DNA of 38,070 nt from a virus: positions 1-38,070 of the IMG/VR virus record IMGVR_UViG_3300005536_000289, one strand, 5' to 3'. Each line of letters begins with the position of its first letter. Position 1 is the stretch's first letter. Below, one piece after another: positions 1-38,070 of this stretch. A program made the translations under genes and the position numbers. The notes beneath the pieces were generated by a model that saw nothing but the letters and a program-made list of their open reading frames with translations, was not told the origin of the DNA and did no database searches.

Positions 1-148
1 GACCTCGACCTGAGTGGCTACGGGCACCAGCTGCCCAATTCACTTCAGTCCGTCGGTGGTTACCTCTACCTGAGGGGCTACGGGCACCAGCTGCCCAATT
101 CACTTCAGTCCGTCGGTGGTTACCTCGACCTGAGGGGCTACGGGCACC
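1..148 (+). repeat. 60-bp tandem repeat, about 2.5 copies, coding for LRR units
   Basis: Positions 1-60 and 61-120 differ at only three bases, and 121-148 continues the same unit before the sequence diverges. The unit length keeps the reading frame (20 codons). Near-identity at silent positions points to recent duplication or gene conversion rather than old protein repeats. The array runs off the left edge, so the true copy number is unknown. Confidence 0.9.
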
Positions 149-192
149 CACTCCCGGACGGAATTGTTGTCAAAGGCAAGACCATCCGGTAG
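1..192 (+). CDS. C-terminal end of a leucine-rich-repeat protein (partial)
   Basis: The frame is open from the first base and stops with TAG at 190-192, so only the last 63 codons are here. Two and a half units of a 20-residue repeat are visible, each built as LPxSLQSVGGYLxLRGYGHQ, which is a short bacterial leucine-rich-repeat pattern; the chain then ends with a polar tail (DGIVVKGKTIR). Proteins of this repeat type usually act in protein-protein binding, and in phages they may sit in receptor-binding or host-interaction proteins. No start, signal peptide or other domain can be seen, so the role is open. The next gene starts 4 nt after the stop, so both may be co-transcribed. The LRR assignment is fairly sure; the function is unknown. 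Confidence 0.7.
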   Translation, partial: DLDLSGYGHQLPNSLQSVGGYLYLRGYGHQLPNSLQSVGGYLDLRGYGHPLPDGIVVKGKTIR

Positions 193-195
193 GCC

Positions 196-528
196 ATGGA
201 CCGACTCGATCAAATTCGCGAGGAGCTCCGCCAGATCAAAGAGCTCCTCGCGTCACCACCCGAAAGGCCCGACGACCTCGTCGGCGCCTCCTACATTGCC
301 GCGCGGACCGGACTCGCCGAGCGGACCGTCCTCGACGGAAAAGCCGGGACCAGCGCGATCCCGCGCGTCGAGCTCAAAAGCGACGGCGCCAAACGGCCCC
401 TCATTCGATTCCAGCGAGCCGCCGCCGACAAATGGATCCGCGACCTGGCCACCAAGGCCGTCGCTAAACAACCGCGAGAGCGCGCCCTCCGCCTACTCAA
501 ACGAAAACCGAGGAGATCCGCCGCATGA
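196..528 (+). CDS. Small helix-turn-helix DNA-binding protein (excisionase/AlpA-like)
   Basis: This 110-residue protein has a charged N-terminal helix (residues 1-20), then a stretch around residues 28-80 reading LVGASYIAARTGLAERTVLD, followed by a basic strand-turn (RPLIRFQRAAADKWI). That layout matches MerR/excisionase-type winged helices, in which a helix-turn-helix is followed by a short wing. The C-terminus is Arg/Lys-rich. Such proteins act as recombination directionality factors or small regulators; with a tyrosine recombinase 5 kb downstream, an Xis-like role is possible but unproven. The ATG lies 4 nt after the LRR stop without a strong ribosome binding site, which suggests translational coupling. 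The stop overlaps the next start by 4 nt. Confidence 0.6.
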   Translation: MDRLDQIREELRQIKELLASPPERPDDLVGASYIAARTGLAERTVLDGKAGTSAIPRVELKSDGAKRPLIRFQRAAADKWIRDLATKAVAKQPRERALRLLKRKPRRSAA

Positions 529-881
529 GGAAGATCAAGGAACGCAAACGCCGGAAACTTCTCGAGAAGGCCGTCGCCACCATCACGAACCGCCGCGCCA
601 AATCCGCCGAGCCCGTCGAGCCAAAGCCCGAGCCGAAATCGGGAGATCTCAGTCACCGAAAAGCCGTGAGCCGACAGGCCGTTCGCTACAACCCCATGAC
701 GGCGCCTAACTCGAAACTGACCGACACCCGCGGCGTCCCTTACGAAATCGGCCCCAAAGGCCAACTCACTCGAGTCCGCCCAAAACTGCAGCGCACCATG
801 CGCGAAATTCGCCAGAAGTTGAACGAAACGCCAACAGGCAAAAGGAAAAAAGGAAAAGGGACCGACGGCGAGAAGGTTTAA
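525..881 (+). CDS. Hypothetical basic protein
   Basis: I do not recognise this 118-residue protein. It is very rich in Lys and Arg at both ends (MRKIKERKRRKLLEKAV at the start, GKRKKGKGTDGEKV at the end). The middle (about residues 60-85) contains a more ordered segment, TRGVPYEIGPKGQLTRV. The charge suggests nucleic-acid binding, but no known fold is evident. It begins with an ATGA overlap with the helix-turn-helix gene, so the two are likely translated together. Long reverse-strand frames over the same region are by-products of GC-rich codon use. Confidence 0.55.
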   Translation: MRKIKERKRRKLLEKAVATITNRRAKSAEPVEPKPEPKSGDLSHRKAVSRQAVRYNPMTAPNSKLTDTRGVPYEIGPKGQLTRVRPKLQRTMREIRQKLNETPTGKRKKGKGTDGEKV

Positions 882-931
882 CCGGACCCACGCCGACGAT
901 CCCCATAACTCCAAGCGAAAGGAATCAACCC

Positions 932-1270
932 ATGATCTCAGAAAACGCCTTCACCGAGAAGGACCAAAAAATCCTCGAGGCCACACCACTCCGCTCCGAA
1001 ATGGCCAGTCCTAGCGAATGGATCGTCCGCGTCGACGCCAAACCCGACGACCTGATCACCGTTTGCGTTTGGCCGAGCTCCCGCGGCGACGAATTGATCA
1101 TCGCGTGCGCCTGTCCGGACAACGCTCGCGATCTTCCCTGCCCTCATGCGCTCGACGTCCGGAACCAGATCAGAGCAAACGACGAGATCCTGGTCCAACT
1201 TCTCAAACGAAACACAAGAGCCGCCACCGTCGGCCATGACTACGGAAAGGGACTCGGACCCTTCTACTGA
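932..1270 (+). CDS. SWIM-type zinc-finger mini-protein
   Basis: The 112-residue product has a CxCx(n)CxH arrangement at Cys59, Cys61, Cys70 and His72 (CACPDNARDLPCPH), preceded by beta-type segments (WIVRVDAK, LITVCVWPSS). This is the signature of the SWIM zinc finger, usually found as part of larger proteins (SWI2/SNF2 ATPases, transposases, E3 ligases) and thought to bind DNA or protein. Here it stands almost alone. An AAAGGA ribosome binding site lies about 8 nt before the ATG. The C-terminal 25 residues are polar. The motif is clear; the biological role is unknown. Confidence 0.65.
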   Translation: MISENAFTEKDQKILEATPLRSEMASPSEWIVRVDAKPDDLITVCVWPSSRGDELIIACACPDNARDLPCPHALDVRNQIRANDEILVQLLKRNTRAATVGHDYGKGLGPFY

Positions 1271-1566
1271 CAGGCCGGTCCAAACGCCGAAAGTCCGGAT
1301 TGCCTATTTTTCGCCCTCAAATGAGGAGCCCAAAACACGCAACCCGCGACTCCCGCGACCGGTAGCTCCGCCGCGGCTGATGAGGCAAAGCTCGACCAGC
1401 CCCACAGAATTTTGGAAAAGGAGAAAACACCTCCGATTTAATTGATCGCTTTTCACGGAACGGGCCGGGGACGAAGGGACAAAAGACGCGGCGACTGTTG
1501 CGAGCACCGCGGCGACCACACCCCCTCGATCCCGGCCTGGACCCGCCGGAGGGAAAACAATTTCCG
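1271..1566. other. Longest non-coding gap of the window
   Basis: About 296 nt separate the SWIM-like gene from the next coding region. No frame with a convincing start and codon pattern crosses it. It contains an AT-richer stretch (1408-1450) in otherwise GC-rich DNA, with a possible promoter and a short inverted repeat, making it the best place for a regulatory region driving the ParB-recombinase operon. Nothing else stands out. Confidence 0.5.
1412..1442 (+). promoter_or_regulatory. Possible promoter with internal inverted repeat
   Basis: TTGGAA at 1412-1417 and TTTAAT at 1437-1442 are separated by 19 nt, slightly long for a sigma70-type promoter. Between them lies GGAG (1420-1423), a 7-nt loop and CTCC (1431-1434), a small dyad where a repressor could bind. 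The only support is position (start of a long co-directional operon) and local AT-richness. Host promoter rules are unknown, so this is tentative. Confidence 0.25.
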
Positions 1567-1929
1567 ATGCCAAAAACCCCTCGCTTTATAGCGATCGTGA
1601 CACCCGGAAAAACAAAGCGCTTTCGAGTGTTCGATCGCTACTCAAAAAACAGCTACTCCGCCACCGACGACCGAAAACTCGCCGAGGAGCTCGCCGCCGA
1701 ATTCTCCAGGACCTACGCGCGGCCCTGGTATGCGCGACCCCTCGCCTGGATCCTTCGCCGGCCGCTACCGATGCCCGCGCCAGACCCGATCGATATTCCG
1801 GAACCCGAACCCGTCCCGGAATGGAAAAAACGCGTCGCGAGAATTAACGCGCACATAGACACGCATCGACAGCGCGAACTTCTCGCCGGCGGAGGCCGGA
1901 TCCTCGAGATCGACTCAGCCAACAATTAG
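1567..1929 (+). CDS. Hypothetical protein with Pro-rich linker
   Basis: I chose the ATG at 1567; a GGAGGG lies upstream, though the spacing is long, and an open frame continues farther upstream without a better start. The 120-residue product begins MPKTPRFIAIVTPGKTKRF and has a beta-rich N-terminal part (FIAIVTPGKTKRFRVFDRYSKNSYSATDD, residues about 7-38) that may be a small substrate or DNA-binding fold. A helical segment (LAEELAAEF) and a proline-rich linker (PMPAPDPIDIPEPEPVP) follow, then a charged helix. I do not recognise the family. It sits 13 nt upstream of the ParB gene and probably shares its transcript. Confidence 0.55.
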   Translation: MPKTPRFIAIVTPGKTKRFRVFDRYSKNSYSATDDRKLAEELAAEFSRTYARPWYARPLAWILRRPLPMPAPDPIDIPEPEPVPEWKKRVARINAHIDTHRQRELLAGGGRILEIDSANN

Positions 1930-1942
1930 GAAAGGGAACCCA

Positions 1943-4078
1943 ATGAGCGCAACCGAACCCAAGCAAACCGCACCCGAAAGCGACGTCGCCAACCTACTCC
2001 CCCCGGAGTTAAAGGCTACCGGCTGGAGACTCCACCAGGCCGGCGAAAAATGGCGCGCCAAAAACCAAACCCTCGGCCTTTTCTCCTCCGCGTGTGACTA
2101 CCCAGGAGACGCGATCGAGGCCGCTCGAAAACTCGCCGCCGGCCAGAAATCGATCCTCGACGGTCGACTCGGGACCATTACCTTTACAGACCCGGATCCG
2201 CCAGGGAGCGCCGGCGAGATGATCCGCTGTCCTGAATGCGGAATCGCCGACGAGCTCGAGCCGAAGTTTGTCGACAACAAGCTAGTCAGTTTCACTTGCC
2301 CGCGCGGCCACGAATTCAACGGCAACGAGTCGAAGTCGAAACCAGCCGGAAAAAAGAAAACGCCGGCGCCCGAGATCCCGAAGGACGCTTTTGCTTTTTA
2401 TGTCGAGCTCAAATACCTCGACGCCTCCACCACCAACGCTCGCCAGATATTCGACGAAGTAAAACTCGCCGAACTCGCCGCCTCAGTCGCCGATCGCGGA
2501 ATTCTCGAGCCGCTGATCGTCCGGCCAGGAAAGAAACCCGGCCGTTATGAAATCGTCGCCGGCGAGCGACGCTTTCGCGCCGCCAAGATCGCAAAGCTCC
2601 CCCTGGTCCCGATCATTCTCCGGAACCTCACGGACGCCGAGGCCGAAGAGATCCAGACAATCGAAAACGACCAGCGCGAGGACCTCAACGCCTTCGAGCG
2701 AGGCGCCGGTTACATAAAACTGATCGAGCGCCATGGCCACACACCCGAAACGCTCGCCGCGGCCGTGCAAAAATCGAAAACCTTCATCTACGACCAGATC
2801 AAACTCGCGAGGCTCCCCGAGCGCGCGCAAAAGGCCCTACTCGAGGGAACGATCCCGCAGTCGACCGCCACGCTGATTGCCCGCATCCCCAGCGAGAAAC
2901 GACGCGAAGCCGCGGCCGAAGAGATCGTCGGAGCAAAGCCCTACCCGTCGGCGACCTATACCAACGACCAGCTCAGTTTTCGCCAGGCAAAAAGTTTGAT
3001 CGAGCGAAACTTTTGCACTCAGCTAAAAGGCGCGCCCTTTAATCGCGACGACGCGACCCTGGTCCCGGCCGCCGGCGCCTGTTCCACTTGCCCCAAACTC
3101 ACCGGCAACAACCGGATCGAATTCCCGGAAGGCCGTGCGGACGTCTGCACCGATCCGCAATGCTTCAACCAGAAGATCGCCGCCCACGATGCCCGGACCA
3201 GGACTAAGGCAAAGGAAAACGAGATCAAGGTCCTGTCCGCTTCCGAAACTAAGAAGCTTTTCAGCTACGGAGAGCTCAACCACTACAACGCCGGCGCCGC
3301 CTACCTCGACCTCGCCGAACAATGCAACCTCGACAAACAGAAGAAAAAACGGAGCTACAAACAGCTCCTCGGCGACGCCGTCGCGCCTGTCCTCGCCATC
3401 AACCCGCAAAGCCACCGCGCCCACTACCTTGTGACCAGGAAAGAAGCCGCGCCGATCCTCCTGAAAACTCACAACATCAAGATCAGTGTGCCGAGCCCGT
3501 CGGCCTCCGGATCCAAAGCGAAGAAGGACCCGCAATCCGAAGCCAAACGCCAGCTCGAGCAAAATGTTTTTGAGCTTGCCGTCCAACTCGCCGGCGAGGA
3601 AATCGCGCTCCAGGCCGAAGTCGCCGGCGCCGTGATCTCACGCTCGCCCGGAGCCTCCGAGTACATGAAACCGGTCGCGCTCCTCATGTTCGAGAACTCC
3701 CTCAACATCGGCGACGGAGACGCGGAGGAGCGCATCGCGATCCGCTTTGGCCTAATTTCGCCACCGAAGGAAAAGTCGAAGGCGACAAAAAAACACTTGA
3801 GCCGCAACGTCACGGCTTGGAAAGCCCTCCAGAAACTCGTCGAAAAAGGGAGCCCGAGCTCCTCGGCCGAACAGATTTTCGGCGCAGCTTTGCAAATGGA
3901 ATTCGTCGCCGATAGTTACGGCCACAAACTCGACGATCGCCAACAACGGATCCTCAAAATGTTCCCGCGCGTCGGCGCCTTCGAGTCCTACCTGGTCCGC
4001 GCGCGTGAACAGCTCACCAAACCGCCCGAGGCCGCGCCGGCGAAAACGAAAGCCGCCGCGGGAGGCCGCGGGAAATGA
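1943..4078 (+). CDS. Large ParB/Spo0J-family protein with zinc modules
   Basis: The 711-residue protein has four visible parts. The N-terminal 125 residues include a zinc-ribbon-like pair (CPEC at 96-99, then CPRGH near 119). Residues about 155-250 form a ParB N-terminal domain with the nucleotide-binding motif GERRFRAA near 206 and the ENDQREDLNAFE motif near 240. A helix-turn-helix of the ParB/KorB type follows (about 253-300). A second Cys module (CSTCPK near 379, CTDPQC near 400) precedes a long helical C-terminal region and a Lys/Ala-rich tail. Typical ParB proteins are about 280-350 residues and clamp onto parS DNA using CTP; the doubled length and Cys modules are known in some phage and plasmid homologues. 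No ParA-type ATPase is in the window. A GGAAAGGGAA ribosome binding site precedes the ATG. It could partition the genome, occlude other DNA transactions or regulate transcription. Confidence 0.88.
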   Translation: MSATEPKQTAPESDVANLLPPELKATGWRLHQAGEKWRAKNQTLGLFSSACDYPGDAIEAARKLAAGQKSILDGRLGTITFTDPDPPGSAGEMIRCPECGIADELEPKFVDNKLVSFTCPRGHEFNGNESKSKPAGKKKTPAPEIPKDAFAFYVELKYLDASTTNARQIFDEVKLAELAASVADRGILEPLIVRPGKKPGRYEIVAGERRFRAAKIAKLPLVPIILRNLTDAEAEEIQTIENDQREDLNAFERGAGYIKLIERHGHTPETLAAAVQKSKTFIYDQIKLARLPERAQKALLEGTIPQSTATLIARIPSEKRREAAAEEIVGAKPYPSATYTNDQLSFRQAKSLIERNFCTQLKGAPFNRDDATLVPAAGACSTCPKLTGNNRIEFPEGRADVCTDPQCFNQKIAAHDARTRTKAKENEIKVLSASETKKLFSYGELNHYNAGAAYLDLAEQCNLDKQKKKRSYKQLLGDAVAPVLAINPQSHRAHYLVTRKEAAPILLKTHNIKISVPSPSASGSKAKKDPQSEAKRQLEQNVFELAVQLAGEEIALQAEVAGAVISRSPGASEYMKPVALLMFENSLNIGDGDAEERIAIRFGLISPPKEKSKATKKHLSRNVTAWKALQKLVEKGSPSSSAEQIFGAALQMEFVADSYGHKLDDRQQRILKMFPRVGAFESYLVRAREQLTKPPEAAPAKTKAAAGGRGK

Positions 4079-4179
4079 AAGGAACCTTTTTTCGGCCGGC
4101 CGACGTCGCCCGTTTTCTAAAACTGGTCGTCGGCCTCGCCCTGGTCCTCCTCTGTTTTCTACTTTTGCGAGCGCGATAG
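4075..4179 (+). CDS. 34-residue single-pass membrane peptide
   Basis: A short frame starts with an ATG that overlaps the ParB stop (ATGA at 4075-4078) and ends with TAG at 4177-4179. The peptide has a polar N-terminus (MKGTFFRPADVARF), one hydrophobic helix of about 17 residues (LVVGLALVLLCFLLL) and a positively charged end (RAR). Stop-start coupling and the clean membrane segment argue that it is real. Phages use such peptides as holins, superinfection-exclusion factors or membrane anchors; nothing here decides between these. Confidence 0.5.
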   Translation: MKGTFFRPADVARFLKLVVGLALVLLCFLLLRAR

Positions 4180-4192
4180 GAGACGAGAGAAC

Positions 4193-4999
4193 TTGCCAAA
4201 CCCGATCAATCTGATCAGCGCAACGAATTGGCCGGCCAGACGGCCAGACGGCCAGACGGCCAACGCTCAATCCGATCCCGTTCCGTCGGTAAAAGGATCG
4301 AGCCACCGGCCTGGTCTAGTGAGAATTGAGGCCCGCGTTCCGTCGCAAATTGGCCGAAAATTCAAACTTCTTTGCGCCGTTAACCACCTCGAGATCAAGG
4401 ACGTTCTAACGGACCTGATCTCACAGTGGAACGACGCAATGACTGGCCGGCCAGACGGCCAGACGGCCCTCAGTCAGGATCTTGATGATCCTAGATCTGA
4501 CCGACTGACCAGAGATGATGAGGAAAAGAAATTTTTAGCCTCATCGTCAGATCATGTGATGGGACGGCCAGACGGCCAGGACTCCGTCGCCCAAAAGCGC
4601 CGGGAGATCCTCGCCTACTACACAATCCTGATCGGAAATCCGATCAGACAAAACGACCTCGACTTCCTCGAAACCATTCTCAACCTACCGACCGCCGCCA
4701 TTCGTGCCGGGATTGCTCAATCACTTCTGAAGTGCACGACGCGAGTCGGATCCCTCCGCTATTGCGAAGGCGCGATCGAAGAGAACCTCGAAAAAGGAAG
4801 CGCGGAAAACGGTTACGCCGTCTACCTCGAAACCGTCCTCCTCCGCGAGGGACTTTGGAAAACCGAGCTAACAGCCCTCGACCCTGCAGAAATGGAAAAG
4901 ACTCTCAGACGTCGAGGACTAACCCAACAAAACCTCCCCGGATCCGGCGCCGACGTCGTCGACATACGGCCGGGACAAACAGGAAAGGATCCCGAATGA
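4193..4999 (+). CDS. Putative replication initiator with origin repeats in its own gene
   Basis: The frame starts at TTG 4193, behind a GGAGACGAGAGA ribosome binding site. Residues about 42-80 (VRIEARVPSQIGRKFKLLCA then EIKDVLTDLISQW) look like a ribbon-helix-helix DNA-binding unit. Residues 81-133 are a polar linker containing RPDGQ repeats. Residues about 134-200 (ILAYYTILIGNPIRQNDLDF and onwards) form a helical region reminiscent of C-terminal domains of DnaD-like initiators; this last point is weak. DNA coding for the N-terminus and linker carries 8-bp GGCCAGAC repeats and a palindromic AT-richer stretch. Phage lambda places its origin the same way, inside the linker-coding part of gene O. 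It sits between parB and the recombinase in one operon. It could instead be a centromere-binding or regulatory protein of the CopG/ParG kind. Confidence 0.55.
   Translation: MPNPINLISATNWPARRPDGQTANAQSDPVPSVKGSSHRPGLVRIEARVPSQIGRKFKLLCAVNHLEIKDVLTDLISQWNDAMTGRPDGQTALSQDLDDPRSDRLTRDDEEKKFLASSSDHVMGRPDGQDSVAQKRREILAYYTILIGNPIRQNDLDFLETILNLPTAAIRAGIAQSLLKCTTRVGSLRYCEGAIEENLEKGSAENGYAVYLETVLLREGLWKTELTALDPAEMEKTLRRRGLTQQNLPGSGADVVDIRPGQTGKDPE
4234..4580. other. Candidate replication origin: GGCCAGAC iterons around an AT-richer palindromic core
   Basis: Direct 8-bp repeats GGCCAGAC occur three and a half times at 4234-4262, two and a half times at 4449-4468, and once plus a partial at 4566-4579. 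The first two clusters are preceded by the palindrome TGGCCGGCCA (4229-4238 and 4444-4453). Between the second and third cluster lies an AT-richer stretch with an inverted repeat AGGATC/GATCCT (4476-4481 and 4487-4492), the palindrome AGATCT (4493-4498), a 10-bp hairpin (4514-4523 with 4539-4548, one G-T wobble, 15-nt A/T-rich loop) and four GATC sites. Eight is not a multiple of three, so selection on the peptide does not easily explain the repeats. The arrangement fits iterons plus an unwinding element; a ParB-binding site is the main alternative. Confidence 0.5.
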
Positions 5000-5253
5000 A
5001 ATCATCGACCGACACGCCGACCGAACAGGCCGTCGCAGACTTTAGAAAAACCGGAGTTATGCCGACTCGGCTCACTCTTCGCTTTCTCGCCCTGATTAAC
5101 AAAAAAGAGCTCGCCGGCTTGTCGCGAAAACTGAAACTCGCGATCGACAACCATGAGCTCCCCAACACCGGCGGCCGCGCGCGGAAGCGACGCCAGTGGG
5201 CCCAATTCGAGCGCGTCCAAAGCGAACGTCGACAGCGAGGACATATCAAGTAG
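4996..5253 (+). CDS. Small basic helical protein
   Basis: The ATG at 4996 overlaps the previous stop (ATGA), giving an 85-residue protein; the frame stays open farther upstream, but that part shadows the initiator gene. The product is mostly helical and strongly basic at its end (RARKRRQWAQFERVQSERRQ). A central segment (TRLTLRFLALINKKELAGLS) could pack as a short helical hairpin. The charge and operon position suggest a DNA- or RNA-binding accessory of replication or partition. No family is recognised. Confidence 0.6.
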   Translation: MKSSTDTPTEQAVADFRKTGVMPTRLTLRFLALINKKELAGLSRKLKLAIDNHELPNTGGRARKRRQWAQFERVQSERRQRGHIK

Positions 5254-5263
5254 CGGGGAAAAA

Positions 5264-5578
5264 ATGCGAATCGGGAGTTGTGAAAAATGCGGCGCGAAAA
5301 TTATGGACGCGAGACACGTCCGCACTAACAAACCCGCGCCGATCGAAGTGCAACCGTCCGACGATGGAAACGTCCTCGTCACTGGTACCAAATACGAGAT
5401 CGTCCCCAAAGCCGAGCGCCAGAGAGTAAAGGATCGCGGCTTTGTCCTCCGTAAAAATCACTTCGCAACTTGCGCCTACGCGAAGAGCTTCGCAAAACCA
5501 AAACCGAAGTCGACGCGAGCGATCGCCGCGGCCGCCAACAACGTGATCACCGGACCCTGGGAGAAATACCAAAATTGA
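5264..5578 (+). CDS. Small Cys-pair (zinc-ribbon-like) protein
   Basis: I place the start at ATG 5264, directly behind GGGGAAAAA; earlier in-frame starts would run into the previous gene. The 104-residue protein opens with CEKC (Cys6, Cys9), and a possible second half-site, His66 and Cys70, follows in NHFATCAY. Between them is a beta-rich region with polar loops (APIEVQPSDDGNVLVTG). The end is basic. A structural zinc site is likely; the function is unknown. Its last bases overlap the recombinase start (TTGA). Confidence 0.6.
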   Translation: MRIGSCEKCGAKIMDARHVRTNKPAPIEVQPSDDGNVLVTGTKYEIVPKAERQRVKDRGFVLRKNHFATCAYAKSFAKPKPKSTRAIAAAANNVITGPWEKYQN

Positions 5579-6579
5579 AACCCGAGCTCCGCCTGGTCAG
5601 AGATGCAACGGCGCCGCGCCTCGAGATGCGCGACCCGGTTGTCCTGTACTTGTCGACACTCGGCCGAAGTGGCCGGCGGACCATGAAATCGAAACTCGAA
5701 ACACTCAAGCGACTCCTACAACTCGAGACCCTCGAGCCGCGCGAGCTTTGTGTTGTCGCTTTTGCAGGAAAGGCCGCCCTCCAGGATGCCGGCGCCGCAC
5801 CGTCGACCATTAACGCGACCCTTTGCGCTCTAAAGGGGGTCGCGCGCGCAGCCTGGCAAACTGGCCAGCTCACCGCGGAGGACCTCCAGAAAGTCCGCGA
5901 CGTTCGATCTGTCCGAGGATCCCGACTCGCCGCCGGCCGCGAACACACGCCCAAAGAATTGGAGGACGCCCTCGCCGCCTGTATGCGTGACAAATCGCCG
6001 GCCGGAGTCCGCGACGCGGCCATCATCGCCGTCCAATACAACCTCGGCTGCAGACGCGCCGAATGCCCAAGCCTCGATCTCAACGACTACTCCCCGACCA
6101 GCCAAACGATCCTGGTCAAAGGCAAAGGCGACAAAGAAAGGATCGGCTACACAGTCGACAAGGGAGCGAGCGCAGCGATCGCCGGCTGGCTCGACGCGCG
6201 CGGACTCAAACCGGGCCCGCTATTTTGTCCGGTCACTCGAGACGGAAAAATCATTCTCCGCCGCTTAACCGACCAGGCCATCTACAACGCGATCACAAAA
6301 AGAGGACGCGAAGCCGGGATCCCCAACTTCACGCCCCACAATCTTCGCCGAACCTTTGCCACCGAGCTCCTCGAGCGCGGCGCCGACGTCTTGGTTGTCC
6401 AACGACTCCTCGGCCATGCCAGCGTCGACACAACCAGACTCTACGACCGCCGCGGCGACGGAGCGCACCGTCGCGCCGCCGGTCTGCTTTCCCTTCCCTA
6501 CCAAGACCAAAAACAACCCGAGCTCCCATGGGGAGACGGAAAAACGAAAGGACCAAAAACAGAAACGGCCCCCGCGTAG
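5575..6579 (+). CDS. Tyrosine site-specific recombinase (integrase/Xer family)
   Basis: The catalytic set of the family is complete: Arg160 with Glu163 in GCRRAEC, Lys in the VKGKGDKER turn near 187, His255 and Arg258 in PHNLRRTF, His281 in LLGHAS, and Tyr290 in TRLYDR. The first 110 residues form the usual helical core-binding domain. At 334 residues it matches Xer-type recombinases and compact integrases, without an obvious extra arm-binding domain. I chose TTG 5575 (overlapping the previous stop, GGGAGA about 10 nt upstream); an ATG at 5470 would overlap the upstream gene by over 100 nt. Such enzymes integrate phage DNA or resolve replicon dimers. Lying in one operon with ParB and an initiator-like gene, dimer resolution is at least as likely as integration. 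The C-terminal tail is Lys/Pro-rich. Confidence 0.93.
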   Translation: MKPELRLVRDATAPRLEMRDPVVLYLSTLGRSGRRTMKSKLETLKRLLQLETLEPRELCVVAFAGKAALQDAGAAPSTINATLCALKGVARAAWQTGQLTAEDLQKVRDVRSVRGSRLAAGREHTPKELEDALAACMRDKSPAGVRDAAIIAVQYNLGCRRAECPSLDLNDYSPTSQTILVKGKGDKERIGYTVDKGASAAIAGWLDARGLKPGPLFCPVTRDGKIILRRLTDQAIYNAITKRGREAGIPNFTPHNLRRTFATELLERGADVLVVQRLLGHASVDTTRLYDRRGDGAHRRAAGLLSLPYQDQKQPELPWGDGKTKGPKTETAPA

Positions 6580-6669
6580 CGAGCGCCGACCGCGGGGACC
6601 GAATCAATTTTTTCGCACCAACTGAACCCAAGGAAGGGCCCGACGTAGCAGAGAGCCGACCGGCGGACC
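6575..6669 (+). repeat. Imperfect direct repeat around the end of the recombinase gene
   Basis: CGTAGC followed by GCCGACCG and GGACC appears at 6575-6600, where it overlaps the recombinase stop, and again at 6644-6669, with a variable 5-6 nt stretch inside each copy. The copies lie in the 180-nt gap after the recombinase gene, where attachment or resolution sites are often found. Similarity is partial, so chance in GC-rich DNA is not excluded. Confidence 0.3.
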
Positions 6670-6700
6670 CAACCCCCAACAATTAAACCCGAGCGCGCCG

Positions 6701-6722
6701 AGTCTAGGCCCACGCCTGGACT
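6701..6722. other. Inverted repeat downstream of the recombinase (possible recombination core or terminator)
   Basis: AGTCTAGGC (6701-6709) and GCCTGGACT (6714-6722) pair over 9 bp with one wobble around the centre CCAC. Tyrosine recombinase cores are built from arms of 9-13 bp around a short spacer, though usually 6-8 nt, so four is short. It could also fold in RNA as a hairpin; no U-run follows, so a classical terminator is unlikely. Confidence 0.35.
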
Positions 6723-6759
6723 ATGTCAATTAACTCAGTCAAACGAAAGGCAAAACGCA

Positions 6760-7203
6760 ATGAAAGACCCGAAAGACCTCCCCGGAGGCCAAGGCCGTCA
6801 GACAGCAGACACCAGCGCCACAGGATCGGCGCCGGCGAGATCTGAAACCGAAAGCGAGAAACCGACCGGCGAGCTCGAGCGCGTCGACGAAGGAAACAAA
6901 ACGGACGAGACCCACGACAAGGCGCGCGCGGCCGGCGCCTCGACGGGAATCGTGGAAACCGCGGAGACCAACTCGGCGCCGCTCGCCGGCGGCTTTGAAC
7001 CGTTTCGCCTCTATGCAAATAGAGCGCTCCGACGGAACCCGGCCGCGATGAAGATCAACCACATGGACCGCGAACAAACGCTCACGGAGATCACGCCCGA
7101 CGGCCAGCTCCGTCTCGAATTGGACGGCGCCGCGACGCTGATTCCCTTTGACGATCGCGTGATCCCGACTGTCCTCGAGCAACTCTACGGAGTGAGGGAG
7201 TAG
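6760..7203 (+). CDS. Hypothetical protein, disordered N-terminus
   Basis: An AAAGG ribosome binding site precedes the ATG. Of 147 residues the first 80 or so are Gly/Ser/Thr/Glu-rich and likely disordered. The C-terminal 65 residues look folded (FEPFRLYANRALRRNPAAMK, then TLTEITPDGQLRLELDG). I do not recognise the family. It is the first gene after the recombinase and its 180-nt gap, so it may open a separate early transcript. Confidence 0.6.
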   Translation: MKDPKDLPGGQGRQTADTSATGSAPARSETESEKPTGELERVDEGNKTDETHDKARAAGASTGIVETAETNSAPLAGGFEPFRLYANRALRRNPAAMKINHMDREQTLTEITPDGQLRLELDGAATLIPFDDRVIPTVLEQLYGVRE

Positions 7204-7210
7204 ATCTCGA

Positions 7211-7387
7211 ATGCGCGGAACCGTTATCCGTTGTCACAAATGCGGCGCCGCCAGACAGACGAAACGCAACCGCGATCCGATCGCGATCTGCTTTTGTCTG
7301 CCATGGGAAGGCGAGCGCCCGTTTGTAAAGATCACGAACCCTCGGGAGTTAGGACCACACTCGGGGAAATTCGTGCAGAGAGAGTAA
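7211..7387 (+). CDS. 58-residue zinc-ribbon-like protein
   Basis: ATG 7211 to TAA 7385-7387 gives a compact protein with paired cysteines Cys8/Cys11 (CHKC) and Cys27/Cys29 (CFC), spaced as in small zinc ribbons, with basic residues between them (RQTKRNRD). It starts 7 nt after the previous gene in the same operon. A frame shifted by one base in the same region lacks such structure and is taken as a shadow. Function unknown; nucleic-acid or protein binding is plausible. Confidence 0.55.
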   Translation: MRGTVIRCHKCGAARQTKRNRDPIAICFCLPWEGERPFVKITNPRELGPHSGKFVQRE

Positions 7388-7425
7388 ACAACCCTTGCAG
7401 CCAAAACACTCTGCAGGATGAATAA

Positions 7426-7468
7426 ACGGCGAGGCCCGCCGTGCAAATCACTCGAGAGGCCTCGCCGT
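7426..7468 (+). promoter_or_regulatory. Perfect 11-bp stem-loop in the leader of the next gene
   Basis: ACGGCGAGGCC (7426-7436) pairs perfectly with GGCCTCGCCGT (7458-7468) around a 21-nt loop. It lies in a 110-nt gap, 30 nt before a gene with a strong GAAGGAGGAAA ribosome binding site. No U-tract follows, so it is more likely an mRNA structural or protein-binding element than an intrinsic terminator. A second short hairpin (TGCAG/CTGCA, about 7396-7415) precedes it. Confidence 0.5.
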
Positions 7469-7497
7469 CCCAAACCCAACGAAGGAGGAAACCCAAG

Positions 7498-8112
7498 ATG
7501 AACGTCCGAACCATCGAAGTCCCGGCCGAGCTGGCCAGATTCAAACTTGACGAATACAAAGCCCTCCGCGAGAACCAGCGCACCACCGAGGACCGTCTCC
7601 TCGAGCGCGCCTACAAGGCCGTCGCCGGCGGCGCCCGCGTGATCGATATCAGCGAGGCCTTTAGGTCGACCGGCTTAAACGAACAAGGCCAGCCACGCCT
7701 CGCGATCGCGCGCGCCGACGGGAAATTCTGCTGCTTTCGCCACGACGCCGAATTCCAATCACACCGGATCTTGCCCTCCGGATATCGGCCCGGCTTTACC
7801 ATCAATGAGACCTGGAACAGCCTCGCGAAGCGAGCCAACATTCTCCTCCCGATCGGAGTTTTCGGAGCCGTTCCCCAAAATAACCGCGTCGGTTTTGTCC
7901 GCACCGCGGTCCCGCACATTCCACCGAGCGCGCGGCCGGCCTACAAACTCGAGAACTACCACATTCTTTTCGAAGTGAAGGAATGGGAGCGCTACAACGT
8001 CGACCCCTATTTGTTGAAACGGATCTCCGGCTACCTCTTCATCGTCGAGGCCGAATGGGAGCTCACCGAGCTCGAGGCCTCGCTCCTGGGTTCAATGTTG
8101 GAGGGGAAATAA
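7498..8112 (+). CDS. Hypothetical early protein, well expressed by its ribosome binding site
   Basis: ATG 7498 follows GAAGGAGG at a good distance; the frame opens farther upstream inside the hairpin leader and has no comparable site there. The 204-residue protein starts with a helical stretch (residues 8-50) and continues as a mixed alpha/beta protein: a DGKFCCFRHDAEF segment near 75-90, a hydrophobic ILLPIGVFGAVP stretch near 120, and FIVEAEWELTELEASLLGSM at the end. There is no signal peptide. I do not recognise it. The strong translation signal suggests an abundant early protein. Confidence 0.65.
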   Translation: MNVRTIEVPAELARFKLDEYKALRENQRTTEDRLLERAYKAVAGGARVIDISEAFRSTGLNEQGQPRLAIARADGKFCCFRHDAEFQSHRILPSGYRPGFTINETWNSLAKRANILLPIGVFGAVPQNNRVGFVRTAVPHIPPSARPAYKLENYHILFEVKEWERYNVDPYLLKRISGYLFIVEAEWELTELEASLLGSMLEGK

Positions 8113-8113
8113 A

Positions 8114-8407
8114 ATGTCAGTCGACAAGGACCAGCTCCTAATGTTCCAAGCCCAGCGCTACATGGAAACCCTCGGCGTCCGCGCCGTGAATCTAACGCTC
8201 GACCTTGAGATCGCGATCGGAATGATCGGCTTTGTCCAACTTGGACTCCGACACCCGGAGGCCAACAGAACACCGACCGCCGAAATGATGCGAGCGTTTC
8301 TCAATCAACTAATCGGCCAGATCGATCCGAAGTGCGGCCCGCTCTATGAAATTCTGATGAGAGGCTTCGACGAGGACTTCGACGTAATAAGGAAGCCTGG
8401 ACCGTGA
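8114..8407 (+). CDS. Hypothetical helical protein
   Basis: The 97-residue product is almost entirely helical by pattern (DQLLMFQAQRYMETLGVRAV, then LDLEIAIGMIGFVQLGLRH). A GGAGGGGAAA ribosome binding site overlaps the end of the upstream gene and the start lies 1 nt after its stop. No family is recognised. The stop shares 4 nt with the next gene (GTGA), so expression is coupled. Confidence 0.6.
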   Translation: MSVDKDQLLMFQAQRYMETLGVRAVNLTLDLEIAIGMIGFVQLGLRHPEANRTPTAEMMRAFLNQLIGQIDPKCGPLYEILMRGFDEDFDVIRKPGP

Positions 8408-8682
8408 AACATTGCGAGCAATGCGGCCGCCAGACCGACTACCTATTCCGCGGGACACTCACCACAAAGGCGACGAGCTACGGAATAGATCCAAACTCAA
8501 AGGCGCGAAAGCCGCGAGTGATTGCCCTCGGCCTGGTCGACGTGCACAGACCCGCCGAAGTCTGCCAACGATGCCGGCCTCCGAGTAACCTCGAGAAGAA
8601 AGAGATCCTCGAGGAGGGGAAATACAAAGGCCAAAGCCTGGAGTTGAGGAGGCCACGCCGTGAGCGAACAACGAACCAATGA
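8404..8682 (+). CDS. Zinc-ribbon-like small protein
   Basis: It starts at GTG 8404 overlapping the upstream stop. The 92 residues hold two Cys pairs, CEQC at 4-7 and CQRC at 54-57, the usual spacing for a zinc ribbon with a 45-residue insertion of beta type. The C-terminal 30 residues are charged and basic. The zinc-site prediction is fairly good; the target is unknown. It overlaps the next gene by 23 nt. Confidence 0.6.
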   Translation: MKHCEQCGRQTDYLFRGTLTTKATSYGIDPNSKARKPRVIALGLVDVHRPAEVCQRCRPPSNLEKKEILEEGKYKGQSLELRRPRRERTTNQ

Positions 8683-9352
8683 CAACCACCTGATCGAAAA
8701 CGCGAGGAAGGTTTCGCGTTACATGAGGGACACGCTCGAGGAACTCAAACAGATGCTCGACGGCGATCCACTAAAGAACGCAGAAGAGGAAGCGCCGCCG
8801 CCACCGCCGGCCGTGACCGTGACACCACCGGCCCCGATCGAAGAGGAGGAGAAGGCGGAGGATATGCTCCGCGCCGCCGGCGATCGCATCGACCCGCGCA
8901 GCAAAGCGAGGGAGTTTGGCGAATTTCTCAGCGACAGGATCTTCGGCCTCCCGATCATTGCGCGCGTCCCATACATTCCCAACAACCTCGCCGGCGAGGC
9001 TAACGGCCGCGACGAGCCGCTCCCCTACGAGGACCCGCTCAACGATCGCGATGTCATCCTCGACGCCCTCGACTGCGACGTCCTGGTCACAATGGACGCG
9101 GCGCCACAGGACCAGCTCGACCTCGAGCTCCACGTCGAGAGCTGCCCCACTTGCCAGGTCAACTACTTCAAACTGTGCGCCCATTGCCTCGAGATGAAGG
9201 TTTGCACCGATCAGCCGGTCCAACTACGACAGGCCCTCCCATTCGAAGGCGAGGACCAGGCCGAGGCCGTGACCTACTTCGCACGTCTTACACTGTGCCG
9301 ATCATGTAAACGTGATGCAGATAACACGCGCGGCCTCCTCCTCGAGGAGTGA
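8660..9352 (+). CDS. Multi-Cys-pair protein with Pro-rich linker
   Basis: GTG 8660 starts a 230-residue protein. Residues 1-40 form a helix, 41-66 are an acidic and proline-rich linker, 70-140 are mixed, and the C-terminal third holds Cys162/165 (CPTC), Cys173/176 (CAHC), Cys182 and Cys213/216 (CRSC). The first two pairs, with His158 (LELHVESCPTC), recall small zinc-finger domains such as anti-sigma-factor zinc fingers (HxxxCxxC), here without a membrane segment. A sigma or host-factor binding role is therefore worth considering, but it is only an analogy. Confidence 0.6.
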   Translation: MSEQRTNDNHLIENARKVSRYMRDTLEELKQMLDGDPLKNAEEEAPPPPPAVTVTPPAPIEEEEKAEDMLRAAGDRIDPRSKAREFGEFLSDRIFGLPIIARVPYIPNNLAGEANGRDEPLPYEDPLNDRDVILDALDCDVLVTMDAAPQDQLDLELHVESCPTCQVNYFKLCAHCLEMKVCTDQPVQLRQALPFEGEDQAEAVTYFARLTLCRSCKRDADNTRGLLLEE

Positions 9353-9502
9353 CACGGTCGCGATCGACGCGGGTCCTCCGCCAGCTTTTGCCGTGCGGGG
9401 TGCTTCGCCCTTCGCCCACCCTCGCCGGGTCGACAGCTACAAATTATTTTTTGATTTCAGCAGCAACTCCGCCACCCAACAGAAAGGATCACTAAAGCAA
9501 AA
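9353..9502. other. Gap with imperfect hairpin and AT-rich tract
   Basis: The 150-nt gap has an imperfect 8-bp stem (GCGGGGTG near 9396 pairing with CACCCTCGC near 9418, one bulge) and, about 15-35 nt later, the most AT-rich stretch of the neighbourhood (9441-9460, with a run of six T). This may end the upstream transcript or hold a promoter for the downstream block. No clear -35/-10 pair is seen. Confidence 0.35.
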
Positions 9503-10057
9503 ATGGAACTCGAAAATACTTTCACCGAGGACGACACAACCGAAACCCGAATCGCCAAATTAAACGCGCTTGCCGGTCTCGACCTTTCGCTCAATATCGA
9601 CGGCCCGCGCCTTCACCTGGTGAACGGCCCCGAACGCACGTACTACACCGGAAACTTTGACAACACCGCCGAACTCTTCCAGTGGACCGCCGCCTTTGCG
9701 CTCGGTTACCGACTCCGCGCCCGCCATTCACATATGACCGCGGCCCTGTCATTTGTTCGGGGAAACCGAATCGTTAATTTCCTAAATGAACTCCTCGAAA
9801 TTGATCCCGCCGCCGTCTCCGCCCTGATAGCCGCTCGCGTTCCCTGCAACCAGTTCCTCGCCGATCATCCGACCGTCCAAATCGGAGAAGAAAGGGGCGA
9901 ATTCCGAGTCGGCTTGCTCGGCCTACTAAATGGCCTTTGCGGAACGCGCGAAAACGGCTACGGATTCATAAACGCGATCTATGACGGAGACGCCGACCAA
10001 CTCGGGAACCTGGTCCGCTTTGAAGTCCACACAGACGAGCCGAAAGAGTCCACATGA
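9503..10057 (+). CDS. Hypothetical protein
   Basis: The 184-residue product has an acidic start (MELENTFTEDDTTETRIAKL), a central beta/alpha portion (LHLVNGPERTYYTGNFDNTA, then LFQWTAAFALGYRLRARH) and a Gly-rich region (LLGLLNGLCGTRENGYGF). The hydrophobic parts are amphipathic rather than membrane-spanning. An AGAAAGGA lies about 15 nt before the ATG, a long spacing. It is the first gene after an AT-rich gap, so it may start a transcription unit. Family not recognised. Confidence 0.6.
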   Translation: MELENTFTEDDTTETRIAKLNALAGLDLSLNIDGPRLHLVNGPERTYYTGNFDNTAELFQWTAAFALGYRLRARHSHMTAALSFVRGNRIVNFLNELLEIDPAAVSALIAARVPCNQFLADHPTVQIGEERGEFRVGLLGLLNGLCGTRENGYGFINAIYDGDADQLGNLVRFEVHTDEPKEST

Positions 10058-10341
10058 TGAAAAACGCTCAAAAGGGACGAACCGACATTCAATATCTCAA
10101 TTTCGATCCGTTCGCCGGCGACCGCGACGTCCGTATTGAGTGTTACAAAGTCGCGCTCGTCACCACCCGGACGCCGCACGTTTGCAGCGCGAGCTATCTA
10201 CTCGAAACCGACAAGGGCCACACTATCGACCCAGGAACGAAAGCCAAACGAGAGACCGCCAAAGTCGACGGAACTTTCGGGACTTGCTACCAGTGCCTTC
10301 CCTGCCTGGACCGTCTAATGGACGAGGCCTTTGGAATCTAA
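10054..10341 (+). CDS. Small Cys-rich protein
   Basis: An ATGA overlap with the upstream gene sets the start. The 95-residue protein has Cys30, His42/Cys44 and a C-terminal CYQCLPC cluster (Cys78, 81, 84), enough for at least one zinc site. The N-terminal 25 residues include FDPFAGDRDVRIECYKVALV, a beta-type segment. It is another member of the small Cys-pair proteins of this early region. No family is recognised. Confidence 0.6.
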   Translation: MMKNAQKGRTDIQYLNFDPFAGDRDVRIECYKVALVTTRTPHVCSASYLLETDKGHTIDPGTKAKRETAKVDGTFGTCYQCLPCLDRLMDEAFGI

Positions 10342-10355
10342 AGGAGCTAAATCGA

Positions 10356-10550
10356 ATGAACGAACAAAAGACCATCGGAGAACTCCTCCAAAAGTACTCA
10401 GCCGGTTTTTCAGTCGGGCCAGGCGGAGCCATTAACAAAACGCTCCTCGCGACCTCCCATTTTGTAAACGTCGCGCGCGAATACCCGGTCGCCCCGAGTA
10501 ACGGAGGATATTTAGTCGTTGAAGCCACCGAAGAGGGAGAAGAGCCGTGA
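10356..10550 (+). CDS. Hypothetical 64-residue protein
   Basis: An AAGGAGC ribosome binding site sits about 8 nt before ATG 10356, and the stop overlaps the next GTG start. The frame is open farther upstream but that part shadows the preceding gene. The product begins MNEQKTIGELLQKYSAGFSV and contains a short beta-type end (GGYLVVEATEEGEE). Not recognised. Confidence 0.5.
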   Translation: MNEQKTIGELLQKYSAGFSVGPGGAINKTLLATSHFVNVAREYPVAPSNGGYLVVEATEEGEEP

Positions 10551-10822
10551 TCAACTTCAACGATCCCAAGCTAGTCGCCATGCACGGAGACTCCTGGGTT
10601 GACGTTCAAGTCGCCTTCTACGATTTCATATGGAAAGCCGCGACGGCCATCGGCGCCGGCGATTTCAATAAACAGGTACTCGAGGAAGCGCGCCAGCAAA
10701 TCGAGCGCGAAGGATTCAGCGACGAATCAACCTTCTTTAGCCGCCACCTGGCCATTATGAAGGCCAAATTCAAGACGCAGGACGAAGCCTGGGACTCTTT
10801 CGTCACTCTTCATTCTCAATGA
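10547..10822 (+). CDS. Hypothetical helical protein
   Basis: It starts at GTG 10547 (GTGA overlap). The 91 residues form at least three amphipathic helices (DVQVAFYDFIWKAATAI; FNKQVLEEARQQIEREG; LAIMKAKFKTQDEAWDSF). No motif or family is recognised. It is coupled to the next gene by a 4-nt ATGA overlap. Confidence 0.5.
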   Translation: MINFNDPKLVAMHGDSWVDVQVAFYDFIWKAATAIGAGDFNKQVLEEARQQIEREGFSDESTFFSRHLAIMKAKFKTQDEAWDSFVTLHSQ

Positions 10823-11040
10823 AGGCGACGATCCGGATCACAAAATACGACTTCCACGAAGGCCGGCCGGCCGAGGAGTCGATTGTCCGAGTAACCGAGA
10901 TCACACATTGCGTCCCGATGCGCGGAGGCTATTCGTTGATCATGCTCACCAACGGAAGCTCGATCGCCGTCGTCGACTCAATCGAGGAACTCGAGCATAA
11001 GATCGACGCGTCCGAAGGCCTGGTCCCGGAAACATCTTAA
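10819..11040 (+). CDS. Hypothetical 73-residue beta-rich protein
   Basis: Starting in the ATGA overlap, this protein reads as successive beta strands (ATIRITKYDF, ESIVRVTEITHCVPM, YSLIMLTNGSSIAVVDS) with a terminal helix, which would suit a small barrel or SH3-like fold. The family is not known to me. It is the last gene of the early block before a 124-nt gap (11041-11164) in which I see no clear signal beyond a short A-run after the stop. Confidence 0.5.
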   Translation: MKATIRITKYDFHEGRPAEESIVRVTEITHCVPMRGGYSLIMLTNGSSIAVVDSIEELEHKIDASEGLVPETS

Positions 11041-11164
11041 AAAAACCTACCGCCCTCTGTTACTCTACGCTTGGCCACCACTCGCAACACGGCCGCCCTC
11101 CCGCTGGTCCGCCTGGAAAACCGTCGACACGCATCTAAACCCTGGGGAAGTTTTTCTCGAACCG

Positions 11165-11578
11165 ATGCAAACCGAAACCGCAGCCCGACAGCCCGGCCCT
11201 CCCGTACCTACAACCAACGCCTACGATCGCCGCCGAAAAAGAGGCCAGCGCCTCCTCGCGCGGCTTTCACGCCTGTCCTCCGACTACCCCGAATTCAAAA
11301 CCGCGATCGGCGAGTCCCTCGACCTCGTCACCATCCAGATCAACCGAAACCCTGAGAGCGACCGTCAACTGATTCTTCACGCGGTCCACCTCGGAGCCTG
11401 GACCATCGAAGAACTCGTGGACGAAACAAAACTCACCCGGGTCGAGATCCAAAGGATTCTCGACGAACTCCACGCCGCGAAAACCATCCTTCGCAAAGTG
11501 TCTCAGGAAAAGCCCGCGCTCCGCGGACGCCCCAAAATCCTCTGGCTGCCGGCGCCGAACCACCAGCCCGAACCCTAA
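11165..11578 (+). CDS. Winged-helix-like putative transcription regulator
   Basis: Residues about 70-125 of this 137-residue protein show a winged-helix pattern: helix (QLILHAVHLGAWT), a classical helix-turn-helix (TIEELVDETKLTRVEIQRIL) and a basic wing (ILRKVSQEKPALRGRPKILW). The N-terminal part is basic and likely disordered. It is flanked by gaps of 124 and 201 nt and lies just before the lysis and virion genes, so it may be a late-gene activator or a repressor. It is the best candidate regulator in the window besides the protein at 196-528. No CI- or Cro-like protein was seen. Confidence 0.6.
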   Translation: MQTETAARQPGPPVPTTNAYDRRRKRGQRLLARLSRLSSDYPEFKTAIGESLDLVTIQINRNPESDRQLILHAVHLGAWTIEELVDETKLTRVEIQRILDELHAAKTILRKVSQEKPALRGRPKILWLPAPNHQPEP

Positions 11579-11779
11579 TTCCCAACTCAGCCAAAAATAA
11601 ACTCCGCCGTCGGCCTTATTGTCGTCGATGCGGGCGATCGTCCGCGGAGCCACCCTCCCGGCCGACTTTCTAGTCCCTTCCAAGCGCCGGTCACAAGTCC
11701 CGAACGACTCAGACCGCTAGGAACGAAAGAGCCAGCCTAAAACCTCCGCACGAGAAGGGACGACGCCCGCGCTCCCACC
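11579..11779. other. Gap between early and late genes
   Basis: The 201-nt gap separates the winged-helix gene from the lysis block, making it a logical site for a late promoter or a transcription control point. It has a nested dyad (GCGGGCGATCGTCCGC around 11633-11648, and CTCCGC/GCGGAG outside it). I see no convincing promoter hexamers or U-rich terminator. Confidence 0.35.
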
Positions 11780-12715
11780 ATGCGAACGCTAACCAGCCAA
11801 CACCTCCAGAAACTCTTCCGTGGCCTCAGCCAGGCCAAGGCCAACGAATACGCGCCCCACTTTTCCGCCGCGGCCGATGAAGCAAAGATCAACACACGAG
11901 CGCGACTCTGCGCGTTCGTTGCCCAGCTTGGCCACGAATCGGTGGACCTCCAACACCTGAAGGAAATCTGGGGACCAACGCCGGCGCAGAAACGCTATGA
12001 CACACGCGTCGATCTGGGGAACACTCCCGAGGCCGACGGCGACGGGAAGCTCTACATGGGCCGCGGCGGCCTGCAGCGAACGGGGAAAACGAATTATCGC
12101 CGCTTCCAGGAAGCCACCGGCGTCCCGGTCCTCGCAAATCCCAAACTGCTCGAACTGCCAGAACACGCCTTCCGGTCCGACGCCCTTTACTGGAACGACA
12201 ACAATCTCAACCGGCTCGCCGACCAGCTCACCCTACGCGGCGACGCGAAGGATCTGGCTACCTTCGACAAAATCACGAAGCGGATCAATGGCGGCTACAA
12301 CGGCAAAGTCGATCGCCAGCGCCGCTACCTGGTAGCGATCGCCACTCTGCCGGCCGAACTCTTCGCGCCCGAACTCGCTCCGCCGGCGCACGGTTATCCC
12401 CCGCCAGTACAGACGTCCGCACTCGATCGCGTCAACTCCCACGTCAACCCACCGGCGCCCACTACGGAGCCGGAGAAACCGGTTGTCGACCCCGACAAAG
12501 TCCTCCTCGAAAAACTCGCCAAACACGAAGGCGCGCAAACCGTAGCCAAGAGCCTGGGAGCCCGACTCGCCAAACCCGCTGTCGTCGTTGCCGGCGCTCT
12601 GGCCGGCGGAAACGTCTACGCCTGGATCGCCCTGGCCGTCATCGTCGCCGCCCTCGCCCTGTACGCCTACAAGAACCGCGCGAGACTCCGCGCCCTCCTG
12701 GAAGGGATTTTATGA
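11780..12715 (+). CDS. GH19-type endolysin with C-terminal membrane segment
   Basis: Residues 1-200 match phage glycoside hydrolase 19 endolysins: the catalytic Glu53 in AFVAQLGHES, a second acidic residue at Glu62, the substrate-cleft motif GRGGLQRTGKTNYRRF near 94-109, and ITKRINGGYNGKVDRQRRY near 170-188. GH19 enzymes cut the glycan strands of peptidoglycan. A Pro/Thr-rich linker follows, then a Gly/Ala region and one clear transmembrane helix near 280-297 (AWIALAVIVAALALYAYK) with a basic end. Classical soluble endolysins lack such a tail; the anchor may restrict access to the wall until membrane energy collapses, or may link the enzyme to the virion or membrane. The stop overlaps the next start by 4 nt. 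Confidence 0.85.
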   Translation: MRTLTSQHLQKLFRGLSQAKANEYAPHFSAAADEAKINTRARLCAFVAQLGHESVDLQHLKEIWGPTPAQKRYDTRVDLGNTPEADGDGKLYMGRGGLQRTGKTNYRRFQEATGVPVLANPKLLELPEHAFRSDALYWNDNNLNRLADQLTLRGDAKDLATFDKITKRINGGYNGKVDRQRRYLVAIATLPAELFAPELAPPAHGYPPPVQTSALDRVNSHVNPPAPTTEPEKPVVDPDKVLLEKLAKHEGAQTVAKSLGARLAKPAVVVAGALAGGNVYAWIALAVIVAALALYAYKNRARLRALLEGIL

Positions 12716-13227
12716 GCGCCGAAACGAAGGAAGTCTCCGACCGGATCGACCAACTAATCGATCAGCTGCCCCAGGGCCGAACCGCGCGAGCCCTCGGCGC
12801 CGTCCGCCGGCATCCCTACATTGCGCTCGGGTTCGCCGTTGCCCTGTTCTACCTGGTCCTCGTTTTTGGGCCCGCGTTTTTCCTCGGAATACGCGAGAGC
12901 TTCAGCAACCGCGCGATCGAAAAAACCAAGGTCGAAGCCGCCGCAGAAAAAAACGCCAGCGATCAGGAGAAAATCAACGCCGGCCAATTTGAGATCGAGC
13001 GCAAAGCCGAGGACCTAAACCGTGAACAAGTACTGAAGCCGAAACGCGAAGAGGCCGCCGCCAACCTGGCCGAGGCCACCCGACGAAGGAAAGCCGCCGA
13101 GGAACTTTATGAGAAAAACCGCAACGCTCGCCGTCTCCCTGATCCTAACGATCTCAATTTCCGCCGGCGTAACTGCTCAGACCTCGCCGAACTCTACCCG
13201 GGCGAACGCTTCGCCGGCTGCCAGTAG
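12712..13227 (+). CDS. Inner-membrane coiled-coil protein, i-spanin candidate
   Basis: This 171-residue protein has a cytoplasmic-type N-terminus, one transmembrane segment at about 36-60 (YIALGFAVALFYLVLVFGPAF) and a long charged coiled coil (about 68-135) ending in a short segment with two cysteines (CSDLAELYPGERFAGC). That is the build of inner-membrane spanins (Rz type), which bridge to an outer-membrane partner and disrupt the outer membrane at lysis. The last 119 nt are shared, in another frame, with the next gene, as is typical of Rz/Rz1 pairs. It directly follows the endolysin. Identification rests on layout, not on sequence similarity. Confidence 0.55.
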   Translation: MSAETKEVSDRIDQLIDQLPQGRTARALGAVRRHPYIALGFAVALFYLVLVFGPAFFLGIRESFSNRAIEKTKVEAAAEKNASDQEKINAGQFEIERKAEDLNREQVLKPKREEAAANLAEATRRRKAAEELYEKNRNARRLPDPNDLNFRRRNCSDLAELYPGERFAGCQ

Positions 13228-13648
13228 CACCGTCCACGAACTCGGCCACGCCTCCGGTAATATCCCCGCCAGTAATACATCGGGAGTAATACAACCGGAG
13301 AAGGAACTCACGCCCGACCAGGCTATCGCCCTCCTGATCGCCGACCTCAAAGAGCTCCGCAAGCTTCACGAAGAAACCAAAGCCGAGCGCGACGCGGCCG
13401 TCGCCGCCCTCGAGGCCGAAAAGGCCGAGCGTCAGTCGGCCGAGCGCTCCTACTCTTCAGCCGAAAAACAGATCGCCACTTTGAACCAGTCGATCGGACA
13501 CCTGGAGCGAGCCATCGCCCTCCACGAAAAAACGATCGCCCTGGTCGAGAAACAGAGAGACGACGCCAAAGCCGACGCGAAACGCTCGAGGAAGGTCGCG
13601 ATCGTCTCAGCCCTGATCACCGCCGCCAAAGTTTTCGGAATTTTTTGA
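13109..13648 (+). CDS. Exported coiled-coil protein overlapping the i-spanin candidate
   Basis: The gene starts inside the previous one, with AGGAA upstream of ATG. The 179-residue product opens with a clear signal sequence (residues 1-24, MRKTATLAVSLILTISISAG, then VTAQ), continues with a Ser/Thr/Asn-rich linker, then a heptad-rich coiled coil (about 70-150), and ends with a hydrophobic helix (VAIVSALITAAKVFGIF). The o-spanin partner of Rz is normally a short lipoprotein; no lipobox cysteine is present here, and the chain is much longer. The C-terminal hydrophobic segment recalls unimolecular spanins, but those also carry a lipid anchor. It may be an unusual spanin partner or another envelope protein. 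Confidence 0.5.
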   Translation: MRKTATLAVSLILTISISAGVTAQTSPNSTRANASPAASSTVHELGHASGNIPASNTSGVIQPEKELTPDQAIALLIADLKELRKLHEETKAERDAAVAALEAEKAERQSAERSYSSAEKQIATLNQSIGHLERAIALHEKTIALVEKQRDDAKADAKRSRKVAIVSALITAAKVFGIF

Positions 13649-13667
13649 GAAAGAACCTCACCGCATC

Positions 13668-13973
13668 ATGGACGCGAGCATCCTCAACCTTAACCCCACC
13701 GCCGAACGCGCCGAAGGCCCGGCCCGGCCGAGACTGATCGGCGCCATTAAACACGTCGCCGGCGCCGTCGCCTCGATCCTCGTTTCCGCCTTTATCACCT
13801 GGGGATCGTTTCAATACGTCAAAGGCCGAGACGCGAACCGACTCGATAATGTCGAAAAGACCCTGGACAAAACACTTTCGCGGGAGGAATTCAAAACGTG
13901 GACCGAGGAGCAAAGGGATCGACTGACCGAGATCAACAACCGACTCCGGGACCGAGAGAACGCGCGGAGATGA
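13668..13973 (+). CDS. Small single-pass membrane protein, holin-like
   Basis: The 101-residue protein carries one hydrophobic stretch at about 28-48 (HVAGAVASILVSAFITWGSF) followed by a charged coiled coil (about 52-100). Single-span proteins with a soluble charged tail are one of the recognised holin layouts, and the position after endolysin and spanin candidates fits, but no holin family is recognised. It could instead be a further lysis accessory. The stop overlaps the start of the HD-GYP gene (ATGA), so the two are probably translated together. Confidence 0.5.
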   Translation: MDASILNLNPTAERAEGPARPRLIGAIKHVAGAVASILVSAFITWGSFQYVKGRDANRLDNVEKTLDKTLSREEFKTWTEEQRDRLTEINNRLRDRENARR

Positions 13974-14551
13974 AACCGAACTCCGACGAGCTCGAATTCG
14001 CGACTACCACTCTCCTCGTCGCCCTGTCCGCGCGACACCCGGAGACGGCCTTACACTCCGCGCGCGTCAATCTGCTTTCCCTCGATCTTGGCCGCGCGCT
14101 CGAACTCCCCGGCGACCAACTCGAGGCCCTGAAATTCGGATCGTTGCTTCACGATATCGGAAAGCTTTCGACCCCCGACGCCGTTCTCAATAAACCCGGC
14201 CGCCTCGACGATCAGGATTGGAACGCAATCCGCCGCCACCCCTTCGACGGCGCCAGTCTCCTCCGGTCCCTAAACTTTCCCGAAACTATCGCCTCGATTG
14301 TCGAGCAACACCACGAACGCCACGACGGGACCGGCTACCCGTTCGCTTTGCCCTGGCACATGATCTCGACCAACGCTTCGATCGTCGCCGTCGCCGACAC
14401 CTTCGACGCCATCACGGCCGATCGCTGCTACCGACCCGGCGCCGCGCCGGCCGTCGCCCTGCATGAGATCGCCTCCTGGTCAGGGAAGCAATTTAACCCG
14501 ACCGTCGTCGACGCTTTTGTCCAACTACACCGGCCAGCCCTCGCCGCCTAA
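13970..14551 (+). CDS. Stand-alone HD-GYP cyclic-dinucleotide phosphodiesterase
   Basis: All signature residues of the HD-GYP family are present in 193 residues: His29, the HD pair at 61-62 with Lys65 (LLHDIGKL), His90 (IRRHP), His114-His115 and Asp119 (HHERHDGTGYP, with GYP at 122-124), and Asp143/Asp146 in VADTFDAIT. HD-GYP enzymes use two or three metals to hydrolyse c-di-GMP; some Vibrio members cleave 3'3'-cGAMP. The domain spans the entire protein, with no sensor or receiver domain, so activity would be set by expression alone. I chose ATG 13970 in the overlap with the upstream stop; the open frame continues upstream only as a shadow. The location in the lysis/packaging region is unusual. 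Family assignment is firm; the substrate is not. Confidence 0.9.
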   Translation: MKPNSDELEFATTTLLVALSARHPETALHSARVNLLSLDLGRALELPGDQLEALKFGSLLHDIGKLSTPDAVLNKPGRLDDQDWNAIRRHPFDGASLLRSLNFPETIASIVEQHHERHDGTGYPFALPWHMISTNASIVAVADTFDAITADRCYRPGAAPAVALHEIASWSGKQFNPTVVDAFVQLHRPALAA

Positions 14552-14767
14552 ATGCCGACCAACAGCCGCAAAGAACGAATGGCGCTCTTACTGCAGGAGA
14601 TCATCGACGACCACGTCGCGCCCGAAAAACAACACGAACCGATCGTCGCCGAAGCCCGCCAACTTCTCGCCGCCTACTGGCAAAGCCGAGACGCCACCAG
14701 GAGAGACGCCTGGAACCGCGAGCCAGCCTGGATCCGCAACCTCAAAAACCCAACCGCCCGCCGATAA
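14552..14767 (+). CDS. Hypothetical 71-residue protein
   Basis: The ATG directly follows the stop of the HD-GYP gene. The product is helical and charged (RMALLLQEIIDDHVAPEKQ, then ARQLLAAYWQSRDATRRDAW). No motif is recognised. Its tight spacing to both neighbours supports that it is real. Confidence 0.5.
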   Translation: MPTNSRKERMALLLQEIIDDHVAPEKQHEPIVAEARQLLAAYWQSRDATRRDAWNREPAWIRNLKNPTARR

Positions 14768-14779
14768 GGAGCTCACCAC

Positions 14780-15265
14780 ATGAACGCGAAAACACTCACC
14801 GCCAAACTTGAAGCCTGGGAGAAACTGAAAAAACAGCGCGACCGCGTCGATGCCGCCGCCGACGGCCAGCTCGAGGACCTCCTCGTCACCTACGAGAAAA
14901 AGGCCGAGCCCATAAACTCCGAACGCGACCGCAAACTCCAGCCGATCGTCGACCAAATGACGAGCCTGGAGGAGGAACTCCGCGCCGAGATGATCAGGCA
15001 AATAAAACCTGACGGAACGATCGGGATCCCACAGCTTGAGACGACCCTCGCCCTCGCCCAGGTCCTCGCCACCAGCAAACGCGAGATCGACGCCGCGGCC
15101 TTCATTCGAGCGACGCCTCCCCGCCGGCGAAATGATCCCGCGTTCTATGGCTGTCTCACCGTGCAGATCGGGAAGGCCGAAAAATTCCTTGACCAGCCAA
15201 CCATGACTCGCCTGGCCCGGCCAAAAATAACCCACACCGTCGCCATTACACTCAAAGGTGACTGA
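14780..15265 (+). CDS. Gam-like coiled-coil protein (possible nuclease inhibitor)
   Basis: The 161-residue protein begins with about 75 residues of coiled coil (LEAWEKLKKQRDRVDAAADG, then SERDRKLQPIVDQM), followed by a beta/alpha portion (DGTIGIPQLETTLALAQVLA, then AAFIRATPPRRRNDPAFYGC) and a basic strand (RPKITHTVAITLKGD). This ordering resembles the Mu Gam family, dimeric proteins that bind DNA ends and shield them from RecBCD. The sequence likeness is loose, so the call is tentative. A GGAGC ribosome binding site precedes the ATG, and a compact hairpin lies just after the gene. Confidence 0.4.
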   Translation: MNAKTLTAKLEAWEKLKKQRDRVDAAADGQLEDLLVTYEKKAEPINSERDRKLQPIVDQMTSLEEELRAEMIRQIKPDGTIGIPQLETTLALAQVLATSKREIDAAAFIRATPPRRRNDPAFYGCLTVQIGKAEKFLDQPTMTRLARPKITHTVAITLKGD

Positions 15266-15269
15266 GACC

Positions 15270-15286
15270 GCGGGCGTCCCGCCCGC
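15270..15286. other. Compact GC hairpin between genes
   Basis: GCGGGCG (15270-15276) pairs perfectly with CGCCCGC (15280-15286) around a 3-nt loop TCC. It lies in a 35-nt gap 14 nt before the next ATG. No U-run follows, so it is not a standard terminator; it may stabilise the mRNA or be a small palindromic repeat element acquired from a host. Confidence 0.5.
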
Positions 15287-15300
15287 AAGTCTGGAAAGCC

Positions 15301-15888
15301 ATGAGCCTGGAAGTCGAAACAACGTTCGACGGCGACGTCGCCGCCGTGCTTTCACTGGACCGGCAAATTCCTTTTGCCGCAGCCACAACTGCAACCGCGA
15401 TCGCGAAGCGGGCCCAGGGCGAGGCCATCGATGAGATCCGCGACCAGTTCACCACCACAAACCCCTGGTATTTGCCGACGAACTTTTTCGGCGTTCACTT
15501 CACGCCGGCGACCGTCGCCAACCCGAGATCCCAAGTGCATACAAATGCATATTGGCTAAAGGACCACGAAACCGGAGCACTCCGGACGCCACACGAAGGC
15601 GATTTCCTCGCCGTGCCGACTGAGGCCATACAACCCAACCGCCGCCAAGCCATCCCGCAAAGCCAGCGCCCGAAAAACCTCCGCGACGCTTTCGTCCTCC
15701 GGACCGGCCGAGGGCCCAAACTTTTCGAGAGAATCAACGGCCGACTCCGCGCCGTTTACAACCTGGTCCGCAGCGTCCGCATACAAAAACGCTCGACGAT
15801 CGTCGAGCCCACCATCCGAGTCGTCGAGAAAGAATTCGCGCCGACCTTCACCACCAAACTCCTGGAGGCAATTAAGACAGCAAAATGA
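15301..15888 (+). CDS. Putative minor structural protein (tail-completion-like)
   Basis: The 195-residue protein starts with a beta segment, then AATTATAIAKRAQGEAIDEI and a long polar middle, and ends with a basic region (IQKRSTIVEPTIRVVEKEF). The start-region pattern, an Ala-rich helix followed by an amphipathic helix and a WYLP turn, recalls tail completion or neck proteins that stabilise the head-tail junction (gpZ-like). The similarity is faint, and the position ahead of the terminase is unusual for such a protein. The stop overlaps the next gene by 4 nt. Confidence 0.4.
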   Translation: MSLEVETTFDGDVAAVLSLDRQIPFAAATTATAIAKRAQGEAIDEIRDQFTTTNPWYLPTNFFGVHFTPATVANPRSQVHTNAYWLKDHETGALRTPHEGDFLAVPTEAIQPNRRQAIPQSQRPKNLRDAFVLRTGRGPKLFERINGRLRAVYNLVRSVRIQKRSTIVEPTIRVVEKEFAPTFTTKLLEAIKTAK

Positions 15889-16127
15889 TCACCGACACCC
15901 CACCACTCACCGCGGACCGCGCCGTACCGACCGTCGTCACTTCAGATCGAGCCATCGCCGGCCCCGACCAGCCGGACAGCGCCGCGGCCGGAACGAGTAC
16001 TCAATTCAGAACCACGCCGCGCGAGCCGCTCAACCGCCGCGGCCGTCGTCACCTCGCGGGCGAGATCCGTCGCTCCGAACGCCGGATCGACCGCAGCCTC
16101 AGACGTCAGGAACTCGCCGGTCGATAA
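15885..16127 (+). CDS. Hypothetical basic 80-residue protein
   Basis: It starts in an ATGA overlap with the upstream gene. The first half is low-complexity (Thr, Pro, Ala, Asp) and the second half is strongly basic (RRGRRHLAGEIRRSERRIDR), suggesting nucleic-acid binding or a short scaffold role. No family recognised. Confidence 0.45.
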   Translation: MITDTPPLTADRAVPTVVTSDRAIAGPDQPDSAAAGTSTQFRTTPREPLNRRGRRHLAGEIRRSERRIDRSLRRQELAGR

Positions 16128-16141
16128 GTCGAAGAGCTTCC

Positions 16142-16804
16142 ATGCCCGACTTCGATTGGCTCAACCAAAACGTCACTCCGGAGCCACAGCCGAGCTTCGC
16201 CTGGGTAAACGAGGAGCGCGTCGTCGAGAGCCCGAACACTCTCGACCGGCCGCTCAAACTTCTCCGGAAAACACGCCGCCGGCTACAACTGCGCGCTCTT
16301 CGTCAGGAGAAACTCGAGGAGTTTTTCGAAAACCTTCCCAGGCCTGGAGAAACTCTCCACGTTGTCTCGAACGGATCTTTTGATTATTGGAACTTTGCGC
16401 CCGTCACGCTGCAGCTGCTCGGCCGCCCTGCCGTGTTCTACGGATCGACCTGGACCATGAACCGGTCGAATGTCCTTCAACTCCTCAGCCTCTACGATCA
16501 GAAAAAGCTTTCCAGTGTGACGATGTTTTCCGGCCTGTACTTCAAACGCCGGGAGCCGGCCGTCTACACCGCCCTCGCCTCGGGACTGATTGATCGCGGC
16601 CAGCGTTTTCTCTGCTTTGAGAACCACACAAAGATCATGTTGATCGGCGCCGATCCCGATTGGATTGTTATGGAAGGATCCGCAAACTTCACCGCCAACC
16701 CGCGCCTCGAGCAAAACAACATCAGCAATGACCGGGACCTCTTCGATTTTCACAAAACCTGGATGGAGGACCTCCTCGCAAAATGCCGAAGCCAAACGAC
16801 CTAG
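16142..16804 (+). CDS. Phospholipase-D-like (PLD) fold protein
   Basis: The C-terminal third carries one HKD-type motif: His162-x-Lys164 in NHTKIMLIG, followed by GSANFTANPRLEQNN near 179-193, the usual Gly-Ser-Asn arrangement. The middle (HVVSNGSFDYWNFAPVTLQL, VTMFSGLYFKRR) fits the first half of a PLD-like fold, where a clear second HKD motif is absent. Single-HKD members work as dimeric nucleases such as Nuc and EDTA-resistant endonucleases. PLD-like genes next to terminase genes occur in several phage groups, with unknown roles. The last 22 nt overlap the next gene. Confidence 0.7.
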   Translation: MPDFDWLNQNVTPEPQPSFAWVNEERVVESPNTLDRPLKLLRKTRRRLQLRALRQEKLEEFFENLPRPGETLHVVSNGSFDYWNFAPVTLQLLGRPAVFYGSTWTMNRSNVLQLLSLYDQKKLSSVTMFSGLYFKRREPAVYTALASGLIDRGQRFLCFENHTKIMLIGADPDWIVMEGSANFTANPRLEQNNISNDRDLFDFHKTWMEDLLAKCRSQTT

Positions 16805-17223
16805 AAGCGCCTTTGTCAGAATCCGCGCAAAATATGCACAAAATTATTCCAGAGGAGCGCCTCGAGTCCGTCAAAACTCTGCTCTGCCGCGGCCTTGACC
16901 GAACGACGATCCTCCAGTACGCGGCCGAGATGAAATGGGAGTCGGCGCCCGACCAGGTCGACGCCTGGATCTCCGCCGCCCAGCTTCAGCTCGCCGAGGA
17001 CGCCGGCGCGATCGACACCGAAGCCGAACTCGGGAAGGCCATCGCCCGCCTCAATTACCTCTACATGAACGCGGCTAAGGTGCAGGATTTCAAAACCGCG
17101 CTCGCCATCCAAAAAGAGATCAACAAGGTCCTCACTCTCAAAGTGCAAGCAACAGGGACGGCCGGCGGGGCGAAAACAACCGAAGCCACCGCCCGACCCA
17201 AATTAAAGATCGTCGGTAAGTGA
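16783..17223 (+). CDS. Helical protein next to terminase, DNA-binding candidate
   Basis: The 146-residue protein has a helix-turn-helix-like segment (LDRTTILQYAAEMKWESAPD, about 38-57) and a tetratricopeptide-like helical pair (AIARLNYLYMNAAKVQDFKT, then LAIQKEINKVLTL) before a polar basic tail. This layout is common in phage small terminase-type proteins that mark packaging sites, and in Mu-like packaging accessories. The next gene is a better match to the lambda Nu1 type, so this one may be a cofactor. The open frame overlaps the PLD-like gene by 22 nt. Confidence 0.5.
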   Translation: MPKPNDLEAPLSESAQNMHKIIPEERLESVKTLLCRGLDRTTILQYAAEMKWESAPDQVDAWISAAQLQLAEDAGAIDTEAELGKAIARLNYLYMNAAKVQDFKTALAIQKEINKVLTLKVQATGTAGGAKTTEATARPKLKIVGK

Positions 17224-17224
17224 G

Positions 17225-17830
17225 ATGCAGACTTCATTTAACATTCGCGAGCTCGCTCGCCTCACTGGCTGGGATCGAAAGAAGATCTCCGCAGTCTTTG
17301 CCAACCTCGGCGACGAACCCACCCTCGAGGAAATTGTCGCCGCCTTCATCACCGCAAAAAGCCCGGCCGAGACTCCACCGCAATTCTTTTCTCAATCCGA
17401 ACTCCACCGCCTCACCGGTCTCGATCGAAACACTGTGATCGACCGGCTCGACACCGTCGCCTCTCATCCGGGCCCGCGGAACTCCAAGCTTTACGCGCTC
17501 GCCGACGCCCTCCCTGCCCTCATTGCCGGCCGTGACGTGAGTCTCGACGAGATCAAAAAGCGCACCGCCAGCCACAAAGAACGACGCGAAGAAATGGAGC
17601 TCAACAAAGAACTCCGGAAACTCGTCGACTACACCGAGGCCCGGTCGGAGTTTCAGAAAATCTTCAAAGCTTTACACCGACGCCTCGCCGTTAACTTCTG
17701 GCGAGAAAACGCCTCACGCCTGAAGAAGGCCAAAACCGTGGCCGAACTCGCGAAGCTGGGATCGGAAGGCCAAGGAAAGATCTGGGATGCCCTCGCCGCA
17801 AACTACAAGACTATTACAGGAAGCGATTAG
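17225..17830 (+). CDS. Terminase small subunit, Nu1-like
   Basis: Two helix-turn-helix-like repeats are visible in the 201 residues: NIRELARLTGWDRKKISAVF (6-25) and SQSELHRLTGLDRNTVIDRL (about 57-76). Repeated winged-helix elements followed by a helical dimerisation region (DYTEARSEFQKIFKALHRRL, about 140-160) are seen in Nu1/DUF1441-type small terminase subunits. They bind the packaging site and deliver it to the large subunit. The gene overlaps the large subunit by 44 nt, like lambda nu1-A. ATG 17225 comes 1 nt after the upstream stop. Confidence 0.7.
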   Translation: MQTSFNIRELARLTGWDRKKISAVFANLGDEPTLEEIVAAFITAKSPAETPPQFFSQSELHRLTGLDRNTVIDRLDTVASHPGPRNSKLYALADALPALIAGRDVSLDEIKKRTASHKERREEMELNKELRKLVDYTEARSEFQKIFKALHRRLAVNFWRENASRLKKAKTVAELAKLGSEGQGKIWDALAANYKTITGSD

Positions 17831-19844
17831 AGCCGCGATCCCAGACGGATCTCTGCGAGTTTCCACCTGGTCGCCGACCTACCGAGTCCTCAGCCCGGAG
17901 CGCACAAATGCCGAACGAGCCGGCAAATGGAGCAACGCTCCCGTTCCCCACATGGTCGAGCCCATGGACTGGTTCACCGAGCCGGACTGTGAAGAAATCG
18001 TTATCGTCGCCTCTCGACAGATCGCAAAAACCGAGTACGTCAACAACTGCATCGGCTTTGTGATCCACATCGCTCCGGGACCCGTCGCCTACCTCGGCGA
18101 AGAGGAAGGAAAGTCGAAAGCCTGGAAACAGGAATGCTTCGATCTAATGGTCCGCGACACACCGGTCCTCCGCGATCTGGTAAGTGACGGCCGCGGCCGC
18201 AAGTCTGAAAACACAAAAACCGCCGCCACTTTTCCCGGCGGCCGCCTAAATGTCCTCTGGGCCACCTCCCCAGCGACTGTTTCTTCGCGACCGATTCAAT
18301 ACCTCTTCATCGACGAGCGCGACGCCATGGGCCCTTCGAGAGAAGGCGACTCCACCACGATCGCGCGCGGCTCCGTCAAAACCTTCAAAGGGAGCCGAAA
18401 GATTGTCACGATATCGACGCCACGAAACCGGCTGGAGAATCCTCCGGAAGCCCCCGAGGGAACGCCGAGACGGTCTCCGATAGAGCAGGAATACCACTAC
18501 ACCGATCGGAACAAACGCTGGCTGCCCTGCCCTCATTGCGGAGAATTCCAGGTCCTCGCCTGGTATGACGATCGCTGTTGCTGCCCGCCGCGAGACGAGC
18601 CGTGCACGCTGAAGCACGGCCACGTAGCCTGGGATAACGACGAGGCTGCAACCGCCTACTATGTTTGTTTCAACGGATGCGTGATCACCGAAGAGGAACG
18701 CCTTGAAATCCTCGACCGCGGCGAGATGCGCCCCGAAGCACCCTACGTCGACAAACATGGCCTCTGGATCAATGAACTCTACTCGAAGTTTTCCAGCCTT
18801 CCGGATATGGTCACCGCCTACGTCGACGCGAAGCGTGATCCGAGCGGCGAAAAACTAAAGTCCTTTGAAAACACGACGCTGGCCGTTGGTTACGAAGAGC
18901 GCGAAGGCGAGATCGACACCGACGACCTGATCGAACTCCAGGAAACCTACGACCGGAATATTATTCCGGAAGAAGTCCTGATCCTGGTTGCTGCCGTCGA
19001 CGTCCAAAAAAACCGCCTCGAGCTGGAGATCAAGGGCTACGGAATCGGCGACGAGGCTGATGCAAACGCCGCCACCGTGCCGCAATCCTGGGGAATCGAT
19101 TATTTTGCGATCGACGGGGATCCCGCCATGCCGACGGTATGGGATGAGCTTAAACAGGCTCTCGACGCCGTCTACAAAACGCCCAGCGGTCGACAGCTCC
19201 GGATCTCCGCCACCGCGATCGACACCGCCTACCTTTCCCACCGCGTCTATCGATTCGTGCGCCAAAACCGCGGCCGCCGGATCTTCGCGGTCCGCGGCGC
19301 CAACACTCCAGGGAAACCCCTGATCTCGAAACCCACCAGAGTCGGAGATCCGCCGGTCCGCCTCTGGACCATTGGAACGGAGACCGCCAAAGATTCGATC
19401 ACCAACCGTCTCGAGCTGAAAGATAAAACTCAACCTGGCTTTTGCCATTTCGGCTCTCACTACCCGGAACACTATTTCCGACAGCTCCGGGCCGAACAGC
19501 CCGTCGTCCGCTACTACCGCGGCCGCGCCTTCCGATGCTGGGAAAAGATCAAAGACTGGTACCGCAACGAGGCCCTCGACCTCTTCGTCTACTGCGACGC
19601 GGTCCTGGCCATTGCGCTCCGGATTCTCAAAACAAACTTCGCCACCCTCGCCAGAAAAGCCGGCGAAGAGCAAAAGCGCCTGGGCGAGGAAAGCCTCGGA
19701 CCAATCGCCGGGCCACCGGCGCCGGAGCCCGAACCCGAGGAACCGGACGACGACGAACCGGACGAGATCCGGATCAACCTTCGCGCTCGTCGCCGCCTAG
19801 TCCCACGCCGCCGCGGAAACCTCGCCACCGGTTGGAAAAACTAG
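17787..19844 (+). CDS. Terminase large subunit, lambda gpA family
   Basis: The 685-residue protein carries the parts of gpA-type packaging motors. An ATPase has a deviant Walker A (ASRQIAKTE near 75-83, like other gpA proteins) and Walker B YLFIDERDAM near 172-181. A Cys-rich insert follows (CPHC near 250, then further Cys). The RNase H-like nuclease includes VAAVDVQKNRLELE near 403-416 and IDTAYLSHRVYRF near 478. A C-terminal RNEALDLFVYCDAVLA is typical of the family. The extreme end is Pro/Glu-rich, then Arg-rich. It cuts concatemeric DNA and drives it into the prohead. The start at ATG 17787 overlaps the small subunit by 44 nt. Confidence 0.93.
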   Translation: MPSPQTTRLLQEAIRAAIPDGSLRVSTWSPTYRVLSPERTNAERAGKWSNAPVPHMVEPMDWFTEPDCEEIVIVASRQIAKTEYVNNCIGFVIHIAPGPVAYLGEEEGKSKAWKQECFDLMVRDTPVLRDLVSDGRGRKSENTKTAATFPGGRLNVLWATSPATVSSRPIQYLFIDERDAMGPSREGDSTTIARGSVKTFKGSRKIVTISTPRNRLENPPEAPEGTPRRSPIEQEYHYTDRNKRWLPCPHCGEFQVLAWYDDRCCCPPRDEPCTLKHGHVAWDNDEAATAYYVCFNGCVITEEERLEILDRGEMRPEAPYVDKHGLWINELYSKFSSLPDMVTAYVDAKRDPSGEKLKSFENTTLAVGYEEREGEIDTDDLIELQETYDRNIIPEEVLILVAAVDVQKNRLELEIKGYGIGDEADANAATVPQSWGIDYFAIDGDPAMPTVWDELKQALDAVYKTPSGRQLRISATAIDTAYLSHRVYRFVRQNRGRRIFAVRGANTPGKPLISKPTRVGDPPVRLWTIGTETAKDSITNRLELKDKTQPGFCHFGSHYPEHYFRQLRAEQPVVRYYRGRAFRCWEKIKDWYRNEALDLFVYCDAVLAIALRILKTNFATLARKAGEEQKRLGEESLGPIAGPPAPEPEPEEPDDDEPDEIRINLRARRRLVPRRRGNLATGWKN

Positions 19845-19929
19845 GCCTTCAAAATTAATCCCCTCGACGGATGCCATAGTTATCCCCGCGCGCGCTCTCA
19901 CAGCTCGCCCAAAAAGGACGCCTCGACCC

Positions 19930-20283
19930 TTGCGAATCCTCCGCGCTATCCAAACCGCCGTGCTCATTTTCGTCGCCATTCTCACCGGCGTCGTTTGTAG
20001 CCAATCGCTAAACGGCCAAACCACCGAAAAACCGGCCGGCCTTGTCGACGTCGTCCGCTACTGGAACGAAGCCGTTTCAACGATCGAGCCCGAGGACCAG
20101 AATTTTCGCGAACTGCTCGAGTCCTACAGACGAAACCCGCCCGGCCGAGTACTGCTAACTCCCGACGTCCGCGCCGAACAAAAGAAACGCCGGCTTCGCC
20201 TGATTGAGTCAATCGTTGCCTCACATGAGGAGCGGATTCGCGCACTGCGACGACTCGCTAAAGCCGAGGAGGCCAGCCAGTGA
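19930..20283 (+). CDS. Small secreted or membrane-anchored protein of unknown role
   Basis: It starts at TTG 19930, with AAAAAGGA about 14 nt upstream. Residues 5-24 form a signal-like hydrophobic stretch (RAIQTAVLIFVAILTGVVCS); the Cys is not in a standard lipobox because Val precedes it. The rest of the 117 residues is helical and basic (AEQKKRRLRLIESIVASHEE). A signal-bearing protein between the terminase and the connector gene is out of place for a lambda-type head module, so an accessory or host-modifying role (a moron) is possible. The stop overlaps the next GTG start. Confidence 0.5.
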   Translation: MRILRAIQTAVLIFVAILTGVVCSQSLNGQTTEKPAGLVDVVRYWNEAVSTIEPEDQNFRELLESYRRNPPGRVLLTPDVRAEQKKRRLRLIESIVASHEERIRALRRLAKAEEASQ

Positions 20284-20873
20284 GCCACACGACCGACCTC
20301 CCGACCGAAGTCCCAAACCCGATCACTCTCGGCGAAACGCTCGAGTGGGAGAAAGACTTCAACGACTTCCCCGCCGATGAATGGACCGTCACCTACTACT
20401 TTCGCGGCGCCGGAACCGGAATCGACGTCGCCGGTACCGCCGACGGTACTACTCACGTCTTTACAGTCGCCGCGACCACAACGGCCAACATGGCCGCCGG
20501 CCGTTATGACTACCAGGCCGTCGCAGTCAACGGAACTGAGAAACACATCGTCGACGAGGGACTCGTCACCGTTAGACCCTCGCTCGCCGCGCTTACCACC
20601 GGGACGACTTACGACGGCCGCAGCACAGCCAAAAAGATCCTCGACGCGATTGACGCCCTCATGCAGGGAAAGGCCGCCCTCGACCAGCAGAAGTATTTGA
20701 TCGCGACCGGAGTCCCTGGCTTTACCTCGCAGCGCGAAGCCGAACGCATCCAGCCGACCGAACTCCTCGAGCTCCGGAAGTACTACGCCGCGCTCGTCGT
20801 CGCTGAAAACCGGAACAAGAAAAAAACCGCTTTCTCCACCATCAAGGTCTATTTCGATCCACCGAGCCGATGA
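20280..20873 (+). CDS. gpW-like head connector fused to a beta-sandwich domain
   Basis: It begins at GTG 20280 (GTGA overlap). Residues about 10-100 form a beta-sandwich-like domain (WEKDFNDFPADEWTVTYYFR, then TTANMAAGRYDYQAVAVNG) of the type found in structural or adhesin-like proteins. Residues about 115-175 (KILDAIDALMQGKAALDQQK, then IQPTELLELRKYYAALVVAE) follow the helix-strand-strand-helix pattern of lambda gpW, which closes the portal before tail joining. The place between the terminase and the portal is exactly that of gpW. In comparable phages such two-part proteins are seen in this position. The fusion makes the protein about three times the length of gpW (68 residues). Confidence 0.65.
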   Translation: MSHTTDLPTEVPNPITLGETLEWEKDFNDFPADEWTVTYYFRGAGTGIDVAGTADGTTHVFTVAATTTANMAAGRYDYQAVAVNGTEKHIVDEGLVTVRPSLAALTTGTTYDGRSTAKKILDAIDALMQGKAALDQQKYLIATGVPGFTSQREAERIQPTELLELRKYYAALVVAENRNKKKTAFSTIKVYFDPPSR

Positions 20874-22432
20874 GATTCTCACTAGAACGCGAACCTTTTC
20901 AGGGCCTCAACCTCGAGCTCCCGTCAATGTCTGAAGTCGTCGCCACTCGGCGCGAGGCTGAAGCGCGCGCGGAACAGCGGCGCCGTTCTGCCCGCAGAAC
21001 CTACAACGCCGCCAAAACCAACCGCCTCAATCCAGGTTTCTCCGTAGCGAATACCTCGCCGCGGACGCAGATCTGGAGGGCCTTGCGCCATCTGCGAGCT
21101 CGCTCTCGATTCCTCAGTCGCAACAACGACCACATGAAGCGCTTTCTCTCGATGCTCCGGAACAACGTCGCCGGACCGCAGGGAATGACGCTCCAATGCA
21201 CGTCGCCAAACGAGGCCCTCAACGAGGCCGTCGAGAAAGCCTGGCTAACCTGGGGACACGCGGAAAATGCTTCACTCAATGGCCAGATCTCCTGGATCGC
21301 CGCGCAACGGAAATTCATTTCCACGCTCGCCCGCGACGGTGAAGTCATGGTCCGCCACATGGTCGCCGACAACCCCTTCGGCTATGCCCTGAAATTTATC
21401 GATGTTAATTGGCTTGATGAGACCTTCAACGAAACCCGCGGCGGGAACCGCATCATTATGTCCGTCGAGCTCAACCCGGACGAACGCCCCGTCGCCTACT
21501 GGCTAACCCCGCCGGCCGACGAATTCACCCTTCCAGGCGGACCGCGAGAACGGATCCGAACCCGGGTCCCGGCCGAAGAAATCATCCATTGTTTTCTACG
21601 TGACGACGAAAACAGTGGCGACGACTCGCAAACGCGCGGAGTGCCTTGGGCTCATACCGCCATGAACGCTCTCTACCAGTTGGGAGTGTTCAGCGAGGCC
21701 GCCATCATTGCCGCCTGCAACGGCGCCCTGCGAATGGGCTTTCTGAAAAGACCGCTCGACGCCAACGCCGACGAAGGTGGAGACGGTGAAGAAGAAGAGG
21801 TACCAAAGATCGATCACCTCGAGGCCGGCGAGATCAAAGTCCTCCCGGACGGCTACGAATACCAGGAGAGCGCGAGCGCTTATCCTCACGCCGTTTATGA
21901 CCCCTTCACAAAGTCACTCAAACGCGACGCGGCCAGCGGCCTGGACGTTTCCTACAACTCGCTCGCCAACGACGGCGAAGGAATCAACTACAGCACCATG
22001 CGGCAATTCATCCTCGAGGACCGCCGCGGCTACTCCGCCCTTCATTGGGTAATGATCGAATGCCTCGAGCGCCCCGTCCAACTCGCCTGGCTCAGAAACT
22101 CGATTCTCACCGGCGCCGTTCCGCTCAAACCCCGCGACTTCCCATTTTTTACAGAGCCAAACTTCGTTCCAACGGGTTTCGATTGGGTCGATCCCCTCAA
22201 GGACGTCCAGGCCACCATTCTCGAGATCAATAACGGTCTCGGAACTATCACCGATGCCATCGCCAAACGCGGCGGCGACATTAAGCAAACCTTCACCAAA
22301 CGCCAGAAGGAACTCGAGCTGGCCAAGGAAAAGAAAATCCCGCTCGCAGCTCCCGACGGAAAGGGAACTCTCGGCGGCGACGACTCCGACGAAGAGAACG
22401 ACCCCAACAACAAAAGCGAGAAAAGAAAGTAG
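20870..22432 (+). CDS. Portal protein, lambda family
   Basis: At 520 residues it matches lambda-type portals (gpB, 533). The N-terminal region RARSRFLSRNNDHMKRFLSM, followed by NNVAGPQG, is a hallmark of the family. Further signs are FIDVNWLDETFNETRGGNRI, then the conserved GVPWAHTAMNALYQLG block and the C-terminal clip/tail region rich in Lys and Glu. Twelve copies form the channel for DNA packaging and the docking ring for the connector. The extreme C-terminus is polar and likely disordered. It starts in a 4-nt ATGA overlap with the gpW-like gene. Confidence 0.92.
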   Translation: MRFSLEREPFQGLNLELPSMSEVVATRREAEARAEQRRRSARRTYNAAKTNRLNPGFSVANTSPRTQIWRALRHLRARSRFLSRNNDHMKRFLSMLRNNVAGPQGMTLQCTSPNEALNEAVEKAWLTWGHAENASLNGQISWIAAQRKFISTLARDGEVMVRHMVADNPFGYALKFIDVNWLDETFNETRGGNRIIMSVELNPDERPVAYWLTPPADEFTLPGGPRERIRTRVPAEEIIHCFLRDDENSGDDSQTRGVPWAHTAMNALYQLGVFSEAAIIAACNGALRMGFLKRPLDANADEGGDGEEEEVPKIDHLEAGEIKVLPDGYEYQESASAYPHAVYDPFTKSLKRDAASGLDVSYNSLANDGEGINYSTMRQFILEDRRGYSALHWVMIECLERPVQLAWLRNSILTGAVPLKPRDFPFFTEPNFVPTGFDWVDPLKDVQATILEINNGLGTITDAIAKRGGDIKQTFTKRQKELELAKEKKIPLAAPDGKGTLGGDDSDEENDPNNKSEKRK

Positions 22433-22438
22433 AACCCC

Positions 22439-22771
22439 ATGGCTCTAAACTTAGCCAAATTAACTCTGCACGAACTGTCAAAAGCCCTCTTCCAATTCTT
22501 CGGTCTCACCGCCAGTTCGCCCATAGCGTTCAATCCCAACGGCCGTTTGATTAACGTCGCCGCGCCCAGCAATGGGACAAACGGGACCAATGGAACCAAC
22601 GGCACGAACGGGACAAACGGAAATACCGTCCTCAACGGGACCGGCGTGCCGGCCAGTGAAACCGGAGTTAATGGAGACTTCTACATCGACACCGCGGTCT
22701 GGGATATCTACGGACCAAAAGCCGCCGGCGCCTGGCCGTCGGGAGTCTCACTGATAGGACCGCCCGCGTAA
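22439..22771 (+). CDS. Collagen-like GTN-repeat protein
   Basis: The 110-residue protein starts with about 40 residues that may fold as a helix plus beta segment (LAKLTLHELSKALFQFFGLT). A collagen-like run follows, near 42-61, reading G-T-N in register about five to six times with no proline. The C-terminal region (GVPASETGVNGDFYIDTAVW, then YGPKAAGAWPSGVSLIGP) is the trimerising end found after collagen-like stalks of phage tail fibres. The position between portal and capsid genes is unusual; it may encode a short fibre on the head. The repeated codons vary silently, so the repeat is kept by selection on protein. Confidence 0.65.
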   Translation: MALNLAKLTLHELSKALFQFFGLTASSPIAFNPNGRLINVAAPSNGTNGTNGTNGTNGTNGNTVLNGTGVPASETGVNGDFYIDTAVWDIYGPKAAGAWPSGVSLIGPPA

Positions 22772-22776
22772 AAAAC

Positions 22777-22803
22777 GCGCGGCGCAAAAAATAATCCCCG
22801 CGC
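22777..22803 (+). other. Short GC hairpin upstream of the capsid gene
   Basis: GCGCGG (22777-22782) pairs with CCGCGC (22798-22803) around an A-rich 15-nt loop in the 101-nt gap before the capsid gene. The stem is short (6 bp). It may be part of the leader of the capsid mRNA. Nothing else stands out in this gap. Confidence 0.3.
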
Positions 22804-22872
22804 CCTGTGCCAATATTCTGATCGCCAGCCCGGCTTCCTTCCTCTTCTCACCTGGAAGCCCTCACAAAGCAG

Positions 22873-24909
22873 ATGCCGCTACCTAACACTCCTCCAGAGA
22901 TCCGCAGCCTTGTGGGCCAGACCTTCGAGCGTTCCTTCACCATCGAACGCGGCCAGGTCGACACCACGAATCGCACCGTCCGCCTCTCCTTCTCTTCCGA
23001 AACCCCGGTCGAGCGCTGGTTTGGTTTCGAAATTCTGGACCACTCCCCAGGGGCTGCGGATCTCTCCCGCCTTAACGCCGGCGGACCCGTCCTCGTTTGC
23101 CACGATCGCTATGACCTGGTAGCCGCCGTCGTCCCCGACAGCGCCGAGATCACCAAACGAAAACGCGGCGAGGCCGAAGTGTTCTTCTCCCAGAGCCAGC
23201 GCGGCCAGGAGATCCAAACCGACGTCAACGACGGTATCCGCAACACCACCAGCTTTCGCTACATCGTCCGCGAAATGGTCCTCGAGAACTCCAAAAACGG
23301 AGTCGACACCTACCGCGTTACGAAGTGGGAAGCCCTCGAAATCTCTTTTGAACCAATTCCCGCCGATCTCTCCGTCGGCGTCGGCCGCTCACTCGACTCC
23401 GAGATCCTCCGCGGCCTGACCACCGATGAGAAACGCGCCGCCCTGCAGAAAGTGGCCGAGCGCGAAGGCTTCACTTTGATCCTGGGTACGGACGTCCGCA
23501 CCGCAGACGCCGCGCCTCCGGATCCCGCAAACCTCAACCCCACGCCCTCTGAAAGGACCGAAAACATGCCAGCTCCCGCCACCCCCGAAACCACCCCTCC
23601 GGTCGTCGCCGCCTCCGCGCGCACCGCCGACCAGCTCCGCCGCGACGAAATCACCGAGATCGGCGAACTGGCCGGCCAACGTGAACTCGCCGTCGACCTC
23701 GCCCTCGAAGGTAAAACGGTAGAGGAAGCCCGCACCGCTATCCTCGCCAGACGGAAAGAGGCCCAGCGAGCCAACACCCCACCCGCTGAAGATCCCGCGA
23801 CCGTCGCCACCCGCACCGAAGGCCAGCCGGCCCAGGTCATTTCGCGCGTACGCGTCAAGAACTTCGCCAACACTACCGAAGCCTATCGCTTTGGACAGTT
23901 TCTCGCCGGCGTCAGAGGAAACAAGGCCGCGCGGAAATGGTGCCAGGAAAATGGCTTCAGCCTCGAGCGTGTCCACAGTGAGAGCGACAACGACTCCGGC
24001 GGCATTTTTGTGCCCCAGGAATTCAGCGAACGCCTCATCCTGCTCCGCGAGAAATATGGCCTCATTCGCCAGTTCGCCTTCACCGAGACGATGACCTCGA
24101 ACACGAAAGTTGTTCACCGCCAAAAGGGAGGCCTCACCGCCTATCCCGCCGGCGCCAAAGGTAGCTCGCGCAAAGTCGCCGAGTCTCAAATGTCTTTCGA
24201 CGGGATCGAGCTGATCGCCCGTAAGTGGAAAGTCACGACCAAACTCGAAGATGAGTTGAGTGACGACTCCAAGGTCTCAGTCGCCGACAAGTTCGCCGGC
24301 GAGAGCGCCTACGCCTTTGCGAAAGCCGAGGACAATGCCTTTTTCAACGCCGACGGGACCAGCGCCTACCATGGCCTCGTTGGTCTCCGCACGCGGCTCC
24401 GCAAAGTCCACAACACGATCGCCAACATCAAGGGCCTGATCGTCGCTTCCGGAAACCTGTTCAGTGAATTCACCCTCGCGGACTTCATCAAAGTTGTGGC
24501 CATCCTTCCCGAATACGGCGACAACGAGAACACCGCCTGGTACATGCACCGGACGTTTTTCTGGAACACTGTTGTTCCCCTCATGATCGCGGCCGGCGGA
24601 ACCACCATGAAGGATATCGAGAACGCTCCAACCAAGATGTTTCTCAGTTATCCGGTCCGGATCTCGCAGTCACTTCCGCGTGCCGACGCCAACAGCCAGA
24701 TTCCCGCGCTCCTCGGGGATATCTCGCTATCGTCCACCTTCGGCGACCGCCTCGGCCAACAGGTCAAGCAAACCGACACCAACGACGACGATTGGGACAA
24801 CGACTTGCTCTCAATGAAATCGCTCGAGCGGTTCGATATCAACCATCACGACGTCGGCGACACCGCCGAAGCCGGCCCGGTTGTTGGAATCATCAGCGCC
24901 GCCGCGTAA
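22873..24909 (+). CDS. Prohead protease fused to HK97-fold major capsid protein
   Basis: The 678-residue protein has two functional halves. Residues 1-170 look like an HK97-type prohead protease (S78/U35 like), with a candidate catalytic His in VLVCHDRYDL near 76 and a Ser in NTTSFRYIV near 124. Residues about 232-330 form a charged helical scaffold/delta region. Residues about 370-678 are HK97-fold capsid (GGIFVPQEFSERLI; VAESQMSFDGIELIARKWKV; YHGLVGLRT). Fused protease-capsid genes are known in a minority of siphoviruses. Capsid must be made in large excess over protease; an internal start at 23566 would supply it. A single Ser-His pair is proposed only from spacing. Confidence 0.87.
   Translation: MPLPNTPPEIRSLVGQTFERSFTIERGQVDTTNRTVRLSFSSETPVERWFGFEILDHSPGAADLSRLNAGGPVLVCHDRYDLVAAVVPDSAEITKRKRGEAEVFFSQSQRGQEIQTDVNDGIRNTTSFRYIVREMVLENSKNGVDTYRVTKWEALEISFEPIPADLSVGVGRSLDSEILRGLTTDEKRAALQKVAEREGFTLILGTDVRTADAAPPDPANLNPTPSERTENMPAPATPETTPPVVAASARTADQLRRDEITEIGELAGQRELAVDLALEGKTVEEARTAILARRKEAQRANTPPAEDPATVATRTEGQPAQVISRVRVKNFANTTEAYRFGQFLAGVRGNKAARKWCQENGFSLERVHSESDNDSGGIFVPQEFSERLILLREKYGLIRQFAFTETMTSNTKVVHRQKGGLTAYPAGAKGSSRKVAESQMSFDGIELIARKWKVTTKLEDELSDDSKVSVADKFAGESAYAFAKAEDNAFFNADGTSAYHGLVGLRTRLRKVHNTIANIKGLIVASGNLFSEFTLADFIKVVAILPEYGDNENTAWYMHRTFFWNTVVPLMIAAGGTTMKDIENAPTKMFLSYPVRISQSLPRADANSQIPALLGDISLSSTFGDRLGQQVKQTDTNDDDWDNDLLSMKSLERFDINHHDVGDTAEAGPVVGIISAAA
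23551..23568 (+). promoter_or_regulatory. Internal ribosome binding site and start for capsid-only product
   Basis: GAAAGGA at 23551-23557 lies 8 nt before an in-frame ATG at 23566-23568, the codon of Met232 of the fusion. The pair equals the best ribosome binding sites of this genome. It falls exactly at the joint between protease and scaffold/capsid parts. Confidence 0.6.
23566..24909 (+). CDS. Capsid protein product from the internal start (nested)
   Basis: Initiation at Met232 of the fused gene would give 447 residues: about 110 residues of helical, Pro/Ala-rich scaffold-like delta region, then the HK97 fold. HK97 gp5 itself is 385 residues with a 103-residue delta domain, so the size fits well. 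This would mirror lambda C/Nu3, in which a nested frame gives scaffold from the protease gene. It is inferred only from the start signal and the domain joint. Confidence 0.5.
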   Translation: MPAPATPETTPPVVAASARTADQLRRDEITEIGELAGQRELAVDLALEGKTVEEARTAILARRKEAQRANTPPAEDPATVATRTEGQPAQVISRVRVKNFANTTEAYRFGQFLAGVRGNKAARKWCQENGFSLERVHSESDNDSGGIFVPQEFSERLILLREKYGLIRQFAFTETMTSNTKVVHRQKGGLTAYPAGAKGSSRKVAESQMSFDGIELIARKWKVTTKLEDELSDDSKVSVADKFAGESAYAFAKAEDNAFFNADGTSAYHGLVGLRTRLRKVHNTIANIKGLIVASGNLFSEFTLADFIKVVAILPEYGDNENTAWYMHRTFFWNTVVPLMIAAGGTTMKDIENAPTKMFLSYPVRISQSLPRADANSQIPALLGDISLSSTFGDRLGQQVKQTDTNDDDWDNDLLSMKSLERFDINHHDVGDTAEAGPVVGIISAAA

Positions 24910-24917
24910 TTCCCCGC

Positions 24918-24982
24918 AGCGGCAAAACGGGCCGCTCAGATTAGCGGCCGAGATCTTCACCGCCCGAACCTCTCGGCCGCTA
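24918..24982 (+). other. Two stem-loops after the capsid gene
   Basis: AGCGGC/GCCGCT (24918-24923 with 24931-24936) forms a small hairpin. TAGCGGCCGAGA (24942-24953) pairs perfectly over 12 bp with TCTCGGCCGCTA (24971-24982) around a 17-nt loop. No long U-run follows, so an intrinsic terminator is not certain; such structures after a capsid gene can slow 3' exonucleases and keep the mRNA abundant. Confidence 0.55.
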
Positions 24983-24998
24983 CCTCAAAAACGAATTC

Positions 24999-25016
24999 TG
25001 GCCGGCCAGACGGCCA
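24999..25016 (+). repeat. Outlying copy of the origin repeat
   Basis: TGGCCGGCCAGACGGCCA repeats exactly the 18-bp core found at 4229-4246 and 4444-4461 in the candidate origin, 20 kb away and here in non-coding DNA between two structural genes. A full 18-bp match outside coding sequence argues for a DNA-binding role for the motif. Confidence 0.6.
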
Positions 25017-25037
25017 ACTTAGAAGGAAACCAACATC

Positions 25038-25481
25038 ATGATCGAAGTCCTCAAACAAAAAACCGTCGTCCTGACCCCTCCGGCCGCGATTGTCGACAAC
25101 GCCGCCATCACCACCGCGATCCTCGACGCCATCGATGCCGGCTGGGTAACTTTCGAAGCCATCTTCGGCGCCATGGATATCGCCGTTAGCGTCATGAAGC
25201 TCACCGAATCCGACGACTCCGGTATGTCCGGAGCCACCGACGTTCCCCTCGGCGACTTCAGTGTCTCCCCCGCCACGCTCCCTTCCGCCACCGACGACAA
25301 CAACGTCTTTGCGGTCCAGGTGAACATGCTGGGACGGAAACGCTACCTCGATCTCAGTCTCACCGTCGGCGACGGCTCCGCCGGAACTTTTGTCGTGGTG
25401 CTTGCGAGACTCTCTCGCCTCTCGACAATCCCATCCACCGCCGCCGGCCGGGGCTACACCCAGGAACTCTTCGCCGGCTAA
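25038..25481 (+). CDS. Putative head decoration or capsid-associated protein
   Basis: The 147-residue protein follows the capsid gene behind a GAAGGAAA ribosome binding site, the usual place for decoration or cement proteins. It has a helical N-terminal part (AIVDNAAITTAILDAIDAGW), then a beta-rich body (FSVSPATLPSATDDNNVFAV, then RYLDLSLTVGDGSAGTFVVV). The sequence is acidic, without membrane segments, and does not match lambda gpD by eye. It is bounded by strong hairpins on both sides. Assignment rests on position and composition. Confidence 0.5.
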   Translation: MIEVLKQKTVVLTPPAAIVDNAAITTAILDAIDAGWVTFEAIFGAMDIAVSVMKLTESDDSGMSGATDVPLGDFSVSPATLPSATDDNNVFAVQVNMLGRKRYLDLSLTVGDGSAGTFVVVLARLSRLSTIPSTAAGRGYTQELFAG

Positions 25482-25490
25482 CTCGACCTT

Positions 25491-25554
25491 GCCCCTCCGG
25501 ACACTGGCTGAGTCTGTTCGCTCCTAACAGACCGGCCAGGCCACCCCGGAGGGC
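25491..25554 (+). other. Large nested stem-loop after the decoration gene
   Basis: Three stacked helices can form: GCCCCTCCGG (25491-25500) with CCGGAGGGC (25546-25554, one bulge), CTGGC (25504-25508) with GCCAG (25535-25539), and TCTGTT (25513-25518) with AACAGA (25526-25531) around a 7-nt loop. It fills the gap before the next gene. The lack of a U-run speaks against a simple terminator. Confidence 0.6.
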
Positions 25555-25567
25555 GAGACTTTCAACC

Positions 25568-25873
25568 GTGGCTTTCACCGAAAACCTCGATCAGTTCTTT
25601 GACACCGCCGGCCATGCCGTCGTCGCGACATTCAAGACGGCCGCCGGCGCAACCATTCGGACCGCCAACGTGATCTTTACCGGCGCCACCGGAAACGTCC
25701 CCACGTTCGAGGGAGTCGAAATCGAAGCGCCCCAGCCCTTCCTCCAATGCAAAACGGCCGACCTCGCCGGAATCAATCACACCTGCAAAGTCACGATCGC
25801 CGGCATCACCTACCGGATCACCAATGACCTCCACGACGGTACCGCGACCTCGATCGTCCTTTTGAAAAAATGA
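25568..25873 (+). CDS. Head-tail joining protein, gpFII-like
   Basis: It starts at GTG 25568. The 101-residue protein is mostly beta (HAVVATFKTAAGATIRTANV, VTIAGITYRI, then TATSIVLLKK) and starts with DQFFDTAGHAVVATF, a pattern shared by lambda FII-like attachment proteins that sit between portal complex and tail. The size (lambda FII is 117) and the place after the capsid block agree. It overlaps the next gene by 4 nt. Confidence 0.65.
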   Translation: MAFTENLDQFFDTAGHAVVATFKTAAGATIRTANVIFTGATGNVPTFEGVEIEAPQPFLQCKTADLAGINHTCKVTIAGITYRITNDLHDGTATSIVLLKK

Positions 25874-26334
25874 GCAACGCCCTCCAAACCCTTGTCGACC
25901 GGATCCTCGCCCGCTTCGCCCTCATAAAGATCGCGGACGGGTACCAGACCAACCTCGGCCTCGCCTTGAAGGAATGGCAGACGACACCCGTCGACGATAC
26001 GGAGCTCACCGAGAAACCCGCGATCCTCCTGGTTCGCGATTTTGTAGCCACCCGGCAGCCGGACAAAGACGGAGAGAACTCGAGTCGTCACACCTGGAAA
26101 ACCCAGATCGTCGTCGACGCCGTCCTCCAGGAGAGCGCACAGAGCCCCGTCGAAGGACGCAAGGCCCTCTCCGATCTTCGGAAAGCCGTCGGCGTTGATC
26201 CGACCTGGGGAGGCCTCGCCAGAAGAAGCGAGGAGAGCTCCGAAAAATTGATGCTCGACAAGGAAGGCGGAAACGTCGCCGGCGTCCAACTGATCTTTTA
26301 TGTCGTAACCAGCCGCAAGCCCTGGGAACCCTAA
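25870..26334 (+). CDS. Tail completion or terminator protein (minor tail)
   Basis: The 154-residue protein is a mixed alpha/beta fold: a first helix (ALQTLVDRILARFALIKI), then beta strands (PAILLVRDFVATRQPD; WKTQIVVDAVLQ) with a helix between (VEGRKALSDLRKAVGV). That is the pattern of tail terminator proteins such as lambda gpU, which cap the tail tube and bind the connector. The location directly before the tail tube gene is the expected one. Function from layout, not sequence identity. Confidence 0.55.
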   Translation: MSNALQTLVDRILARFALIKIADGYQTNLGLALKEWQTTPVDDTELTEKPAILLVRDFVATRQPDKDGENSSRHTWKTQIVVDAVLQESAQSPVEGRKALSDLRKAVGVDPTWGGLARRSEESSEKLMLDKEGGNVAGVQLIFYVVTSRKPWEP

Positions 26335-26357
26335 CCACTCGAAAGAAGGAAAAACCA

Positions 26358-27152
26358 ATGCCCCCAAGTCTATTTATTGAAAACCCGTTCAGCTTTCAGG
26401 GCGAGATCTACGCCGCCCTCCTGAACTCAACCACGAAGCTCCCCGATTCGGGATGGTGGTGGCTGGGCAACGTGCCCAAAGGCGAGATCGTTCCGAAGGT
26501 TGAACGACGCACCAAAAAGGAATCATGGTCCGGCGAACGACAGACCTCGCGCACCGCGATCAAGTCTCGCGAGTACTCCGCCAACTTCACCGTCGAGGAC
26601 CTCCACAAAGACAACATCGCCGTAGGCCTCCTGGGAAAGAAAGTCACGACCGCCGGCGGCGCTATCACCAACGAGCAACACGGCACCCTGGCCGTCGGCT
26701 CAGTGGTCAAACTGAAGAATCCGAACGCCAGCTCCATCGCGCTCACCGACTCGACACCGGTCACGCCCCTCGTCCCTGTCCTTAACACCGACTACAAGAT
26801 CCTCGACGCGAAACACGGCCTGATCGAGATCTTGAGCCTTGGCGCCTTTGTCCAGCCGTTCAAGTTTGCTTACACGGCCGCGGCGACCCTCGTCGTAACC
26901 GGAATGAATGCGGACGACTCCAACGAGTACGCCTTCTACTGCAAGCTGATCAACACCGAGGACGCTCCCGACCAGGCCATCGGCTTCGAGCTCTTCCGCG
27001 TGCAAATCGATCCGACCCAACTCCTTGCCATCATTAACGAGGACCAGGGAAGTCTCGACATTTCGGCGACCGGCCTCCGTCACAACACCCACGCGGCCGA
27101 CACCGAACGCGGCGGATATTTCCGCTGGATCTACGTCGACGCCAACAACTAA
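26358..27152 (+). CDS. Major tail tube protein
   Basis: At 264 residues, mainly beta, it follows the terminator and precedes the frameshifted chaperone genes, which is the lambda V-like position. Segments such as SREYSANFTVEDLHKDNIAV and LVVTGMNADDSNEYAFYCKL, plus the later GFELFRVQIDPTQLLAIINE, fit tail tube folds. An AGAAGGAAA ribosome binding site is strong. Hexamers of it form the non-contractile tail. A large hairpin follows the gene. Confidence 0.75.
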   Translation: MPPSLFIENPFSFQGEIYAALLNSTTKLPDSGWWWLGNVPKGEIVPKVERRTKKESWSGERQTSRTAIKSREYSANFTVEDLHKDNIAVGLLGKKVTTAGGAITNEQHGTLAVGSVVKLKNPNASSIALTDSTPVTPLVPVLNTDYKILDAKHGLIEILSLGAFVQPFKFAYTAAATLVVTGMNADDSNEYAFYCKLINTEDAPDQAIGFELFRVQIDPTQLLAIINEDQGSLDISATGLRHNTHAADTERGGYFRWIYVDANN

Positions 27153-27178
27153 ACCGGCCGGCTGGCCGGCCAACTCTT

Positions 27179-27216
27179 CGCCCATGGTTCGAGGCCTCGC
27201 CCCTCGACCATGGGCG
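27179..27216 (+). other. Strong hairpin after the tail tube gene
   Basis: CGCCCATGGTTCGAGG (27179-27194) pairs with CCTCGACCATGGGCG (27202-27216) with a single bulged T around a 7-nt loop, about 15 bp of stem. A T-run occurs about 20 nt later, just before the next ribosome binding site, too far for a standard terminator. The stem may reduce read-through into the chaperone gene or protect the tube mRNA. Confidence 0.6.
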
Positions 27217-27255
27217 ACCTCAAACCGCTAACCCGTTTTTTAAGGAGCTGCAGCA

Positions 27256-27819
27256 ATGCCAAACGACCCGATCACCGAAGGCCTCGAAACCGCCCTCGGC
27301 CAAACCGAAAAGACCGTCACGATTCACCCGGATCCGGAGAACGAGGAAACAACCCGGGACGTCACGATCCGAAAACTTCGCGCCAACCAATTCGTCAAGA
27401 TCTTTGCCTGTATCGACACCCTGGTCCAAAAGGGAGTCGTCCGCCTCACCGATGAGACCGGAGCCCTGATCCTCGGCGCCAAAGGAGTCCTCTCCGAATT
27501 CCGCGACGAGAGAATGATCCTCCTCGGCGGCGACCCGGTCCTCGAGATGCTCGCGATCGCGACCAAGCTCGAGCGCTCGATAATCGACAACCTCGACCTC
27601 CTCGACCTCGGGAGACTCCTCGGCGCCGCCTGGGAGATCAACGAGCGTTTTTTCGTCCAGAACCAGACGGAGCTCAAAGCCGCACTCGGCCCGATCTGGA
27701 GTCTCGTCGCCGGACTAACGAAGAAGAAGGAAGCGAAGGAGGAAACGACCCCCGTCGAACCTTCCCCCGACTCCTCCATCAACTCGTCAGAAACGGCTAC
27801 GGAAGCCTCGCCGAAGTAG
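27256..27819 (+). CDS. Tail assembly chaperone, gpG-like
   Basis: The 187-residue protein precedes the tape measure gene, as lambda gpG does. Residues 20-70 contain TVTIHPDPENEETTRDVTIR and KLRANQFVKIFACID, and the following region is helical with acidic and hydrophobic patches (LLGGDPVLEMLAIATKLERS), typical of tail chaperones. The end is a low-complexity Lys/Glu/Thr/Ser tail, which is where ribosomes are expected to shift frame. An AAGGAG ribosome binding site precedes ATG. The zero-frame product alone stops at 27817-27819. Confidence 0.75.
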   Translation: MPNDPITEGLETALGQTEKTVTIHPDPENEETTRDVTIRKLRANQFVKIFACIDTLVQKGVVRLTDETGALILGAKGVLSEFRDERMILLGGDPVLEMLAIATKLERSIIDNLDLLDLGRLLGAAWEINERFFVQNQTELKAALGPIWSLVAGLTKKKEAKEETTPVEPSPDSSINSSETATEASPK

Positions 27820-28079
27820 CCGAACTCGACTTCGACCAGCTCCGGACCTTTGCCGAGGAAATAGCCCAGGCCGAAGCCGAGCAACACACGCTCGACCTCA
27901 CCCTGATCCGCGGCGCCGTTTGGGCCGACCCCGACGGGATCAAGCAAATGATCGAGCTCCTCACGCCAAAGCCGGAGACGAAAAAGAAGAAGAGGAAGGC
28001 AACAGGCAATGCCGCCAGCGGTAAACCAGGAGATCAACGTCAACATCAACGCCCTGGTCAAACGGATCCAGGACGTTAA
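27256..28079 (+). CDS. gpGT-type frameshift fusion (programmed -1 candidate)
   Basis: The frame one base back from gpG is open across the end of that gene and continues to TAA 28077-28079. It reads as real protein (LLHQLVRNGYGSLAEVAELD, then FDQLRTFAEEIAQAEAEQHT) and has no ATG, GTG or TTG before codon 27945 or so, so it needs a shift from gpG. The best slip site seen is T-TCC-CCC at 27762-27768, allowing A-site pairing after a -1 slip but imperfect P-site pairing. The fusion would be about 274 residues, and its end overlaps the tape measure start by 71 nt. In lambda the G/GT ratio controls tape measure folding and tail assembly. Confidence 0.7.
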
Positions 28080-31000
28080 AGCTTTCGTCGCCGTTCTAAA
28101 GGAACTCCGCAGCCAGAGCGGCCCGGTAGTAATCGACGAGAAGATCTCCAAGAACGCCAGAGCCTCCGCCGGCGACGTCGCCAACCTCTCCGCCTCAATC
28201 GACCGCCTCAATACGTCGATCTCTCACATCGACGAAAAACAACCCGGCCGACTCAGTAACGCGATCAAGCTGCTTTCCTCCGTGGTCCAAGGCCTCGAGA
28301 GCGCCGGCGGCGCGATCGATTTCGTTTCGAAGTGGATCCCCGGATTCAATACTGTCAAAGAAAAAGGCTCCGACGCTTTCGGAACCGTTAAAGAAAAGAT
28401 CGGCATCTTCGCCGTCGCCGCAAAGGACGCCGGCGGAGGAGCGATCGCAAGTTTGCGCGCCGGCGCAGCCGGACTCCTCGAGTCGTTCACCGGCGCCGCC
28501 GCTGGAGCCGGAGAAGCCGTCGCCGGAGTAGGTGCCCTCGGCCTAACCGCCGGAGTGGCCACCGGAGGAATTCTGATTCTCGTCGCCGCGATCGTCGCGC
28601 TCGCCGCGGCTTTCTTCGTCCTGGTCACCGGGATCGGCGCCGTCACCGCTGGCCTGATCTCACTCGGGACCCTTGCCCTTTTGCCCCTCCTGAAATTCGG
28701 TGCCGAATACAACGCCCAGCTCGAACAAGGAAAACTCGGGATCGCCTCGATCATCGCCAGCCTTGCCGAATTCAGAAACGAAGCCGGAAAGAAAATCGAA
28801 GGACCCGAGGCCCTAACCCAAAGCCTCGCCCTGGCCGACGACCAGATCCAAAAACTCAAGGTCGACGCGATAAACACGATCGCCACCTTCGGCGAAATAC
28901 TCCCGGCCTTCCAGTCCGCCCTCGGCCCAGGCCTGGCCGCCGGGCTCAACCTCGACGAGATCCGAAAAATAACCGTCCAGATCGTCCAGGCCGCCGGCGC
29001 CATCGGCCTCCCCGCGAACCAAATCGCCCAGGAAGTCCGAGCCATTCTCTCCGGGACAATCAACGAGGACGCCCGCCTCGCGAAGATCCTCGGGATCTCC
29101 AACGAGCTCGTCAAAAAATGGAAAGAGCAAGGCACCCTCGCCGAGGAACTCAATAAACGCCTCGGCGCCTTCAGCTCCGCCGGCATCCTCGCCGCGAAAA
29201 CACTCGACGGCCTAACCTCCAACCTCCAGGAGGCCGTGAATGTTTTCGCCGGCCAGGCCACCGAACGCGCTTTCGAAAAATTGAAAGTTAAGATCGCCGG
29301 CATCCTTAGCCAGATCTTTGACTTCAAAAAAGCCGGCCTTAACGACTCGTTTTCGGCACTCGCCTCAGTCATCGACGATGTTTTCGTCCGCGCTATTGAT
29401 ATCGCCGGCGACTTCATCGACCAGGTAATCGCCGGCGCCAGGTCGATCGCCGATTGGGTAGCGCTCAACCGCGGCGCCGTCAACGAGATCCTCTCCCTCG
29501 TCGCCGATATCCTCAAGATCATCGGCCTAGTGGTCTTCGAAGTCGCGAAAATCGCCGCTCGATTCCTAACCAGTAAAGCCACGATCCAGCTAATCATCCA
29601 CTCGCTTTCCTTCACCAAAGGACTCGTCGCAATCATCGGCGCTCAGATCCTCACCCTGACCCAAGCCTTTGCATTCGTCGCCGCCTACGTCACCAGCCAG
29701 CTAAACCCGGTCCTCAGCGCGACCCTCGCGATCGCCAGCGCGATCGGGAACGCCCTCGGGATAACGACCACTTCATCGCACCGCACCCAACCAGGAACCC
29801 GCGCCCAAATCGAAGGCCGCGAGCCCGAGCAAACTCTCCCGACCTTCACCGTACCGAAAATCGCCGGCGCCGGCGGCGGCAAAAAAGGAGGAGGAGGGGC
29901 CCACAAGCCAGCCGACGTTAGCGACTCCGAATTCGCGCTGCGCCGCGCACTTGCGGAACAGGCTTTCAACCTCGAGACGGATCTCATCAACCGCCTAACC
30001 GAGAGCTACAAAACCGCGCTCGACAAAAGGAAAATCTCGGCCGACGAGTTTTACGCTCACGAGGAGGAACTCCGGAACCAACAGATCGCCAACGAGGCCC
30101 GTCACCTGAAAGCCCTGCTCCTGATTGAACGCGACAAGGCCCGCGCCGACCTCAAGAAAAGCCAGAACGAGAAAGGGAAAACGGCCGAGGAGAGACAAGC
30201 CGACCAACAGATCATCGTCAACAAGTACCTCGAACAAGCCCACGAGATCGAAACAAAGATCACGATACTCAAACGGGACCAGCTCGCGATCGGGGACGAC
30301 GTCGCAGCCAAAACCAAAGCCGCGACCGATGAGCTGCTCCTCCAGTTCGACGACATAGTCGACGAAATCGACGCCTTTAACGGCCGGACCTCCAAGCTCG
30401 AGATCGGGAACATTCTCAAACGGCTGGGCCCCACGCTCGAGGATCTAAAAAAGAAATTCGGCGAAACATCGACCGAAGCCCAGCTCCTCCAGGCCCACAT
30501 CGACGCGCTAATCGACGACGCGCGCGCACGCGAGATCGATCAACGTCTCCAGACGCCGCAAAAACAAGCCGAGCTCGAAAGCCTGCAAATCGAGACTCAA
30601 CTCGAGAAAAAGTTGATCACTCGGAAACAGGCGCACCAACAGATCAACGCCGTCCAAAAGAAATACCTCGAGGCCCAACTGGAGATCCTCAAAGCCGAAC
30701 TCGCGATCGCCGCTTCAGCCCAACTGCAGCTCGATATCAAACTGAAGATCGCCGGCGTCGAAAAATCCATTGCCAGCCTCGACGAAGAAGTCGACCAGAC
30801 CGCACGCTCCATAAACGCCTCGCTGACTTTCGCCTTTACCGACTTTTTCGCCTCCATTGCCGACGGGACCAAATCGATCAAAGAGGCCTTCGCGGACCTG
30901 GGGACTTTTATCCTGCAAATGTTCGCGCGCCTGGCCGCTGCCAAATTGGTCAAAAGTATTTTCGGGGACCTCCTCGGCGACGAAGAGGGAGACGGAGGGA

Positions 31001-31473
31001 TCGGCGGAATTCTCGGGAGCATATTCGGCGGCGCCAAAGCCACCGGCGACGTCGTCGCCGCGCGCCCGGGCGGCCGACTGATCCAAGTCGCCGAGGCCGG
31101 CTACGACGAACTCGTCGTCACTACCGACCCGCGTCACGCAGTACGGACGTCCGCACTCCTCGGCCAATTCGTTGAGCGGACCGGCATCGCGCCACGCTTC
31201 GCCAAGTTTGGCGCCGGCGGCTTTGCCCGGTCCGTCGCCAACTCATTCCTGAGCGTCCCGCGTCTGGCCGCCGGCGCCTTTGTCGAGGCCGGACCCCCCG
31301 ACCTGGCCACGGCCCTCGCCGGCGGCGGCGATCGCTATCTCCACCTGAAACAGGTCAACGTCTACGATCCCGCCCACGTTCACGACGCCATGAGAAGCGA
31401 AGGCGGCGAGCAAGTGTTCTGGAATTTTGTCGACCGCAACGCCACCGCGATCCGAAGGAGGCTCAAACTCTAA
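28009..31473 (+). CDS. Tail tape measure protein
   Basis: With 1154 residues it is the longest protein of the window and lies directly after the chaperones. Residues about 170-230 are hydrophobic (VATGGILILVAAIVALAAAF and onward), likely the membrane-penetrating part. Long helical coiled coils follow, with Glu/Lys/Ala heptads near 640-900. The C-terminus has a tape-measure type block (LTFAFTDFFASIADGTKSIK, then AEAGYDELVVTTDPRHAVRT). No lysozyme or peptidase domain was recognised. By the rule of about 0.15 nm per residue the tail would be near 170 nm. AGGAAGG precedes the ATG. Confidence 0.92.
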   Translation: MPPAVNQEINVNINALVKRIQDVKAFVAVLKELRSQSGPVVIDEKISKNARASAGDVANLSASIDRLNTSISHIDEKQPGRLSNAIKLLSSVVQGLESAGGAIDFVSKWIPGFNTVKEKGSDAFGTVKEKIGIFAVAAKDAGGGAIASLRAGAAGLLESFTGAAAGAGEAVAGVGALGLTAGVATGGILILVAAIVALAAAFFVLVTGIGAVTAGLISLGTLALLPLLKFGAEYNAQLEQGKLGIASIIASLAEFRNEAGKKIEGPEALTQSLALADDQIQKLKVDAINTIATFGEILPAFQSALGPGLAAGLNLDEIRKITVQIVQAAGAIGLPANQIAQEVRAILSGTINEDARLAKILGISNELVKKWKEQGTLAEELNKRLGAFSSAGILAAKTLDGLTSNLQEAVNVFAGQATERAFEKLKVKIAGILSQIFDFKKAGLNDSFSALASVIDDVFVRAIDIAGDFIDQVIAGARSIADWVALNRGAVNEILSLVADILKIIGLVVFEVAKIAARFLTSKATIQLIIHSLSFTKGLVAIIGAQILTLTQAFAFVAAYVTSQLNPVLSATLAIASAIGNALGITTTSSHRTQPGTRAQIEGREPEQTLPTFTVPKIAGAGGGKKGGGGAHKPADVSDSEFALRRALAEQAFNLETDLINRLTESYKTALDKRKISADEFYAHEEELRNQQIANEARHLKALLLIERDKARADLKKSQNEKGKTAEERQADQQIIVNKYLEQAHEIETKITILKRDQLAIGDDVAAKTKAATDELLLQFDDIVDEIDAFNGRTSKLEIGNILKRLGPTLEDLKKKFGETSTEAQLLQAHIDALIDDARAREIDQRLQTPQKQAELESLQIETQLEKKLITRKQAHQQINAVQKKYLEAQLEILKAELAIAASAQLQLDIKLKIAGVEKSIASLDEEVDQTARSINASLTFAFTDFFASIADGTKSIKEAFADLGTFILQMFARLAAAKLVKSIFGDLLGDEEGDGGIGGILGSIFGGAKATGDVVAARPGGRLIQVAEAGYDELVVTTDPRHAVRTSALLGQFVERTGIAPRFAKFGAGGFARSVANSFLSVPRLAAGAFVEAGPPDLATALAGGGDRYLHLKQVNVYDPAHVHDAMRSEGGEQVFWNFVDRNATAIRRRLKL

Positions 31474-31877
31474 TGGCCTCATGCTCGACCTACCTCTCCA
31501 ACAAAATCCTCGATCACGTTTTCGGAAAAGTGACTTTCACCGCCGACGACGATCTCGAGATCGGCCTTTTCTCCGTCGCCCCGAATAGCGACGGATCCGG
31601 AGGGACCGAGCTCACCGGCGGAGGATACGCCCGCTTCGCCTTCACCAATGACGCGACGACCTTCCCCGGCGCCGACGCCCGCCAAACGCTCAACGACATA
31701 ACCCTCGACTTTGAAAACGACGGGAGCGCCGGCGACTGGTTGCCGGCCGTCGCCTGGAAGATCTTCGACTCGAGCGGAAACGTCTACACCTTCGGCCGCA
31801 TCACGCCGGCCGTCACCGTGCGCGCTTTTCAGCTTCGATCATTTCCGATCAGCGCCTTGATCCATAACCTCACATGA
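31473..31877 (+). CDS. Minor structural protein of the tail (beta-rich)
   Basis: ATG 31473 overlaps the tape measure stop. The 134 residues open with SCSTYLSNKILDHVFGKVTF, then DDLEIGLFSVAP and a Gly-rich beta portion ending in RITPAVTVRAFQLRSF. The pattern (YLxNxILDxVFG then IGLF) recurs in phage proteins beside tail genes that are annotated as tail or fibre components. The exact role is unclear. It overlaps the next gene by 4 nt. Confidence 0.55.
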   Translation: MASCSTYLSNKILDHVFGKVTFTADDDLEIGLFSVAPNSDGSGGTELTGGGYARFAFTNDATTFPGADARQTLNDITLDFENDGSAGDWLPAVAWKIFDSSGNVYTFGRITPAVTVRAFQLRSFPISALIHNLT

Positions 31878-33886
31878 GTTACGAAGCCGAAGCACTCGCC
31901 GACGGGCCCGCGATCTACATTCGCACCAACGAAGTCGGCACCGACACCAACGGCGCCACCTGGCCGGACTATTCCGGGAACGGCCTCGACGCTACCCAGG
32001 TCTACGCCCCGCTATTCGGCGGAGGCCCGACCGGGATCGCGCGCGGTTATCCCTCAGTCATCGAAACCGACGGCGACGCCCGCGAGTTTTACGGCTGGAC
32101 CAATCCACTCTCACCCCTCGAGGGAACCAGCCAGTTAATCGTCGGCGACGATGCAGCAATGCAACCGTCGACCGACTTCACTCTGATCGCCCACGTTCGC
32201 CCCGAAGCCGGAATGTATGCGGCCGTCTCGATCTTCCTTGTCGGGAAGGTCAACTCCTGCGCGATCTCTTTTGAGTTTGTTTCCGGAGGCCAACGCCTGG
32301 CCGGCTATTGCTTCGACACCGCGGGGACCAAATGGACCGTCGCCGACACGTCCTTCGAAGTCGACGATTTTATTGGCGACTCCTTTTTCGTCGCGCTCCG
32401 CCGGATCGGCCCGTCGCTTTCCCTCTTCATCAATCGCACCCTCCGCGGGACGACCAGCATCACCTCCGGCCTGGGAACGGCCGCCGGCGGCGACTTCATC
32501 ATTGGCCACAGCTCGAGCCTACATTTCACCCAATGCAAATACGCGGACCCGCGGCTCTATCTGACCGGCCTGTCCGCCGATCGATTGCTCGCACAATACG
32601 AGGAAACCTTTTTCAATAACCCGCTCTTCGGCCGCGCCGACCTCCGCATGATCGCCACCCTCGACGGCGACGCCGAGCCGACGCCTCAGCTCTTCCCCTT
32701 TTCGCCTAATTGGGAGAACCCGCCACGTGAGTCGCTCACCTGGTCGACTGACGTCCTCCCGGCCGGCGTCGACTACGAGCAAAGGGCCGCCATTCGCCAA
32801 AGGCCAACGCGCTCGCTCGAATTCGATTCCTTCATCGGCGACAACCAGCTCCGGCGCCGCTTTCACGCCTACCTGTTCCAAAACCAGCGCCGCACGATTT
32901 ACCTCGGCGACTGGACCGAGGCCGCAGCGCTCACCGCCAACGCCCCCAACGGATCCACGTCCGCCGCTTTTGTTTCGGCCGGCCGCGGCTTTGAGAACGG
33001 CGGCCTTATGGCCATCTACCAGGACGAAACAAACTTTGAGATCGTCGAGATCGACACCGTCGGATCTACGTCGACCACGCTCGCCAACCCGACCGCCAAC
33101 GACTGGAGCAAAGGAACCGCGCGCGCCGTCCCCGTCGTCCGCGCCGTGATCGCCGACCAACTCGACTTCGATCGCCACACCGACCAGCTCGAGGAGACGA
33201 CGATCACTTTCCGGGTCCTCGCCCAGGACGTCCCGCTCGAGCCACGTCGAAACGGGACCTATACGCCCCGCTACATCTACAAAGGGATCGAAGTTTTCGA
33301 CCCCTTCATCCTGGGGACCAACAACTGGAACGACACCGGCCGCGGCCAGATCTCACTCCGAACCGTCGATCCCGAATCGCCGGCCGGAATCTTTTCGCGC
33401 TCGCCACTCGATAGCGCCTCGCGCGAGATCCTCTCCTATAACTTTTTCCTCGACAGCCGCGCGGACATTTCCCGCTTTCTCGCCTGGGCCTGGTCAATCC
33501 AAGGCCGCCGCGTCCCCGTTTGGGTCCCGACCCTCCAGGAGGACTTCACCGCTTTAGCCTCCGACAACTTCCTCGGCTACTCGGAGCTCACCGTCGCCGG
33601 CCATGAATACTCGGATTTTTACCAGGTACACCCCGCGCGCCGGGACCTGGTCTTAATTCACACCGACGAGACCATGGTTTTTCGACGGATCACCGCCGTC
33701 GAGGAGGACGAGGACGACGACGTCCTCACGCTCGAGGGCGCCGCGCCGAGCCTGGCCAACCTGATCGCCGTTAGCTTTCTAAAATTATCTCGACTCCAGG
33801 AAGATACAATCGGCCTCGTCTGGCACACCGACGAACTCGTCGAAGTGACCCTCAACTTTGTCGACCTTCTCACCTCTCCGGAATAA
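31874..33886 (+). CDS. Tail tip protein with N-terminal LamG-like lectin domain
   Basis: The first 250 of 670 residues look like a LamG/concanavalin-type lectin: YSGNGLDA at 33-40, then the strand FTLIAHVRPEAGMYAAVSIF and later SLSLFINRTLRGTTSITSGL. The remaining part matches siphoviral tail tip proteins that begin with FSPNWENPPRESLTWSTDVL (about 275) and continue with EQRAAIRQRPTRSLEF. Such proteins form the tail tip and contact the host surface; the lectin domain may bind host glycans. It is coupled to the preceding gene by ATGA. The assignment of the tip role is from pattern and gene order. Confidence 0.65.
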   Translation: MSYEAEALADGPAIYIRTNEVGTDTNGATWPDYSGNGLDATQVYAPLFGGGPTGIARGYPSVIETDGDAREFYGWTNPLSPLEGTSQLIVGDDAAMQPSTDFTLIAHVRPEAGMYAAVSIFLVGKVNSCAISFEFVSGGQRLAGYCFDTAGTKWTVADTSFEVDDFIGDSFFVALRRIGPSLSLFINRTLRGTTSITSGLGTAAGGDFIIGHSSSLHFTQCKYADPRLYLTGLSADRLLAQYEETFFNNPLFGRADLRMIATLDGDAEPTPQLFPFSPNWENPPRESLTWSTDVLPAGVDYEQRAAIRQRPTRSLEFDSFIGDNQLRRRFHAYLFQNQRRTIYLGDWTEAAALTANAPNGSTSAAFVSAGRGFENGGLMAIYQDETNFEIVEIDTVGSTSTTLANPTANDWSKGTARAVPVVRAVIADQLDFDRHTDQLEETTITFRVLAQDVPLEPRRNGTYTPRYIYKGIEVFDPFILGTNNWNDTGRGQISLRTVDPESPAGIFSRSPLDSASREILSYNFFLDSRADISRFLAWAWSIQGRRVPVWVPTLQEDFTALASDNFLGYSELTVAGHEYSDFYQVHPARRDLVLIHTDETMVFRRITAVEEDEDDDVLTLEGAAPSLANLIAVSFLKLSRLQEDTIGLVWHTDELVEVTLNFVDLLTSPE

Positions 33887-33895
33887 GCCCCCAAA

Positions 33896-34723
33896 ATGCC
33901 GACCTTTGACGATCTGCAGAAAAGCGAATTCTCTGGCCGCCCGCTCGAGTTTTATAAATTCAGCAACAACGACCAGGACTTCCGCTATACGTCCTCGACC
34001 GAGTCGATCGAATACCTTGGTGCCAACTACACGCCACTCGAGATCACCCGGCGAAACATCACGCAGACGACCAACCTCGACCGCGGGGATCTGATCCTCA
34101 CGCTCCCCAAACTCGCCGACCTGGTCCGCGAATACCATCGCACCCCGCCGAGCCCCTACTGGTTAACCCTTTTCGCTGTGCACTTCGGCGAGACCGAAAC
34201 GAAACAGCTATGGCAAGGCCGCGTTTTTGACGTCAAGCAAAAGGGAGCGATCGCCGAGCTCCGCCTCGAGTCGATCATCACCGCCCAAAACCGAATGGGC
34301 CTTCAGCGCGAATTCCAGGTCCTTTGCAACAACTTCCTCGGCGACGGGATCGGCTGCCCGGTCAACCTCGCCCTCCGCGCCCGGCCGGCGACCGTCACCG
34401 CGATCGGCGCCAATACGATCACCGTCTCCGGCCTCGAGGCCTTCATTGACGAATGGTTCGAAGGCGGATTCGTTGAGCTCGCCGACGGCGACCGCCGCGA
34501 CGTCGTCAAATCCCGACAAGCCACCGGGATACTCACACTCGCCCGCGCCTTCTCGAGCCAAAGCCTCACCCTCGGCGACCCGATCACCGTTTACGACGGC
34601 TGCAAACACCGATGGCAGGAGGACTGTATCGGGAAGTTTGGCGACGAGACCAACAACGGCGAAAGCCATGGCGGCTATCCCTTCGCCGGCGCTCGAAATC
34701 CATTCAAAACGGGAGTCCAATAA
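33896..34723 (+). CDS. Tail tip/hub protein (DUF2163 and BR0599-like)
   Basis: The 275-residue protein has an N-terminal DUF2163-like body (EFYKFSNNDQDFRYTSSTES, then LGANYTPLEITRRNITQTTN) and a C-terminal phage BR0599-like end, where CKHRWQEDCIGKF and GGYPFAGARNPF replace the usual CDHR, C and NF-GGFP-GRNPF. Related proteins in gene transfer agents are the gp14-type tail-tip parts next to a peptidase. In some relatives the Cys residues are disulfide-linked. The start lacks a strong ribosome binding site (GAATAAGCCCCCAAAATG), so coupling to the upstream stop, 9 nt away, may be used. Confidence 0.75.
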   Translation: MPTFDDLQKSEFSGRPLEFYKFSNNDQDFRYTSSTESIEYLGANYTPLEITRRNITQTTNLDRGDLILTLPKLADLVREYHRTPPSPYWLTLFAVHFGETETKQLWQGRVFDVKQKGAIAELRLESIITAQNRMGLQREFQVLCNNFLGDGIGCPVNLALRARPATVTAIGANTITVSGLEAFIDEWFEGGFVELADGDRRDVVKSRQATGILTLARAFSSQSLTLGDPITVYDGCKHRWQEDCIGKFGDETNNGESHGGYPFAGARNPFKTGVQ

Positions 34724-36976
34724 ATGTTTGATCCCGTCTCACTCGCGATCTATGTCGGCCTAACCCTGGTTAGCCAAAGCCTGGCCGCGCGCAAAAACCG
34801 AAAAAAGATCTCCGACGTCGAATTCCCGACGCTCGACCCAAACCGAAAAATCCCCTACGTCGCCGGCACCGTCGAGATCTCGCCTCACGTCATAGATTGG
34901 GGAGACTTCAAACGCTCACCCATCAACCTCGACATTCCCCTCGGCTTCGGCCTTCTCATGGGAGGGATCGGCGTCCTCATCACCTGGTTACTCACCCGGC
35001 TCCCGTTTGGATATCGCTACTACATCGGCATGACCCTGGGCCTTTGCCACGGTCCCGACGTCCGACTCCGCGCGATCAAAATCGCCGATCATGTTGTGTG
35101 GACCGGATCCCTTTCCGGCGGAACCTTCACGATCGACAAGCCTGGAGAATTCGGCGCCGAGGGAGGAATTTTCGGAGTTTGCGACCACGTCCCCGGCTCA
35201 CTCACGCAAAACCGGAACACCTACCTAAACACGCAACACCCAAACGCTCCGGCCTTCCGAAAAACTTCCGTGATCTACTGGCGAGGACCCTCCTCGCTCG
35301 ACGATGCGCCAACCGGCGACGCCTCCGCCCTCCTCAACGAAGTCCGTTATTGCGGCTACATCGGCCGATCGACCCTCGTTAAAGAATGGAGAGTCCGCCT
35401 CGACCGCTTTCCCAATTACCTCGAGACCGACTTTTCCGTCGTCAAATCTGTCCACGCGAATTTCGCCGAAGTGATCTACGAGCTGCTCACTGATCAGGTA
35501 GTAGGTCTCGGCCTGGCCACGTCACTCGTCAACACCGCGAGCTTTGCCGCCGCGGCCGAAACTCTCTACAACGAAACACTCGGCTGCAGTTTCAAATGGG
35601 AACAGCCCACCGAGATCAACGACATTCTCACGCGCCTCCTCGAGACGATCGACGGCGTCCTCTATTCGAACCTCGACACCGGCGAGATCACCCTGGACCT
35701 AATCCGGCCGGACTATGACGTCGAGGACCTGGTCCTCATCGACGAAACCCAAACCGGCGTCGAGCTCGAGCTCGAGCGCTCAGACCCCAACGATTCCGTC
35801 GGCGAAATCCGGATCCCTTTTGTCGACGTCGAAAACAACTTCACCGAAGCGACCGCCCTATGGCAAAGCCTCAGCAACCGGAACCAGCAAGGCTTCAGCG
35901 CACAGATCACCCTCGAGCGCTTCGGCCTCGGCGACGCCGCGGCCGGGAACATGATCGCCACGCGAGAAGGCCGCGCCCTGGCCGTGCCCCTGGACCGCGC
36001 CACAATCCGCACCAACCGCGAAACGTACAACTTCACCGTCGGGACACCCTTCCGCCTGGCCTGGACCCCGTATGAGCTCGAGGAGAAGGTTTTCCGAGTC
36101 CTCGAGATCGACTACGGAACCCTCGAGGACGGGAAGATCGTGATCAAGGCCATCGAAGATCAATTCGCGATCGGCGAAACCCAACTCGGCGCCGTCGTCT
36201 CGACCTCCTGGATCGACCCGGTCGTCATTAACCCGACCGACGGCCAGCTCCGGAAAGTGAAGTCGACCACCGAAACCACACCGCCGGCGAGCCCCGAACT
36301 CGGCGATCGCTATTGGGTACCGACTGGAGGGACCGGCGCATGGACCGGCCAGACCGGCTTCGCCTCCTGGGACGGCTCCGCCTGGATCTTTGAACCAATC
36401 GACGATTCGACGTTTAACGGCTTCTACAACGAGGACGACGGTCAGATCTACTATTGGGACGGCTCAACCCTGCAGACGGTCATAACAACCGCCTACAACA
36501 CGATCCAGGAAGAAGGCGTCGACGTCACCCCGCGACGTCAGATCCTCAACTTCCTCGGCTCAATGGTCACAGCCGCCGACGACGCCGGCGACACGCGGAC
36601 CAACGTCACGATCACGCCGAAACCGGCCAAGCTTTTGTTTGAATTCGGAGACGGGAAAAACTCCAGCTCGATCGAGGCCAACCAAACCAACCGATTCCCG
36701 GACGTCCCGGCCGGAACGATCTCGAAAGTCCGGATCGAAGGCGACGCCGCCGGATCGGCCGTCGTCGACATTCAGACCTCGACCGCGGATCCGCCGGTTT
36801 ACGCTTCGATCTGTGCCTCAGCCAAACCGACACTCTCAACCGACAAATTCGCCGAGGACTCAACTCTCACCGGCTGGACCACCACCGTCGCCGACGGAAC
36901 GAAATTCCGCGCGATCGTCGACAGCGTCTCCGGAATGAAACAGGTTTCCGTCGTCCTAACGATCGTCCGGACCTAA
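34724..36976 (+). CDS. Large tail hub protein with C-terminal DUF2793-like region
   Basis: The 750-residue protein starts MFDPVSLAIYVGLTLVSQSL, an Ala/Leu-rich stretch, then a phage-tail hub region (IPYVAGTVEISPHVIDWGDF; FPNYLETDFSVVKSVHANFA) that runs to about residue 500. Residues about 520-590 resemble DUF2793 (LGDRYWVPTGGTGAWTGQTG, then FNGFYNEDDGQIYYWDGSTL), a host-surface-type domain in many tail fibre or hub proteins. The last 100 residues are beta-rich. Proteins of this kind make the distal end of siphoviral tails and hold fibres. Start 1 nt after the upstream stop. Confidence 0.65.
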   Translation: MFDPVSLAIYVGLTLVSQSLAARKNRKKISDVEFPTLDPNRKIPYVAGTVEISPHVIDWGDFKRSPINLDIPLGFGLLMGGIGVLITWLLTRLPFGYRYYIGMTLGLCHGPDVRLRAIKIADHVVWTGSLSGGTFTIDKPGEFGAEGGIFGVCDHVPGSLTQNRNTYLNTQHPNAPAFRKTSVIYWRGPSSLDDAPTGDASALLNEVRYCGYIGRSTLVKEWRVRLDRFPNYLETDFSVVKSVHANFAEVIYELLTDQVVGLGLATSLVNTASFAAAAETLYNETLGCSFKWEQPTEINDILTRLLETIDGVLYSNLDTGEITLDLIRPDYDVEDLVLIDETQTGVELELERSDPNDSVGEIRIPFVDVENNFTEATALWQSLSNRNQQGFSAQITLERFGLGDAAAGNMIATREGRALAVPLDRATIRTNRETYNFTVGTPFRLAWTPYELEEKVFRVLEIDYGTLEDGKIVIKAIEDQFAIGETQLGAVVSTSWIDPVVINPTDGQLRKVKSTTETTPPASPELGDRYWVPTGGTGAWTGQTGFASWDGSAWIFEPIDDSTFNGFYNEDDGQIYYWDGSTLQTVITTAYNTIQEEGVDVTPRRQILNFLGSMVTAADDAGDTRTNVTITPKPAKLLFEFGDGKNSSSIEANQTNRFPDVPAGTISKVRIEGDAAGSAVVDIQTSTADPPVYASICASAKPTLSTDKFAEDSTLTGWTTTVADGTKFRAIVDSVSGMKQVSVVLTIVRT

Positions 36977-36999
36977 AGCAAAAGGAACCACCGACCACC

Positions 37000-38070
37000 A
37001 TGGCAAACATTCTCTTTATGGGCTTCGAACACCTGATCGCGACCTACCACGCCCACGCGAACGTGTGGGACATAACACAGCCCGGCTTCCTCGTTTCGAC
37101 CTCCCTGGTCCGCCCCGGCGGAAGCCTCCAAAAAATCTCGAACACATCGGGAGCCGAAACCTTTGGCGTCAAGTCCCTCGGCGCCAACTATTCGCACCTG
37201 TTCGCCGGCTTCGGCTACATCAACACGCGATCGCCGTTGCCCAGCATGACTAATTGCCTGTTCACTTTTTACGACGGAGCCACTCCACAAGTCGGGATCC
37301 GAGTCCTCAGCGACGGATCGATCGGCGTCTATGCCGGCGACACTACCGCGGCCACTTTGCTCGGCCAGACTGCGGCCGGCGTTATCACGACGGGAGCCGT
37401 CGCCGCCGACTACAAAATGATCGAAATCGAAGTCACCTTCCACGCGACCACCGGATCCGTCGTGTTGAAGGTTGCCGACACCCAGGTCCTCAGCCTTACG
37501 AACAAAAACACCGCGCCATCAGGGACCGCACAAGCCAACCGATTCAAGCTCCGATGCTCTACCAATAACAACGGGCCGGAGAGCATTGACGATCTCTACA
37601 TCAACGACGACACCGGCTCCGCTCCCGAAAACACTTTCTTCGGCGAGGCCTTTGTTGTGGAGGGAATTATCGCCACCGGAAACGGGAACTCCTCGCAATG
37701 GGTAGGCTCCGACGGAAACTCGACCGACAACTATTTGCTAGTCGACGACACCGGGAACAATGACACCGACTACATTAAAAGCGGGACCCTCAACGATCTC
37801 GATCTTCACAGCCTGGGAAACCTCACCAACGCGACCGGGACCGTGATCGGGCTCAATCACTACATAGTGGCCAGAAAAGACGACGTCGCCACCCGCACGA
37901 TCGCGAGCACGATCCGAACCGCCTCCACGAATTACGTCGGCGCCAACAAAACCATGACCGGAAGCTATGCGACTTTCATCGAAAACCGACTGATCAATCC
38001 CAACACCTCGCTCCGCTTCACCATTAGCGACGTCAACGGCCTCGAGGCCGGCGAGAAAGTAACGACCTAA
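37000..38070 (+). CDS. LamG-like virion surface protein
   Basis: The 356-residue protein has an AAAGGA ribosome binding site 15 nt upstream. The body has jelly-roll lectin features: FLVSTSLVRPGGSLQKISNT, TNCLFTFYDGATPQVGIRVL, KMIEIEVTFHATTGSVVLKV, then IDDLYINDDTGSAPENTFFG. This is the LamG-like fold found on many phage tails and capsids, likely for carbohydrate binding. The stop is the final codon of the window. It could be an accessory fibre or tip protein; no catalytic residues are apparent. Confidence 0.65.
   Translation: MANILFMGFEHLIATYHAHANVWDITQPGFLVSTSLVRPGGSLQKISNTSGAETFGVKSLGANYSHLFAGFGYINTRSPLPSMTNCLFTFYDGATPQVGIRVLSDGSIGVYAGDTTAATLLGQTAAGVITTGAVAADYKMIEIEVTFHATTGSVVLKVADTQVLSLTNKNTAPSGTAQANRFKLRCSTNNNGPESIDDLYINDDTGSAPENTFFGEAFVVEGIIATGNGNSSQWVGSDGNSTDNYLLVDDTGNNDTDYIKSGTLNDLDLHSLGNLTNATGTVIGLNHYIVARKDDVATRTIASTIRTASTNYVGANKTMTGSYATFIENRLINPNTSLRFTISDVNGLEAGEKVTT

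Follow-up and report, generated by a model that had tools for sequence, protein, structure and literature searches.

PmGH, a GAF-HD-GYP protein of Persephonella marina (4mcw), is a tri-iron c-di-GMP phosphodiesterase. Its metal ligands are E185, H189, H221, D222, H250, H276, H277 and D305, its activity also requires D183, K225 and D308, and its guanine contacts are R314 and K317 (PMC4159591). A D183A mutant of the enzyme is inactive (PMC4159591). In the trinuclear group of Bellini et al., the members characterised so far have c-di-GMP as substrate, and the reaction may proceed to GMP (PMC4159591; PMC8177086). Other HD-GYP proteins, namely V-cGAP1-3 and PmxA, hydrolyse 3'3'-cGAMP (PMC8177086, PMC9813507, PMC8844925), and a Gln near the active site that is associated with PmxA is not conserved in the V-cGAPs (PMC8177086). 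V-cGAP3 of Vibrio cholerae (5z7c), a 3'3'-cGAMP phosphodiesterase of 463 aa, contains further HD-like stretches in addition to the HD-GYP core.

HD-GYP proteins are not new in phages. Those of jumbo phages were predicted to counter SMODS/CBASS and CRISPR nucleotide signals, and the anti-CBASS hypothesis has thus already been proposed for these viruses (Iyer et al., 2021; PMC7824862). A sargassum virus data set was reported to contain yhjH, a viral gene for a c-di-GMP phosphodiesterase (PMC11295528), and the 462-aa HD-GYP of Microcystis phage MaAM05 is annotated as a cGAMP phosphodiesterase. A published placement of HD-GYPs in lysis cassettes was not found in the open-licence literature, which is weak evidence. 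c-di-GMP is the main bacterial messenger for biofilm formation and motility.

The window analysed here, meaning the whole 38,070-bp stretch, is a viral record listed as linear and hence possibly a fragment. It contains an intact ORF with an ATG start (13970..14551, + strand), the 193-aa product of which is predicted to be a stand-alone HD-GYP phosphodiesterase from its Pfam, PDB sequence and fold matches and its eight metal ligands. Pfam HD_5 (PF13487) covers residues 19-179 with E=1e-29 and a score of 104 against a cut-off of 27 bits, a sequence match far above chance. NCBIfam gave HD matches that were sub-threshold or at the domain level only, and the PHROGs search returned no family matching the protein. 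The nearest PDB sequences by phmmer were V-cGAP3, PmGH, PA4781 and DvhD; V-cGAP3 was the top match at E=1e-33, with a score that adds up several HD stretches.

An AF2 model built from seven homologues (pLDDT 91.4, pTM 0.90) has the fold of solved HD-GYP domains. PmGH was its best PDB match (Z 22.9, rmsd 2.9 Å, 188 residues, 32% identity), followed by PA4781 (4r8z, Z 22.6), DvhD with bound c-di-GMP (9rbz, Z 22.0) and V-cGAP3 (Z 18.7). The highest non-HD-GYP entry was PgpH at Z 16.0, the remainder scored below 14, and the closest predicted viral structures were weak matches only. No second domain was found, as the HD_5 match spans the protein and the model is a single confident domain; the description in an earlier note of a stand-alone enzyme lacking a sensor domain was thus borne out. 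Judged by sequence and predicted structure, the ORF is a real, full-length, single-domain HD-GYP, and its assignment as a putative cyclic-dinucleotide phosphodiesterase is well supported.

Residue roles were mapped from PmGH through alignment (PMC4159591). All eight metal ligands are found in the window protein as E25, H29, H61, D62, H90, H114, H115 and D143, of which H29 to D143 form the H...HD...H...HH...D pattern. Also retained are K65, D146, the GYP at 122-124, R152 and R155; the last two align with R314 and K317 of PmGH, the K317 position being occupied by Arg. The motifs HDIGK, HHExxDGxGYPxxxxxxxI and DxxDAIT..R..R are present, the second as HHERHDGTGYP at 114-124 with I132. The earlier note had stated that all catalytic residues are present. 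This is true of the metal ligands; at the D183 position, however, the alignment places His23 and the catalytic Asp is absent. This substitution lowers confidence in normal activity. The window protein therefore shares with PmGH the whole-domain fold, the eight ligands, the K225 counterpart, the GYP loop and R314, and differs in lacking the GAF domain, in having His at the D183 position and in being encoded in a phage lysis cassette. In the alignment with V-cGAP3, the E185-equivalent carboxylate, kept as E25, is Tyr in V-cGAP3, and the D183-type Asp is missing from both proteins, V-cGAP3 having Ser. Such an Asp is thus not universal in the HD-GYP family and does not define it, and the family membership of the window protein is unaffected. 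Of 104 viral-contig HD-GYPs, 81 have Asp here and four have His (the window, contigs L022 and L025 and the less related L051), and these conservation counts are biased upward because the scans were baited with HD and HHE motifs.

On account of E25, the window protein would belong to the trinuclear group of Bellini et al., though not firmly. The subgroup motif E/D-T-G reads E25-T26-A27 here, and PmGH itself has E-T-Q; since the motif is this loose, the protein is not filed firmly in the trinuclear PmGH/TM0186 subgroup. Moreover, of the seven nearest relatives in phages, four have Ala or Gly at the E25 position, so that a trinuclear site is not constant within the clade. All eight ligands are retained in the window, L022, L025 and L098. 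Loss of a core metal ligand among close relatives was confined to one of seven, the other six keeping all seven core ligands. The exception, L097:902-1516 (47% identity), has H114 replaced by N and E25 by A, and is possibly an inactive or re-purposed copy.

The gene lies in the lysis cassette of the window, and the neighbouring features written here as start..end are on the + strand. Upstream are a GH19-like endolysin (11780..12715; phrog_181 E=1e-52, PF00182 E=2e-4, the latter below its cut-off) and an Rz-like spanin candidate (12712..13227; phrog_89 E=1e-4). An ORF whose translation has hydrophobic ends (13109..13648) overlaps the spanin candidate out of frame, an arrangement resembling an Rz/Rz1 pair; its product has no cysteine for a lipoprotein anchor and is therefore not a typical Rz1 lipoprotein. 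The gene immediately upstream of the HD-GYP (13668..13973) encodes a 101-aa protein whose single transmembrane (TM) segment, seen in the hydropathy profile, precedes a coiled coil. Its TGA stop ends at 13973 and the HD-GYP ATG begins at 13970, giving a 4-base ATGA overlap that confirms the coupling claimed in the earlier note. That note had called the upstream protein holin-like. The term fits only loosely: it is a small single-TM protein of a lysis cassette, and no holin match was obtained in Pfam or PHROGs, holins being so diverse that one may go unmatched in such searches. Counterparts in the same place in L099 and L124 share 32% and 25% identity with it, and that of L099 has a weak Rz-spanin match (E=0.001).

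Directly 3' of the HD-GYP stop is a 71-aa ORF with no Pfam or PHROG match (14552..14767), followed by a Mu Gam-like protein (14780..15265) that has no direct family match of its own and is 33-35% identical to neighbour genes of L022 and L097. In both contigs the Gam-like homologue adjoins the HD-GYP directly upstream, and the one in L022 is recognised by phrog_491 (E=2e-4) and, at a score under the family cut-off, by PF07352 (E=2e-4). Next come a minor tail protein (15301..15888; phrog_1924 E=6e-11), a probable terminase small subunit assigned by position (17225..17830) and a GpA-type terminase large subunit, TerL (17787..19844; phrog_15 E=2e-165). The product of 16142-16804, located in the interval from the minor tail gene to the terminase genes, resembles phrog_20533 and, weakly, an endonuclease family; it is possibly phospholipase D-like. 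No sigma-70-like promoter was detected at 11000-18000, in a weak 7-kb scan for the sigma-70 type only. Bacterial contamination was considered and ruled out, as the HD-GYP overlaps phage genes and its GC3 is 0.76 against 0.68-0.75 in the neighbours.

A single-sequence scan of viral contigs with the window protein gave no matches, and relatives were obtained from alignment-based scans of IMG/VR, which yielded about 100 contigs with an HD-GYP. These are metagenomic fragments, and their gene calls are ORF-based. A genome-contig scan returned generic bacterial HD-GYPs only, and 30 INPHARED matches named 'Bacteriophage sp.' were excluded as phage evidence because they are unverified faecal contigs without annotation. 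The term clade is used here for the window with L022, L098, L097, L124, L099, L102 and L025, whose HD-GYPs share 55, 48, 47, 46, 44, 42 and 40% identity with it respectively. All are about 190-212 aa long and without a sensor domain. In a FastTree of the viral-contig HD-GYPs, built without the later-found L124, the window groups with L022, L097, L098, L099 and L102 (support 0.95), and L025 joins L057 and L024 (support 0.69). Bacterial HD-GYPs were sampled thinly in this tree, and the clade is therefore not claimed to exclude all of them.

The genomic setting recurs throughout the clade. TerL lies downstream on the same strand in all eight members, at 0.6-2.6 kb in seven and at 3.2 kb in the window, and these TerLs span at least three families (phrog_15, phrog_2 and PF17289). 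The HD-GYPs mostly adjoin lysis or small TM genes. L102 shares with the window an integrase (48% identity), the minor tail protein (41%), the small-terminase candidate just before TerL (39%), TerL (43%) and the portal (50%); its HD-GYP overlaps a TM gene and has this minor tail gene as its immediate downstream neighbour. L102 is thus a sister phage of the window with the HD-GYP in the same slot. In L099 and L124 a TM coiled-coil gene overlaps the HD-GYP start, like in the window, and start/stop overlap with a lysis-cassette TM gene is thus seen in the window, L099, L102, L124 and the more distant L058. L022 and L097 have the order Gam-like gene, HD-GYP, endolysin, two TM genes, TerS, TerL, the endolysin being Amidase_2 in L022 and of a family that we read as M15-type in L097. 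The order is HD-GYP, TerS, TerL, portal in L025. In L098, TM genes precede the HD-GYP, a metallopeptidase gene follows it, and the TerL is from a different family. Integrases are encoded by the window (a tyrosine integrase), L098, L102 and L124, and an S24 repressor by L022.

Less related HD-GYPs are found in similar surroundings; part names outside the Pfam and PHROG tables, including PAS-like, are our reading of the sequence. L058 has a TM gene, HD-GYP, tail-anchored coiled coil, TerS and TerL, with overlaps on both sides of the HD-GYP. L052 has a TM gene, TM coiled coil, HD-GYP, M23 endolysin, TerS and TerL, and L117 a TM gene, HD-GYP, TM coiled coil and GH25 endolysin. In L082 and in the set L064/L073/L074/L084, the HD-GYP is followed by a TM coiled coil and then terminase. 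Longer forms also occur, as a REC-HD-GYP between an Amidase_2 endolysin and coiled-coil and TM genes, TerS and TerL in L023, and, in L104, L107 and L049, as HD-GYPs with a PAS-like N-terminal extension and TM coiled-coil genes after them. L039 carries two different HD-GYP genes about 0.8 kb apart in one lysis/packaging region (5818-6777 and 7603-8178), one N-terminally extended and one stand-alone. HD-GYPs are thus seen repeatedly in the lysis/packaging cassettes of phages whose endolysins and terminases differ. In a homology search with a set of terminases, 14 of 35 short HD-GYPs and 7 of 69 long ones had a TerL on the same strand no more than 4.5 kb downstream (Fisher p=6e-4). This count is descriptive, as the queries came partly from the same loci, L098 was miscounted as long through a wrong start codon and group members are non-independent. 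When only phrog_2 and phrog_15 were used, which misses other terminase families, proximity was seen in 3 of 43 non-clade cases.

The tail-anchored partner of L058/L046, which belongs to the distant cassettes and not to that of the window, was used as bait and recovered four contigs, three of which (L058, L046 and L132) have an HD-GYP directly upstream. The fourth, L133, has a cassette of this type (TM gene, partner, TerS, TerL) in which another small gene takes the place of the HD-GYP. This natural replacement, at L133:1575-2187, places an unrelated 99-aa gene beside the partner gene. The cassette therefore does not require the HD-GYP, which is accessory to it. Scans with the Gam-like and holin-like proteins returned only loci already in the set and gave no independent denominator.

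The explanation that we favour, with a probability of about one half, is that the gene is accessory and expressed late by a temperate tailed phage, and that its sensorless HD-GYP would hydrolyse c-di-GMP near lysis. The enzyme would be translationally coupled to lysis-cassette proteins and made late together with the lysis genes, while being dispensable for lysis itself. Hydrolysis of host c-di-GMP would pass via pGpG and might continue to GMP, a trinuclear site being possible with E25. As the c-di-GMP level falls, matrix, cellulose or adhesins may cease to be produced shortly ahead of lysis, making it easier for progeny to leave aggregates or biofilm. Family and fold, the ligands, the start/stop overlaps, the position upstream of TerL in all eight members, the shared slot in L102, the distant cassettes and L133 support this explanation, as does, weakly, the lack of a sigma-70-like promoter at 11000-18000. 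Against it count His23 in place of an Asp that is essential in PmGH, the variability of E25 in the nearest clade mates and the core ligand lost in L097. Position alone is no proof of a lysis-stage role, as the lysis-terminase interval, in which lambda bor sits, is known to tolerate accessory genes.

Recurrence in other phages suggests late erasure of a host signal by the infecting phage. A broader and more tentative proposal, to which we give less than even odds, is a repeatedly recruited lysis-stage module, in which a dinucleotide eraser coupled to small TM coiled-coil proteins would aid release or block late defence. If this is true, phage lysis cassettes would include a component not described before, with c-di-GMP or an immune dinucleotide as the messenger. 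A gene that recurs in otherwise different phages, with eight related copies and distant ones, makes it directly testable whether phages manipulate c-di-GMP during lysis.

The choice of substrate bears on an anti-defence function, in which the HD-GYP would degrade immune dinucleotides such as CBASS 3'3'-cGAMP and shield the phage until burst. Acb1, a 2H phosphoesterase, has a different fold, and phage removal of cyclic nucleotides would be common to it, other anti-CBASS proteins and the window protein if this reading is right. The V-cGAP and PmxA activities lend it weight, as do the top phmmer rank of V-cGAP3 (with the summed score noted above), the lack of a D183-type Asp in both proteins and the same role predicted for jumbo-phage HD-GYPs (PMC7824862), which are likewise phage-encoded, but in large phages rather than a 38-kb record. 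The MaAM05 protein also differs, its annotated neighbours not being lysis genes. We nevertheless consider anti-defence unlikely. The fold matches to PmGH, PA4781 and DvhD exceed that to V-cGAP3, E25 is typical of the PmGH/TM0186 group and absent from V-cGAP3, and no CBASS link was seen; in addition, the sensor-bearing (REC, PAS-like) HD-GYPs of equivalent cassettes fit regulation better than a signal sink. On the fold scores and the Glu, lowering of c-di-GMP, the first role offered in the earlier note, is predicted to be more likely than an anti-CBASS one. Sequence, residues and fold all fit a cyclic-dinucleotide phosphodiesterase, but fold scores and E25 separate c-di-GMP from cGAMP only weakly, and a residue-level comparison of the two specificities does not decide. 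Were the substrate an immune dinucleotide, the protein would act in anti-defence, a role for which only predictions were found with this fold.

Two further explanations, both improbable in our view, concern expression and catalysis. Expressed from the prophage, the HD-GYP could lower c-di-GMP in the lysogen and alter motility, pili or biofilm, for example in superinfection exclusion. The integrases and S24 repressor of the clade, the accessory nature of the gene and a site resembling that of lambda bor would suit such lysogenic conversion, whereas the start and stop codons shared with lysis-cassette genes argue against it, as does the lack of a sigma-70-like promoter in the 7 kb scanned for that promoter type. 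Alternatively, His at the D183 position may cut catalysis, and the protein would work by binding nucleotide or partners such as the coupled TM coiled-coil protein. The inactivity of PmGH D183A (PMC4159591), the His common to the window, L022 and L025, the H114 loss in L097 and the tight coupling to TM coiled-coil genes agree with a weak or regulatory protein. Yet the eight metal ligands are intact in four members, R152 and R155 are kept at the guanine-contact positions, and V-cGAP3 is an active enzyme that likewise lacks the D183-type Asp.

Elsewhere in the window, 1943-4078 encodes a 711-aa protein with a ParB N-terminal domain (PF02195 E=9e-23) and a ParB HTH (PF17762 E=1e-13). Positions 1-192, at the start of the record, consist of repeats of a GYGHQLPNSLQSVGGYLYLR-like unit that are cut by the contig end.
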